Origin: a virus
Length of the DNA: 47,255 nt
IMG/VR virus record: IMGVR_UViG_3300027741_000108
Span: 1 to 47,255 of that record
Strand: one strand, 5' to 3'
In this document: piece by piece, positions 1 to 47,255 of the stretch
How the letters are laid out: each line of letters begins with the position of its first letter
How positions within the stretch are numbered: position 1 is the stretch's first letter
The notes under the pieces: generated by a model
The model's input: only the letters and a program-made list of their open reading frames with translations
What the model was told of the DNA's origin: nothing
The model's database searches: none
Translations under genes and position numbers: made by a program

Positions 1-143
1 CGCACAATCAACTGGGCAAACTTTTGTAGTCCTTCTAATGGTTCAATGAGTTCACCCTCTTTGTTTACAGCAACCATATATGGCACTTCGTGCAGTCTGC
101 TGATACCTGCTTCAAGTCTTAGATCATTGATTCGTTCGTTCAT
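1..143 (-). CDS. Hypothetical protein, truncated by the window edge
   Basis: The reading frame opens with ATG at 143 and stays open to base 1, giving at least 47 residues (starts MNERINDLRLEAGISRL). The start lies 2 nt beyond the stop of the next upstream gene, so it is the last visible member of a minus-strand operon. The visible part is a charged N-terminal helix followed by a strand-like stretch (VPYMVAVNKEG). I do not recognise the family. The C-terminus is missing because of the window, not because of a mutation. Confidence 0.6.
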   Translation of the reverse strand, partial: MNERINDLRLEAGISRLHEVPYMVAVNKEGELIEPLEGLQKFAQLIV

Positions 144-145
144 AA

Positions 146-478
146 TTAACCCCTTGCACCCAAAGTAATAGTCTTGGCAGGGTGACGAATCACACCCTCA
201 TAGTCCAGCTGATCGCGCTCAAACTCGGTCAGGTAATCATCAGCCACCACTTCCCAGTCAATCACCCGACTGCGCCAACCGTAGTTGTCTTCCTCAACCT
301 GGCCACGCAGAGCCATCACCAACTCGGTCAAGGCTTCCTGGCTACGACCGTACTGACCCAGGTCATAACGATATTCGCTACTGCCCTTGGCTTTCCAGTA
401 CTGCGGGCACTCGCCCTCGCCGTCCCAATCATGGGCACCGTAGTTTTCGTGGTTTTGAGTTGTGATCATCAGCTTCAT
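146..478 (-). CDS. Conserved-type small phage protein, unknown function
   Basis: 110 residues, starting MKLMITTQNHENYGAHDWDG. It is rich in Trp, Tyr, Asp and Glu, with no membrane segment and no motif I can name. It sits tightly between its neighbours (2 nt and 1 nt gaps), downstream of the sigma70-like promoter at 642-670, which suggests early expression. A soluble accessory protein is likely; no function can be assigned. Confidence 0.7.
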   Translation of the reverse strand: MKLMITTQNHENYGAHDWDGEGECPQYWKAKGSSEYRYDLGQYGRSQEALTELVMALRGQVEEDNYGWRSRVIDWEVVADDYLTEFERDQLDYEGVIRHPAKTITLGARG

Positions 479-479
479 T

Positions 480-611
480 TTACAGGACTCCTGTTACCAA
501 AGATTTATGAACTTCAAAAGAACCAGCACCGTGTTTTGTCGGTGCAATTTCCACCGTTTCGCCAAATGCCCCAATAAGGAAATATTCAATGCCTTTGTAA
601 ATGACCTTCAT
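480..611 (-). CDS. Small early hypothetical protein
   Basis: 43 residues, starting MKVIYKGIEYFLIGAFGE. I chose the ATG at 611 because it follows an AGGAG ribosome site and lies just downstream of a strong promoter. A longer frame back to 674 would run through the promoter itself. The sequence suggests a small beta-rich protein. It is the first gene behind a promoter and leader that is nearly duplicated upstream of the AAA+ ATPase gene (start 24364), so the two are probably co-regulated. Confidence 0.65.
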   Translation of the reverse strand: MKVIYKGIEYFLIGAFGETVEIAPTKHGAGSFEVHKSLVTGVL

Positions 612-641
612 CACAGCTCCTTTTTGCGTTACAATACAAGT

Positions 642-670
642 ATTATACAACCAAAATGAATCAGAGTCAA
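642..670 (-). promoter_or_regulatory. Sigma70-like early promoter with conserved leader
   Basis: -35 TTGACT (665-670), 17-bp spacer, -10 TATAAT (642-647). The downstream leader carries a near-palindrome AATACTTGTATT over the expected start site, then AACGCAAAAAGGAG. The same arrangement recurs at 24397-24425. Confidence 0.8.
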
Positions 671-680
671 CCAAAAAATT

Positions 681-696
681 GTTGTTTTTTCACAAC
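681..696. repeat. Inverted repeat upstream of the early promoter
   Basis: On the minus strand the site reads GTTGTGAAAAAACAAC, a GTTGT/ACAAC inverted repeat ending exactly 10 bp before the -35 box at 665-670. The same motif with a TTTT centre sits at the same distance upstream of the promoter at 24663-24691. It could be a protein-binding site. It also lies just after the stop of the 55-aa gene and is followed by a T-run, so a weak terminator is an alternative. Confidence 0.5.
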
Positions 697-701
697 GATT
701 T

Positions 702-869
702 TTACTCAGGATCATTGGTGTTGATTCCAATTCGAATTAGAACAATTCCAGCACTCATCCACAAGCAGGCCAGAAATAAATCCCAATCCCCCACGCTGGT
801 GCGTATGTCAGAACTGCCAATGCTCATGCATAAAATACCAGCAATAACGGCTAAAAGATTAATAGTCAT
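702..869 (-). CDS. Small two-helix membrane protein
   Basis: 55 residues (starts MTINLLAVIAGILCMSIG). Two hydrophobic segments, about residues 3-18 and 30-47, are separated by a polar hairpin containing SSDIRTSVGDWD, so it is probably a two-pass inner-membrane protein. It starts 9 nt after the 57-aa gene ends. No strong ribosome site is visible, so it may be translated by coupling. Function unknown; superinfection exclusion or a lysis accessory are possibilities only. Confidence 0.55.
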   Translation of the reverse strand: MTINLLAVIAGILCMSIGSSDIRTSVGDWDLFLACLWMSAGIVLIRIGINTNDPE

Positions 870-878
870 ATAACAGTA

Positions 879-1052
879 TTAGGATAGCTCTGGCACTTGA
901 TTAAGACCAAGATCTCGAACCAATCTATCCAGTGCAATATCGCTCCACGGACTAATTGTAGGACGAGGAAATGCTTGATCCCATTCGGATTCGGGAAATA
1001 CTTCTTCGTCAAGATATTCAGGATCTTCAACGATACGTGCAAATCTACTCAT
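879..1052 (-). CDS. Small acidic hypothetical protein
   Basis: 57 residues (starts MSRFARIVEDPEYLDEE). A good AAGGAG ribosome site lies upstream, and the ATG overlaps the TGA of the preceding gene (ATGA). Acidic and Trp-containing, with no recognised domain. It belongs to the run of tiny genes driven from the promoter at 1386-1414. Confidence 0.65.
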   Translation of the reverse strand: MSRFARIVEDPEYLDEEVFPESEWDQAFPRPTISPWSDIALDRLVRDLGLNQVPELS

Positions 1053-1216
1053 TTTTTCACTCCTTGAGTTTGTTGATAATGTCTATATTCTCTACGCAAC
1101 CACCATTTGTACATGGCCCAATATTGCTCAATACTTATTTGTGGTTGCCCCCAATGATCATGTTCCTCACGATTCTTCTTCCACATGTCTATGAGCCATT
1201 CTTTGAAATTCATCAT
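1049..1216 (-). CDS. Small aromatic-rich hypothetical protein
   Basis: 55 residues, starting MMNFKEWLIDMWKKNREEHD. Very rich in Trp, Tyr and charged residues, and predicted helical. It starts with two consecutive ATGs overlapping the stop of the upstream 49-aa gene and ends overlapping the start of the 57-aa gene, so translation is coupled on both sides. Function unknown. Confidence 0.6.
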   Translation of the reverse strand: MMNFKEWLIDMWKKNREEHDHWGQPQISIEQYWAMYKWWLRREYRHYQQTQGVKK

Positions 1217-1362
1217 ACAACACCTACAGTGGTTTCTTGATCAATTGAATTGCTAATGATAACACCACCATAAGCTGATTGATATGTTTCGGCGACCGTT
1301 AACAGAAAAAATGTAAAAACTTTGCCTTTTGCAGTGATCAATGTGTATTGCATACCAGCCAT
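1213..1362 (-). CDS. Small hypothetical protein
   Basis: 49 residues (starts MAGMQYTLITAKGKVFTFF). It is the first gene after the strong promoter at 1386-1414. The ATG at 1362 is used here; the second ATG, three codons in, is possible. The composition suggests beta-strands. The ribosome site is weak. Function unknown. Confidence 0.55.
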   Translation of the reverse strand: MAGMQYTLITAKGKVFTFFLLTVAETYQSAYGGVIISNSIDQETTVGVV

Positions 1363-1385
1363 TTCTATTAACAATTTATGTGTAA

Positions 1386-1414
1386 ATTATAGCAGTTTTC
1401 GCACCAAAAGTCAA
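1386..1414 (-). promoter_or_regulatory. Sigma70-like early promoter
   Basis: -35 TTGACT (1409-1414), 17-bp spacer, -10 TATAAT (1386-1391), 24 bp before the ATG at 1362. It matches the TTGACTTTT-type -35 region seen at most early promoters in this window. Confidence 0.8.
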
Positions 1415-1423
1415 CGATTTCTG

Positions 1424-1579
1424 CTAATATTCGTCACGATCTTGGGACTTTTTATGCTTGGGTTGCCGCTTATATTGTTTCTGACTTGGCTGTTTTCTTG
1501 GTTGAAAAGGCAGATCATTGTCAAACAAAGCTTGATGGAGTCTTTGCTTTTGGGCAGGGAGTTTGATTATTATCTTCAT
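1424..1579 (-). CDS. Small basic hypothetical protein
   Basis: 51 residues starting MKIIIKLPAQKQRLHQALFD, with a Lys/Arg/Gln-rich second half (RKQPSQKQYKRQPKHKK) that could bind nucleic acid. I start at 1579 because the longer frame to 1621 would cover the promoter. The -10 box ends only 9 nt before this ATG, so the mRNA would have almost no leader. Confidence 0.5.
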   Translation of the reverse strand: MKIIIKLPAQKQRLHQALFDNDLPFQPRKQPSQKQYKRQPKHKKSQDRDEY

Positions 1580-1588
1580 AACACCATT

Positions 1589-1617
1589 ATTATAATATAT
1601 TTTGGTGTCAGCGTCAA
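1589..1617 (-). promoter_or_regulatory. Sigma70-like early promoter
   Basis: -35 TTGACG (1612-1617), 17-bp spacer, -10 TATAAT (1589-1594). The -35 box sits in the context TTTTGGTTGAC, as at 665-670. The ATG at 1579 is only 9 nt past the -10 box. Confidence 0.75.
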
Positions 1618-1624
1618 CCAAAAG

Positions 1625-1873
1625 TTAACGCTTGCTGGATCTGCTCATCAAATAAACTATTTGTTCTATTTTGATTTCTAAATTTCTATATCGACTTTTC
1701 AACAAGTTTAATTCAGAGTTTAAACTGTCGATATGTCTGGATTGTAATTCAATTTGAGCCTTGGTATCTTTAAGTTCTTTTACTTGGCCCAATAGGGTAG
1801 GTGGTGGAGGTGCGTTTGGGTCACGCACCCGTTTTTTCTTATGTTTATAAAGTTTACTGAACAACGGGTTCAT
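1625..1873 (-). CDS. Coiled-coil small protein
   Basis: 82 residues. A basic N-terminus (KLYKHKKKRVRDPN) and a Pro run (APPPPT) are followed by a heptad-like helix, about residues 30-75, that should form a coiled coil. It overlaps the 3' end of the preceding gene by 20 nt in another frame. It resembles unnamed proteins next to the clamp loader in marine T4-like phages (recalled). Function unknown. Confidence 0.65.
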   Translation of the reverse strand: MNPLFSKLYKHKKKRVRDPNAPPPPTLLGQVKELKDTKAQIELQSRHIDSLNSELNLLKSRYRNLEIKIEQIVYLMSRSSKR

Positions 1874-2279
1874 CTTGAGCCCCAGAGTTTGGTGTTATTT
1901 CCTTAACTTCGGCCATTTGCACATCGTTGGGCATCTCTGCGTTTTCAACAGCAACTGGGGCGTCTGAAGATTGGATCTGATACCCCAATTCCTGCATAAT
2001 GGGTTCCAAGTATTTTGGGTAAGCTTGATAAAAATAGCTGAACAATTCTGGAAAAGTTTTTTCTGCTTGCCAAGTATTGCGTTCAATACAGGTTTTGGAT
2101 AAATTCAAAATAATTTTGGCTGTTTGTAGATCTCGAGCTTTAAGTCCTCGACTAAAAGTCACTTGTTCATCGTAAGCAATATTATTGGCATCTTTCATCC
2201 AACCAGCAGTATTTCCCAAACCCTTATGTTTTGGTTTTGCGGCATAGGTGGCAATTAAGTAAATTGATTTAGTTTTCAT
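1854..2279 (-). CDS. Conserved protein downstream of gp44, unknown function
   Basis: 141 residues starting MKTKSIYLIATYAAKPKHKG. The ATG at 2279 follows an AAGGA site formed by the end of the clamp-loader gene; a TTG at 2291 is less likely. Residues 1-95 look like one alpha/beta domain; the last 40 are acidic and probably disordered. In T4 the gene after 44 is 62, the clamp-loader small subunit. This protein does not look like gp62 to me, and a better candidate lies at 18242-18709. Confidence 0.65.
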   Translation of the reverse strand: MKTKSIYLIATYAAKPKHKGLGNTAGWMKDANNIAYDEQVTFSRGLKARDLQTAKIILNLSKTCIERNTWQAEKTFPELFSYFYQAYPKYLEPIMQELGYQIQSSDAPVAVENAEMPNDVQMAEVKEITPNSGAQDEPVVQ

Positions 2280-2280
2280 A

Positions 2281-3204
2281 TCATCCTTCAATGTGAATAA
2301 GTTCGGTCACTGTAGCACTCAGGTTTATTTCTGCATCCGCACAAACTGCATGATGTACCAGGCCACGTCTAATAATTTGAATAGCTTCGTCTTGTCCTTC
2401 GGGACGCTTACTCCAAATTTCCAAATTGTCATAACACCAACGGAAGATTTCTTCAATATCCTCAGTTGCTGCCTGTGCGCAAATTGTTGATCTAGCTTGT
2501 CGAATCTGACCTTGTTTAAATTGTTCGACTGCTGTGAGTCGCCAATCTTTCACTGCATGATCATTCTGACCTGGTGTCGCAAGAGTATTATCTATACTAT
2601 TGGCTTGCAATAAATTCAAGCACTTCCTCAAATCTGGGTAAGTGGCTTTGATATAAAGATCCAACGTATCTAAATCAAACTCAATATTTTCTGTCACCAA
2701 AATAGTAGCCATTCTAGCAGTAAATTCAGTCACATCAGTTTTGTCAATGTGAAAAGTTTGGCATCTACTGTGTAGAGCATCCATAATCTTGTGCGGTTTA
2801 TTACATGTCAAAATAAACCTTGCTTGAGCATGGTATGTTTCCATAAGTCCACGCAAAATAGCTTGACTAGAATGTGAAAGATAATCTGCCTCATCAAGCA
2901 GAACAATTTTCAAATGGCCAAAAGGCATTGTACTAACGAAGCCCTCAATTTTACTTTTAAGAAAGTCCACACCATTATCTCGACTAGCATTAACTTGTAA
3001 AAAGTCATACTCATCAATAGCAAGTTCATTGACCAATACTTTAGCTAAGGTAGTTTTACCAGTACCAGGGCTGCCGCTCAAAAGTATGTGTGGGATCGAT
3101 TTATCTTTAATCCAGGACTCAATTTGTTTTCGTTGGGTATTATCAGTGAATACATAATCCCCAACGACTTTTGGTCTGAATTTTTCTGTCCAAAGCATTT
3201 TCAT
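2281..3204 (-). CDS. 44: Clamp loader large subunit gp44 (AAA+ ATPase)
   Basis: 307 residues, close to the usual length of T4 gp44 (319). It is the ATPase of the sliding-clamp loader, which opens and places the gp45 clamp on primed DNA. Visible: N-terminal WTEKFRPK signature; Walker A GSPGTGKT (about 44-51); Walker B VLLDEAD (101-107); sensor-1 region ILTCNK (131-136); and the SRC arginine-finger motif (146-148), which is typical of RFC/gp44 subunits. The C-terminal third is the helical collar. The gene lies in a compact minus-strand run with 1-5 nt gaps. Its clamp gene (45) is not in the window. Confidence 0.95.
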   Translation of the reverse strand: MKMLWTEKFRPKVVGDYVFTDNTQRKQIESWIKDKSIPHILLSGSPGTGKTTLAKVLVNELAIDEYDFLQVNASRDNGVDFLKSKIEGFVSTMPFGHLKIVLLDEADYLSHSSQAILRGLMETYHAQARFILTCNKPHKIMDALHSRCQTFHIDKTDVTEFTARMATILVTENIEFDLDTLDLYIKATYPDLRKCLNLLQANSIDNTLATPGQNDHAVKDWRLTAVEQFKQGQIRQARSTICAQAATEDIEEIFRWCYDNLEIWSKRPEGQDEAIQIIRRGLVHHAVCADAEINLSATVTELIHIEG

Positions 3205-3208
3205 CTAA

Positions 3209-3439
3209 TCAGTCTCTCTTTAAAATTTCGATTAATCTTTTTTGTTCCCATTTGTCTTCATCTAAAAAACTAGGACAAGTGTTATACAAATCTTCAATTA
3301 TGCATTTTAACTGATATAGATCCTGTTTGCAACCGCCGGCCACCCAACCGTCATTATAAGGATTGTTTGCTTGATGATGTATTGCCTTTAGCTGCCGAAC
3401 AATATCAGCAACATCCCAGGTCTTTTGGTTCATATACAT
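3209..3439 (-). CDS. Conserved small phage protein
   Basis: 76 residues starting MYMNQKTWDVADIVRQLKA. Helical and soluble, with two well spaced cysteines (CKQD and LKCIIEDL). Its ATG overlaps the stop of the co-chaperonin-like gene by one base, and it ends 4 nt before gp44. Context suggests a replication-region accessory protein; I recognise no domain. Confidence 0.65.
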   Translation of the reverse strand: MYMNQKTWDVADIVRQLKAIHHQANNPYNDGWVAGGCKQDLYQLKCIIEDLYNTCPSFLDEDKWEQKRLIEILKRD

Positions 3440-3789
3440 CAGACTGCGTTGCTGATAGTATCGTCGTTTGGTTGTGAATCTGATACCATTAGAATATCAT
3501 TTACGTCAATTCTTCGAATAGTATGAACACCGCTGTTATCTTCAATAACGACACCTCGAGTCCAACGTCCATGAGCAACACATAACCATTCTCCAACTTG
3601 GACATCAGTTTGTGTTGGTCCGACTGCATATACCTGAGCCCACCGTGGTCTAATACCTGAGCTCTTACCATTATCACCCAGCAGAACAATACCACCAGTA
3701 GTAATGCGTTCTTTAAAATTCATGTCACTAACAATGACATGATCCCCAATTGGAGTAATAGATTTAATTTTAATTGGATTAATGCTCAT
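3439..3789 (-). CDS. GroES/gp31-like co-chaperonin
   Basis: 116 residues with the GroES beta-barrel pattern. The start (ITPIGDHVIVSD) resembles the GroES P-L-x-D-R-V-hydrophobic opening. A mobile-loop-like segment follows (ERITTGGIVLLGD, about residues 27-40), then IRPRWAQVYAVGP and VGEWLCVAHGRWTRG in place of the GroES core strands. T4 gp31 replaces host GroES so that GroEL can fold the large capsid protein; this protein probably does the same. Its ATG overlaps the upstream stop (ATGA). Similarity is at pattern level only. Confidence 0.65.
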   Translation of the reverse strand: MSINPIKIKSITPIGDHVIVSDMNFKERITTGGIVLLGDNGKSSGIRPRWAQVYAVGPTQTDVQVGEWLCVAHGRWTRGVVIEDNSGVHTIRRIDVNDILMVSDSQPNDDTISNAV

Positions 3790-4136
3790 GATTTTTTCGG
3801 ATTTTGGATTAAAGGTTTAGCATCGGATTTTGGTTGATCGAGTTGTTCTAGTGTTTGATTATCGGATGGCATAGGAGTTAAAATTGTTTTTTTCGATTCT
3901 GGCTCCCAATTGTCCTCTTCTAAGTAGTCTGACGATTCTCTAGCCGAGGGAGTATTCAAACGATAATATTCGTCCATTAGTTGATTTCTAGTTTTCACAA
4001 CTTGACCACTAAATCCCAACTCGTCTCCACGAGCATTGACCTTCATATTGCCAATAGCAATAGTATCTTCGTTAACCAATCTGATGTTATCCATATCAAT
4101 AGGTTTTCCCATCGCAGATGTGTATGTTTTTTTCAT
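3786..4136 (-). CDS. Late-expressed conserved protein, probably virion-associated
   Basis: 116 residues starting MKKTYTSAMGKPIDMDNIRL. The motif GNMKVNARGDELGFSG is a conserved block I recall from unnamed T4-like phage proteins. The C-terminal half is polar, Pro/Ser/Lys-rich and probably disordered. An exact TATAAATA late promoter and an AAGGAG ribosome site precede it. That separates it from the early genes upstream and suggests a head or neck component. It is translationally coupled to the GroES-like gene. Confidence 0.65.
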   Translation of the reverse strand: MKKTYTSAMGKPIDMDNIRLVNEDTIAIGNMKVNARGDELGFSGQVVKTRNQLMDEYYRLNTPSARESSDYLEEDNWEPESKKTILTPMPSDNQTLEQLDQPKSDAKPLIQNPKKS

Positions 4137-4156
4137 ATATTAGACTCCTTGAAATT

Positions 4157-4164
4157 TATTTATA
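4157..4164 (-). promoter_or_regulatory. T4-type late promoter box
   Basis: Exact TATAAATA on the minus strand, 20 bp before the ATG at 4136, with AAGGAG between them. This is the gp55-type late promoter sequence of T4. Confidence 0.6.
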
Positions 4165-4178
4165 AGTGTAAGTGTCGT

Positions 4179-4709
4179 CTATTTTAAAAATTCTCGAATG
4201 TCTAAAGAAAATTTAATAGAATTTATTTTATGAACTCCAATTAAATAAAGCACAAAACTAGCAACACTACTACCACGACCTACACCCAAAACAATATTAT
4301 GTTCACGCATTGTGTCAACAAAATATTTTAAATATTTTAAAAGAGAAAACAAGTCTCTTTCTTGAAAGAGAATCAATTCTTCTGCGACCCTCTGCAATTC
4401 TACTTGATCTTTACATTGTTCCAATATCCATCGTGCAATGTCAAAATTTATGTATTTGTCAGGCATCAACCAATACTCTCTATGCAACCTATCATAATGA
4501 TCTACATCAATATTCAATGATTCATAAATTTGCAAATGGGTTAAGTCGGCGTGTAAATCATTAATACTTTTATTATATTGTCCACCGTCTTTCACCAATA
4601 ACTTGGACATATCCAAATTAGGGTTCTGATATAACATTTCAAAAATGGCGTCGGTCGTAACGTACCTTCTACCATATTGATCAATTTCAGCTGATATCAA
4701 TGGTTCCAT
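4179..4709 (-). CDS. DnaE-like polymerase fragment, N-terminal (fingers/palm entry) piece
   Basis: 176 residues. The C-terminal 35 residues (about 142-176), with VGRGSSVASF, LIGVHKINSIKF and IREFLK, align by eye with the bacterial DNA polymerase III alpha block [25 protein letters not shown]...FERFLN. The preceding helix (ELILFQERDLFSLLKYLKYF) matches the region just before it. The protein stops exactly where DnaE would continue to its MPDFDVDF catalytic segment, which is encoded separately at 16707-17297. There is no PHP or exonuclease domain. The start is the ATG at 4709 (a TTG lies just upstream), and it overlaps the preceding gene by 23 nt. Confidence 0.7.
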   Translation of the reverse strand: MEPLISAEIDQYGRRYVTTDAIFEMLYQNPNLDMSKLLVKDGGQYNKSINDLHADLTHLQIYESLNIDVDHYDRLHREYWLMPDKYINFDIARWILEQCKDQVELQRVAEELILFQERDLFSLLKYLKYFVDTMREHNIVLGVGRGSSVASFVLYLIGVHKINSIKFSLDIREFLK

Positions 4710-4920
4710 CAAAATTTGGATTATTTTTTCTAGCTTCGGCCATGATCAAATCATTTCTTCTTTGAATTTCTAATTGATAATCGCCCACCAACATGCTGAG
4801 TTGTCCAGCAACATCGCTGCCATATCTCTGTGCTTGATATAGTCGTTTAATTAATTCGCCATGTTTTTTGTGCAAATCTGCATCAGTTAAACTTGATAGA
4901 TCAGGTGATAGTGGGTGCAT
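4687..4920 (-). CDS. Conserved small helical phage protein
   Basis: 77 residues starting MHPLSPDLSSLTDADLHKKH, predicted all-helical and probably a coiled-coil hairpin (residues 15-65). The MHPL...DLSxLxD opening is one I recall from unnamed cyanophage proteins. It overlaps the DnaE-like fragment downstream, which suggests coupled translation. Function unknown. Confidence 0.65.
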   Translation of the reverse strand: MHPLSPDLSSLTDADLHKKHGELIKRLYQAQRYGSDVAGQLSMLVGDYQLEIQRRNDLIMAEARKNNPNFDGTIDIS

Positions 4921-4924
4921 ATAC

Positions 4925-5059
4925 CTATTCTGGAATAATATCTATTAATTGTTCAAGCAATTTTTTTGCCATTTCGATTCTACCCGACGAAATGAGATCA
5001 AGAATCTCATTTAAAACCAGGAGAATGTCTGAGTTTTGATTCATTAGATTTGTTGCCAT
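4925..5059 (-). CDS. Tiny helical hypothetical protein
   Basis: 44 residues starting MATNLMNQNSDILLVLNEIL. Amphipathic helices with regular Leu/Ile spacing. It is the first gene downstream of the promoter at 5069-5096, and the 77-aa gene starts 4 nt after its stop. A GTG lies one codon upstream of the ATG used here. Function unknown. Confidence 0.5.
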   Translation of the reverse strand: MATNLMNQNSDILLVLNEILDLISSGRIEMAKKLLEQLIDIIPE

Positions 5060-5068
5060 CACTTGTTA

Positions 5069-5096
5069 AGTATAGCAACAAATTGTCAAAAGTCAA
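5069..5096 (-). promoter_or_regulatory. Sigma70-like early/middle promoter
   Basis: -35 TTGACT (5091-5096), 16-bp spacer, -10 TATACT (5069-5074), 9 bp before the ATG at 5059. It begins directly after the end of the tail-fibre island and would drive the genes for the 44-aa protein, the 77-aa protein and the DnaE fragment. Confidence 0.7.
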
Positions 5097-5102
5097 CTAT
5101 TT

Positions 5103-5675
5103 TTAAGCAATTTTGGCAATCCAAAAATTAACGCCATCGGCCGTTGAAAACTCAAACATATAGTCTCCTATTACAGGAAATGATAGTTCTCTGGTTGCTG
5201 TATTGTATCCAACGATACTGTCTAACCCATAAACTACAGTTACTGGCAATATAATCAAATCTACTAAATTTTTAATAGATAACCAAAGTCTCAATGATGA
5301 ATAAACACCAATAGTAGTAGGGAAATCAACTAGATTCAAATCAATTCTGCCAAGAGTGCTAATTTTTTGAATATTTGAGTCCAAAAAGCTTACGCTAACA
5401 GCACCTGCTTTGGGCCCCAGATCTGTAAAAGAATATGTATTTGATCTTAACTGAGCTCGATATAATATATTGCCATTTAGATCATTATTCAGTGTCGAGC
5501 CAACTAATGCAGACTTCAAAATTGCATTTTTTTGCAGGTCCTCTATCTCTGACTTGGCAAAGGCTAAGTTGGTTTTAATATTAGAAAAATTATCTCTAAA
5601 ACCTTGACTGTCGTTGTCTTGACCAGCAATAGGATAATTACCATCGATGTTATTGGGGTTGATATTACAAGGCAT
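5103..5675 (-). CDS. Virion structural protein, tail-appendage type
   Basis: 190 residues starting MPCNINPNNIDGNYPIAGQD. I start at 5675 because the upstream gene ends at 5677 and a GGAG lies 12 nt before the ATG. The block AGQDNDSQGFRDNFSNIKTN, followed by a helix (LAFAKSEIEDLQKNA), is a conserved opening of appendage proteins in uncultured T4-like phages (recalled). The rest is beta-rich. It is the last gene of the fibre island and probably shares the late transcript of the large fibre upstream. Confidence 0.7.
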   Translation of the reverse strand: MPCNINPNNIDGNYPIAGQDNDSQGFRDNFSNIKTNLAFAKSEIEDLQKNAILKSALVGSTLNNDLNGNILYRAQLRSNTYSFTDLGPKAGAVSVSFLDSNIQKISTLGRIDLNLVDFPTTIGVYSSLRLWLSIKNLVDLIILPVTVVYGLDSIVGYNTATRELSFPVIGDYMFEFSTADGVNFWIAKIA

Positions 5676-5676
5676 G

Positions 5677-8535
5677 TTAAATGAATACTCCAGTTTTTGG
5701 GAATTTAATATATTTATCCTCGACATTAGGATCTAGATAAAATCTATCTTTATTACTAACAAATCTAGTTGAGTCGGAATCAAAAGTTGTTGGTTTTCTA
5801 TTTTTTATGATTTGCAAGTTTGTAAGAGGATCTATAATCAATGTGTTTTTAAATTCTCTCCAAGTTATATCATAGCCATGTATGGCATAATGATCCAAAC
5901 ATAGATTTTTCCCCCCATATATATTTCCATTTTTTATAGTAACAATATCGCCCGGGGCAGACAATTCTAATACGTTCAAAAATAAATATCCGTTACTATC
6001 AATAGTTATTTGATAAACCGCCGATCTTTCATTATCTGCTCCGGTTATCAATTGGTTCAAATAGCCTGGTATGATTCTATTATTTGCATAATCAACCCAA
6101 CCAGTTGAATAGTCATTGATGGAAATATAACCGCTACTTTGAATTAAAATTACAGTATCACCATCAACAACGCTATTTTGGCCATCAAAAATATTTCCCG
6201 CAATTAAATCAGAAACCAATTTACCCGATATTTGTGAATAGGTTGCATCAATAGCCCAATCAACGTTGCCTTTTATTCTATAACATTCAGCAACACTGAC
6301 TTTTTGGTCAAGATAACACGGGATTCCTTGAATAAATTGTTTTTTGGTAATGTCATAGTATTTGCTCAGAACATTGTCCAATAGATACCTATCCGTAGTA
6401 AATTCAATATTATTAAATAACACATTATTGGATTTGAGTCGGTATGCTATTGTTTTGCTGCCGCCAGGCTCAGTATAAGCCAAAACAACAGCCGGAATAT
6501 ATCCTAAAGGCGGATCAAAGAGTGAAATAGAATTGGGGTTTGGTTGCATTGACGTCATCCATTTTGGTAATGGGGATTTTTCATTGATTGGAATATGATC
6601 AATAACTTGTTTACTCATATTCCCCAAACCATTGGGACATAACTTGGTTTGATCAACACCATTAACAGAATAAAAATTACTGAGTTTTCCCAAATTGATA
6701 TCCTGTTGTGGATATTTTTTCAACCCAGTTTTTGAATCAACACCGAGTTGACTATCAATGACATCCAAGTACACGACCTCATAAATTATATTATAGTTTT
6801 CATCAATCGCGGCTGCTGTTTTTACTTCACCAAAAGTAAATGTCTTGGAATAATGATTTTTTTCAAGAGCCGGCAAATATATTGATAAATCCCCAGGGGG
6901 TAACCCTGTTAAAAATAAAAATTCCAAATAGTGTTTTTTTCCCCACCAAGGAACAGCTGATCGATATATCAGATTACTGGGAAAATAATATTCACTTTCA
7001 ATTATTGATTTTAAAAATTTTCTCTGCACTTTATTTGGCATTGCTCTTAGATATAGGGAATCATAAGGCTCCTTGTAAGACACATTTACTCTTAGGTTGA
7101 ATGTTTTTTCACTATAATATTTAAAATACAGATCATGAGCAATGACTGTGAATGAATATTGTCTATCAAAGAGCGTTTTGTCTTGATCCAAAGTTAGACT
7201 TCCACCATCCAGGCTGAAATGCCTAAAACTGACCCTGCCCGAAAGTTCCCCGGTAGATAGCAACACTACTCCTTGTGGAGTTCTACTATATTTCAATGGA
7301 CTTAATCTATAATATAATTTAGAATTAGTGTTCGTCACTGCCTGCACTCTTAAACTACTAAAGCTTCCATTATCTATAGTTCCCAAATCACTATCAGTAA
7401 TCCAATGAATTTCATCGTTATAGTCCCCAAGAACCGTCATATTGAAATTTGTTTTTGGTCCAGAGTACTCTCTACCCAACTTTTTTCTAGCATATATTTG
7501 AAAAGTATGATTGGAATTTGTTTTATTTTGCTTAAAAAAGTGCCCAGTATACCAACCTGATTGATTGTTCAGGCCTATGCCAACTGGCATTGGGTAGTCA
7601 CTAGAATCAAGACCGCCTTGACCAAAACCAACTTCTCCATCCTGATCAAATCCACCATTGTCTGGACTAGTTATTTCATAATAAATTTCATCATTATCCA
7701 GATCCCTTGCATTAAATTTAAATGCAAAGTTGGTATCATGCCTTGACAACTCCATTCTCACTTGCGGCAAAGTTTTGGATTCTTCAATGATATAGGGCAA
7801 GTAACCATTTTGTGAAGCATCTAATTTAGAAAAATCATAGGATAAAGGATATGTTCTATCAGCCCGCACAGTATAGTTCCTGGGTAGTACTTCTATTTTA
7901 TAAGATTTTCTATTTTGATAGATCCCGTCATCTGCCTCCATAGTGAATTGATAAACACTGGCATTTTGTGGTCTAGTGGCATCTAAGAAATACATGTCCC
8001 ATGCAGATTTGTCCCAACCATATTGGTTTAATGTTTGGTCTGTTATTTTATTACCAAGAAACCCATGAATTTTTCCATCAGAACTGATAGTTATTCCCTC
8101 TGGGATTTTTCCATTGGCTAAGCGCCATGTTATTGGCCTAATTTGCCCAAAAGTGTCTAAATTGATCTGATGGAAAAACTTTTCACCATCTATAAAAGTT
8201 CCTAAAAATTCTTCTTCTGGAACAATACCTATATTTGTCAATGTTGAAACTATAAAATTAAATGTCTTATCGGCAATGACACCAGAACTATCCCAGGCTC
8301 TAACTGTAAATTCAATTATTGAATCAAATTCTTTTGTGTTAGATTTAAGTGTATTAGCAACCCCATATAACAAACCCGAATCTGATAATTTTACACCTGT
8401 TGGAATACTTCCAGAAATCATTGAATAGAAAACCTCAGAAGACTCCGTCGACTTAGCTTTTAATTGAATTTCAAAGTAAGCGTGTTCCTCGATGATTCCT
8501 AAACTATTGGGTGTTATCCATTTTAATTTTCTCAT
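5677..8535 (-). CDS. Large tail fibre/appendage protein with Ig-like domains
   Basis: 952 residues starting MRKLKWITPNSLGIIEEHAY. Several putative-Ig (cadherin-like) repeats are visible, with the signature of short predicates such as GSIPTGVKLSDSGLLYGV, GKIPEGITISSDGKIHG and LSTGELSGRV, each ending a beta-sandwich of about 90-110 residues. These cover roughly the first half; the C-terminal half is beta-rich and unrecognised. Such proteins form distal virion fibres that bind host surfaces. A frame extending to 8580 begins with TTG inside the late promoter, so the ATG at 8535 is used. No strong ribosome site is visible. Confidence 0.75.
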   Translation of the reverse strand: MRKLKWITPNSLGIIEEHAYFEIQLKAKSTESSEVFYSMISGSIPTGVKLSDSGLLYGVANTLKSNTKEFDSIIEFTVRAWDSSGVIADKTFNFIVSTLTNIGIVPEEEFLGTFIDGEKFFHQINLDTFGQIRPITWRLANGKIPEGITISSDGKIHGFLGNKITDQTLNQYGWDKSAWDMYFLDATRPQNASVYQFTMEADDGIYQNRKSYKIEVLPRNYTVRADRTYPLSYDFSKLDASQNGYLPYIIEESKTLPQVRMELSRHDTNFAFKFNARDLDNDEIYYEITSPDNGGFDQDGEVGFGQGGLDSSDYPMPVGIGLNNQSGWYTGHFFKQNKTNSNHTFQIYARKKLGREYSGPKTNFNMTVLGDYNDEIHWITDSDLGTIDNGSFSSLRVQAVTNTNSKLYYRLSPLKYSRTPQGVVLLSTGELSGRVSFRHFSLDGGSLTLDQDKTLFDRQYSFTVIAHDLYFKYYSEKTFNLRVNVSYKEPYDSLYLRAMPNKVQRKFLKSIIESEYYFPSNLIYRSAVPWWGKKHYLEFLFLTGLPPGDLSIYLPALEKNHYSKTFTFGEVKTAAAIDENYNIIYEVVYLDVIDSQLGVDSKTGLKKYPQQDINLGKLSNFYSVNGVDQTKLCPNGLGNMSKQVIDHIPINEKSPLPKWMTSMQPNPNSISLFDPPLGYIPAVVLAYTEPGGSKTIAYRLKSNNVLFNNIEFTTDRYLLDNVLSKYYDITKKQFIQGIPCYLDQKVSVAECYRIKGNVDWAIDATYSQISGKLVSDLIAGNIFDGQNSVVDGDTVILIQSSGYISINDYSTGWVDYANNRIIPGYLNQLITGADNERSAVYQITIDSNGYLFLNVLELSAPGDIVTIKNGNIYGGKNLCLDHYAIHGYDITWREFKNTLIIDPLTNLQIIKNRKPTTFDSDSTRFVSNKDRFYLDPNVEDKYIKFPKTGVFI

Positions 8536-8569
8536 GATGACTATTTTTTTAGTTTCGTGAATATACTTA

Positions 8570-8577
8570 TATTTATA
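8570..8577 (-). promoter_or_regulatory. T4-type late promoter box (minus)
   Basis: Exact TATAAATA, 34 bp before the ATG of the Ig-like fibre gene. With the plus-strand box at 8606-8613 it forms a divergent late promoter pair. Confidence 0.6.
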
Positions 8578-8605
8578 CAATAAATAATATCGTTTATCAA
8601 CAAAG

Positions 8606-8613
8606 TATAAATA
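8606..8613 (+). promoter_or_regulatory. T4-type late promoter box (plus)
   Basis: Exact TATAAATA on the plus strand, 27 bp before the ATG at 8641. It would drive the radical SAM cassette at the same time as the divergent tail-fibre genes. Confidence 0.6.
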
Positions 8614-8640
8614 ATTATATATTTTTATTACTTAGATATT

Positions 8641-9153
8641 ATGACTATTAAAACTAGAGGAAGTGGTGCTTTATCCATCAGTGAAATTGCTGCCGAAATA
8701 GGTCCAGGCACAGCAACCAATTTAGCTTTTTTACGTGACCAAATACTTCCCGAAATATGGGGGAAACCGCTGGCACCAATGTCCATATTTTATGGATTGA
8801 CTTACTATCAAAATTATATGCGTGGTAATTGCAATAATGGTAATTGCGGTGGAGCGACTGGTACTACGAATTGCGCAAATTGTGACGCCAGACCATGGTT
8901 ACAACGAGCTTGTAATAGTCCATCTCCGCCACAATATCAATGTTCAGCTTGCGCCTGCAAGAAAGAATGGTGGGAAGTGCTAGTAGATTTTTTTGTCGCC
9001 ATAGTTGTCGTTGCCGCCGTATATTGGGCCTATTCGACTGGTGTTGGAGGACTATTAGATCCAGTAACAACAGCCAACGCCTTGGACTCAGCAATTAACA
9101 TGGAGGCGGGGACGTCTTCGAAAATTTTGAATGTTGGAGCAACCTTAGCTTAA
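8641..9153 (+). CDS. Cys-rich appendage-like protein, candidate substrate of the radical SAM enzyme
   Basis: 170 residues. Residues 5-58 (TRGSGALSISEIAAEIG ... MSIFYGLTYY) follow the short 'xLSxSEIxxEfG...lS.fYG' opening common in phage virion and appendage proteins (recalled). Residues 61-107 form a Gly/Asn/Cys-rich tract with eight cysteines at about 64, 69, 78, 81, 91, 101, 104 and 106, including NCNNGNC, NCANC and CSACAC. A single hydrophobic segment lies at about 112-131, then a small-residue-rich tail. The next gene encodes a radical SAM/SPASM enzyme, which makes this tract a plausible modification site. That is inference; zinc binding or disulfides are alternatives. Confidence 0.75.
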   Translation: MTIKTRGSGALSISEIAAEIGPGTATNLAFLRDQILPEIWGKPLAPMSIFYGLTYYQNYMRGNCNNGNCGGATGTTNCANCDARPWLQRACNSPSPPQYQCSACACKKEWWEVLVDFFVAIVVVAAVYWAYSTGVGGLLDPVTTANALDSAINMEAGTSSKILNVGATLA

Positions 9154-9180
9154 TTAAACTAAACACTATCAAAAAACATT

Positions 9181-10659
9181 ATGAAATTTCAAATCACGGC
9201 AGAAAAAAATTTTTCTGACAAAAAAACATTCTACTACGACAATGAGCTTAATATCATTAGTGATGAATTTGATAAAATTTTAGGGCCTTCTGATCAGTTA
9301 AAAAGCTATTTTGATGATATCCCAGTTAATTTAGAGGAGACCATACCATTTTCCAAAGATTTTCCGCTAAAAAAATCAAAATCAATTGATTTATTAAAGA
9401 TACAGCTAGGTTTGGGCTGTAATTATTCTTGTGAATATTGTAGTCAAAAATTTGTTGAAAGACCAACAGAAACTAGTAAAAAAGATATTGATGATTTCAT
9501 GTCCAAATTAGATGTCTTAGAATTTTCTGAACAAAAAGGACTAAAAATTGAGTTTTGGGGTGGAGAGCCATTGGTATATTGGAAAACATTGAAACCATTG
9601 GCTGAAAGATTATCAGAAAAATTTAAACAATGGGAAACTAAACCAATGTTTTCGATAATCACTAATGGATCTTTATTAACTGAGGAAATTTGTTCTTGGT
9701 TGATAGAATTTGATTTCTCCGTTGCTATTAGTCATGATGGCCCAAATCAATCTGTCAGAGGACCAGATCCATTTCTAGATCCAAAAAGAAAAAAAATAAT
9801 TTTAGATTTTTATAAAATAATGAAGCCGAAAAATAAAATTAGTTTTAATGCTATGTTGAATGGTAAAAATATTAGCAGAAAAGCTGTTTATGAATGGTTT
9901 TTTGAACTCACTGGAGACAAATCAGTTATCTTAGGTGAGGGCGAAATGGTTGATGCATATGACGATGATGGTATAAATAATTCTTTAACTAGTTTAGAGG
10001 ATCATTTTAAATTTAGGCAAAAATCTTTTGTGGATATATATATGTCAGATGGATATATTGGGTTTACCGGTATCAATGATAAGATAAATCAATTCACAAC
10101 CTCAGTAATATCACAAAAGTTAGAATCAAAATTTTTGGGACAGAAGTGTGGTATGGATAATCCAGGATCTATTGCTGTTGATTTAAAAGGAAATGTAATC
10201 ACTTGCCAAAATGTAAGTGCTTTAGAAACCAGTAAAAATGGCGAAAGTCATTTGGGTGGGAATTTAAGTGATTATGGTAATGTGGAATTTAAGTCAGTCA
10301 CACATTGGAAGTCTAGAGACAGTAAGATTAAATGTAGCGAATGCCCAGTACTACATCTTTGCAAGGGATCATGCATGTTCCTAGATGGTAATTATTGGGA
10401 TGTGTCATGTGAAAATGCATATTCAAATAATATAGCATTATTTGCATTGGCTTTTGCTAAACTCACCAATGGATATATTCCAACACTGATCAAGTCAGAC
10501 ACTCTACCATTACATAGGCAAGATATTTGGGGAACCATTTTTGATCACCAGGAAAGACAAAAGAAAAAAATTATCCCAATAAAAGTAATTAACAAAAAAG
10601 AAATGGTTATAAACGACGTGGAAGTTTATAGCAAATCAATATCAATACAGGAAGTATAA
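9181..10659 (+). CDS. Radical SAM/SPASM-domain enzyme, candidate peptide maturase
   Basis: 492 residues. The radical SAM core carries CNYSCEYC (C80, C84, C87; CX3CX2C), which binds the 4Fe-4S cluster that cleaves S-adenosylmethionine. GGEP (127-130) and the ITNGSLLT strand follow. A C-terminal SPASM domain has seven cysteines (about 323, 342, 385, 388, 394, 398, 410) in the family pattern G-x-V-x-x-C...CxxCx5Cx3C...C, binding auxiliary clusters. This family includes anSMEs and RiPP maturases that form thioether or carbon crosslinks in peptides. It lies 27 nt after the Cys-rich gene, on the same strand. All key residues are present, so it should be active. Confidence 0.9.
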   Translation: MKFQITAEKNFSDKKTFYYDNELNIISDEFDKILGPSDQLKSYFDDIPVNLEETIPFSKDFPLKKSKSIDLLKIQLGLGCNYSCEYCSQKFVERPTETSKKDIDDFMSKLDVLEFSEQKGLKIEFWGGEPLVYWKTLKPLAERLSEKFKQWETKPMFSIITNGSLLTEEICSWLIEFDFSVAISHDGPNQSVRGPDPFLDPKRKKIILDFYKIMKPKNKISFNAMLNGKNISRKAVYEWFFELTGDKSVILGEGEMVDAYDDDGINNSLTSLEDHFKFRQKSFVDIYMSDGYIGFTGINDKINQFTTSVISQKLESKFLGQKCGMDNPGSIAVDLKGNVITCQNVSALETSKNGESHLGGNLSDYGNVEFKSVTHWKSRDSKIKCSECPVLHLCKGSCMFLDGNYWDVSCENAYSNNIALFALAFAKLTNGYIPTLIKSDTLPLHRQDIWGTIFDHQERQKKKIIPIKVINKKEMVINDVEVYSKSISIQEV

Positions 10660-11384
10660 TGATTATCAAAAACAAAGAAACAAGTGCCGAATTAGACGCA
10701 TTACTTGATGTATTTAATCAAGTTCCCGAAGTGATCAAGGTAACAGTTTCTGATCCAACCGATGTACAACTTTTACAAATAGCATCAAACATAAGAACAT
10801 ATTCGGAGACCCCCACTCTCTTTGAATTTGATTTGAGATTTAATAACATAGATAAGACTATACAAATTTTGTGGCCAAAAGAGTTCTGGTCAAAATTCAA
10901 AACAACCATAATACCAGAACAAACTATTTTGGGATATTCAATAATACTCTCATCCTTCTTTTTCAATGATCGGCCTCAAGATACAGTGATATTTATGTAT
11001 GATTGGGATATTTCGGTATTACATGGGGGATATGTATTAGACCCGATTCCAGTCAGTGATTGGGACCCAAACTTAGTATTATTGACTGATTCTATAAAGA
11101 ACGATATTCCAAGAATTATTAGTTTTTCTGCCCACTACATCGTTGATGATGCTGTATTAGCTGATTTGGAAGAAGGTGCCATTGGCCTGACGGCATATAT
11201 ATCAACAAACATACCTTTAGCTATACTTCCTGGCGGCACACCGTCGACTGGGAAAAAGAGAGTGGAAGCATCAGTTCCCGTGGCCCTTTCATATTTCAAT
11301 GATCCTGAAAAATATAGATTTGTAACAGGTTGGTTTCAATCTTTTATTGATGAATACGATGCTTCAGTATCAACAGGACAATAA
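10659..11384 (+). CDS. Unknown protein coupled to the radical SAM enzyme
   Basis: 241 residues starting MIIKNKETSAELDALLDVFN. Its ATG overlaps the stop of the radical SAM gene by one base (TAATG), with AGGAAG upstream, so the two proteins are probably made together. It looks alpha/beta and soluble, with many aromatic and acidic residues and no Cys motif, Walker motif or membrane segment. I do not recognise it. By position it could be a substrate-recognition partner, a second modifying factor or an appendage chaperone; none of these is shown by the sequence. Confidence 0.75.
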   Translation: MIIKNKETSAELDALLDVFNQVPEVIKVTVSDPTDVQLLQIASNIRTYSETPTLFEFDLRFNNIDKTIQILWPKEFWSKFKTTIIPEQTILGYSIILSSFFFNDRPQDTVIFMYDWDISVLHGGYVLDPIPVSDWDPNLVLLTDSIKNDIPRIISFSAHYIVDDAVLADLEEGAIGLTAYISTNIPLAILPGGTPSTGKKRVEASVPVALSYFNDPEKYRFVTGWFQSFIDEYDASVSTGQ

Positions 11385-11426
11385 TTTTATTAATTCAAAA
11401 ATATAATTATTAGAGATTAATCTAGT

Positions 11427-12518
11427 CTAGATTGCTGATATTACAAAGGCCAGCAATTCCTCATACCTAATACCATAAGTATCACCATTTTCATACTCAT
11501 CATAGCAAAACATTCCATAATCTTGGGCGACTAGTCCCTCTGATTCAAATGCTTGTTTTATTTCTTGAGCATATACCCCGATATGTATTCGGGCTTGGTT
11601 TCCTTTTTTTGACACTGAATCTTTAAATTTAAACGCTTTGATTAAACTTTTAATTTTAATAGCAACAGCTTTTTCAGCATCATTTAATGATCGACCCTGT
11701 TCTTTAAGTCGCGAGTCAGAAGTTTGAATTGAGCCTGATGCAGCATATATACCAGCCCATCTCTGACTTGGTCCTCCAAGTACATATGCATTATCCACTA
11801 CCGGAGAAAAACCAACAGACGGAACGACAACAACAGTTTTATTGCCAAAATAGATATTGCTTCCTTCACTGGTAATTGAATTGGTTGTGGATCCAACTGC
11901 TATGCTACTAACTACAATATTTGGGTTACCTTGTAGATTGGTAGCAGTGCCAGTTACTGAAATAGGCCAGATTCCCGAGGATCCAGCACCCGTGACGCTA
12001 GGAGCACCAACACTATTATAGGAAACTACAATTGCAGAACTACCATTGAATGTTGTTCCAGAAAATGCCCCATTTCCACTATTATTAAATGTAACTGAAT
12101 TGGTGGTGTTTCCACTGACCCCAATACCACCGGCGCCACCGCCCACAGCACTAATAACCCCATTGCTATTAATTAAAATTGTTGTACCATCAACTCTAAC
12201 CCCGCCTAATGTACTAGGGGAAGCTGTTGGTAATATGTATGACCCAGCAGCAGTTCGAATAATTCCACTGCTATTAATTAAAATTGTTGTACCATCAACC
12301 CTAACACCACCAAGTGCATTAGGCGTAGCCATTGGTAATATGTATGACCCGCCGCTGGCACCGCCAGAAACATAGTTTAACGAATTCCAAGGATTTACCC
12401 CATCACCAATTTTTAATTTGCCTGTATTATATTCAAAACCAGGCTCACCTTGAGCCAATACAGGGTTGGCGTCAGTCCAAGTTGCCGCCGCATCTCTTCT
12501 AAATTTGATTTTTGCCAC
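11427..12518 (-). CDS. Tail fibre with Mtd-like N-terminus and C-terminal S74 chaperone domain
   Basis: 363 residues. The N-terminus (RRDAAATWTDANPVLAQGEP, then GKLKIGDGVNPWNSL) is the short module found at the start of phage tropism and tail-fibre proteins. The middle is Gly/Ser/Thr/Asn-rich beta-helix-like sequence with an internal duplication (SYILP-A-P..LGGVRVDGTT twice). The C-terminal 97 residues start at SDSRLKEQ (S267) and resemble the Peptidase_S74 intramolecular chaperone, which trimerises the fibre and then cuts itself off before the Asp. The start is GTG at 12518 with GGAG upstream. Confidence 0.85.
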   Translation of the reverse strand: MAKIKFRRDAAATWTDANPVLAQGEPGFEYNTGKLKIGDGVNPWNSLNYVSGGASGGSYILPMATPNALGGVRVDGTTILINSSGIIRTAAGSYILPTASPSTLGGVRVDGTTILINSNGVISAVGGGAGGIGVSGNTTNSVTFNNSGNGAFSGTTFNGSSAIVVSYNSVGAPSVTGAGSSGIWPISVTGTATNLQGNPNIVVSSIAVGSTTNSITSEGSNIYFGNKTVVVVPSVGFSPVVDNAYVLGGPSQRWAGIYAASGSIQTSDSRLKEQGRSLNDAEKAVAIKIKSLIKAFKFKDSVSKKGNQARIHIGVYAQEIKQAFESEGLVAQDYGMFCYDEYENGDTYGIRYEELLAFVISAI

Positions 12519-12544
12519 TTATTATTCTCCGTTTTTACGTATCT

Positions 12545-13393
12545 TCAAACTTCAATTTCCACATCACCAAAGGCATTTCCACCGTCTACTTCATAAGTTT
12601 CAAAATTTGAAGAACTGTTACCACCATCTATTTCATGAATTTCTAAAGGTTTTAATCTAGACGATAATTCGTCTAATGCTGTCTGTACAGTATTTATTGT
12701 AGGTTTTCCAATCCAGTTACTTTCGATAGTAGGAATATATTCATTAGTGCCACCACCACCGCCCACACCTTGGGCTCCAAATATATTTTGTTTTGTTGTT
12801 CCTATGAGTGCAAAAGTTAGCCCTGGAGAAATAGTCGCAGACATTCCTGGAAATATAAACTCATCAGCTAAAGTAAACGTTTTATCCTTGCTCCACAATC
12901 CAACAAAAGTTTTTCCTATGTAGAATTTCATAACTACATGAGACGCCCCACCTTTATCCAGAACAGTTTCGGCCACAGAACCAGTCAGACCCTGGGAATA
13001 AGTCCAATAAGGACCAATAATTAGCCAATCTTTTCCAGTCCAAATATTGAGTTGGTTAGTTTTCTGATTCCACCATTGATCACCAATTTTTGGATTAACT
13101 GGCTTACTAATGCCAACCTGGGAATACGCAAGATCTAACCAAGAATGGTCATGAGTGAATATTTTTAAAACTTTTTTACCAGAATCATACCAAAGTTGCC
13201 CCACCAATGGGTTTGTTGGCGGATCAATATTAGAAAAATTCTCTAAGAGATGAACAAAATTTTCATTCATTAACTTCCCATACCCAACAAAATTTTTACC
13301 AACTAAATTTATATTAGAGTATTCATTATTAAAAGTGCCATCTTGAACTGTTGTTAAAACACTTTTATCCGATAGTGGTATAGAGTATGACAT
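12545..13393 (-). CDS. Tail fibre/appendage protein, paralogue of the next upstream fibre
   Basis: 282 residues. The first 115 residues (LVGKNFVGYGKLMNENFVHL, then PTNPLVGQLWYDS and GDQWWNQKTNQLNIWTGKDW) parallel the start of the 613-aa fibre. The middle has a Gly5 run. The C-terminus ends with two DGGN motifs (IDGGNSSS and VDGGNAFG), also seen at the end of the 15764-16288 product. It lacks the S74 domain of its paralogue. A structural role at the tail or baseplate is inferred from family resemblance and position. Confidence 0.75.
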   Translation of the reverse strand: MSYSIPLSDKSVLTTVQDGTFNNEYSNINLVGKNFVGYGKLMNENFVHLLENFSNIDPPTNPLVGQLWYDSGKKVLKIFTHDHSWLDLAYSQVGISKPVNPKIGDQWWNQKTNQLNIWTGKDWLIIGPYWTYSQGLTGSVAETVLDKGGASHVVMKFYIGKTFVGLWSKDKTFTLADEFIFPGMSATISPGLTFALIGTTKQNIFGAQGVGGGGGTNEYIPTIESNWIGKPTINTVQTALDELSSRLKPLEIHEIDGGNSSSNFETYEVDGGNAFGDVEIEV

Positions 13394-13412
13394 TGTATTT
13401 TTGATTGATGAT

Positions 13413-15254
13413 TTATTGCTTATTATTTTTAAGTTGCTCGACTTCTTCTGACAATTCCTTTATTGCCTCAATAAGTAACCCTACCATTTTGTCATACTTG
13501 ACTGCTTTTGATCCGTCTAATCGAGTTGTAACAACTTCTGGTAATACTGACTCAACTTCTTGAGCAATAACACCAGTATCTCTTCTTCGAATAAAATTTC
13601 CAGTTTCACCGCCCAACTTTTTGAGGGCATCATCAGTCCAATCATAGCAAACCCCTGTGATTTTCTTCACTTTTGATAAAGCATTTTCAATTGGCTGAAT
13701 ATTTGTTTTGAGATTCCGGTCTGATGTCACAAATGCAAAAATGTCCCCTTTGCAGTTAATGACTCCATTAACACCCAGAGACTCTGTCATATAGACGTTT
13801 TGACCAAAGCCAACACCTGTATCTTCAAATATCACTAGGGCTTTATTTTCAGTCCGTATATAAAGTGCATCCGTCCATAATAACCCAGTTTTTGTATGAT
13901 TTTGAAAATAAAGTCCTGTGCTGGCGTTATTCGTCATCGGCGATTCTGGTATGCAAACATAGCCAGTATGTCGCCCAGTGGTATTGCCAGTAACATTACC
14001 AGTAAGATTACCAGTAACATCCCCAGTTACTGGTCCGGTATGTGTACCATTAGATGGTCCGGTATGTGTACCATTAGATGGTCCATTATGTGTACCAGTA
14101 GTATTGCCAGTAACATCACCAGTCAAACTACCCGCAAAACCAGATGTCGATCTAAGGACTCCGGACTGAAATGTTAATCCTTGACTGTCAACCAATAAAC
14201 CATTATCACCAGCAAATGTGATTCTATCTTTTGTCAAACTTGATGATTTTACTGTTATGGTGTTTACTCTAGACGACACATTCAATGTGCCGGTGCTTGA
14301 TATAAATGTTAAATTAGCACTATCAATTAATGCGCCATCTTCACCACAAAATGTAATCCTATCTTTTGTCAAAGTTGTTACATTGGCCGATGGAGTAGTT
14401 AATCCAACAGATAACTGAATAGAACGACCAAGAACCGTATTACTAACATTGTTGTATCTCAAATCTCCATCATCTACCAACAGCCCATTATTTCCAGCAA
14501 ATACCATTCTACCCGAAGTTAATGAAGTAAATGTACCAGTTTCTCCTATAATATTACCATAATGTATCCCGGTGGTATTTCCAAAAAGGTCACCAGTAAT
14601 ATTACCATGCACCACAAGAGATCCTTGAATATCCTGATCACCAGAAACAAAAATAGATTCAACATTTAAAGTATCAAAACTAAGACCATGAGGAATAGTT
14701 ACAAAAGATCCTATGGCCTCCTCTGGGGGTACTACAAATTCACCGTCATTATTCCATATACCAACAACAGTATTATTAATATAGAATAATAATAATGTAT
14801 GACCACCACCGTCAACATCAATGGCCGTATATGCCTCTGCTTCGGATTTTCCTTGAATCGAATTCCATTTTGGACCTAATAGTATCCATTGTGAACTGCC
14901 CCAAACAAAAAGTTGTTCATTTACTACATCCCACCACCCATCACCATTATTGGGCCCTGCTGGTGGCACATTGGATGCAGTTATTCCAGATAATGATGTC
15001 CAAACACTATTGGTATTGAATACCTTCATATTATGATTGAGTGAATCATACCAAAGTTGACCAACTACAGGGTTAAATGGTGGCACAGAACTGCAAAAAT
15101 GTTCTAATAGACGAACAAAGTTTTCATTTAAAAATTGCCCGTAGCCGGCAAAATTCTTACCAAATAAGGTTAAACTGGTGTAACTGTTATCAGCCACACC
15201 GTCGGCCAAAGTAACCAACGCGTCGCCATTAGACAATACTAAATTGTAGGGCAT
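13413..15254 (-). CDS. Long tail fibre with repeats and C-terminal S74 chaperone domain
   Basis: 613 residues. The N-terminal 120 residues match the 282-aa paralogue (LFGKNFAGYGQFLNENFVRL, PFNPVVGQLWYDS). Residues about 200-430 are repetitive shaft: LTKDRITFxGxxGxLxDS occurs repeatedly, then a Gly/Thr/Asn tract built on THTGPSNG and TGNVTGN units. The last 103 residues start at SDRNLKTN (S511) and run through GVIAQEVESVLPEVV to a terminal coiled coil. This is a well formed Peptidase_S74 domain with the expected Ser-Asp self-cleavage point. A GAGGAAT ribosome site precedes the ATG. Confidence 0.88.
   Translation of the reverse strand: MPYNLVLSNGDALVTLADGVADNSYTSLTLFGKNFAGYGQFLNENFVRLLEHFCSSVPPFNPVVGQLWYDSLNHNMKVFNTNSVWTSLSGITASNVPPAGPNNGDGWWDVVNEQLFVWGSSQWILLGPKWNSIQGKSEAEAYTAIDVDGGGHTLLLFYINNTVVGIWNNDGEFVVPPEEAIGSFVTIPHGLSFDTLNVESIFVSGDQDIQGSLVVHGNITGDLFGNTTGIHYGNIIGETGTFTSLTSGRMVFAGNNGLLVDDGDLRYNNVSNTVLGRSIQLSVGLTTPSANVTTLTKDRITFCGEDGALIDSANLTFISSTGTLNVSSRVNTITVKSSSLTKDRITFAGDNGLLVDSQGLTFQSGVLRSTSGFAGSLTGDVTGNTTGTHNGPSNGTHTGPSNGTHTGPVTGDVTGNLTGNVTGNTTGRHTGYVCIPESPMTNNASTGLYFQNHTKTGLLWTDALYIRTENKALVIFEDTGVGFGQNVYMTESLGVNGVINCKGDIFAFVTSDRNLKTNIQPIENALSKVKKITGVCYDWTDDALKKLGGETGNFIRRRDTGVIAQEVESVLPEVVTTRLDGSKAVKYDKMVGLLIEAIKELSEEVEQLKNNKQ
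14032..14103. repeat. 24-bp in-frame tandem repeat in the tail-fibre shaft
   Basis: Two perfect 24-bp units (14032-14055 and 14056-14079) and a third degenerate unit, each encoding eight residues of the THTGPSNG type. Because the unit is a multiple of three, copy changes would lengthen or shorten the fibre without breaking it. Confidence 0.85.
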
Positions 15255-15280
15255 TGTATATTCCTCGAATTATATTATAT

Positions 15281-15288
15281 TATTTATT
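15281..15288 (-). promoter_or_regulatory. Late-promoter-like box (one mismatch)
   Basis: AATAAATA, one base from TATAAATA, 26 bp before the ATG at 15254 in a very AT-rich gap. Weak evidence on its own; the position before a late-type gene is the support. Confidence 0.3.
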
Positions 15289-15335
15289 ATTTAAAATGTG
15301 GTGTTTTCCAAAATATCAATGAGTTATTTTATAGA

Positions 15336-15761
15336 TTATGGTATTGCTTGTGAAGATCTTGCATATAATTGTGCTGCAATTCTATCAATTGCCGCCAATA
15401 CAGTAGTCGGAGCTGGATCAGCCCAATGACTGGGATTTGCTGGAGAATATGTTGCATTTGCACTACTAGCACTACCAGTATAACCACGAGGACCAACAGC
15501 TCCAAGGATTGATGAGCCAGACGCCCCTGATGGTCCGATTGGCCCAATCGCTCCCTGTGGGCCTGGCGACCCAGTTAACCCATGACTACCAGTAAATCCA
15601 GTACTACCGGTATAATTTAAATTTTTCCATTTATTTATTCCATCACCAATTTTCATTTTGCCAGTATCAATCTCAAATCCTGGCTCGCCCTGATTTAAAA
15701 TTGGATTAATTAATAACCAATTGGCTACCGTATCTCTTCTTAACTGAATTGTTTGTGGCAT
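15336..15761 (-). CDS. Short tail fibre with Mtd-like N-terminus and collagen-like repeats
   Basis: 141 residues. The N-terminal module (LRRDTVANWLLINPILNQGE, then GKMKIGDGINKWKNLNYTG) is paralogous to that of the 363-aa fibre. Residues about 50-92 are Gly-X-Y collagen-like triplets (GSTGFTGSHGLTGSPGPQG). A short helical C-terminus follows, containing an AAIDRIAAQLYA helix. Collagen-like triplets in phage proteins form trimeric fibre rods. It lacks the S74 domain. Its ATG lies just after the stop of the preceding gene. Confidence 0.8.
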   Translation of the reverse strand: MPQTIQLRRDTVANWLLINPILNQGEPGFEIDTGKMKIGDGINKWKNLNYTGSTGFTGSHGLTGSPGPQGAIGPIGPSGASGSSILGAVGPRGYTGSASSANATYSPANPSHWADPAPTTVLAAIDRIAAQLYARSSQAIP

Positions 15762-15763
15762 TT

Positions 15764-16288
15764 TTAAGCTCCCCCGCCGTTAAACGGTGGTGCAATTGTA
15801 TATGTATTTCCTGCATTCCCACCATCAAGAGAAAGAACACTGGAATTGTTAGATTGATAACCCGGAAGCACTTGCACATCTATCCCAATACTATAATTAT
15901 CATCTGAATATAAAGGTCTCTCATTACCTGAATCATTGTCAACCAATTTAAGAGTAATCTTATAATATCTTTGATCCAACATATTTACTTCTGACTTATT
16001 AATTATAAAAGACCCCGTTCCTTTGGAATCGTCAACCCAGGTCAAGGGATAACTGACAAGTAAAAAATCATTTGTTGGATCTAATAAATCTACTAAAACT
16101 GATCTTCCCACAAGATTGGCAGATTTTTGATCCTGATTTTTTACTTGAACTAAAATAGTATTGTCTATACCTTGATAAATTTTAATTGTGCGGTTATACA
16201 CTACTCTATTCCTAGTCTTAAAAATTGCAGTATCCAAAATTTGGACCTGCACAACGTTATCGTATAAATAACTTTGAACTGCGATCAT
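15764..16288 (-). CDS. Late virion/tail-appendage protein
   Basis: 174 residues starting MIAVQSYLYDNVVQVQILD. I use the ATG at 16288 because it has AAGGTG upstream and an exact late promoter at 16306-16313; a frame to 16339 would cross that promoter. It is beta-rich, with an Ig-like look in the middle (KIYQGIDNTILVQVKNQDQK ... SFIINKSEV). It ends with LSLDGGNAGNTY and a Gly/Pro tail, sharing the DGGN motif with the 282-aa fibre. It is the first gene of the fibre island in transcription order. Confidence 0.7.
   Translation of the reverse strand: MIAVQSYLYDNVVQVQILDTAIFKTRNRVVYNRTIKIYQGIDNTILVQVKNQDQKSANLVGRSVLVDLLDPTNDFLLVSYPLTWVDDSKGTGSFIINKSEVNMLDQRYYKITLKLVDNDSGNERPLYSDDNYSIGIDVQVLPGYQSNNSSVLSLDGGNAGNTYTIAPPFNGGGA
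16263..16270 (+). promoter_or_regulatory. T4-type late promoter box (plus)
   Basis: Exact TATAAATA on the plus strand, 84 bp before the plus-strand gene at 16355. It lies inside the 5' end of the divergent minus-strand gene, so chance is possible in this AT-rich DNA. Confidence 0.4.
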
Positions 16289-16305
16289 CGTTGACACCTT
16301 TAGTA

Positions 16306-16313
16306 TATTTATA
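16306..16313 (-). promoter_or_regulatory. T4-type late promoter box (minus)
   Basis: Exact TATAAATA, 17 bp before the ATG at 16288, with AAGGTG in the short leader. It would start the fibre-island transcript. Confidence 0.65.
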
Positions 16314-16354
16314 TCAAAAACGTCAATCAGATCCTGCAAATATCTTTAGGCGAT

Positions 16355-16732
16355 ATGATCGATTTAGAAATACAAAAAATACTAGATGCACACCCGTTTC
16401 TAACATATTTAATATATGGGGGGAATGAATATATATGTATTGTTCAAAATGTGGACGATGTTATTACCACTATCTATGATTTTGGCTTATTGAAAGATAA
16501 AACCCAAAAACAAATTTATTTAGAATTAGGAGATCAATGGTGGTGGGAAAGTCATAGACAAATCCCAATAAATTTGTTTTTAAAACAGGACTGGGCACAA
16601 TTTAGATTTTGCCTTAGAACAATGAATAGCAAAGATGTGAAAATAGTCTATGGGCCATATGTTAGTCTTAAAGAAATGTCCAGTAAACGTAGCAAAAGAA
16701 GAAGTATTACTTTGGTTCGTAGAGTCGTTTAG
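16355..16732 (+). CDS. Conserved phage protein with basic C-terminus, unknown function
   Basis: 125 residues starting MIDLEIQKILDAHPFLTYLI. Conserved-looking blocks are YGGNEYICIVQN, LGDQWWWES and NSKDVKIVYGP; the end is strongly basic (SSKRSKRRSITLVRR). I recall unnamed homologues with the same WWWES and KRSKRRSITLV blocks in marine T4-like phages. It is on the plus strand, divergent from the fibre island, and converges on the DnaE-like gene with a 26-nt overlap of 3' ends. A translation or nucleic-acid role is possible from the basic tail, but unproven. Confidence 0.7.
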   Translation: MIDLEIQKILDAHPFLTYLIYGGNEYICIVQNVDDVITTIYDFGLLKDKTQKQIYLELGDQWWWESHRQIPINLFLKQDWAQFRFCLRTMNSKDVKIVYGPYVSLKEMSSKRSKRRSITLVRRVV

Positions 16733-17297
16733 TTAATAAATTCATATGCACAGCGACTAAATGTGCATAAGCCACCCCGTGACTTTGTTTATACCCATAT
16801 TCGCCGTTAATATCTTTTTCCCATATAGTCTTAGCAACCTCTTTCCAAGGTAACCCAATTAAGTGCCGTTTGGCAGGTCGAATAACAGCTAAAAACATGG
16901 CTAGTCTAGGTATACTGTTAACTGCTTCGGGCATTTTGATCAACGTTTCATAGTGCCCGCCTATGTGTATAACTTGTCGACAAAATTCAGGATCATATAA
17001 TCTCTCCCATTCAGGCTCTTGAGTCATTAAATGATCCAATTCTGCCTCACTTGATATTTGTTGATAAACACTGACATTTAATAAATCTAATTTGATATAT
17101 CCCCTGTCCTGAGCCGATTTATATTCAATTGCCGATATTCCCAATTCTGGATCCACAGGTATATCAGTTACATGTATACCTGTATTATGTTTAACTAATT
17201 TACTATCACGCAAAATGCTGGCTGGAGTATGATCCAATACCGCTAATGCTAGATCACGATTAGCCATATCAATATCAATATCACTGTTAAACTTCAT
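16707..17297 (-). CDS. DnaE-like polymerase fragment, catalytic palm/fingers piece
   Basis: 196 residues. Bacterial DNA polymerase III alpha motifs appear in order: SDIDID (D6, D8, D10), like the MPDFDVDF palm segment; KHNTGIHV (36-43), like KHAGGVVI; GYIKLDLLNV with D71, like LVKFDFLGL; PRLAMFLAVIRPAKRHLIG (130-148), like ALVALFRPGPLQSG; and YGYKQSHGVAYAHLVAV (167-183), like YGFNKSHSAAYALVSY. The three palm aspartates are therefore kept in about one sixth of the normal length. The preceding DnaE block is on the gene at 4179-4709. The start at 17297 overlaps the upstream stop (ATGA). Confidence 0.75.
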   Translation of the reverse strand: MKFNSDIDIDMANRDLALAVLDHTPASILRDSKLVKHNTGIHVTDIPVDPELGISAIEYKSAQDRGYIKLDLLNVSVYQQISSEAELDHLMTQEPEWERLYDPEFCRQVIHIGGHYETLIKMPEAVNSIPRLAMFLAVIRPAKRHLIGLPWKEVAKTIWEKDINGEYGYKQSHGVAYAHLVAVHMNLLTKRLYEPK

Positions 17298-17551
17298 GTA
17301 AACTTTCCCCACTTTAATTTAAAAAATACAGCATCTTGTGCTTTGAGCCTGGCCATGATTGAAAATTTATGACCGAAAGAAGCGGGATCTACATCTCTAT
17401 AATAGACAGGAGATTCTACAGCATTCTCCATTACCCACATACCTTGTTCCGTTCTTTCCCATTCCCAAAGTGGACTTGCTGCATAAATTTCAGGATCATC
17501 AACATCACCAACTCTAAATTCATAGACTTTTAATTCCACTATATCGGTCAT
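17294..17551 (-). CDS. Conserved small phage protein
   Basis: 85 residues. Blocks VYEFRVGDVDDPEIYAA, LWEWERTEQGMWVMENA and FSIMARLKAQDAVFFKLKW look highly constrained (Trp/Tyr-rich, beta). I recall similar unnamed proteins next to replication genes in T4-like phages. Overlaps of 4 nt on both sides tie it to the zinc-finger-like gene and the DnaE-like piece, so it may work with the polymerase fragment. Function unknown. Confidence 0.7.
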   Translation of the reverse strand: MTDIVELKVYEFRVGDVDDPEIYAASPLWEWERTEQGMWVMENAVESPVYYRDVDPASFGHKFSIMARLKAQDAVFFKLKWGKFT

Positions 17552-18279
17552 AATCCAGCTTGGTTAAGAATGTGTTTGGCCCACTCTGTATCGCCCATAT
17601 AGTCTTTAAACTTGCGCTGCCAAATATCAGGTTCTAACCAAGGCATAATTATTTCAATTTGATCCTCAGTGAGGCTATCAAGAAACGCAATTCCAGTATC
17701 ACAATTATACACGACCCAAGGGCTAATACGCCCTGTTGATATATGTTGACAAATACGATTGCTATTACCGTACCTAAAATAATCGTTAAAACCATTCTTA
17801 AGTTCTGGATGAAGTTCTGCATAATCCTGCATTTCCCTTAAGGCCCTCTCCATAGCATCTTGCACTGACTCTCTTTTGATATACCCTGATAACCATTCAG
17901 AATATAAACTATCCTTGCACCAATGATCTAACTTTTTATTGTTACTCAATAACCAATCAGTAAAACTGCTGATATTGATTGCTCTAATAGAAACTAAATG
18001 CCTACCAAACTTAACAAAGGCATTATAATAAGGACTATTGACAAAATCCTCATAGGTTTTTAATTTTGCGCTACCCTGAGTCAATTCATAAAATCTTAAA
18101 TAACTGGTCAGTCCTAATCGGACACCAACTTCATTCTCCTGCTGCCATCTGCGTTTCTTCTCACAAAGATGTGCTGCCAATACACTTTCGCGGCTATACG
18201 TTTTCGCACAGTACTTGCAGGTATGTGATAATTTGACAGTATCAGAGATCTGTTTTGATTCGTTTATCGTCGTATCCAT
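17548..18279 (-). CDS. Protein with N-terminal C2HC zinc finger, unknown function
   Basis: 243 residues. Residues 20-40 form a zinc-finger-like unit, CKYC...HLC (C21, C24, H37, C39), followed by a basic stretch (EKKRRWQ). The remaining 200 residues are helical and unrecognised, with conserved-looking SPYYNAFVKFGRHL and LLSNNKKLDHWC blocks. A DNA- or RNA-binding role is inferred from the finger. The gene overlaps its upstream neighbour by 38 nt and its downstream one by 4 nt, within an operon of replication-type genes. Confidence 0.7.
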   Translation of the reverse strand: MDTTINESKQISDTVKLSHTCKYCAKTYSRESVLAAHLCEKKRRWQQENEVGVRLGLTSYLRFYELTQGSAKLKTYEDFVNSPYYNAFVKFGRHLVSIRAINISSFTDWLLSNNKKLDHWCKDSLYSEWLSGYIKRESVQDAMERALREMQDYAELHPELKNGFNDYFRYGNSNRICQHISTGRISPWVVYNCDTGIAFLDSLTEDQIEIIMPWLEPDIWQRKFKDYMGDTEWAKHILNQAGL

Positions 18280-18709
18280 GCTGTTTTGCTAATTGTTTGA
18301 TTTCTTCTTTGGAGTTTATTTTTGATAAAAGCTCAAGCTCATCATTGCGCAACTCTGGAAAAATGGAAGATAAAAACTTAATAGTCTTATTGTCACTGTT
18401 TTTCTTTTTTGTGGTGATCCAATAATGACGTTGATTGCCCATGTCTGGACTTACTGTAGTACACATTAACCACTGTAACTTTTTATGTTGACTTGTACTT
18501 ATATCAAAAAAGTTAACATTCACTCTTTCATTTGTGGCACGCAAGTACCACTCTTGAAGATCACTGGGCCCATCCACACTTGCACTATACCTTAACATTA
18601 GATAGGGACTGAATTTTTTTCTTTCTTCTTCAGTTAGGTCGTCATAAAATGCTCGGTCTTTACGATCCAATGCCGCAGTTTCGCTTTTGACTGTTAATTT
18701 ATCACTCAT
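18242..18709 (-). CDS. Candidate clamp-loader small subunit (gp62-like)
   Basis: 155 residues, all-helical by composition. The order of features, FSPYLMLRYSASVDG, then NVNFFDI, then KKLQWLMCTTV, then an Arg/Lys-rich linker and a closing LAKQHGYDDKRI, parallels cyanophage gp62: PFIVNRCLSYF, ANEMN, KKLQ-FLIN, RKRxRFxKW, YYGYSDxKA. T4 gp62 is a short helical subunit that completes the gp44 ring, so length and fold would fit. The similarity is a by-eye pattern only, and gp44 itself is 15 kb away. Confidence 0.45.
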   Translation of the reverse strand: MSDKLTVKSETAALDRKDRAFYDDLTEEERKKFSPYLMLRYSASVDGPSDLQEWYLRATNERVNVNFFDISTSQHKKLQWLMCTTVSPDMGNQRHYWITTKKKNSDNKTIKFLSSIFPELRNDELELLSKINSKEEIKQLAKQHGYDDKRIKTDL

Positions 18710-18935
18710 TTTTTTTAATCAATTGATATATAATTTTAACAGCATCCATTGCATCTTGTAAAGTGGGATTGGTTTCGGCAGCACGTCGAATCTCGCCCCA
18801 TAGTTGATCCTCTTTTAAAGACTCAAGTAGTTGAGTTTTTGATTCAGACTCGGTGTATATTTCCCTAGCAACAGCACCAAACTCACGAATGAAAACTGTT
18901 TCGCCATCATCTGGACTTTCATATATTTTAGGCAT
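18702..18935 (-). CDS. Conserved small phage protein
   Basis: 77 residues starting MPKIYESPDDGETVFIREFG. The MPKIYESPDxGxTVxxRExG opening is one I recall from unnamed cyanophage-type proteins. The rest is helical and acidic. It overlaps the gp62-like candidate by 8 nt and follows the 159-aa gene by 3 nt. Function unknown. Confidence 0.7.
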   Translation of the reverse strand: MPKIYESPDDGETVFIREFGAVAREIYTESESKTQLLESLKEDQLWGEIRRAAETNPTLQDAMDAVKIIYQLIKKNE

Positions 18936-18938
18936 ATA

Positions 18939-19418
18939 TCACCAACATTTAGAAAAATCTACCACTTCACTTTGTCTTGAAATCTCTTTAACACAATATA
19001 CACAAAGACTTCCAGAAACCCCTGCCTCTAATGGAATAGCCAACAATTGACCAGGTTTTAATTTTGGAAAATACCATTTAACATCTTGATAAACATCCTC
19101 AATCTCAATTGGATGAAATTCAGGTCTAAAACTACTGCGAGGATTGAAACAAAATGCACTAAATCCACGATCATTGATACTGGTCAAAGGAACTACTTCC
19201 AAATCACCAGAATCTTTTTCACCGATTAATATTTGCCAATCTACTGGCATTTTGATCACATGTTCGCCAATTTTTAAAACTAATGCTGGGCTATTGAAGC
19301 TTTCCAAAAAGATTAAAGGAATGTAAAAATAATCAGGATCTTTTGAGTTGCTATTATCTAACACACAGAATTGCATGTCGTCAACTTCGTCAGGAATGTC
19401 CGTCATTTCATAGGACAT
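18939..19418 (-). CDS. Conserved phage protein, unknown function
   Basis: 159 residues. Strongly patterned beta blocks: DMQFCVLDNSN, YFYIPLIFLESFNSPALVL, MPVDWQILIGE, DLEVVPLTSINDRGFSAFCF, NPRSSFRPEF and VKWYFPKLKPGQLLAIPL. I recall close unnamed relatives in T4-like marine phages. It is the first gene after the promoter at 19468-19497 and heads an operon of 159-aa, 77-aa, gp62-like, zinc-finger, 85-aa and DnaE-like genes, so a replication-associated role is likely by context. Confidence 0.7.
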   Translation of the reverse strand: MSYEMTDIPDEVDDMQFCVLDNSNSKDPDYFYIPLIFLESFNSPALVLKIGEHVIKMPVDWQILIGEKDSGDLEVVPLTSINDRGFSAFCFNPRSSFRPEFHPIEIEDVYQDVKWYFPKLKPGQLLAIPLEAGVSGSLCVYCVKEISRQSEVVDFSKCW

Positions 19419-19467
19419 ATTGTTATCAAGTGTAAGTATTCTAATTTTATTTCTCCAGTTATTGTAT

Positions 19468-19497
19468 ATGATACAGCATTGTCTACTATAAAGTCAA
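19468..19497 (-). promoter_or_regulatory. Sigma70-like early/middle promoter
   Basis: -35 TTGACT (19492-19497), 18-bp spacer, -10 TATCAT (19468-19473). It lies right after the uvsW gene and about 50 bp before the ATG at 19418. Confidence 0.6.
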
Positions 19498-19504
19498 GAC
19501 TTAA

Positions 19505-20989
19505 CTACTGCCATGTTATCTTTTCCAAACTAAATTGATAATTTGATTCTGTGTAATAGGCCTTGCGCTGAGTTAGATGCCTTTTGGAAAATTTGCAGGT
19601 ACTGGTAATATCATAAATGTTGACAAAATCTTTACCAAACCCTTTACGCAAGCCACGACCAATACTTTGTATCACACGCACAAAACTCTTACCTGGCTCA
19701 AATAAAACTACATTATTTAATAAAACAATATTAATACCTACAGCAGCCACACCATATGTACAAATCAAAATCTTATTGGTACTGGTAGCAACCTCATCAT
19801 ATTCGGCTTTACGCTCTTTGGCCTTAGTAGATCCTGTAACTAAACTAACATCGGGTTTGTCACTTAATAAGCTAAACAAAGTACTTAACTCAGCTTGAAG
19901 CAATTTTCCAGTAGCAATACGATCTACTAATATTAATGTATTGCCATCTTCTTTAATACGATCAAGCAGCTTGGCAATAAATGCCAACCTTTCAGGAGTC
20001 TCAGTTAAGTATTTCAACTCGCTTTGATAATCTTTATATACAACATTATCAACCAATTGCACAATGTTGATATGACAATTTGACAATACTCCCTGTTCTT
20101 GCAAATCGCTAGCTTGTAATTGACCATCAACTTCACCCAACATAGACCTTAACACGGCTCTAGCATATTCCTCTTTTGGCAAAGTGCCAGTGAATGCCCA
20201 ACGAATTGGGATACGACAAAATGGTCCAGAAAGCAATGTGCGCAATACTTCAGATTTGCATGTGTGAGCTTCATCAACCATTACACAAACAACATCCTCA
20301 AGGAATTCCCCAATGGTGATATCATCTGTACCATTCTTTGTATTTTTTAATAAGTTGTTCAGACTTTGCCAAGTACAGATTGTGTGCTTTTTTCCAATAT
20401 CTTTTCTATCACCATAATAAACACCAACATCCAATCCTAGATTAACATAGTCTGCTTCTGTTTGCCCAACCAAACTTTTATTTGGAACAATGATCACACT
20501 TCTTCCATAGATTTCAGTGCAATAGCTCAATGCCGCTGTGAGAATAGTTTTACCGGCCCCAGTAGGAAGTATTCGCATACATTGAGTATTTTTCAAAAAT
20601 CCATTAATAGCCTCAACTTGATAATCTCGCATCATAATGGGTTTACCGGCTGCAGGGTGCCCTTCAGGCCAAACACGATCAGCAAATAGTTCTTCAGTTA
20701 TTTCTTCAAACTCATAAAAAGTTCTATAGTCTCTAAGATCATCGAGATCAATATCATAACCAGCAGATTCTAATATGGGAATAATGTCAGGTAATAAATT
20801 AACATAGGTACTGCCACCAAGCTGAGCCAAGCTGACTTTTCCATCCCATCTACCCAGTCTAACTGCTGGAAGATATCTGGCACCCGGCACATCAAACTTG
20901 AAACGATCAGCAATCTTTTTTCTAGTAGATGCGTCGACACCTTCTAGTTTTACATTGATCTCATCTCGAATTACTAATTTAGCCTGCAA
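19505..20989 (-). CDS. uvsW: UvsW-like SF2 helicase
   Basis: 494 residues, near T4 UvsW (503). In T4 this ATPase unwinds R-loops and branched recombination intermediates and helps switch from origin- to recombination-driven replication. Visible: the UvsW N-terminal region (VRLGRWDGKVSL, residues 43-54); RDYQ (121-124); Walker A PTGAGKT (142-148); DEAH (239-242); FTGTL (266-270); and the SF2 motif VI QSIGRGLRKG near the C-terminus. It overlaps the upstream 395-aa gene by 11 nt, so the two are probably co-translated. Confidence 0.93.
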   Translation of the reverse strand: MQAKLVIRDEINVKLEGVDASTRKKIADRFKFDVPGARYLPAVRLGRWDGKVSLAQLGGSTYVNLLPDIIPILESAGYDIDLDDLRDYRTFYEFEEITEELFADRVWPEGHPAAGKPIMMRDYQVEAINGFLKNTQCMRILPTGAGKTILTAALSYCTEIYGRSVIIVPNKSLVGQTEADYVNLGLDVGVYYGDRKDIGKKHTICTWQSLNNLLKNTKNGTDDITIGEFLEDVVCVMVDEAHTCKSEVLRTLLSGPFCRIPIRWAFTGTLPKEEYARAVLRSMLGEVDGQLQASDLQEQGVLSNCHINIVQLVDNVVYKDYQSELKYLTETPERLAFIAKLLDRIKEDGNTLILVDRIATGKLLQAELSTLFSLLSDKPDVSLVTGSTKAKERKAEYDEVATSTNKILICTYGVAAVGINIVLLNNVVLFEPGKSFVRVIQSIGRGLRKGFGKDFVNIYDITSTCKFSKRHLTQRKAYYTESNYQFSLEKITWQ

Positions 20990-22166
20990 TTTTTGTCATC
21001 CCATTATCGTAAACTGTTTGTGTAAAGTACACTATTTTTTCTGACATCATCATCATATGTTGTTTTTCCAAACCATGAATCATTGCATTGGTACTGACCA
21101 TTAAAAGAATTGTTTTTGGCCAGGATCTTTTAAGTTTGTTCAAATAAACACATTTGATGTTTGTTAAGTCTATCTTAGTTGATTTTTTATTTACAAGATC
21201 TAATATTTGATCTTTGTCAAATTGCTTAAGGACATTTTCTTTAAGATTATCATCAACGATGGGATCATAAACATATATAGGCCACCTATTATTTAATGTT
21301 GCATATCTAACCAAACAATCTATTAGATCCTCGCCGTCATAATTTTCACTAGATCTTGTGGCATGTATATGTCTGGAAGTGGATAAATTGGCAACTTGAA
21401 TTCCATATATTGTTGATATCAAATCTTTAATATCTTTACTAACAGTAAATCCCAACAAACTGGAATTGTCCACCAACCTCAATATATTTTCTTTAGAAAA
21501 CCCACCTAAATTGTTATTGATATAATCAATCAAAGATGATTCTGCATTATCAATAACCAAATCAGTTCCATTATCTCTTAACTCTATTGCAAATGGTGTT
21601 TTCTCACACCCTTCCAACAATTGCCAATATTTTAAAAATTCTAAATCAGCGTCAAATTCATTCTGTTCAGCAAAAGCCCTTGCCCAACTAACATTATATT
21701 CAGTTAATGCCATATGCCAAGATTTGGCATCTCTATCAAATTTGACAAAACCGTGACTGATATTTCTATGTTCTGCTAACTTGTCTATTAGACCTTTATT
21801 ATAAGGAAATGTTAGAATTATTTCGCCGTCAACAACTGATATCTTTTGTTGCCTCTCTATAATCTTTGGTTGATATCTAAACTTTGGTTCTGTTGAATGT
21901 AACCCAATTTCTACACCAAGACTTGAAAATTGCCTTTTATATTTACAGACAATTTTATGAACTAATTGCGCTTGCCTATCTGTTAGGGCTTGACCTTGTA
22001 TAGTTTGCTGAGATAGATTATCTACTACAGACATATCATATCTGGCCAACCTAACATCTGAAGATTTTGAAAAGAAAAAATTGTTAACCACAACACCCGA
22101 ACAATCTCTTTGGCCGCCCAAGATTTCTAAATAATCTTCTATATGTTTGAAAGATGTTAGTTGCAT
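20979..22166 (-). CDS. Unknown protein coupled to UvsW
   Basis: 395 residues. Residues about 60-90 read ALTDRQAQLVHKIVCKYKRQ. Residues about 115-165 (GEIILTFPYNKGLIDKLAEH and HGFVKFDRDAKSWHMALTEY) recall the HARP-like module of SMARCAL1-type helicases, in which a strand pair ends in a conserved Trp. That resemblance is weak and by eye. The second half is alpha/beta with no Walker motif. It has its own promoter (22173-22202) and overlaps uvsW, so a DNA-recombination role with UvsW is the best inference. Confidence 0.65.
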   Translation of the reverse strand: MQLTSFKHIEDYLEILGGQRDCSGVVVNNFFFSKSSDVRLARYDMSVVDNLSQQTIQGQALTDRQAQLVHKIVCKYKRQFSSLGVEIGLHSTEPKFRYQPKIIERQQKISVVDGEIILTFPYNKGLIDKLAEHRNISHGFVKFDRDAKSWHMALTEYNVSWARAFAEQNEFDADLEFLKYWQLLEGCEKTPFAIELRDNGTDLVIDNAESSLIDYINNNLGGFSKENILRLVDNSSLLGFTVSKDIKDLISTIYGIQVANLSTSRHIHATRSSENYDGEDLIDCLVRYATLNNRWPIYVYDPIVDDNLKENVLKQFDKDQILDLVNKKSTKIDLTNIKCVYLNKLKRSWPKTILLMVSTNAMIHGLEKQHMMMMSEKIVYFTQTVYDNGMTKIAG

Positions 22167-22172
22167 AAGACT

Positions 22173-22202
22173 ATTGTAACATTTAATCTACACAAAAGTC
22201 AA
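22173..22202 (-). promoter_or_regulatory. Sigma70-like promoter for the 395-aa protein and uvsW
   Basis: -35 TTGACT (22197-22202), 18-bp spacer, -10 TACAAT (22173-22178), 6 bp before the ATG at 22166, giving a nearly leaderless transcript. The -35 box begins inside the T-run of the upstream terminator. Confidence 0.65.
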
Positions 22203-22230
22203 AAAATAACCTGCCATAAAAGACAGGTTA
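22201..22230 (-). terminator. Rho-independent terminator
   Basis: Stem TAACCTG/CAGGTTA (22224-22230 with 22207-22213), a 10-nt loop, then six Ts on the minus strand. It follows the stop of the gene ending at 22267. Confidence 0.75.
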
Positions 22231-22266
22231 AAAATTGACAAGTAATAAAATACTTATACTATGTTA

Positions 22267-22644
22267 TTAGGTTACAGATTTTTCTTCTTTGAGAATTTTC
22301 CACATCTGCTTCTTTTCCTGTTCAATGCGTTGTTTCTCCACACTTGCTCGATACCGATCCTCACCTTGAGCACGTTTTTGGTCATTGCTAACATTCAACA
22401 TTCGATCATAGTCTCTGGCCCAGGTCACACCCAGTAACCACTGCCGCAGTTGGGTCAAGGTTCCAACAAACACTTCGGCGTCTCGGGCATAAACTGGCAC
22501 ATTTGATTCATCACGAGGTTTTAATGCTACCAGGTCATCTGAATACGATGAGGTATGAAGTTTTGGAGAGCAAAGCATGAAACCTAAAGCTTCTACTTTT
22601 TCTTCTAGTTGATGAATTTCACGAACCAAATTATAGCCTGACAT
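22267..22644 (-). CDS. Hypothetical helical protein
   Basis: 125 residues starting MSGYNLVREIHQLEEKVEAL. The ATG at 22644 has GGAG upstream; a GTG two codons earlier is less likely. An N-terminal coiled coil and a long charged C-terminal helix (about 85-120) flank a middle with TQLRQWLLGVTWARDYDRM. It is the last gene before a terminator. Function unknown. Confidence 0.65.
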   Translation of the reverse strand: MSGYNLVREIHQLEEKVEALGFMLCSPKLHTSSYSDDLVALKPRDESNVPVYARDAEVFVGTLTQLRQWLLGVTWARDYDRMLNVSNDQKRAQGEDRYRASVEKQRIEQEKKQMWKILKEEKSVT

Positions 22645-22646
22645 AA

Positions 22647-23039
22647 TCACTCCACTCGTTCAATTTCTAAACTGTTGTGAAACCAACACTCAGTTTCGCT
22701 GTTGTTCCAACCTTCGCTTTCCCATGCTGAATAGTCATCTTCTTCCCAGAGCTGTTCCAAACGATCACGCTCTTCTTGGCTCATATCTTTGGGCCACTCA
22801 GTATCACTCAGCCACCCATCATCCAAACTATCTAGATCGCAGTCATAGCCGCAGTCATATACATTAACACCTTCAGCATTATCGGCATCAATATCTAATT
22901 CCTCATCGTCTTCGGTGGTGAGGTTTACTGTGCCCCAACGGAATCCAGTGATGCGAACAATGACATCACTGCCCTTGTTCCAAATTTCTCGCTCTTCTAC
23001 ACTCTTTTTGTCCAGTGTACTTACTCGATAAACAGCCAT
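22647..23039 (-). CDS. Very acidic hypothetical protein
   Basis: 130 residues. The first 45 look like a small beta domain (MAVYRVSTLDKKSVEEREIW); the remainder is extremely Asp/Glu/Trp-rich, for example EEDDYSAWESEGWNN, with three Cys. Such acidic proteins can mimic DNA and block nucleases or host regulators, but nothing here proves that. It lies 2 nt after the 70-aa gene. Confidence 0.6.
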   Translation of the reverse strand: MAVYRVSTLDKKSVEEREIWNKGSDVIVRITGFRWGTVNLTTEDDEELDIDADNAEGVNVYDCGYDCDLDSLDDGWLSDTEWPKDMSQEERDRLEQLWEEDDYSAWESEGWNNSETECWFHNSLEIERVE

Positions 23040-23041
23040 AA

Positions 23042-23254
23042 TTAGGAATCCCGTTCCATTTCAGAAGCTTCACGAACCAACGTGACCAATTCGTCAACTG
23101 AAGGTGTCAGAATTTTTGCAGTGACATAATCACCTTTTTTATTCCTGCCACTGACTTCAATCATATATCCATTATCATACATATTAATGGTAAATGATTC
23201 ATTTACTTTAATTAATTTATCACCGAGTTTGGTTACTGTTTTTGCTGTTGCCAT
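23042..23254 (-). CDS. Small beta-rich hypothetical protein
   Basis: 70 residues starting MATAKTVTKLGDKLIKVNES. It alternates strands (FTINMYDNGYMIEVSGRNKK) and ends in a helix. AGGAG lies directly upstream, at the end of the preceding terminator's T-run. It heads a three-gene run ending at 22267. Function unknown. Confidence 0.65.
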   Translation of the reverse strand: MATAKTVTKLGDKLIKVNESFTINMYDNGYMIEVSGRNKKGDYVTAKILTPSVDELVTLVREASEMERDS

Positions 23255-23265
23255 TTCATACTCCT

Positions 23266-23308
23266 AAAAAAAAAATTATCGAAACGGGACTTATTGACAT
23301 TGCCCGTT
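23266..23308 (-). terminator. Probable rho-independent terminator
   Basis: Inverted repeat AACGGG/CCCGTT (23303-23308 with 23283-23288) with a 14-nt loop, followed after 7 nt by ten Ts. It lies between the AAA+ ATPase stop and the 70-aa gene. The long loop and the gap before the T-run make it weaker than the one at 22201-22230. Confidence 0.5.
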
Positions 23309-23329
23309 ACGCACACCGCAGGGGAAATC

Positions 23330-24364
23330 TTATGCTGCCTTCATGCAGGTTGTTTCTGTCATACGTTTCCAATTCAATGGGAAACTCTTACGTAAGTCTG
23401 CAATCTTCAAAGCCATACGCAGACTCATTTCACGCAAACGATTTTGATTGGTGCCCATGAAATCAATGATTTCATCTTGAACAATTTGATCAAAATCATA
23501 ATCAGCAAACAATACGCCATCTTTGGCAATTTGTTTAATTCGTAATACTTTGTCACGCATAGTGTCCAAAGTCAAATCCAAATAATGACAACGACTTTGC
23601 AAAGCATCCAAGTGGTCACGAAGTTTTTGACTCTTCATTTGGTCGAACTTCAAATTAGTGATGAAGATCACCGAACCTTTAAATTCAAAACTATCTGGAA
23701 TACCATCTCGACGAAGCATATTGCTATCGCTCAACCAAGAAATTTTACGCTTCTTGCCTGAGTCCAATGCGCCTTTCAAAAGATTCAAAGCAACGTCGTC
23801 TAGTAAGATTGAATCACAGTCATCAAACACTAGAACGCAATTGGGGTCTGAATATTTGTACAATGTTGAATACAGACCCAATGCGGTTGCAGAACCTTTA
23901 ACCACTTCAGCACGAAGACGTTTACCTGCAATGTGGTCAAACAAGCAAGCCTTTTCAATTTCTTGTTCAACGCCAAAACTCTTACCAACGCCTGGTGGGC
24001 CACTAACAATCATTGCTCTAATATCGCCGTTAGTAGCGGCTTTAGTCATTTCTGTCAAAATGTCAAAACGCTCACGAATACGCTCAATCGCCTGTTCGTC
24101 AGTTTCAACAGTTTTCTCAGTAGTCTGTTCCATTTGCACAGTATTCACTCCTTGATTAATTCCAGTTACAAATTCATAATCAGCCACGCCATCAACATTA
24201 ATTCGAATGTCATCAGGGTAGCCAGGGAAAGTATTGTTATTTTTAACAGTTACAAAACCGTTTTTTGCAGTTTTGCGATATTGATCCACCAGTTCAAAAC
24301 TCATGCCAGAAACATTATGATTACGATAAGTACCTTTGATAAAACGAACAAAAGTTGCTGACAT
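23330..24364 (-). CDS. AAA+ family ATPase
   Basis: 344 residues from the ATG at 24364, which has AGGAG upstream; a longer frame would include the leader. Walker A is GPPGVGKS (about 122-129) and Walker B VLVFDDCD (177-184); an FITNLKF sensor-1 strand and a DALQSRC arginine-finger-like motif follow. The N-terminal 90 residues look like a separate beta domain. The AAA+ core resembles phage and bacterial loader or remodelling ATPases, but no partner identifies the target. It is expressed from one of the strongest promoters seen here. Confidence 0.8.
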   Translation of the reverse strand: MSATFVRFIKGTYRNHNVSGMSFELVDQYRKTAKNGFVTVKNNNTFPGYPDDIRINVDGVADYEFVTGINQGVNTVQMEQTTEKTVETDEQAIERIRERFDILTEMTKAATNGDIRAMIVSGPPGVGKSFGVEQEIEKACLFDHIAGKRLRAEVVKGSATALGLYSTLYKYSDPNCVLVFDDCDSILLDDVALNLLKGALDSGKKRKISWLSDSNMLRRDGIPDSFEFKGSVIFITNLKFDQMKSQKLRDHLDALQSRCHYLDLTLDTMRDKVLRIKQIAKDGVLFADYDFDQIVQDEIIDFMGTNQNRLREMSLRMALKIADLRKSFPLNWKRMTETTCMKAA

Positions 24365-24396
24365 TGTGTTACTCCTATTTGCGTTACAATACATGT

Positions 24397-24425
24397 ATTA
24401 TACAACCAAAATTGGTTATGAGCAA
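24397..24425 (-). promoter_or_regulatory. Sigma70-like promoter, twin of the one at 642-670
   Basis: -35 TTGCTC (24420-24425), 17-bp spacer, -10 TATAAT (24397-24402). The downstream leader has the perfect palindrome AATACATGTATT, then GTAACGCAAATAGGAG, almost identical to the leader at 612-641. Confidence 0.75.
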
Positions 24426-24431
24426 CCAAAA

Positions 24432-24632
24432 TTAACCTGAAATACGGTCAAAAATTTGTTGTTGTAAATATGCAACATCTTCTGATGGCACATAGAAATC
24501 CGTTGAAGGGTCGTAATATTCTCCCTCTTTTGGATCATAATAAAGTGTTTGACCGTTAGGATATGTGAACGGACCTTCCAAGCCTTTTCTTGGGCCATAT
24601 TTACTGTCAGTTTTGAAGATTTTTGAAGCCAA
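24432..24632 (-). CDS. Small conserved hypothetical protein
   Basis: 66 residues, starting with TTG at 24632, which has a well placed GGAG six bases upstream. The pattern GPFTYPNGQTLYYDPKEGEY and DPSTDFYVPSEDV suggests a small beta-sheet module that I recall in unnamed phage proteins. It has its own promoter at 24663-24691. Function unknown. Confidence 0.6.
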   Translation of the reverse strand: MASKIFKTDSKYGPRKGLEGPFTYPNGQTLYYDPKEGEYYDPSTDFYVPSEDVAYLQQQIFDRISG

Positions 24633-24662
24633 AACAGTCTCCTGTGCTGTAAATTAGCTTCT

Positions 24663-24691
24663 ATTTTAACGCTATTTGATTAATAAGTCAA
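24663..24691 (-). promoter_or_regulatory. Sigma70-like early promoter
   Basis: -35 TTGACT (24686-24691), 17-bp spacer, -10 TAAAAT (24663-24668). An inverted repeat lies exactly 10 bp upstream of the -35 box. Confidence 0.7.
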
Positions 24692-24698
24692 TAGAATT

Positions 24699-24720
24699 CT
24701 TGTTGTAAAATCACAACAAG
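24699..24720. repeat. Inverted repeat upstream of the promoter at 24663-24691
   Basis: CTTGTTGT/ACAACAAG, 8-bp arms with a 6-nt centre. The core GTTGTGATTTTACAAC (24702-24717) matches the core at 681-696 except for the four central bases. No T-run follows, so an operator is more likely than a terminator. Confidence 0.55.
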
Positions 24721-25881
24721 TTAAATTTCTCTATTGGGATGAGTTGGGTATTCTCTACGCAACCAATCTAATTGCATGCGTTCAGGATTGGGTTCATACC
24801 ATCCCTTTTTTCCATAAATGTTAGTAATACTGTAGAAGAATTCCTCATACATTTGACTAATTTTATCAAAGTTAAAGTTTTTGGCGGCCCAATCTCGACA
24901 GTTTTTGGGATTGATACGACCAATGTTTTTAGCGGCCCAAGTAAAATGTTCAAAAGTCCTACAACGATATCCAGTAACACCATGCAAGTTGAGTTCACCA
25001 AAACATGCCCAATCAGTACTAATCACCGGAGTGCCGCTCAACATTGCCTCAATTTGAACACCACCAAATGGTTCACCATACATTGTAGCCACAAATTGAC
25101 CTTTTGCTTTACTCATTAACTTTCTGCGCAATTCGACATCAGCATATCCCACCATTTCAACATGTGATGGGGTGGTATACAATCCCATACTAGCCAAACT
25201 ACCTTGACCAGCAATTTTTAGCTTTGCCCCAATTGCTTCAGTTGTTTGAATAGCTACATGCACACCTTTATGTTCACCAATTCTACCCAAGAATAAAAAA
25301 TAATCTTCTTTATCTTCGTTATAGTCAAAATCGTTGAGATCAAAATAATTAGGGATAACAGCGTCATACCAACTAAAGTGTCCTGGTCCAGACACCGCAG
25401 TCATATTAAACCAAGCAGCCATTATGCTTTGACTTTCAAACACACGATATGGTGCAAATACGCCACCAGGATATCCAATACCCGGTTCTACCACCAACAT
25501 ATCAGGATGTGCATCGGCGATGGCTTTATGTCCCCAACCCCAAAAGCACAATAGAAAATCATTTTTTTGTTTACGCAAACCAATTTCTCTAATAGCATTG
25601 GCATAGAAAAATTTATAAGCAACGTCATTTAAATCATATTTGAATGTATTGGCATGCCAATCGTGATCACCGTATGCTTCATTTAAAATGGCATCATTGG
25701 TTACTCCAACGTTTTCATCACATTCAACATCACTATGTTCATGACCATAATGGATGATAGTGTGCCCTCGAGCCTTCATCATAGCACAAAATTTTACTAC
25801 TTTTTGTGTAAAAGCACAGGCTACATAATCTTTGTTAGAAATAGTGTGTGGGACACCTAATACATGAAATCTAAAATGCAT
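24721..25881 (-). CDS. GT4-type glycosyltransferase
   Basis: 386 residues with the two-domain GT-B pattern. The acceptor half ends at the VIPNYFD strand. The donor half has FLFLGRIGEHKGVHVAI (196-211) and the E-x7-E motif EPFGGVQIE (E270, E278), followed by AMLSGTPVIST. These features define GT4/GT1 retaining transferases using nucleotide sugars. In a phage the product could be a glycosylated DNA base, a capsid glycan or a modified host surface. Its neighbour at 25940-26668 also looks like sugar-transfer machinery. The acceptor is unknown. Confidence 0.85.
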   Translation of the reverse strand: MHFRFHVLGVPHTISNKDYVACAFTQKVVKFCAMMKARGHTIIHYGHEHSDVECDENVGVTNDAILNEAYGDHDWHANTFKYDLNDVAYKFFYANAIREIGLRKQKNDFLLCFWGWGHKAIADAHPDMLVVEPGIGYPGGVFAPYRVFESQSIMAAWFNMTAVSGPGHFSWYDAVIPNYFDLNDFDYNEDKEDYFLFLGRIGEHKGVHVAIQTTEAIGAKLKIAGQGSLASMGLYTTPSHVEMVGYADVELRRKLMSKAKGQFVATMYGEPFGGVQIEAMLSGTPVISTDWACFGELNLHGVTGYRCRTFEHFTWAAKNIGRINPKNCRDWAAKNFNFDKISQMYEEFFYSITNIYGKKGWYEPNPERMQLDWLRREYPTHPNREI

Positions 25882-25939
25882 ATAATTTTACTTCTTAATT
25901 GAATTAGTGAAAACGAATCATATCTAATTTCTATTTAAA

Positions 25940-26668
25940 TTATTCCTGAACAGGCATACCATTAGGGCCTATATTACCAAAAATCCCCAATGGTGCTTTT
26001 TGAATTACTTTTTCTTTATCTAAAAATTTATATAAACAATGTTCAATATCGGCATATCCACCAGCAGATATTCTTTCGCCCATGTAAGCTAAACTATTAT
26101 CATATACTGTAATAATTTCTTCCATCAAGCTAACCGGCCAACTCCACAATCTGCTCATAAATTGTTGTGATATCAATGTCAAATTATAGTCAAATTGACT
26201 ATTTTTTTGATTACTAATCACAATATGATTTTGTATATTATATTGGTCATAATAGCCAATATCAAAATTATTATTCAGACCATATCTTCCGCTGATTTTA
26301 AAAATTCGCTGTGTATTGGAAAATTGATTCAAGCTTCTATGTAGATTTTTAAGAGCTTTACCAAAGCACATAACCTCGGTGACGTTTTTAACTATATCCC
26401 AATTATCTGTACTATTATAAAGCCCAACTACTGACGGATCTGAATTAAAATTTACAATACTTTTAACCAATGGTTCTAAAGTATTAGATTGATCTTGAGT
26501 TAAAGCGATTGCTGACATTTCCAATAGAAATAAGTCAGCATCAGGTACACGTCGTTTAATGCTTTGAATAGTAGAAACTGTTTGATTTAGACGAGTTTCT
26601 GCATCAAAAACACCAAATTTTGTATTAATCGCACTGGTAATTAAGAATGTATATTTTGACATATACAT
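25940..26668 (-). CDS. Putative sugar-transfer-related protein
   Basis: 242 residues. The opening YTFLITSAINTKFGVFDAET, followed by TVSTIQSIKRRVPDADLFLLE, is a Rossmann-like strand-helix-strand that I recall from unnamed phage and bacterial proteins near glycosyltransferases. The middle has FKISGRYGLNNNFD, and a late EHCLYKFLDKE is family-like. No DXD motif is obvious. It lies directly upstream of the GT4 gene, so shared function is likely. Two in-frame ATGs are possible at the start; the first is used. Confidence 0.6.
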   Translation of the reverse strand: MYMSKYTFLITSAINTKFGVFDAETRLNQTVSTIQSIKRRVPDADLFLLEMSAIALTQDQSNTLEPLVKSIVNFNSDPSVVGLYNSTDNWDIVKNVTEVMCFGKALKNLHRSLNQFSNTQRIFKISGRYGLNNNFDIGYYDQYNIQNHIVISNQKNSQFDYNLTLISQQFMSRLWSWPVSLMEEIITVYDNSLAYMGERISAGGYADIEHCLYKFLDKEKVIQKAPLGIFGNIGPNGMPVQE

Positions 26669-26671
26669 TAC

Positions 26672-26821
26672 TTACTGTGGATTTTTTGCTTCCAAATATT
26701 CTTTAACGAAGCGCAGAGCTTTACGACTTGTATCGTAAACATATTCCTTAGAATCGTCTTCGGTAGTTAAGACGACAATAAAGCCGTTAGCCGCACGTTT
26801 AATTTCAATTGATTCAAACAT
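26672..26821 (-). CDS. Small conserved hypothetical protein
   Basis: 49 residues (MFESIEIKRAANGFIVVLT...). AAGGAA lies 6 nt before the ATG at 26821 and a promoter is upstream. Beta-beta-alpha layout; EYVYDTSRKALRFVKEYLE is a constrained-looking end that I recall from unnamed T4-like phage proteins. The next gene starts 3 nt after its stop. Confidence 0.65.
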   Translation of the reverse strand: MFESIEIKRAANGFIVVLTTEDDSKEYVYDTSRKALRFVKEYLEAKNPQ

Positions 26822-26855
26822 AATATTTCCTTGATGTTAATTTACTGACTTAACT

Positions 26856-26885
26856 AGTATAAGCTCTAAATTAAGGAAAAGTCAA
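26856..26885 (-). promoter_or_regulatory. Sigma70-like early promoter
   Basis: -35 TTGACT (26880-26885), 18-bp spacer, -10 TATACT (26856-26861). It would drive the 49-aa gene and both sugar-transfer genes. Confidence 0.65.
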
Positions 26886-26911
26886 GAGATTTTTAGAATA
26901 ATTTAATAAAA

Positions 26912-28729
26912 TTAACGTTTTTGTCTTGGAGATTTTGGTTCAATATCTCTAGATTTTCTACTGTTGGCAGGAGCATCAGTCTGATCAGTACTTTTACTAG
27001 TTTCAGCAAAATATTCTTTTTCTTGATCGGTTTTGTTCATTGTCCCAAATTTTGGAACCATTGGTTTCTGAAGAGGTTGTGAACTAAATTCAGTACCTTG
27101 TAAATTGGTTGTTTGTGCAGATGGTTGATGTGTTTTAGTAGATGGGCTCGCGGGTGGCACTTGGGGTCGAGCATTCTTCAAATGATCATCGGCTTTTGGT
27201 GCTCCAGCAGCTTTTTTAGCCTTACGTTCTTCAATTTTTTCCCAGTCTGCAATATCTTTGAGCAAATCTCCCATCTCGATTATATTACGTACAGCTTTTT
27301 TCTGGGCATAAGAACGCAATTTGATTAATAGCTCTTTACTAGTACCCTGTTCTTTTTTAACTTCTGAAGTTTTTGGGTAACCGTAAATATATATCTCATA
27401 CATAGCAGAAGTAGTGCCACGACGAACTGTAAGTTGGTAATCATCCAATGCTTTTTCTAATTCCGGACCAAATGTCAATTCATGAAATGCTTTTTTAGCA
27501 TTGGGGCTTAAAATAATCATTTCAACATTGGAGTCATTGCGTGTAGCGTGGTATAGCAGACCTTTATAAACACGTTTTATCAAATCTGCCTGTCCATCTA
27601 TACTACCTGTAAGTCGATTTAGTTGATTAAAGATTTCATCGTAAGCTATTTTAAACCCTGTTTTATAATTGGTTGTTCGAACAAGTTCTCTATTAGCATC
27701 CATTTCTTCTTTACTAGATAGTTTTTCATCCATTGCTACAAACTTTTCTTTAACCCCATTGCTCAATGGTATGTTTACTGATGACAAAAAGAAATCGTTT
27801 AATCTTTCAAATTGATATCCACTAACTTGACCAAATTGACCAACATCACCCGCTTTAATGCTCAATAAGTTTATGCTAGAACCGTCAATTAAAATCTTTA
27901 AATCTGCTTTAGTGGTTTTTTGTTCTTCAGCATTTCCGCCATCACTTTTTATTTCAATTTCATTTTTTCTAGGATCTTTACTGGCTTTTTCAATTGCTGC
28001 CGAAACCCTCGGCGAAGTGTTAACATATCTAACAGCATTATCAATATGAGCGGTGATTGCTTTTAATAAATCCTTGCCCATGCCATAATCTTCAGGAGTT
28101 TTTCCATCTGGATCCATTCCTATAAATGATGCGAACCCTTTTTTATCAGCATCAGGAACCGAAACAGTGAATGATAATGCATCTTTTCCGGCCCGCCCGC
28201 TAGCAGTGCCATTGCCTTTTATTACACGTCTAGCAACATCAATTACATGACTGGCATCAATATGTTCAAGTGGATTTTCATATTTGGCAGTCACTGCACA
28301 ACCTAAAACGATTTCCGCAATGTTTCCCTTATTGACGCGCAATTTTCCACTAAACAATTCATCTTTGACAATCTTAGTTACATTTATTTTTTCAACGTTC
28401 TTAGTCAGATTGCCGTTATCATCAAGCATCCTAACAGTAAAATCAACATTGTTTAATATATTTTTATCTTTGTTAGTAACAGCAGACTGCAATCTTTTAG
28501 CAGCACGATAATTGGGATCAGTTGGGCCGTTTATTTCAATTTGTCCTTCGTATTCAACAGTCCCAATCCTAAATGTAAGTACAGTTGTAACTGGTTCCTT
28601 GAGATTTTTGGCGCCGCCTGCCAACATACGAGATATAAACTGAGGAACTGACGAGGAATTCATCCATTCACTCACACTCATGTTTTTTGCTTCAGTTAGC
28701 AAAGGTTTGATAATGTCATTTATTCGCAT
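26912..28729 (-). CDS. Late protein with nuclease-like core and capsid-targeting-like N-terminus
   Basis: 605 residues. The N-terminus MRINDIIKPLLTEAKNMSV resembles the capsid-targeting leader of T4 internal proteins (MKTYQEFIAEA). The core has an acidic residue in a helix (NKGNIAEIVLG, E139), then KADLKILIDG (D276), then LLSIKAG (K292), a spacing like a PD-(D/E)xK nuclease with Ser in place of the usual Glu. Then comes GQFGQVSGYQFERL. The last 100 residues are Pro/Ser/Gln-rich and disordered. An exact late promoter lies 7 bp before the ATG. A nuclease carried in the head is an inference; the fold needs testing. Confidence 0.55.
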   Translation of the reverse strand: MRINDIIKPLLTEAKNMSVSEWMNSSSVPQFISRMLAGGAKNLKEPVTTVLTFRIGTVEYEGQIEINGPTDPNYRAAKRLQSAVTNKDKNILNNVDFTVRMLDDNGNLTKNVEKINVTKIVKDELFSGKLRVNKGNIAEIVLGCAVTAKYENPLEHIDASHVIDVARRVIKGNGTASGRAGKDALSFTVSVPDADKKGFASFIGMDPDGKTPEDYGMGKDLLKAITAHIDNAVRYVNTSPRVSAAIEKASKDPRKNEIEIKSDGGNAEEQKTTKADLKILIDGSSINLLSIKAGDVGQFGQVSGYQFERLNDFFLSSVNIPLSNGVKEKFVAMDEKLSSKEEMDANRELVRTTNYKTGFKIAYDEIFNQLNRLTGSIDGQADLIKRVYKGLLYHATRNDSNVEMIILSPNAKKAFHELTFGPELEKALDDYQLTVRRGTTSAMYEIYIYGYPKTSEVKKEQGTSKELLIKLRSYAQKKAVRNIIEMGDLLKDIADWEKIEERKAKKAAGAPKADDHLKNARPQVPPASPSTKTHQPSAQTTNLQGTEFSSQPLQKPMVPKFGTMNKTDQEKEYFAETSKSTDQTDAPANSRKSRDIEPKSPRQKR

Positions 28730-28736
28730 AGTGTAA

Positions 28737-28744
28737 TATTTATA
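28737..28744 (-). promoter_or_regulatory. T4-type late promoter box
   Basis: Exact TATAAATA with only 7 nt before the ATG at 28729. With the usual late start site the mRNA would carry about two leader bases. Confidence 0.6.
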
Positions 28745-28805
28745 TCATCTTGGACAACAACTATACCCAATATTAAAATGAAAAGATGAATTTGTTGCGC
28801 CGCCG

Positions 28806-28813
28806 CATAAATA
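28806..28813 (+). promoter_or_regulatory. Late-promoter-like box (plus)
   Basis: CATAAATA, one mismatch from TATAAATA, 51 bp before the first of three tiny plus-strand genes. A TTGGAC/TAAAAT pair with 18-bp spacing around 28750-28779 is an alternative sigma70-like promoter. Confidence 0.35.
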
Positions 28814-28864
28814 AGTATATCAGTAGAAACCATGAGTTAATTCTGATAATCAAAGGAAAACAAA

Positions 28865-29044
28865 ATGAAATATATATCAGAAAAAATGCTAGGCATACTA
28901 GAACGTTTATCCGAAATGTTTCCTAGATCTAGCTATCAAAGCCGTTTAGATGCGTATCTAAGCGACAAAGGCATTACCGATGCCGCACAGTTGGAAAGTT
29001 ACATCAAACAATTCCAATACAAATCCACACAAAGGAGTTTTTAA
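28865..29044 (+). CDS. Tiny plus-strand protein A
   Basis: 59 residues starting MKYISEKMLGILERLSEMFP, with AAAGGAAAA upstream of the ATG. Two amphipathic helices are joined by SSYQSRLDAYLSDKGITDAA. It recalls very small conserved proteins of Burkholderiales-type bacteria and their phages (weak memory). It is the first of three consecutive genes on the strand opposite to nearly everything around it. Confidence 0.55.
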   Translation: MKYISEKMLGILERLSEMFPRSSYQSRLDAYLSDKGITDAAQLESYIKQFQYKSTQRSF

Positions 29045-29170
29045 ATGAAACGTATATTCAAAGAATTTTTAGATTTTTTGAACTGCATGGCTAAAGCTAG
29101 AGCAGCAACACGCCTCACACGTATGGGCGACTGGCGCACCGCACAACAAATGTATCAGGATCAAAAATGA
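29045..29170 (+). CDS. Tiny plus-strand protein B
   Basis: 41 residues (starts MKRIFKEFLDFLNCMAKARA), basic and helical. Its ATG follows the previous stop with no gap, after an AGGAG site in the end of gene A. Pattern: amphipathic helix, then AAxRLxRMGDW, then a short helix. Function unknown. Confidence 0.55.
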   Translation: MKRIFKEFLDFLNCMAKARAATRLTRMGDWRTAQQMYQDQK

Positions 29171-29265
29171 AAAAAATTATAGAACAATTAACACAAACAC
29201 TAGTAGATTTCGTCTTCACTATCAAAAACTATAGAGAGCAAAATCTCTACGGTCGCTGGTATTAA
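29167..29265 (+). CDS. Tiny plus-strand protein C
   Basis: 32 residues (starts MKKIIEQLTQTLVDFVFTIK). The ATG overlaps the stop of gene B (ATGA), and the stop overlaps the 3' end of the convergent minus-strand gene by 4 nt. A single amphipathic or weakly membrane-binding helix with an aromatic tail (YREQNLYGRWY). Confidence 0.5.
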   Translation: MKKIIEQLTQTLVDFVFTIKNYREQNLYGRWY

Positions 29266-29519
29266 GCTGACCCGTTAGTCAACAATTCTATTAGAATTTT
29301 ATCTTTGAAAGCATTAAATCTACTTTCAAATTGATAACAGCACTCTGCTATTTCATTCGGATCGGATGACCACATCATAGTTTTATAAAGATGATCGGCC
29401 CATTTGCTGACTTCATCTTTATCAACTTGAATGTCTAGAACATGCTGTCTAGGCCTAGCATTCCTACATATATGCCACTCATCAAGTAACAATCCGGCTT
29501 TTGTGACTGGATCTAACAT
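29262..29519 (-). CDS. Hypothetical protein downstream of the UvsY-like gene
   Basis: 85 residues, helical, with Cys and Trp in ICRNARPRQHVLDI and MMWSSDPNEIAECCYQF. It follows the UvsY-like gene by 3 nt and ends the recombination operon, which begins with gp32 and uvsX. Unknown function; a recombination accessory by context. Confidence 0.65.
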   Translation of the reverse strand: MLDPVTKAGLLLDEWHICRNARPRQHVLDIQVDKDEVSKWADHLYKTMMWSSDPNEIAECCYQFESRFNAFKDKILIELLTNGSA

Positions 29520-29522
29520 AAA

Positions 29523-29975
29523 TCAGACTGAGTAATCTTCCATTCCGGCGGTTTTTAATCGAACCAAATGACCCATCATGAAGTTCTTAGACTCTAGACC
29601 TTTCATCAATCCTAGATAATTATTTCTCAATAGTGCTACTGAATTAATCAATGTTTCCATATCGATAACATCATCCTCACCGTCCACATACTTTTCAGCA
29701 TCTCGACTGGTTAAAGCACGATTGTAATTTTCTAGATATTTTTGAAAATGCTGTTTTCGTATTTTACGAAGCTGTATATTTAGAAAATTTAACACAGCCT
29801 CAATTTCTTGAAGCTGGTTAAATCTATGCTCAGTTATGCCGGGAAGTTGGGCAAGGCTTTTTTCAACCTTGCCAAGTATTTTACACTCGACCCGGGCCGT
29901 GCCCAACTCTGCTTCATAATATGAAATAAAATTAGGTAATTGGCCAAGATCACCAACTACACGATTATACCACAT
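29523..29975 (-). CDS. uvsY: UvsY-like recombination mediator (probable)
   Basis: 150 residues (T4 UvsY has 137), mostly long helices. The central basic helix (LNFLNIQLRKIRKQHFQKYL) and the C-terminal pattern MGHLVRLKTAGMED parallel the end of UvsY (FAIKHIQDMRAFEAG) by eye. UvsY loads UvsX onto gp32-covered single-stranded DNA; uvsX and gp32 lie just upstream in the same operon, which supports the call. The sequence match alone is weak. Confidence 0.6.
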   Translation of the reverse strand: MWYNRVVGDLGQLPNFISYYEAELGTARVECKILGKVEKSLAQLPGITEHRFNQLQEIEAVLNFLNIQLRKIRKQHFQKYLENYNRALTSRDAEKYVDGEDDVIDMETLINSVALLRNNYLGLMKGLESKNFMMGHLVRLKTAGMEDYSV

Positions 29976-29977
29976 GA

Positions 29978-30211
29978 TTAATCTTCGTAATCCTCTGTGT
30001 ATTCGTCCTCATCATCTATTTCAGTTTTGTATTCCTCAAAACTGCGTCTTAGATAACTATCAGCGGCAGCGAATTCCTTAACATCGATATCACTTAAGAC
30101 ATCAACCATTAAGCTCATCAATGTGTCAGCAGCACCTTGACGCTCTTTGCTTGGAATATACTCTTTGAGAGCCATATAAGTTTCAACTAATGTATCAATT
30201 TCAATACTCAT
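29978..30211 (-). CDS. Small acidic protein between uvsX and uvsY
   Basis: 77 residues, helical, with a very acidic tail (EIDDEDEYTEDYED). Its ATG overlaps the uvsX stop by one base, so it is translationally coupled. It may modulate UvsX or gp32, but no family is recognised. Confidence 0.65.
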   Translation of the reverse strand: MSIEIDTLVETYMALKEYIPSKERQGAADTLMSLMVDVLSDIDVKEFAAADSYLRRSFEEYKTEIDDEDEYTEDYED

Positions 30212-31278
30212 TATTCATTCTCCTCAACTACTTGCTCTTGATTACTTATGGCCGACCTAGGATTATCGGTAATATCTTTCATTACTTTAGTCAAACTTTC
30301 GTTTTCATTACGTTCCCAGGCTTTACGGAATTGCTTAATAATCTCACCATCAGATAATGTATAAACAAGACTATTACCTTCTTTTTTCAGCAAACCCTTG
30401 CCTTCAAACAAATCAACCAATCCACTATGAGGATTCATACCTGTTTCATATGGGATTTTGATTTGAACGCTTTCGAATGGCTTTGCATATCGAGTTTTCA
30501 TAATTTTACAAGCACTACGAATACCCTTAACTTCGCTGATCTTATTGCCATCTTCATCTTCTTTAAGTTTAAGTTTTCGCATTGCAATAACTATTGAACT
30601 AGCGTAAATGAAGCCTTGACCACCCGAAATTTTGTCATCTGGATCAAACATATCTTGACTTGCATATGTATGATTAGTAGCCACTAACCCAATATTCAAA
30701 TCACCAAACATATTAACACAATTGCGAACCAATGCAGTTAGTGCCTTGGGCTTTCGTCCCATATCACCTTTTAAATCACCAGCTTCAAATTGATTAACAT
30801 CAGTTGGTGTCAAAAGCATACCCAAACTATCCAAAACAAACAAAACTTTTGGACGTTCAATTTCTGGTAATACTCTATATTCCTTAACAAACTCACTAAT
30901 CATTTTAGCCACATCATCGATCATAGCCATGTTTAGTTTGAGTAATTTTTCTTCACTGGTGTCTACTTCCAAAGCATGTAACCAAGCTTCATCCAATGCA
31001 TTTTCTGTATCAATTAAGATAACATAAATGCCTTGTTGTTGAGCATTACGCACCAAGTTTCCTGATGCAATAAAGCTTTTACCTGCGCCACTCTCGCCCG
31101 CAAGTACAGTAACTTTGCCCATGGGAATACCACGATTAAAGTCTCCAGATATTAAATAATTCAATGCAAAATTACCAGTGCTGACCCAATCTGTTGGATC
31201 ATTAAAACCAATGCTAACACCTTCAATGCTTTTAGTAATTGTTTTTCGAAATTTTGATAAGTCAAACGGCCGCGCCAT
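30211..31278 (-). CDS. uvsX: UvsX recombinase (RecA-like)
   Basis: 355 residues from the ATG at 31278, which has AGGAG at the right distance; a longer frame to 31320 overlaps the gp32 terminator. Walker A is GESGAGKS (61-68). The ATPase core continues with VILIDTENALDEAW, VLFVLDSLGMLLTP as Walker B, and VATNHTYASQDMF. UvsX forms filaments on single-stranded DNA and drives strand exchange and recombination-dependent replication. It sits between gp32 and the UvsY-like gene. All key motifs are intact. Confidence 0.95.
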   Translation of the reverse strand: MARPFDLSKFRKTITKSIEGVSIGFNDPTDWVSTGNFALNYLISGDFNRGIPMGKVTVLAGESGAGKSFIASGNLVRNAQQQGIYVILIDTENALDEAWLHALEVDTSEEKLLKLNMAMIDDVAKMISEFVKEYRVLPEIERPKVLFVLDSLGMLLTPTDVNQFEAGDLKGDMGRKPKALTALVRNCVNMFGDLNIGLVATNHTYASQDMFDPDDKISGGQGFIYASSIVIAMRKLKLKEDEDGNKISEVKGIRSACKIMKTRYAKPFESVQIKIPYETGMNPHSGLVDLFEGKGLLKKEGNSLVYTLSDGEIIKQFRKAWERNENESLTKVMKDITDNPRSAISNQEQVVEENE

Positions 31279-31301
31279 ATATTCTCCTAGAAATAATAAA
31301 T

Positions 31302-31326
31302 GGGAAGATGGAACACCCACCTTCCC
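31302..31326 (-). terminator. Rho-independent terminator after gp32
   Basis: A 10-bp stem, GGGAAGGTGG/CCATCTTCCC with one G-T pair, 5-nt loop, then a T-rich stretch on the minus strand. It separates gp32 from uvsX, so it may let gp32 be made in excess over UvsX. Confidence 0.8.
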
Positions 31327-31336
31327 TGATCAATGA

Positions 31337-32347
31337 TTAAGCGGTCTTTTGACGACTACGGATCATTTTCAAAATATCCTCAGCACGTTGACTGGAAGGC
31401 TTTACTGCCTCCACTGGTGCTGTGGCTTCTACTGGATCTTCATCAACCATCGCTGGTGCTACTGGGCGAGCAACTTTTGTGGGGGCTGGCTCAGGATCAA
31501 CCATATCATCAGAACGTGAAGCTGCCGACGAACCGGTTGTTGCGGGACGATCACTTTGAACACCAGCTGGTTTGTAGTAGTTAGCCCAACGATCGGAATC
31601 ATAAGCTTCACCATCAACACTGGCTTCAAACATTTCTTTGATTACTTTAAGTTCAACATCGCTGGGCTTCTTAGGTAAGAAGTCTGCCAAGTTATAAAGT
31701 CCAAATTTTTCAATAGCTTCCAACTCTTGGGTAGTAAGAGCGGATTCTTTACGTGCCCATTTGCTAGTGTTGTAGTCGCTATAACCACCTTTGCTAGTTT
31801 TAGTTGCAGTAAAGTCCAAACCACGCTCGTAATCAGTTGGCAATTCTTCCATTTCAGGATCCATCAGAGCAGCTTTAACAATGTTAAAGATCTGTGGGCT
31901 AATAATAAAACGACGAATTGGATTCTCAGGAATCTTATCATCGCTCAAAGGATTTTCACGAACAAATCCTTGGAACAAATAAGATTTTTTCTTCCAATAT
32001 TTACGACCCATATCTTCAAGATTTGGATCCTTAAACCAGCCTCGAACTTCTGCCAAAATTGGACAAGCTTCTCCCCACATTTCAACACAGGGCACTTGTA
32101 CTTGAACAGGTTTGCTATCGCCTTGGCCTTTAATACCAGCGAAAGGCAATTTAATCATTGCTCGTTCAATCCAGAAAAATGTATTTTTGGGATCAGCGTC
32201 AGGAAGGAAGCGTAGTTTTGCACTAGTACCTTCTGCAATGTTCCAATGTGGATAGATAGCATTATCACCGCCCATTTGGGAATTGTTGCTACCACGGGTT
32301 TCTTGCGCCTGCAAACGTGCGCGAATTTCAGCTAAAGTCGTTGCCAT
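31337..32347 (-). CDS. 32: Single-stranded DNA-binding protein gp32
   Basis: 336 residues (T4 gp32 has 301). The N-terminal basic arm (ARLQAQETRG) serves cooperative binding. The core has YPHWNIAEGTSAKLRFLPD and the zinc-site region VPCVEMWGEACPI with C87 and C95; T4 uses His plus three Cys, so part of the zinc site may be altered here. YWKKKSYLFQGFV and RRFIISPQIF are conserved core strands. Residues about 265-336 are acidic, Pro/Ala-rich and flexible, like the gp32 tail that recruits partners. It is followed by a strong terminator. Confidence 0.92.
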   Translation of the reverse strand: MATTLAEIRARLQAQETRGSNNSQMGGDNAIYPHWNIAEGTSAKLRFLPDADPKNTFFWIERAMIKLPFAGIKGQGDSKPVQVQVPCVEMWGEACPILAEVRGWFKDPNLEDMGRKYWKKKSYLFQGFVRENPLSDDKIPENPIRRFIISPQIFNIVKAALMDPEMEELPTDYERGLDFTATKTSKGGYSDYNTSKWARKESALTTQELEAIEKFGLYNLADFLPKKPSDVELKVIKEMFEASVDGEAYDSDRWANYYKPAGVQSDRPATTGSSAASRSDDMVDPEPAPTKVARPVAPAMVDEDPVEATAPVEAVKPSSQRAEDILKMIRSRQKTA

Positions 32348-32429
32348 AATATAAGTCCTTAATAAAAATAAAAGATGGTCTTTGTGAGAGATTAGATATT
32401 AAATACACCATTGCACTTAATAACATATA

Positions 32430-32437
32430 TATTTATC
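32430..32437 (-). promoter_or_regulatory. Late-promoter-like box upstream of gp32
   Basis: GATAAATA, one mismatch from TATAAATA, 82 bp before the gp32 ATG and just downstream of the sigma70-like promoter. It may allow gp32 expression late as well as early. Confidence 0.35.
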
Positions 32438-32449
32438 CCTACAGTAGGA

Positions 32450-32478
32450 ATTGTATAGATTTATTTTGAAAGATTCAA
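32450..32478 (-). promoter_or_regulatory. Sigma70-like promoter for gp32
   Basis: -35 TTGAAT (32473-32478), 17-bp spacer, -10 TACAAT (32450-32455). A leader of about 100 nt precedes the gp32 ATG. In T4 the gp32 leader is the site of autogenous translational control, so this leader may be too. Confidence 0.6.
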
Positions 32479-32507
32479 CTGAAATTTTGAGCTATTCAAC
32501 CAAAAAA

Positions 32508-33923
32508 TTAATTTTTGGTAATGCCAGCGAGTTTGCGCAAACTGCTGATACTTTCTTCCATTGGTGGCTGATCTATGTTGATTTCAGACGCAGGTGATGG
32601 TGATGATTGTGGTTGATCAAATGTCATTTGAAACTCGGCAGCCAGATCCTCGTAACCGTTATTACTTAACCAATCAATTACCAAAGGTCTAACATCGGCA
32701 TCTTGACCTTGTTCTGAAGATAATTGACTTATACGATCAAACAAGTCATCGTCTCCAATAAGATCATATAAGGAAGGTATAGCATCGGCGCCATCAACTC
32801 CGGCAGACAGTGGCTTAGACATTAGATCTTTAAGAGCATCTAAATCTGAATCAGTTTCAGGCACTGCCCACGTGCCTTCTACTACATCATCCGCCCATTG
32901 ATCAAATTCAGCCACATAACTATTTTCCATAGATTTTTGTTTAGCTTTGTACGCCCTATAAACATGAGGCAATGCTTCGCCCAATCTATCGTCAAATAAT
33001 TTTTTAACGAATCGCTCTTTCAATTGATCTAAATCAAAATCATATTCATCTTGATCATTTGGTGTATAGTGTTCTTTAAAATCGGCATAACCCTTTTGTC
33101 CACTAATACGATTCAAATTTGATTTAACTTCATTATATCGTTCTATAGCAGCTTCAACCATGGCAATTGTTTCTGTGTCCTCAAACGTTCTACGACGCAT
33201 ACTACGCACAAAAACCCCCATAGATGACATTTCTTTTGCAGATTCTTCAATGAAATTAGCAATTTCGTCACCAATTCTACCACCTTCAGCAATATGCCTA
33301 GCCATTGCCCTAGCTGGGCTTAATTTAGTAAATGGCATCAAAAATCTTTCACCGATCTCAGTTTCAACAAATATATTTTCGATATTTCTAGTTCTAGATC
33401 CTTGAATTTCAGGATTTATATTTTGGCTATGACGTACCAATAATTTTACTGGGCCCACGTTTTCATAACTTAGTTTACTAGTACCAAACAGTTTGCTTTC
33501 TGTAACCTTTACTTGATCAACAGCAACTGAATCTTTTTTAGTCAATTTTTTAATGTCGCGCAAACTTAAATTGGATTTAGTTAAATTTCTAACATCAAAA
33601 TTCAACCAATTAGCTTTGGCGAAATATCTCAATTCTTTTAAAAAATCTACCCATCGTTTTTTCTGGTCAAGATTCATCAAGTCAAGTATATCAGTGATAT
33701 AATGAACTTTCAATGCTCTTTTTTCAACATCTCCGGAATCACTTAGATGAACTGTTATGATTGGTTTATCTTCGGATTCGGTATCCTGATATGTAAAATT
33801 AAAAAATCTGGCCTTTTCTTCGTCATCTGTGTCAGCTGCTGATTCATCACCCAAGGTAATGTCCTCAAATCTAGTCAATTTATCACACAGTTCTTCGGCG
33901 ATCTGTTCAATAGGTTTTTTCAT
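32508..33923 (-). CDS. Late conserved protein, probably virion-associated
   Basis: 471 residues starting MKKPIEQIAEELCDKLTRFE. It has an acidic N-terminus, an alpha/beta middle (KLLVRHSQNINPEIQGSRTR, RFLMPFTKLSPARAMARHI) and a Ser/Pro-rich linker, ending with SISSLRKLAGITKN. That closing LRKLAGI motif recurs in several head-region proteins here. An exact late promoter lies 5 bp before the ATG. Position between gp17 and gp32 and late expression suggest a head or packaging role; the family is recalled only as unnamed. Confidence 0.65.
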   Translation of the reverse strand: MKKPIEQIAEELCDKLTRFEDITLGDESAADTDDEEKARFFNFTYQDTESEDKPIITVHLSDSGDVEKRALKVHYITDILDLMNLDQKKRWVDFLKELRYFAKANWLNFDVRNLTKSNLSLRDIKKLTKKDSVAVDQVKVTESKLFGTSKLSYENVGPVKLLVRHSQNINPEIQGSRTRNIENIFVETEIGERFLMPFTKLSPARAMARHIAEGGRIGDEIANFIEESAKEMSSMGVFVRSMRRRTFEDTETIAMVEAAIERYNEVKSNLNRISGQKGYADFKEHYTPNDQDEYDFDLDQLKERFVKKLFDDRLGEALPHVYRAYKAKQKSMENSYVAEFDQWADDVVEGTWAVPETDSDLDALKDLMSKPLSAGVDGADAIPSLYDLIGDDDLFDRISQLSSEQGQDADVRPLVIDWLSNNGYEDLAAEFQMTFDQPQSSPSPASEINIDQPPMEESISSLRKLAGITKN

Positions 33924-33928
33924 AACAA

Positions 33929-33936
33929 TATTTATA
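33929..33936 (-). promoter_or_regulatory. T4-type late promoter box
   Basis: Exact TATAAATA ending 5 nt before the ATG at 33923, which would put transcription start at or next to the A of the ATG. Confidence 0.6.
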
Positions 33937-33943
33937 CTAAAAA

Positions 33944-35503
33944 CTAAAACATTATAAAAGGCATGGGCATGATTACTTCATCAGTTCCGTCTCGCATTTT
34001 GGCGTCAAGATCCTGATCAAACGTTTGAATAATTAACATCATTCTAACAGCTAATAACATACTCATAACCAAATCATCACGCTCGCCAACACGAGCTTTA
34101 TAAGTATTTGCTACTGATATAAATGTCTTTAGTTCACTTATCAAATTACTACTTGAAATACTTAATCTCTTTGTTTCTATTAGATTTTTTAATTTGGAAC
34201 AGGCCGCCAATTTGGATCTATGAGTAACAGTAAAACCTTTTCTAAATTTTGCTGGGCCACCCATGCTTTTTGGTTCAGTTAAAAATATACCTTTAATATT
34301 TTCTTCACCTACTTCACTAATAGCAACTAGAGCGGCTTCCCCTAACGTATTGTTTTCTACACTATAGTAGATATTGGTTTCTGATCCTATACAATCATAA
34401 ATGTATTGACATATGTCTTTTAATAACCTTACTTGTTGCTGTATGGGCGTCTTATTGTGCTGCCATTCTGCAACTTGCATCATTGTTGGCAACTCTAAGA
34501 CTTGAATTGCTGACGCATCACCACCAGTACCCAAACTGGGATCTAAGGCTATTGCATATGTCTTACCCCTAGTTGGTTTTTTATACCAACGAACTTGTCC
34601 ATGTCTTTCTATTGGTTCTTTGGATTCTAACTCACTCAATGTAATAGATTTAATTAGGGTCTCATCGGCGATGAGAAACTCTAGCTCATGCTCTCGTCTA
34701 AATCTTTCCTCACCAATACGACCAATTTCTTCTTCTTTCCATTGTTCATCCCGATCTGGATGCTCGCTCCAATGTGCTATAAATGGACTAAACCCATTTA
34801 CACCTAAGGTGGTTGGATTTCCAAATTCATCTGTTCTTTTATTAGCACCTTTCCAAAGTTGAGAAAATTGGTCTTCATCACTGTTAGGAGTGCTAGTAAT
34901 AATACATTTACCACCAGTACTTAATGTTGGGCTAATAGCAGTCCAAAATTCACGAGCAATTGTGGGTCGAACAAATGCAAACTCATCTAAATACAAAAGA
35001 GAGATAGACATACCACGACCAGTTTTTTCTGTTGTGGCTCGGGCAACAATTCGACTTTTATTATCAAAATTAATATTACCCTGATTATACGACTCTGCAC
35101 CTGCCTTAAGCCACATTGGACACATTTCATATGCATATCGAATTCTAAGCATAATTTCTTGAGCACCACTATATTGGTGTGCTGCAATTAATATGGTTTG
35201 GTCTGGATTGAACATAGCAAACCAAAGCAAATATCCAGCGGCTGAAGTTGTTTTTCCAGTTTGCCTCGAGAGCATGCTAATAGAAAATCGTCTATTGTGA
35301 TAATTTTCAATTAATTTAACTTGAAAGGAAAATGGCTTATATTTTATTTGTCCTTTAGTGGGATGTTGAATGAAGAAATAATTCTCCATGAAATATCGAT
35401 AACCATTGATTGGGTCAGCACATTTTGAATACTCGATGACTTGAGTTCTAGTCAGAGGTATTGTTATATTTGGCGGTCTTACAAATTGGATATCATCAGA
35501 CAT
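33944..35503 (-). CDS. 17: Terminase large subunit gp17
   Basis: 519 residues. The N-terminal ATPase has the adenine-binding FSFQ region, the Walker A variant SRQTGKT (79-85), Walker B LLYLDEF (169-175) and the coupling motif ITSTPNS. The C-terminal RNase-H-fold nuclease has ALDPSLGTGGDAS (first Asp), YSVENNTLGEAA and ERDDLVMS (last Asp pair). It packages DNA into proheads and cuts concatemers. It is slightly shorter than T4 gp17 (610). The gp16-like small subunit is 6.5 kb upstream rather than adjacent. Confidence 0.95.
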   Translation of the reverse strand: MSDDIQFVRPPNITIPLTRTQVIEYSKCADPINGYRYFMENYFFIQHPTKGQIKYKPFSFQVKLIENYHNRRFSISMLSRQTGKTTSAAGYLLWFAMFNPDQTILIAAHQYSGAQEIMLRIRYAYEMCPMWLKAGAESYNQGNINFDNKSRIVARATTEKTGRGMSISLLYLDEFAFVRPTIAREFWTAISPTLSTGGKCIITSTPNSDEDQFSQLWKGANKRTDEFGNPTTLGVNGFSPFIAHWSEHPDRDEQWKEEEIGRIGEERFRREHELEFLIADETLIKSITLSELESKEPIERHGQVRWYKKPTRGKTYAIALDPSLGTGGDASAIQVLELPTMMQVAEWQHNKTPIQQQVRLLKDICQYIYDCIGSETNIYYSVENNTLGEAALVAISEVGEENIKGIFLTEPKSMGGPAKFRKGFTVTHRSKLAACSKLKNLIETKRLSISSSNLISELKTFISVANTYKARVGERDDLVMSMLLAVRMMLIIQTFDQDLDAKMRDGTDEVIMPMPFIMF

Positions 35504-35508
35504 GTATA

Positions 35509-35516
35509 TATTTAGA
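35509..35516 (-). promoter_or_regulatory. Late-promoter-like box for gp17
   Basis: TCTAAATA, one mismatch from TATAAATA, ending 5 nt before the gp17 ATG. Same very short spacing as at 33929-33936. Confidence 0.35.
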
Positions 35517-35543
35517 TTTAATTGCTAAGGAGTAAATATATTT

Positions 35544-36077
35544 ATGCACCAAACGCTATTGCTGAACGCAGACCATAATCCTATTAGTATTCTCCCACTT
35601 TCTGTTGTTACTTGGCAACATGCCATAAAATTATTCTTTTTAGATAGAGTGACTGTATTGGAAACTTATCCAGGACAGGTAATAAGAAGTGAACATCTTA
35701 CATTGGAAATTCCCAGTGTATGTGTAACTAAAGAGTATTTTGATTATAAAAGAAATATTAAATTTAGTAAGTCTAATGTCTATCTCAGAGATCTATATCA
35801 ATGTCAATATTGTTCAGACACATTTGATACAAAGGATCTGACATTGGATCATGTAATACCAAAAAGTGCTGGTGGTAAAACTAATTTTGAAAACATTGTT
35901 TCTGCCTGCAAACCATGCAATTATAAAAAGGGTAGCAAATTACAAAAGCCTTTACGTACACCCTTCAAGCCAGATTATTATAGTTTAATTTCACAGTGGA
36001 AAAACACCCCTGTGAGAATACACCATGAGGGTTGGTACAAATATTTAGGATTGAGTGAACAAGCGATTAACGCTTGA
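35544..36077 (+). CDS. HNH endonuclease
   Basis: 177 residues. The HNH zinc-ribbon core is CQYC (C87, C90), LDHVIPKSAGG (D102, H103), NFENIVSAC and KPCN (C122, C125), with the catalytic histidine present. The N-terminal 80 residues (LLLNADHNPISILPLSVVTW) match the usual lead-in of stand-alone HNH proteins of the McrA-like type. AAGGAG precedes the ATG by 11 nt. It lies on the plus strand between gp17 and the head genes. It could help terminase cutting or be a free-standing homing nuclease; the sequence does not decide. Confidence 0.88.
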   Translation: MHQTLLLNADHNPISILPLSVVTWQHAIKLFFLDRVTVLETYPGQVIRSEHLTLEIPSVCVTKEYFDYKRNIKFSKSNVYLRDLYQCQYCSDTFDTKDLTLDHVIPKSAGGKTNFENIVSACKPCNYKKGSKLQKPLRTPFKPDYYSLISQWKNTPVRIHHEGWYKYLGLSEQAINA

Positions 36078-36393
36078 TTGGCTTCTCGCCGGTGAGAAAT
36101 GGCTTTGAGAACCACAACTTAAACCAAGCATCTGTACCTGGTTTGATATTATGTTCTTTTTCTAAACGCTGCTTTTCCATACCAGTAATACTAATATTAC
36201 TACCGACTGGACTCAATGCGTGATCATTAGCAGTCATTTCATCAGATTCTGCAACTGGCTTTAATAAACTTTCAGCAGTGATGCCAGCAAGTCTTTTAAT
36301 GTCATTGATGGGATCTTCTGGGGACAATACAGCGTCATCTATTTCTGGATTTATTCCTGTGAAGTCTTGACTTATGAATTTATATTGCTTCAT
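36067..36393 (-). CDS. Conserved head-region protein
   Basis: 108 residues. It contains DPINDIKRLAGITAESLL, an example of the LxxLAGI motif of this region, and ends with NIKPGTDAWFKLWFSKPFLTGEKP, a block I recall from unnamed T4-like phage proteins. Its 3' end overlaps the convergent HNH gene by 11 nt. Virion association is inferred from neighbours. Confidence 0.68.
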   Translation of the reverse strand: MKQYKFISQDFTGINPEIDDAVLSPEDPINDIKRLAGITAESLLKPVAESDEMTANDHALSPVGSNISITGMEKQRLEKEHNIKPGTDAWFKLWFSKPFLTGEKPIKR

Positions 36394-36400
36394 AAGTCAA

Positions 36401-36769
36401 TTAAACGCCGTACTTGTTTTTTTTCTTAGCCGCAACTGGGCTAGCTTTATTAATGTCGGGAGTTTCTGCACTACTTGGATCAGTGAGACGTTTTGGACTC
36501 ACACCCAGTGCTTTTGCTGCTGCGTCTAGGATTGCGTGATCTGCCTGGGTATAGCCAATTGTTACCAAGTCTTGATGTGTTGCAGTAAACATGGTCATAT
36601 CAATGTTATCTGGACTGCCGGCACAGGCAATACCATAGCGATATTGTAGATATGCGCTATTATTTTGATTAAGATCTGGCCAGCTTTCGGCGCCTGGCAT
36701 AGCTGCTTTGGCAGATTTTTCCAGTTTGCCGGTTTTTTCTATTGCTTCCAACAATTCTCTAATTTTCAT
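36401..36769 (-). CDS. Conserved head-region protein with targeting-like N-terminus
   Basis: 122 residues starting MKIRELLEAIEKTGKLEKSA, like a T4 internal-protein leader. The central block (YLQYRYGIACAGSPD ... YTQADHAILDAAAKALGV) is one I recall from conserved unnamed phage proteins. A Lys-rich tail (AAKKKNKYG) follows. It overlaps the 68-aa gene by 4 nt. Function unknown. Confidence 0.68.
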   Translation of the reverse strand: MKIRELLEAIEKTGKLEKSAKAAMPGAESWPDLNQNNSAYLQYRYGIACAGSPDNIDMTMFTATHQDLVTIGYTQADHAILDAAAKALGVSPKRLTDPSSAETPDINKASPVAAKKKNKYGV

Positions 36770-36972
36770 TTCAAATCACCAATAAGTTTAGCAGAAGCAT
36801 GTTTTGTTGCTGAAGTAATGCCGGCTTGATTTTTTAATCTTTCTAGATCTTTCAAGACTGTTTCGTCATCATCGTTAAAATCAATGTCAAGATTTTCTTC
36901 AACATCTTGATCAGAAACAGAAATTGGAGCATGTTGCTCCAATTCCTGAATATACTCCATTAGAGTTTTCAT
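36766..36972 (-). CDS. Small head-region protein with targeting-like N-terminus
   Basis: 68 residues starting MKTLMEYIQELEQHAPISVS, very close in pattern to the T4 capsid-targeting leader. An acidic middle (DFNDDDETVLKDLERLKNQ) ends in AGITS, another LxxLxxxAGI motif. Its ATG overlaps the stop of the 1412-aa gene by one base. Confidence 0.65.
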   Translation of the reverse strand: MKTLMEYIQELEQHAPISVSDQDVEENLDIDFNDDDETVLKDLERLKNQAGITSATKHASAKLIGDLK

Positions 36973-39900
36973 TATTTTTTGATAATCTTAATAGCCGACA
37001 ATTCTTCAAACAATTGTTTTTCCAAAGCAGCTAATTCCTCTGCTTCACGCATAGCCATTGGATTGTCACCGCCTGCAACTTTAGGGTATGTGCCCTTAGG
37101 ACGATTCAAATCATTACCAGGGTTCATTTGTTTATTAACTGTACTATATTTTTCATCAGGAGCATTAGCATAGTCTTCTTCCATTTCCTGTGCACCAATA
37201 ACGACTTCTGGTTCTGTTGTGTCGGACATTTCCTCTGAAGAGCCTAAACCAGCCAAACGCAACATTTGCATCAATTCACGAGCTGCACCACCAGTGGCAG
37301 TTACTGACACGTTTAATGGACTATTAGTTCCCATGTTAGTGCTAACAGATAGATTGCTTTCCTCTTGTGTTGCACCTGACATTGGACTCATTGAACCATC
37401 ATAGCATTCTTGAACAGAATATTTTTTACCATCGACTTCAAATTCATCTTTATGTTTTGCTTTTGCATCAGCTAAAGCACCTGTGAATTCATTGCCTTCT
37501 TCGACATTGTCTCCCCAATCTTGCTGATATTGAGCCACTTGCTTCAGATCATCCTCATGATTTTGATCGATGTAATTTACTATGGCAGTTTCTGTGCTTC
37601 TATTTGGTTTCTTTCTGGTGTTGACATTGACTATCTTCCACGCAGCCAGCACAAAGTAATACATGTGCATCTTGTCAGGTGTTATCATGCCCTTGGAGTC
37701 AACTGCGTCAGTTGCATCTTTGACCCCGGGCTGTAACTGGTATTCCAGGGCTGTTGCAGTCAGCTGGTATGTTTCTCCATTGACCATAACTTTGAATTGT
37801 TCACCGCCCAGATACTTGGCTTGAATACCAGGACCACTTTGATCCTCAAACATACCACCGTTCAATCCGTCAACTACATCTTCTAGTTCTTGGATCATTA
37901 TTGCTAGTTTTTTTGGAGTCGCTGTAGCCAAGATTTTATCTACATCACCACCAGTTTGATCAAACATTTGACTCCATACAGGGCATGCATCAAGCATTTC
38001 GAAACCCTCGTCGTCGTATCCGGCGATCTCATCAAACAGCGCACCAAGTTTAGTCTTAGAGTCGTCCTTGGCTTCTGCCATAGCCGGCTGTGGTGCCACA
38101 GCAGACATAAAAGCAGTTACCATTGCGCCTGGCACTCGAGAAAAAGCATTCAAGAAATCTCGGAAGTACATGGGGTTGCTGGCTTGACTCATGTCTGGAC
38201 CACGATAGTCGTCAAATGACTTGAATCCCTTGGCCGGATTGTTTAAAGCAAGACCAGTGGCTTGCAATGAGGTAACTTGTGTTTCCAGTCGTGGATCTCT
38301 CAACCACTCAGCAGCTGATTTTTTCTCGGGTTGGCCAGCGCCTTCTGCCATAGCTGGTTGGGGTCTCACTGCGGACATAGCAGCAGATACTGGTGCATCG
38401 GGAATCTGTTTTGCAACAGCCGCCAAGAACTCTTTGAAGTACATGGGGTTGCTTGCTTGAGTTGTGTCGTAGCTTCTGGGATAATTGTCAAGGGATTTGA
38501 GTCCCTTGGCTGGGTTGTCCATGCGAATACCGTCAACGGTCAACGAATTGACTTGTGTTTCCAGTCGTGGATCTCTCAACCACTCAGCAGCTGATTTTTT
38601 CACAGCTTGGTCTGTGCCTTCTGCCAGGTCTGCCTCTGCCAACTCATCAAGACGGCCCAGCATGGAAGCCATGCTTTCGGGCAAGTTGGGTTCAGCGTGT
38701 TTGCCCAAGGATGCTTTGATACTGTGTTTGAGACGATCAGGTTGACTGCTGCGATACTCGTCCGAATATTTGTGTTTGCTACGGGGATGATTGCCAGCAG
38801 GAATTTCACTATAATCGGTTTGGCCAGGGCGAGCAAATTTATTGACACTGTTGATACCTGTTCTAGCCTGCAATGAGTCTGCTTCGTCCATGTCTGCTTC
38901 GTCCAATTCTGATCTGTTGTATTTCATGACAGCTTGGTCAGCATGTCCCCATTGGTTAGGCTCGGATACGTTAGTGGTGCCACCACGTCTAATTTCTTTG
39001 CCAGCTGCTCTTACTTGTTTAGCCATTTTTGCAGTAGCGTCTCTGTGCGCTTGACCTTCTGGACTGTGTCCTTTTGGATAGCGCATCATATCTTTGTATA
39101 GAGAAGTTCTTCCCATGATGCCAACTGTTTCCAGCATGGTCATGTCGTAGTTGCCATATCCACTGGTCATGCTTTCATCATCAAATTCCCAGGACATCAC
39201 GCACTTGCCATTGATGTAACCACGAATTTCCTGGCCTGCTGAGTGCTCTTCTACATTGTCAAAAGAATCTGCGTCAAACTTGCCAATAAAATCATCAAAA
39301 CTGTCATAGTGTTCGCCGTCATCGGCCTGTAGGTCTTCCGCCATGATTTGCTCATTCATGTCGTCCTTGTACATGCCTTTGCCCAAGCCAGCCAGTTCAG
39401 ACAGTCGACTCAGACCAACTTCGTCCACTTGATCTCCGGAGTCGCAAGTGCAACCGGACTCGTCTTCTTGGTTGGGCAATGCATAGTATCCATGCACCGG
39501 GCACTCGTCGTCTTGATCTTCTTTCATAACACCTTGACGCGGTTCTTGAAGATTTGGCGGAGCATACACCGTTTGACCCGTGCTCTTGTTGCGATTCAAA
39601 TCATTGCTGATGGGATCAGTTGACAGTTTCATGTCCTGGTATTCAGGCTGAGTGGGCCAGTCAGCTGCGTTTTCGTCCACAACTTCGGCACAACCACAAG
39701 GTGCTTGACCACAGGCAGCACAAGCATGTGCACCGGTATCAGCACCCATGTTTACACCTGCACGGCTCAACATCATGGCCAATTCTGCTGCATCGTCGTC
39801 AGTGGCTGTGACTGTGACGCTTTTTTGAGGGCCGCCATGTGGATCAGTGCTCATGGACACATTGATGTTCATGCTTTCGGAAATCATGCTTTCCAGTTCA

Positions 39901-41210
39901 CGGTTCAGGCTGTCGTAAATGCCCTTGCCCACCACAGAGGAGCCACTGGACTTTTTCTTGCCCTCTGGCTTGCTGTTGGCAGCTTCTGAACTGGTGGCCA
40001 CTGAGCCTGCTGTGGTACCAGATTCCTCCACATCCTTTGATTTTTTCTTGCCTTCGGATTTCTTTTTCTCAGGCAAGCCTTCATGCTTGGTACTGGCAAA
40101 ATCTTCTGCGTCTTTCTTGCTCATTGACCGGGATGTTTTGGCAACTTCTTTTGACGCAGGCTTTTCACCCTTTTGAGCAGCATGTACCATGCCCATGAAC
40201 TTTTGTTGCTTTTTGCTCACAGCTTTTTCTTCCAAAGGAGTCACAGTGTAGCCACATTCTTCCAGGGCTGCAATTGCTTCTTCGATCTCCTCGGGATTCA
40301 TGAGCTTGCTGTTGCCACTGGGGCCTTTGGCGCCTGTACTTTTGCCAGTGCCCTTGGGTCGACCGCGACCACGCGGGCCATCTGAAGATGCAGCATCACC
40401 GTCGGCACCCACTGACATACCTTCAGGATCCACTCTGCGTGTTACCATGCGACCAGTTGAGGTGTGCTTGATATCATGCTTGGCGCCGTGTTGGGTATCG
40501 CCCTTTTTTGCCATGCCAGCTCTACGCTCGACATCTTTCAACATGTCATCCCAGTTTTCTTCAACTGGTTCACCGTGGCCGCCCAAGGCAGCTTTCATAG
40601 CTTCAGCAGCCACATCGCCCAGCATTTCGTCCACTTCTTTTTTGGCACCGGCAATCTTGTCGGCAAAAGTGATTTTGTCTGCAGGTGGTGCTAGTTTAGC
40701 AAATGACTTTTGCTTGGGTGTCATTGGCATACCACCTTCTTCTTGAACTGGAAATGTTTCGTTGCCCAATTTGAAACTGTCTTGGCCATCAGCTTTGGCC
40801 TGTTGTGCTTTGAAGTGCATGACTCCGGAGCCTTCTTCCATGCCACTTTCGTCAATCTTGGCTTTGGCACTTACAAAAGTAAAACGATTGGAGTCGTTCC
40901 AATCTGCAAAAGCACTTTTTGCACCAGCAACACTGGTTGCTTTAACTTCAGTAGTGCGTTTTTGGTCTGACTTTTTATTATCAGTATAAGTCACAATGTA
41001 TCTAGCCATGCTTTCTTCTTCCAGCTGGCCAGCTTTTTTCATCTTCTGAAACTGTGCGCCAGCAATTTTGCTGTTGGTTTTTTTAGCTAATGCTTTGAAT
41101 CCTGTAGTGGCATTGTTGTGCTTGCCCATGTCACGCTCGGTGAGCTGAGTGGGTTCGGCGCGGTTTTCAACTGCGTCAAGTCTTTTAAAGAGATCGTAAA
41201 AAAAGGTCAT
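36972..41210 (-). CDS. Giant repeat-containing head-region protein
   Basis: 1412 residues, mostly Ala/Glu/Lys/Asp/Gly-rich, low-complexity and helical. Visible units: Lys/Ser-rich tracts (about 340-430); a VSMSTDPHGG...LSRAGVNMG module followed by Cys-rich CAACGQAPCGCA (about 490-505); CPVHGYY...CTCDSG (570-595); SRLSELAGLGKGM; a perfect-frame tandem duplication of 92 residues starting SAAEWLRDPRLETQ (about 868-1051); and a closing copy of the first module (LSVSTNMG...MLRLAGL) with NPGNDLNRPKGTYPK. It resembles a fusion of several small virion or scaffold-type proteins. GAGGAT precedes the ATG. A scaffold or internal-head role is inferred. Confidence 0.65.
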   Translation of the reverse strand: MTFFYDLFKRLDAVENRAEPTQLTERDMGKHNNATTGFKALAKKTNSKIAGAQFQKMKKAGQLEEESMARYIVTYTDNKKSDQKRTTEVKATSVAGAKSAFADWNDSNRFTFVSAKAKIDESGMEEGSGVMHFKAQQAKADGQDSFKLGNETFPVQEEGGMPMTPKQKSFAKLAPPADKITFADKIAGAKKEVDEMLGDVAAEAMKAALGGHGEPVEENWDDMLKDVERRAGMAKKGDTQHGAKHDIKHTSTGRMVTRRVDPEGMSVGADGDAASSDGPRGRGRPKGTGKSTGAKGPSGNSKLMNPEEIEEAIAALEECGYTVTPLEEKAVSKKQQKFMGMVHAAQKGEKPASKEVAKTSRSMSKKDAEDFASTKHEGLPEKKKSEGKKKSKDVEESGTTAGSVATSSEAANSKPEGKKKSSGSSVVGKGIYDSLNRELESMISESMNINVSMSTDPHGGPQKSVTVTATDDDAAELAMMLSRAGVNMGADTGAHACAACGQAPCGCAEVVDENAADWPTQPEYQDMKLSTDPISNDLNRNKSTGQTVYAPPNLQEPRQGVMKEDQDDECPVHGYYALPNQEDESGCTCDSGDQVDEVGLSRLSELAGLGKGMYKDDMNEQIMAEDLQADDGEHYDSFDDFIGKFDADSFDNVEEHSAGQEIRGYINGKCVMSWEFDDESMTSGYGNYDMTMLETVGIMGRTSLYKDMMRYPKGHSPEGQAHRDATAKMAKQVRAAGKEIRRGGTTNVSEPNQWGHADQAVMKYNRSELDEADMDEADSLQARTGINSVNKFARPGQTDYSEIPAGNHPRSKHKYSDEYRSSQPDRLKHSIKASLGKHAEPNLPESMASMLGRLDELAEADLAEGTDQAVKKSAAEWLRDPRLETQVNSLTVDGIRMDNPAKGLKSLDNYPRSYDTTQASNPMYFKEFLAAVAKQIPDAPVSAAMSAVRPQPAMAEGAGQPEKKSAAEWLRDPRLETQVTSLQATGLALNNPAKGFKSFDDYRGPDMSQASNPMYFRDFLNAFSRVPGAMVTAFMSAVAPQPAMAEAKDDSKTKLGALFDEIAGYDDEGFEMLDACPVWSQMFDQTGGDVDKILATATPKKLAIMIQELEDVVDGLNGGMFEDQSGPGIQAKYLGGEQFKVMVNGETYQLTATALEYQLQPGVKDATDAVDSKGMITPDKMHMYYFVLAAWKIVNVNTRKKPNRSTETAIVNYIDQNHEDDLKQVAQYQQDWGDNVEEGNEFTGALADAKAKHKDEFEVDGKKYSVQECYDGSMSPMSGATQEESNLSVSTNMGTNSPLNVSVTATGGAARELMQMLRLAGLGSSEEMSDTTEPEVVIGAQEMEEDYANAPDEKYSTVNKQMNPGNDLNRPKGTYPKVAGGDNPMAMREAEELAALEKQLFEELSAIKIIKK
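38275..38325. repeat. 51-bp direct repeat, copy 2
   Basis: Identical to 38551-38601 and exactly 276 bp away, marking a 92-codon in-frame tandem duplication within the 1412-aa gene. The flanking copies are clearly related but diverged. Confidence 0.85.
38551..38601. repeat. 51-bp direct repeat, copy 1
   Basis: First copy (in reading direction) of the repeat above. It encodes the SAAEWLRDPRLETQV segment and its flanks. Confidence 0.85.
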
Positions 41211-41216
41211 GTTATA

Positions 41217-41825
41217 TTATCCTCGGGGATGTGCGCCAGTAGGCGGCTTGGGGGGACGCTTGATTGTGCTCATGGGGCTTTTCACACCCTGTGGCAAATC
41301 ATTTGTGGTCTTGGCAGCAGGTGTCCGACCACCAGCCACTGTGAAGTCACTGCGATAGGCATTTTTCAACACCACATGATCGTGGGGTTCAGCTGAGTAA
41401 TCCCGGCTCAGGGCTTTTTGTTCAGCATCAGGAGCAGGAAAGTCTGTGTCTTTCAACAGGTCTTTATTTTGTGCAGCCACACGGGCAGCTTCTTGAGCGA
41501 GACTGTCATCATGCGATTGAGTTACCAATTGAATGCGATTGGGATCCATGCCCAACAAATTGGCCAACTGTTGAATCTGGGGCTCGATGGCTGGGTAGCG
41601 CAGTTCTAGATCAAAGCTGGAAACTGATTCATTGGAGAACTTGGCAAATCCAGCGGGCTGGGCCTGTACCGGCGTTGACTTGATGTTGCCCAGGCGAACA
41701 GGATCAAACTGATCCAGACGCTGTTTGAGCCGGCTGACAAAATCTGCAGGTACATCACCCACCATGCGTATGCGATACAAGTAGGTTTTTTCTGATTCTG
41801 CCAGGTATTCTTTGAATAATTTCAT
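41217..41825 (-). CDS. Conserved head-region protein with targeting-like N-terminus
   Basis: 202 residues starting MKLFKEYLAESEKTYLYRIR, the clearest match here to the T4 capsid-targeting pattern MKTYQEFIAEA. An alpha/beta domain follows (VGDVPADFVSRLKQRL ... FDLELRYPAIEPQIQQLANL). The second half is polar and Pro-rich. AGAGGAA lies before the ATG. I recall unnamed homologues in marine T4-like phages. An internal head or prohead-core protein is the best guess. Confidence 0.68.
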   Translation of the reverse strand: MKLFKEYLAESEKTYLYRIRMVGDVPADFVSRLKQRLDQFDPVRLGNIKSTPVQAQPAGFAKFSNESVSSFDLELRYPAIEPQIQQLANLLGMDPNRIQLVTQSHDDSLAQEAARVAAQNKDLLKDTDFPAPDAEQKALSRDYSAEPHDHVVLKNAYRSDFTVAGGRTPAAKTTNDLPQGVKSPMSTIKRPPKPPTGAHPRG

Positions 41826-41842
41826 TGGTATATTCCTCTACA

Positions 41843-41850
41843 TATTTATT
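41843..41850 (-). promoter_or_regulatory. Late-promoter-like box
   Basis: AATAAATA, one mismatch from TATAAATA, 17 bp before the ATG at 41825; it overlaps the stop of the gp16-like gene. Confidence 0.3.
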
Positions 41851-42331
41851 CAGTTTTGTGGTTTTGTGACCGATTGCCTAGAATGCGTTCCAGCAGATCA
41901 TTGCGGCTCAGCACTTGACCTTGACCCTGGGCAGCGGGTTCATCCTCACCGCGATCCTGGTCCATGCGAGCTTTTTTCAACTGCAAATCTATCATTTTTA
42001 ATTTTTTGTTCAGCTTGGCTGTTTTGGCTGTGAGCGCATGACCCAGCATGGTTCCAGCCACAGCAAATATTTCGGATGCATAGCGACTGTCTATATTCAT
42101 GCCTAGATCGGTGAGATCACGATAGCTGTCCACAGCCAGGCGGGCCAGCTCGTCCAGTTCTTCGTCGCCAGTGTCCAGGCCACGAACTGTGGGCAGGGCA
42201 GCTTCAATCTTGTCCACCACATGATTGATTTCTTCCAGTGCTGTTTGTGTTTCAGTCACAGTGAGTGGCACATCCATGGGTGGCGCTTCATCACCGGTGG
42301 GCAGATCAAAAAGTTCTTCGAGTTTTCGCAT
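41846..42331 (-). CDS. 16: Terminase small subunit gp16-like (probable)
   Basis: 161 residues (T4 gp16 has 164). An acidic Pro-rich N-terminus is followed by two long helices: residues 40-80 (EELDELARLAVDSYRDLTDLG) and 83-120 (ASEIFAVAGTMLGHALTAKT, then a Lys-rich run). This mirrors the coiled-coil core of T4-type gp16, in which LxxARxNYxxLxExG is followed by PRAxEVxxxLIKT. gp16 rings recognise DNA and stimulate gp17. The gene lies among packaging and tail genes. The match is by pattern. Confidence 0.65.
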   Translation of the reverse strand: MRKLEELFDLPTGDEAPPMDVPLTVTETQTALEEINHVVDKIEAALPTVRGLDTGDEELDELARLAVDSYRDLTDLGMNIDSRYASEIFAVAGTMLGHALTAKTAKLNKKLKMIDLQLKKARMDQDRGEDEPAAQGQGQVLSRNDLLERILGNRSQNHKTE

Positions 42332-42335
42332 ACCT

Positions 42336-42343
42336 TATTTATC
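42336..42343 (-). promoter_or_regulatory. Late-promoter-like box
   Basis: GATAAATA, one mismatch from TATAAATA, ending only 4 nt before the ATG of the gp16-like gene. Confidence 0.4.
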
Positions 42344-42361
42344 GGTACCAAATGGTCAGGT

Positions 42362-42796
42362 TTATCTCTTGCCGCCTTGGTGAAAGATATCTTCTTCAGT
42401 AACCACTCTAAAACCCAGGCCGGCTCGTTGGCAGAATTTAGTCGCCGCCGACCATTTGGCGTAGTTCACTGCTACCACGGCACGGTCACGCGATGATGCC
42501 TTGCTTTCAATTAAACTTTGTTTTTTGGGCTTGATTTCGATCACTTCGGCATGAGTGGTACCGGCTTTGTCTTGATAGGTGATGAAAAAATCCGGCACAT
42601 AGATACTGCCTTTGCCCGTGACGGGATTCACATAGGGTATGCGTATGCTTTCACTGGCCCACTGCTGAATGTGCTGATTGTTGTCACAAAACACCATGAA
42701 GGCCAGCTCCCATGAACTACGGTACCTGGGTTCCCCACGGCCCACATACTTGTCTGTGTTCTTGACTGTGTACACGCCCTGGGCAAACTTGGTCAT
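42362..42796 (-). CDS. 4: Head-completion nuclease gp4-like
   Basis: 144 residues (T4 gp4 has 150). YRSSWELAFMVFCDNN (25-40), IQQWASESIRIPYVNPVTGK, YVPDFFITYQDK (D69) and AEVIEIKP (E87, K89) give the E...D...ExK pattern of a PD-(D/E)xK nuclease, as in T4-type gp4 and TnsA-like folds. gp4 acts late in head completion, probably trimming or protecting packaged DNA ends. It overlaps the upstream gene by 4 nt. Motifs are intact. Confidence 0.8.
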   Translation of the reverse strand: MTKFAQGVYTVKNTDKYVGRGEPRYRSSWELAFMVFCDNNQHIQQWASESIRIPYVNPVTGKGSIYVPDFFITYQDKAGTTHAEVIEIKPKKQSLIESKASSRDRAVVAVNYAKWSAATKFCQRAGLGFRVVTEEDIFHQGGKR

Positions 42797-43152
42797 GATC
42801 TCACATTTCTGGCCACATAAAAATTGGGCTGCGTGGGCGAAGCAATGCCCAACAAGGTGGATGAACTGCGAATGCTGTTGACATAGTAGGTCAAGGTCAA
42901 GTTGAGTTCGGCACCATCTACTGACTGCAGTTGTGCCAGCAGATCCAGTACAGGCAATCCGCTTTGAGCAGCAATTCTAAACAGGGTCACAGAAAAGTTG
43001 CCAGCAGCTTCACGAGTGGCGTAGATACTGGCAAAGTAGCTGTTGACAATGTCCCACTCGGCTGCATCCACTGAATAGGAAAAACTGTAGAATTCATCAA
43101 AAATTCTCACAGTTTGATCCAGTTGACGATTGGTGTAGTTTACTGATGCCAT
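42793..43152 (-). CDS. Conserved tail/neck-region protein
   Basis: 119 residues, helical, with the constrained block DEFYSFSYSVDAAEWDIVNS, then LFRIAAQSGLPVLDLLAQL, then ALTYYVNSIRSSSTLLG-type sequence ending FYVARNV. I recall unnamed relatives beside gp4 in T4-like marine phages. It lies 3 nt after the tail-tube-family gene and overlaps gp4. Structural role inferred. Confidence 0.7.
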   Translation of the reverse strand: MASVNYTNRQLDQTVRIFDEFYSFSYSVDAAEWDIVNSYFASIYATREAAGNFSVTLFRIAAQSGLPVLDLLAQLQSVDGAELNLTLTYYVNSIRSSSTLLGIASPTQPNFYVARNVRS

Positions 43153-43155
43153 ATT

Positions 43156-44313
43156 TTAAATCTTGGGAGCTTTGGGGAAGATGATACCGTTGCCGGTGTT
43201 CACAGCTTGACGAACCGCGCCTGGTAACTGTGCTTGCAGCACTTGATTCTTCACTATATCGGCATCTCGTCTCACAATGTCGCCTAGCGGTGTTTTCTTC
43301 AGTGTGTTCTGTACATTGAGAGATTTCTGTACCGCACCTATCACATTCTGGAATCCGCCGCGACCACTTGCAATAGCTTCAAGATCTTCATAGATGCCCA
43401 CGCCAGCATCCAACAATCCACCCTGCCCCAGCACAGTGGCTTGACTGCCCGGACGAGCCAAGGGACTGAGAGTTTGATCATAACGATTGGGATCAGCAAA
43501 CCCGGCCACATTGGTATCAGGCCTTGACTTGCCAATAGCACCCGAATAGTATTTCACAGTTTCATAGCGAATGGTCATGGTGTGAGACATGGTGCCGTTG
43601 CCCGAACTGTAGTCATAGGGTTCGGATGACCAGTCGGTGATCATGGGGTTGATCAACACATAGGCCGCAAACTTGTGCTGATTTAGTCCATAGATCTTGA
43701 TGTCGTTGAAATAGGGCGGTTTACCTGAAGTGTTGATGCCCGTTCCGTTGGCCGGTGTGCCATCAGCAGCACTTTCGCCAATGTAACCCCAGTCAGCCAC
43801 TGGTCGATCACCAGCATAGATGTCACTGGTGTTGTAGCCAAATCCAGCAGGTGTGGTCTGCAGATTGCCACTGGTGCCATTGGTGTTGGCCACACCTTCG
43901 TATTTTTGCGCCGGATCTTTGTAGTAGTAGCTGTAGTAGGTGTACCACATGTTGCGAATCAAGTCTCCGCCGTCGTCGTGAAAGGTGATTTTCACCGGCT
44001 GGTACTCGATCTTGGTCTGTATCACTCGCTTGCGATTGTACTGATTCATCACTTCTGTGGAAATTTGATAACTGGGCAGGTCCACAGTTTTCACTGCCAG
44101 GCCAATGGAGGCTATGTCACCGTTGCCAAAAGTGGACTGCAGAGCTGGCACACCTGACAAGTTGAGATTGAAAAAAGTATGGAACAGGAACTTGAGCCTG
44201 GGCGCAAGTTCGTATCCATTGGAGGTAAAAGTCTTGGAAGCGTGAGTGTAGTCTCTCAGGCCATTGGGGCCTGTGAAACCTTGCAAGAAATCTTGACCAA
44301 ATGTGCCTGACAT
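43156..44313 (-). CDS. Tail-tube-family protein (gp19/gp48/gp54-like)
   Basis: 385 residues. The tube-fold signature is GLAVKTVDLPSYQISTEVMN followed by QYNRKRVIQTKIEYQPVKIT and FHDDGGDLIRNMWYTYYSYY; compare gp19-type proteins with DLP, QYNK, EYxxVxVTFxDD. A beta-rich insertion holds YAGDRPVADWG and YFNDIKIYGLNQHKFAAYVL. The C-terminal 110 residues are helical. The length fits the T4 tube-initiator proteins gp48 (364) and gp54 (320) better than gp19 (163), so a baseplate-tube cap is likely. Confidence 0.75.
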   Translation of the reverse strand: MSGTFGQDFLQGFTGPNGLRDYTHASKTFTSNGYELAPRLKFLFHTFFNLNLSGVPALQSTFGNGDIASIGLAVKTVDLPSYQISTEVMNQYNRKRVIQTKIEYQPVKITFHDDGGDLIRNMWYTYYSYYYKDPAQKYEGVANTNGTSGNLQTTPAGFGYNTSDIYAGDRPVADWGYIGESAADGTPANGTGINTSGKPPYFNDIKIYGLNQHKFAAYVLINPMITDWSSEPYDYSSGNGTMSHTMTIRYETVKYYSGAIGKSRPDTNVAGFADPNRYDQTLSPLARPGSQATVLGQGGLLDAGVGIYEDLEAIASGRGGFQNVIGAVQKSLNVQNTLKKTPLGDIVRRDADIVKNQVLQAQLPGAVRQAVNTGNGIIFPKAPKI

Positions 44314-44341
44314 TGGCTATGCAGCTGGTGTCAGCCAGCTG

Positions 44342-44986
44342 TTACTGTGAGCCAGCGCCGGTAGCTATGCTGCCCACTGCTCTGCCCAACACACCACCAA
44401 TGCCGGTGGCTGTGTCAGCTGATTCCGACATTTCGCTCTGTGCTGCATTGTCATAGGCAATGGTGAGAGCAATGGTCATTGGCTCGCTGGTGGCATAGCT
44501 GGCATCACCATAGTTTACTGACTTCAGGTAGCAACCATACAGTTCCCAGGTTTCCAAAATTTGTGGAGCAGCAGCACCGTTGCCACCGTCCAAGACCTGG
44601 AATATTGTGGTGAACTTGTAGTTGATGCCGGCAGCAGCCGAAGCCATTTCCAAAAAGTCCATTTGTTTCTGCAACTGTTGACCCACCAAGTTGGCCACAG
44701 CACCTGTGGCGTCATCACGCAGATTGCAGGTGACATCGTCCCAGGAGTGCTTGCCAGCCAGTTTGACCTTGCTGTTGTAGATCTCTATTGGAACTTCTTC
44801 AAAGTTCACTGTGGGACGATTAAAGTCCATGACCTGTTGTGTGAGCTGAACCACATCACCGCCCGAGGGGCCAAAGTTGGTGAAGCTCACGCGGAATCGA
44901 TACTTCATCTTGGGCATGAGCAAGCCCGTGTTGGCTGGATTACCCGAGCCAAATACTGACATTCTATTGAGTGATGCGCTGGACAT
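44342..44986 (-). CDS. 19: Tail tube protein gp19
   Basis: 214 residues (T4 gp19 has 163). MKYRFRVSFTNFG, LTQQVMDFNRPTVNFEEVPI, IEIYNSKVKLAGKHSWDDV and TCNLRDDATGAVANLVGQQL are the usual tail-tube strands. ILETWELYGCYLKSVNYGDA and the MTIALTIAYDNA strand close the barrel. It stacks as hexamers inside the sheath. AGGAG precedes the ATG, with a late-like box upstream. It lies immediately downstream of the sheath gene, as in T4. Confidence 0.9.
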   Translation of the reverse strand: MSSASLNRMSVFGSGNPANTGLLMPKMKYRFRVSFTNFGPSGGDVVQLTQQVMDFNRPTVNFEEVPIEIYNSKVKLAGKHSWDDVTCNLRDDATGAVANLVGQQLQKQMDFLEMASAAAGINYKFTTIFQVLDGGNGAAAPQILETWELYGCYLKSVNYGDASYATSEPMTIALTIAYDNAAQSEMSESADTATGIGGVLGRAVGSIATGAGSQ

Positions 44987-45008
44987 TATGTTCTCTCCTG
45001 TGTACTGT

Positions 45009-45016
45009 TATTTATC
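45009..45016 (-). promoter_or_regulatory. Late-promoter-like box for gp19
   Basis: GATAAATA, one mismatch from TATAAATA, 22 bp before the gp19 ATG, between the sheath and tube genes. Confidence 0.4.
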
Positions 45017-45046
45017 ATGTGTGAGCTTGGTGGTCACTGCCGGGCT

Positions 45047-47255
45047 TTAACCCCCAGCAGCAATCTCTCCTGTGTTCTTGATACGCACTGGAATGTAGAT
45101 AAATTCAACAGCCTTCACAGGCTCGATAGCAATATCCACCCACAATTCGTTGCGGTCAATTCTGGCAGGTGTGTTGTTGGTCAAGTCACACACCACCAAG
45201 TAGTCGTAAAGACCACGCTTGGCCACCAGGTCTTGCATGAGTCCGTCAATGGAGTTCTTGATCTGGTTGCGTGTGATCTGATCATTGGGTTCAAACAAGT
45301 ACTGCTTGCCAACCACTTCCAGTCGACCACGGATAAATGCCACCAAGCGTGCCACATTGATACGATCCATGGCGCTGGCCACAGAAGTCACTGTTTTGTT
45401 ACCAAAGTTGGTGATGCCCACGCCAGGAATAAATGTGAGTGGGTTGATGGCATTGTCATACATGACATCACGCAGACCTTGGTTTACACCCAGGCTCTGG
45501 AATTCGCCAGTTGCGCCATCAACATAACCAATCTGTACCGCGTTGTCAATCACACCACGGCGTGTGCCAGCTGGTGCCAACCAAGGGAAGCTGACTTCGT
45601 CACTGCGGATGATAGTTCTGATCATCATGTGACTTGGGGGTTGTACCACTGGACTACCAGTCAAGTCTGTGGTCTGGCAGCTGGGGTAGAACACGCCCAT
45701 GTAGGTGCTGGCAGCAACCAGACCGTCGCCGGTGTTGAGTCCCAGACCGTTGTTGTTGCTGGCCCAGGTCAACAAGTCTTGTGGGCTCAAACGCAAGGGT
45801 GTGTCACCAATTACAAATGCTGTGTTCTTGCGCTCGTTGTTGAGTGCAATCATGTTGGGCATGAGTTCAGGATAGCCAGGGCAAGCCAACAAGTTGAACT
45901 GACGCTGTTCTTCACGGATGTCGGTGCTGGTGTCGATGCCGGACTTCAGTGCAGCCACAACCATGGCACGCTGAGCTTGACGACCCATGTAAGGACTGCC
46001 ATCGTTCTTGAGACCCGAAGCTGTGACCCAGGTGCTGGTTTCTGTGGGCAACACATCATCAGGATAGGTAGTGCCGTTAAAGTAGTTGACCTGGAAGCTC
46101 TTGACATTGTAACCCGACCGGCGTGTGTTGAACAACAACATGCCCTGTGGATACAGGTCAGGATTAGGAGCATCCAAATCCAAGTAGTCGCTGGTCAAGA
46201 GACTTTGGATAGTAGGGAATGGATCTACCACAGGATCTGTGTCACCATTGGGTGCCCAACGAGCATCCGCAAACAACACACCATTTTCTGTGGTTTGATC
46301 AGCATTGCTGACAGGAACCCACTGATCCACGCCATCTATGGCTTGCCAACGGCTAATAACAGGATAATTTTCTAAATCGCTGGTGTCAATCCACAAGTCA
46401 CCGTAAACCAAGGGAGACTCACTGGCATCATTTTGTGTCAAGGGAGGTGTGGCAGAAATAATTGGGCCTGTGGCATTGGTCACAGTCAAGTCGTAACCAC
46501 GAACATCGTTGCTTACATTTTGATAACCTTGCCAAGAACCATTGTCCTGGATCAGGATATCCACTTGATCCACAGCAGAATAGTACCACAGTCTACCATC
46601 GTCGGGATTTCGATCAGGTGCGTCGGCGCTGGCTGTGTATGTGAATGAAGGTGCATTCACCCAGTTGCTCAAAGTCAAACCTAGTGATGAATCGCCGCTG
46701 TATGGTCGGCAACCCACAACAGAATCATAAAAACCAGCTGAATTAATTGGTACCATTCCAGCATTGCCAGGTGTAAGACTTATAGTTCCACCTTGTGTGT
46801 GAGTAAACACAATGGCACCGGCGCTGTTGATTGAGCATTGAACATAATCAGGAACACCGGCTGCACTCACTGCTGTGACAAAATCCACAGCAGTAGTACC
46901 TTGCATTGTAACTGTTAATGGAGTCCGAGTCAAAGATCCTGCGGTGGTATAACGCAACACAAAAGTATTTCCAACAACAAACGGTCCAGGCGTGTTGGTA
47001 TTACCAGTAACTACTGTGTCGCCCGCAACCAGTCTTTCAAGAATTTCAGCTGTACTAGTACCATCGTTATAAACATCACTATAACAGAACAGTGCGCCAG
47101 CTGGAATATTTTGGCCGCCGCCTGTGGGATCTAGATTATACAAACAAGTTGTTTCATTGGGATACACTGGACACGCCTGTTGAACAAATGTACCCAGTGC
47201 AGCGTTCCATTTCTTGATCACAATATTCATGCCAAGATTCACATTGTTTGTTTTT
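45047..47255 (-). CDS. 18: Tail sheath protein gp18, truncated by the window edge
   Basis: At least 735 residues; the frame stays open to base 47255 and the true start lies outside the window (an internal GTG at 47242 is unlikely to be it). The C-terminal part has typical sheath blocks: VAAPSTYMGVFYPSCQTTDL-like sequence, WLAPAGTRRGVIDNA, NPLTFIPGVGITNFGNKTV, ASAMDRINVARLVAFIRGRL and the closing WVDIAIEPVKAVEFIYIPVR. The N-terminal half carries two copies of a DGRLWYYSAVDQVDILIQDN / GDLWIDTSDL pattern, as surface insertions. The sheath contracts to drive the tube. It exceeds T4 gp18 (659). Confidence 0.93.
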   Translation of the reverse strand, partial: KTNNVNLGMNIVIKKWNAALGTFVQQACPVYPNETTCLYNLDPTGGGQNIPAGALFCYSDVYNDGTSTAEILERLVAGDTVVTGNTNTPGPFVVGNTFVLRYTTAGSLTRTPLTVTMQGTTAVDFVTAVSAAGVPDYVQCSINSAGAIVFTHTQGGTISLTPGNAGMVPINSAGFYDSVVGCRPYSGDSSLGLTLSNWVNAPSFTYTASADAPDRNPDDGRLWYYSAVDQVDILIQDNGSWQGYQNVSNDVRGYDLTVTNATGPIISATPPLTQNDASESPLVYGDLWIDTSDLENYPVISRWQAIDGVDQWVPVSNADQTTENGVLFADARWAPNGDTDPVVDPFPTIQSLLTSDYLDLDAPNPDLYPQGMLLFNTRRSGYNVKSFQVNYFNGTTYPDDVLPTETSTWVTASGLKNDGSPYMGRQAQRAMVVAALKSGIDTSTDIREEQRQFNLLACPGYPELMPNMIALNNERKNTAFVIGDTPLRLSPQDLLTWASNNNGLGLNTGDGLVAASTYMGVFYPSCQTTDLTGSPVVQPPSHMMIRTIIRSDEVSFPWLAPAGTRRGVIDNAVQIGYVDGATGEFQSLGVNQGLRDVMYDNAINPLTFIPGVGITNFGNKTVTSVASAMDRINVARLVAFIRGRLEVVGKQYLFEPNDQITRNQIKNSIDGLMQDLVAKRGLYDYLVVCDLTNNTPARIDRNELWVDIAIEPVKAVEFIYIPVRIKNTGEIAAGG

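Follow-up and report, generated by a model that had tools for sequence, protein, structure and literature searches.

The 47,255-nucleotide viral sequence analyzed here (the window) carries three plus-strand genes in minus-strand surroundings, and it raises the question of why a radical SAM enzyme should be encoded beside a Cys-rich protein and among tail-fiber genes. The trio consists of gene 1 (8641..9153, + strand, 170 aa), gene 2 (9181..10659, +, 492 aa) and gene 3 (10659..11384, +, 241 aa), the last of which overlaps gene 2, as described in the initial annotation, by one base at 10659. The minus-strand neighbor before the trio has an Ig-like domain (PF05345, 5677-8580), and the one after it is a tail fiber with Mtd_N and Peptidase_S74 (11427-12518). 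The exact TATAAATA box previously placed ahead of the trio in this minus-strand fiber island is present at 8606..8613 (+), 27 nt upstream of the gene 1 ATG. It is a possible T4-type late promoter element, and its position before gene 1 agrees with such a promoter. The cassette may be expressed late, but the box was rejected as proof of this because it is statistically weak (8 occurrences in the window versus 4.07 expected, with at least 8 in 8/100 shuffles). What sets the trio beyond chance is the invariance of the gene 2 cysteines within their family, together with the two-way recurrence of the pairing between Cys tract and enzyme.

By its sequence, gene 2 encodes a radical SAM/SPASM enzyme with its motifs intact, and it belongs to a large family found in phages and prophages. 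It matches Pfam PF04055 (1.6e-9, 38.6 bits, above the gathering score of 29.5), which places it in the radical SAM superfamily, and phrog_1802 in PHROGs (3.4e-59). Motif search and alignment assign the CX3CX2C motif to C80, C84 and C87 (9418..9441, +). The SPASM pattern comprises seven Cys, CX9-15GX4C ... CX2CX5CX3C ... C, and gene 2 has all of them, as C323-X13-G337-X4-C342, C385-X2-C388-X5-C394-X3-C398 and C410 (10147..10410, +). With the exception of C171, the 11 Cys of gene 2 are invariant in a 36-row family alignment (10/11, including all seven SPASM Cys). The earlier description of the enzyme as intact holds. The closest NCBIfam model was the PapB ranthipeptide maturase NF047865 (2.1e-25), followed by TIGR03906 (QhpD), all NCBIfam scores shown being under the curated cutoffs. 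In the AF2 model (pLDDT 90.5), the first 70 residues form three strands and one helix, and the best Foldseek match of the model was CteB 5why (3.4e-12, TM 0.50 on the query). The enzyme tree contains 133 distinct enzymes and is the product of a quick search with a midpoint root and several long branches, its automatic class labels being partly wrong (e.g., L073 labeled as none).

The Cys-rich tract of gene 1 covers residues 62-107 (8824..8961, +) and reads GNCNNGNC...NCANCD...WLQ..C...QCSACAC. Its eight Cys (positions 64, 69, 78, 81, 91, 101, 104 and 106) lie within 43 residues, and a hydrophobic stretch at residues 113-131 (8977..9033, +; mean hydropathy 2.29) may be a membrane or hydrophobic-anchor helix; inspection confirmed both features as initially annotated. 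The core residues of the tract are unchanged across a 6-way alignment, and the Cys count is below that of most listed relatives. Searches of Pfam, PHROGs and NCBIfam returned nothing significant for gene 1 of the window, and thus no fiber domain in the protein itself. It is homologous, however, to the gene 1 protein of L008, which has Peptidase_S74 (3e-19, spanning the N-terminal part and the core), and we regard it as a divergent member of the enzyme's partner class. The resemblance of its N-terminal domain to other ORFs is weak (best non-tract match E 1e-4, next 0.013). Separately, gene 1 of L027 has a frameshift inside the tract, its near relatives L023 and L026 being intact; L027 was left out of the forward counts below as a duplicate enzyme.

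Since CXC-rich tracts can bind metals, the tract might bind a metal or an Fe-S cluster, or form disulfides, with the enzyme performing some other chemistry such as formylglycine formation or epimerisation. The anSME structures among the best fold matches of gene 2 would suit this explanation, as would the label of anaerobic sulfatase-maturating enzyme given in one record to the enzyme gene of Achromobacter phage JWF. On the other hand, conservation in the otherwise variable tract is highest for Cys (0.91 versus 0.64 for N and 0.30 for A, pairwise in 36 short forms, the Cys value being biased upward because the scoring matrix favors aligned Cys), and no conserved C/S-X-P/A-X-R consensus was found by eye in a six-row alignment. 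We consider this explanation rather unlikely.

The association of tract and enzyme was determined from both sides. When loci were picked by the gene 1 Cys core, the enzyme was present in 66/67 (42/42 without near-copies), and the contig of the lone exception stops 156 bp further on; this set shares loci with the forward set, and the contig of the window itself is among its members. When the sole criterion for choosing loci was a DNA pattern encoding NCNCNC(N/D)C, the enzyme accompanied 79 of the 105 in-frame matches, 52/56 where at least 4 kb of downstream sequence was present (34/38 without near-copies), and 51/52 where in addition the tract was C-terminal (33/34 without near-copies). Internal in-frame tracts had the enzyme in 4/13 loci (1/4 with at least 4 kb downstream), and out-of-frame matches had it in 1/15, or 0/7 in loci of at least 8 kb. 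In the forward direction, starting from the enzyme and excluding six loci below 150 bits and 16 duplicate enzymes, a tract ORF was found in 62 of 67 unique viral loci (the best 80 of 509 viral stretches) and in 50 of 67 unique loci from bacterial genomes, figures that lean upward because the relaxed tract rule was set with the misses in view. Under the first, strict rule, by which real cases were missed, the values were 51/67 viral (again the best 80 of 509 stretches), 38/67 genome and 0/80 control. The tract ORF was on the same strand as the enzyme in 114 cases and on the opposite strand in 3. Among terminase-picked control loci, a tract occurred in 1/80, this control region being a different one and not matched for tail fibers. 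The co-occurrence of genes 1 and 2 expected from the initial annotation thus holds from the tract side and from the enzyme side, and gene 2 homologs do not regularly lack a Cys-rich neighbor, as the tract was found in 35/37 full-flank viral loci (best 80 of 509 stretches) and in 41/50 full-flank genome loci.

These counts bear on the explanation by chance or hitch-hiking, in which the radical SAM gene is one passenger among many in a variable tail-fiber island. Such islands do hold many passengers, and a study of pelagimyophages mentions that their host-recognition cluster has gained cassettes with radical SAM genes (PMC7029224). Nevertheless, tract and enzyme predict each other in window-type viral contigs as well as in prophage-type loci, and with different partner proteins, against the single tract among the 80 control loci. 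Chance or hitch-hiking is largely refuted and seems very improbable.

The misses were also inspected. Of the two full-flank viral misses (best 80 of 509 stretches), L065 shows a variant core and L009 is a real exception with an enzyme and no nearby tract. Five of the nine genome misses (L133, L136, L138, L139 and L152) form one clade of the tree, in which L139 (Ramlibacter), the sole clade miss whose neighbors matched Pfam, adjoins a YcaO/nitroreductase protein, a RiPP-type setting. A ribosomal substrate gene paired with a modifying-enzyme gene, as in RiPP systems, is seen here at the level of gene pairing, and the pairing makes gene 1 the putative substrate.

Whether the tract belongs to the virion was approached through the proteins that carry it. 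A tail-fiber match in PHROGs was obtained for 7 of 15 tract proteins (JWF gp28, L089, L008, L035, L337, L206 and L193), L008, L035 and L337 having been chosen because an S74-like tail was already seen, and no PHROGs tail match was obtained for the other 8 (window, L144, L120, L105, L088, L046, L005 and L066). Peptidase_S74 scored above cutoff in the gene 1 homologs L008, L035 and L337, and the L125 tract protein contains collagen repeats. In the Achromobacter phages JWF and 2-1, the tract, which is fused to Hint, lies two genes after the central fiber/baseplate hub, and the enzyme follows two genes later. Alternatively, gene 1 could encode the precursor of a true RiPP product, with the modified tract released to work as a toxin, signal or metallophore and not as a structural part of a fiber. 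The short forms of about 125-175 aa, directly upstream of the enzyme, do resemble small precursors, the nearest enzymes are RiPP maturases, the bacterial relative L139 stands in its YcaO setting, and about half of the tested tract proteins lack a fiber match. The joining of the tract to tail-fiber sequence in 7/15 and its position past the hub in JWF and 2-1, which suits a structural part better, make the precursor explanation unlikely; in passing, no exporter or peptidase was noticed beside the enzyme. The earlier proposal that the phage modifies its own appendage protein is supported with regard to the system and its substrate: an enzyme of the SPASM type that matures peptides or proteins is linked both ways with Cys-rich tracts, and several of these tracts belong to tail-fiber proteins.

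The position of the tract differs between groups. Where the gene 1 core is lacking, 118/137 tract proteins have at most 5 residues beyond the last Cys (median 0), and outside the window the tract often ends the protein or stands before a Hint or S74 module. In contrast, residues continue past the tract in gene 1 of the window and in 51/90 window-type proteins. Because the window's tract is followed by the hydrophobic stretch and by no Hint or S74, its terminal exposure would need an extra cleavage, and terminal exposure without further cleavage would likewise be inapplicable to most of the 51/90 long-tail proteins.

Gene 3 is best described as a conserved, fast-evolving third gene, with a cluster of 32 unique sequences, including that of the window, abutting the enzyme end. 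It had no family match in Pfam, PHROGs or NCBIfam. Its AF2 model (pLDDT 78.4, pTM 0.57) has two similar alpha/beta halves and gave no PDB match in fold searches, which tested only residues 117-241 well. The best Foldseek E was 0.096, and VIA-align peaked at Z 5.6, spanning 90 residues of a RaiA-type entry bound to the ribosome (with CapZ rows tied), in the uninformative range of the tool. Kinship of gene 3 with the JWF gp29-like, L211-like and L031-like families or with 2OG oxygenases was rejected, as profile comparison showed none; the L211-like and L031-like accessory families were the sole related pair. A halogenase-like flavoprotein is encoded downstream of the enzyme in 22/100 unique window-type loci, at 0.6-1.9 kb in 21 and at 6.9 kb in L009, and L279, the contig stretch with the window's trio, has no halogenase-like match. 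The idea that this flavoprotein targets a core Trp was unsupported, since core W/Y/F shows no pattern (W without halogenase in 53, with it in 7).

Taken together, genes 1-3 are likely to be a cassette that modifies an appendage of the virion, in which gene 2 acts on the tract of gene 1 and gene 3 is a partner. Gene 1 would be the fiber-type appendage protein and its Cys-rich tract the putative substrate, acted on by gene 2 inside the infected cell, and the probable role of gene 3 is that of a dedicated partner for holding or presenting this substrate. The chemistry is probably the formation of carbon-sulfur (thioether) cross-links from Cys to neighboring Asn/Asp or other residues, as with PapB and QhpD, a proposal based on the enzyme being nearest, by profile and fold, to RiPP or protein cross-linking enzymes (PapB, TIGR03906, TigE 8vpo and CteB 5why). 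In many other lineages, the tract would become a C-terminal fiber tip, either by its encoded position or by putative Hint or S74 self-cleavage that exposes it, and the modified product would be present in virions. The apparent pairing of a dedicated radical enzyme with a Cys-tract fiber-type protein in many uncultured phages suggests that these phages chemically remodel parts of their own virion fibers. More tentatively, it is possible that a widespread class of tailed phages uses a SPASM enzyme to build a covalently cross-linked Cys element into its fibers, that in some lineages the chemistry is taken further by helpers (gene 3, 2OG-Fe oxygenases and halogenase-like flavoproteins), that the element is exposed as a C-terminal tip in many by encoded position, Hint or S74, and that this RiPP-like chemistry serves receptor binding, piercing or surface reaction.

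A search of open-access journal papers found no description of the pairing of enzyme and Cys tract, and the use of radical chemistry to cross-link a structural component of the virion appears undescribed as far as these papers show. If true, the proposal would represent a new kind of protein modification for phage fibers, would explain a recurrent unannotated Cys-tail motif, and would add more than 100 new and distinct enzymes of the SPASM type (the tree has 133) acting on proteins and not on free peptides. Because two Achromobacter phage isolates, JWF and 2-1, carry this cassette type, the system is directly testable.

Among known enzymes, JWF gp30 shares 44% identity with gene 2 in an alignment that covers 76% of gene 2. 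The labels given to the phrog_1802, JWF and 2-1 enzymes go no further than radical SAM or sulfatase-maturating, and the records seen mention neither the tract nor the pairing. The best solved relative by sequence profile is TigE (PDB 8vpo, 2.6e-21), matched mainly in the SAM core (profile 58-222); the TigE product is cyclopropylglycine, and this chemistry is not implied for gene 2. QhpD, also a SPASM enzyme, introduces three Cys-to-Asp/Glu thioethers within a protein subunit, and its operon holds the flavoprotein QhpG, which promotes the reaction (PMC7876137). The halogenase-like flavoprotein of the 22/100 window-type loci, absent from L279, is comparable to QhpG, but gene 2 scored 79.4 against the TIGR03906 cutoff of 453 bits, and QhpC is an enzyme subunit, unlike the fiber-type partners here. 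PapB (NF047865) and CteB (PDB 5why/5wgg) combine, as gene 2 does, a radical SAM domain with a seven-Cys SPASM domain, and their Cys-rich ribosomal substrates are encoded next door. Gene 2 reached 89.7 against the PapB cutoff of 340 bits. A leader-binding RRE on or near the enzyme is common, though not universal, in RiPP systems; as a further difference from PapB and CteB, no complete RRE was seen in the first 70 residues of the gene 2 model, and the fold of gene 3 resembles nothing clear. Finally, the substrates of PapB and CteB are small free peptides, whereas several of the substrates proposed here are phage fiber proteins.

The trio described in the initial annotation was present, with gene 1 (the Cys-tract protein, 8641-9153), gene 2 (9181-10659) and gene 3 (10659-11384) on the plus strand and minus-strand genes on both sides; one of the latter, at 11427-12518, encodes a tail fibre carrying Mtd_N and Peptidase_S74 domains. 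Gene 2 also proved to be the intact radical SAM/SPASM enzyme claimed; its radical SAM motif and full seven-Cys SPASM set were invariant in a 36-row alignment. The window, a 47,255-base virus record, encodes a tail sheath as well as the large subunit of a terminase, and is therefore from a contractile-tailed phage; in a 57,279-base IMG/VR contig, gene 1, gene 2 and the terminase recur in fully identical form. Short ORFs at window 4179-4712 (minus strand) and L009:5522-6100 (plus strand; L-numbers denote loci gathered by our searches, with coordinates within the locus) resemble, judged by eye from their motifs, fragments of the alpha subunit of a DnaE-type DNA polymerase III.

Relatives of gene 2 are encoded in at least 509 viral stretches (alignment-based search, loose limit E 1e-3), and the best 80 of these, with 57-66% identity, formed the viral set. 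In bacterial genomes, one per species, 73 loci had a relative, many named as Burkholderiales (Limnohabitans, Burkholderia, Polynucleobacter, Variovorax) or Rhodospirillaceae, and phage-type neighbours were seen in the loci inspected. Among 50,697 phage records, the enzyme was matched over most of the protein in three, two of them for Achromobacter phage JWF and one for Achromobacter phage 2-1, and weakly, over 22-31%, in seven more.

When viral loci were picked by the core, the conserved Cys motif of window-type gene 1, the enzyme was found in 66 of 67, and in 42/42 after removal of near-copies; in the single exception the contig stops 156 bp downstream. A search for DNA encoding NCNCNC(N/D)C, which is blind to the enzyme, picked 120 loci, and the motif was in frame in 105. 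The enzyme was present in 79 of these 105, in 52/56 with at least 4 kb downstream, and in 51/52 when the tract was also C-terminal (33/34 without near-copies); internal tracts gave only 4/13 and out-of-frame loci 1/15. Among 80 control loci (1.0 Mb) chosen through the window's terminase, which represent another genome region and are unmatched for tail fibres, the tract was found in one and the enzyme in 0/80. For the enzyme-picked loci, six weak loci and 16 duplicates were removed, and a tract-bearing ORF was found, by a rule relaxed with the misses in view, in 62/67 viral loci (from the best 80 of at least 509) and 50/67 genome loci. With adequate flanks the values were 35/37 and 41/50, respectively, and the enzyme did not regularly occur without a Cys-rich neighbour, the observation named beforehand as counting against the proposal. 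The enzyme/tract system is real, and co-occurrence strongly supports the gene 1-type Cys protein as the putative substrate of gene 2, as initially proposed. An earlier description of this system was not found in the open-access literature searched.

The two viral misses were L065, which has a variant core uncaught by the rule, and L009, which is a genuine exception. Nine genome loci were misses, namely L091, L133, L136-L141 and L152, and five of them (L133, L136, L138, L139 and L152) form a single tract-free clade in the tree. In Ramlibacter L139 (4165-7681), the enzyme relative adjoins one protein that has both YcaO and nitroreductase domains and another with a below-cutoff ATP-grasp match, a neighbourhood that is possibly a RiPP-type cluster.

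The tract proteins come in three layouts. In the window type, an N-terminal domain is followed by the core GNC.N.N...NC.NCD....LQ; the tract of the 90 unique proteins runs to the end in 36, precedes a longer tail in 51 (including the window's) and, by a motif rule, precedes S74 in 3. Peptidase_S74 was above the Pfam cutoff in L008, L035 and L337, the last being one of the 51, and all three matched tail fibres and baseplate wedge proteins in PHROGs; PF05203 Hint matches were found in L219 (below cutoff) and L297 (above), both also among the 51. L008 and L035 are the nearest tree rows to the window's gene 2, and L008 gene 1 matches the window's (3e-19) in the N-terminal part and core. Greatly expanded Cys repeats were seen in the gene 1 homologues L061:7490-7972 (18 Cys/50 residues) and L082:2623-3120 (21 Cys/50 residues). 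In the second layout, a C-terminal tract protein is located on the same strand some distance before the enzyme; PHROGs assigned L089, L206 and L193 to tail fibre and gave no tail match for L105, L120 and L144, and L125 has collagen repeats. At most 5 residues follow the last Cys in 118 of 137 core-less tract proteins (median none). In the third, found in ten unique proteins including JWF gp28 and in phage 2-1 and L297, a Hint-type segment begins at or just past the last Cys. Hint and S74 are known families of self-cleaving modules. Such cleavage, if it occurs here, would leave the tract as the C-terminus; in the long-tail proteins, the tract would not be C-terminal.

The cluster that includes gene 3 comprises 32 unique and highly divergent proteins, encoded right at the end of the enzyme gene; identity to the window's member is 12-24% in a 30-row alignment. 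The proteins have two similar halves, for which a pair of single-domain genes stands in some loci. Structure searches with the predicted structure of gene 3 (pLDDT 78.4) found no clear solved match. Directly before the enzyme, other lineages have JWF gp29-like accessory proteins (13) or, in tail-fibre-type loci, a 2OG-Fe(II) oxygenase-like cluster (30 unique), of which two members were tested; L242:3837-4478 matched phrog_81 and L097:7256-7873 nothing. A second, shorter radical SAM protein occupies this position in a few loci (L120:6897-7985, L195:7139-8137, L180:4096-5262). Downstream of the enzyme, a halogenase-like flavoprotein was present in 22 of 100 unique window-type loci (L003:3702-5240, L023, L086:2196-3431 and 19 further loci) compared with 0/80 control loci, and phrog_2928 confirmed it in L003 and L027; in 10 of the 22, the tryptophan-halogenase-like flavoprotein was within 0.75 kb, the room of one gene.

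The predicted structure of gene 2 (pLDDT 90.5) is closest in fold to CteB, anSME, ChlB, TigE and SuiB, and TigE is also closest by sequence profile (2.6e-21). In NCBIfam, the nearest model is that of the PapB ranthipeptide maturase (2.1e-25), followed by that of the QhpD family (2.1e-22), with all scores shown below cutoffs. According to PMC7876137, QhpD makes three Cys-to-Asp/Glu thioethers within QhpC, promoted by the flavoprotein QhpG. From these nearest models and folds and the QhpD chemistry, we infer that gene 2 would catalyze protein thioether cross-linking, and the cassette appears to behave like a SPASM maturase with its Cys-rich substrate. The halogenase-like flavoprotein downstream of gene 2 relatives recalls the adjacency of QhpG and QhpD. 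Although PapB and QhpD are the nearest NCBIfam families, the gene 2 system lies outside both as they are defined.
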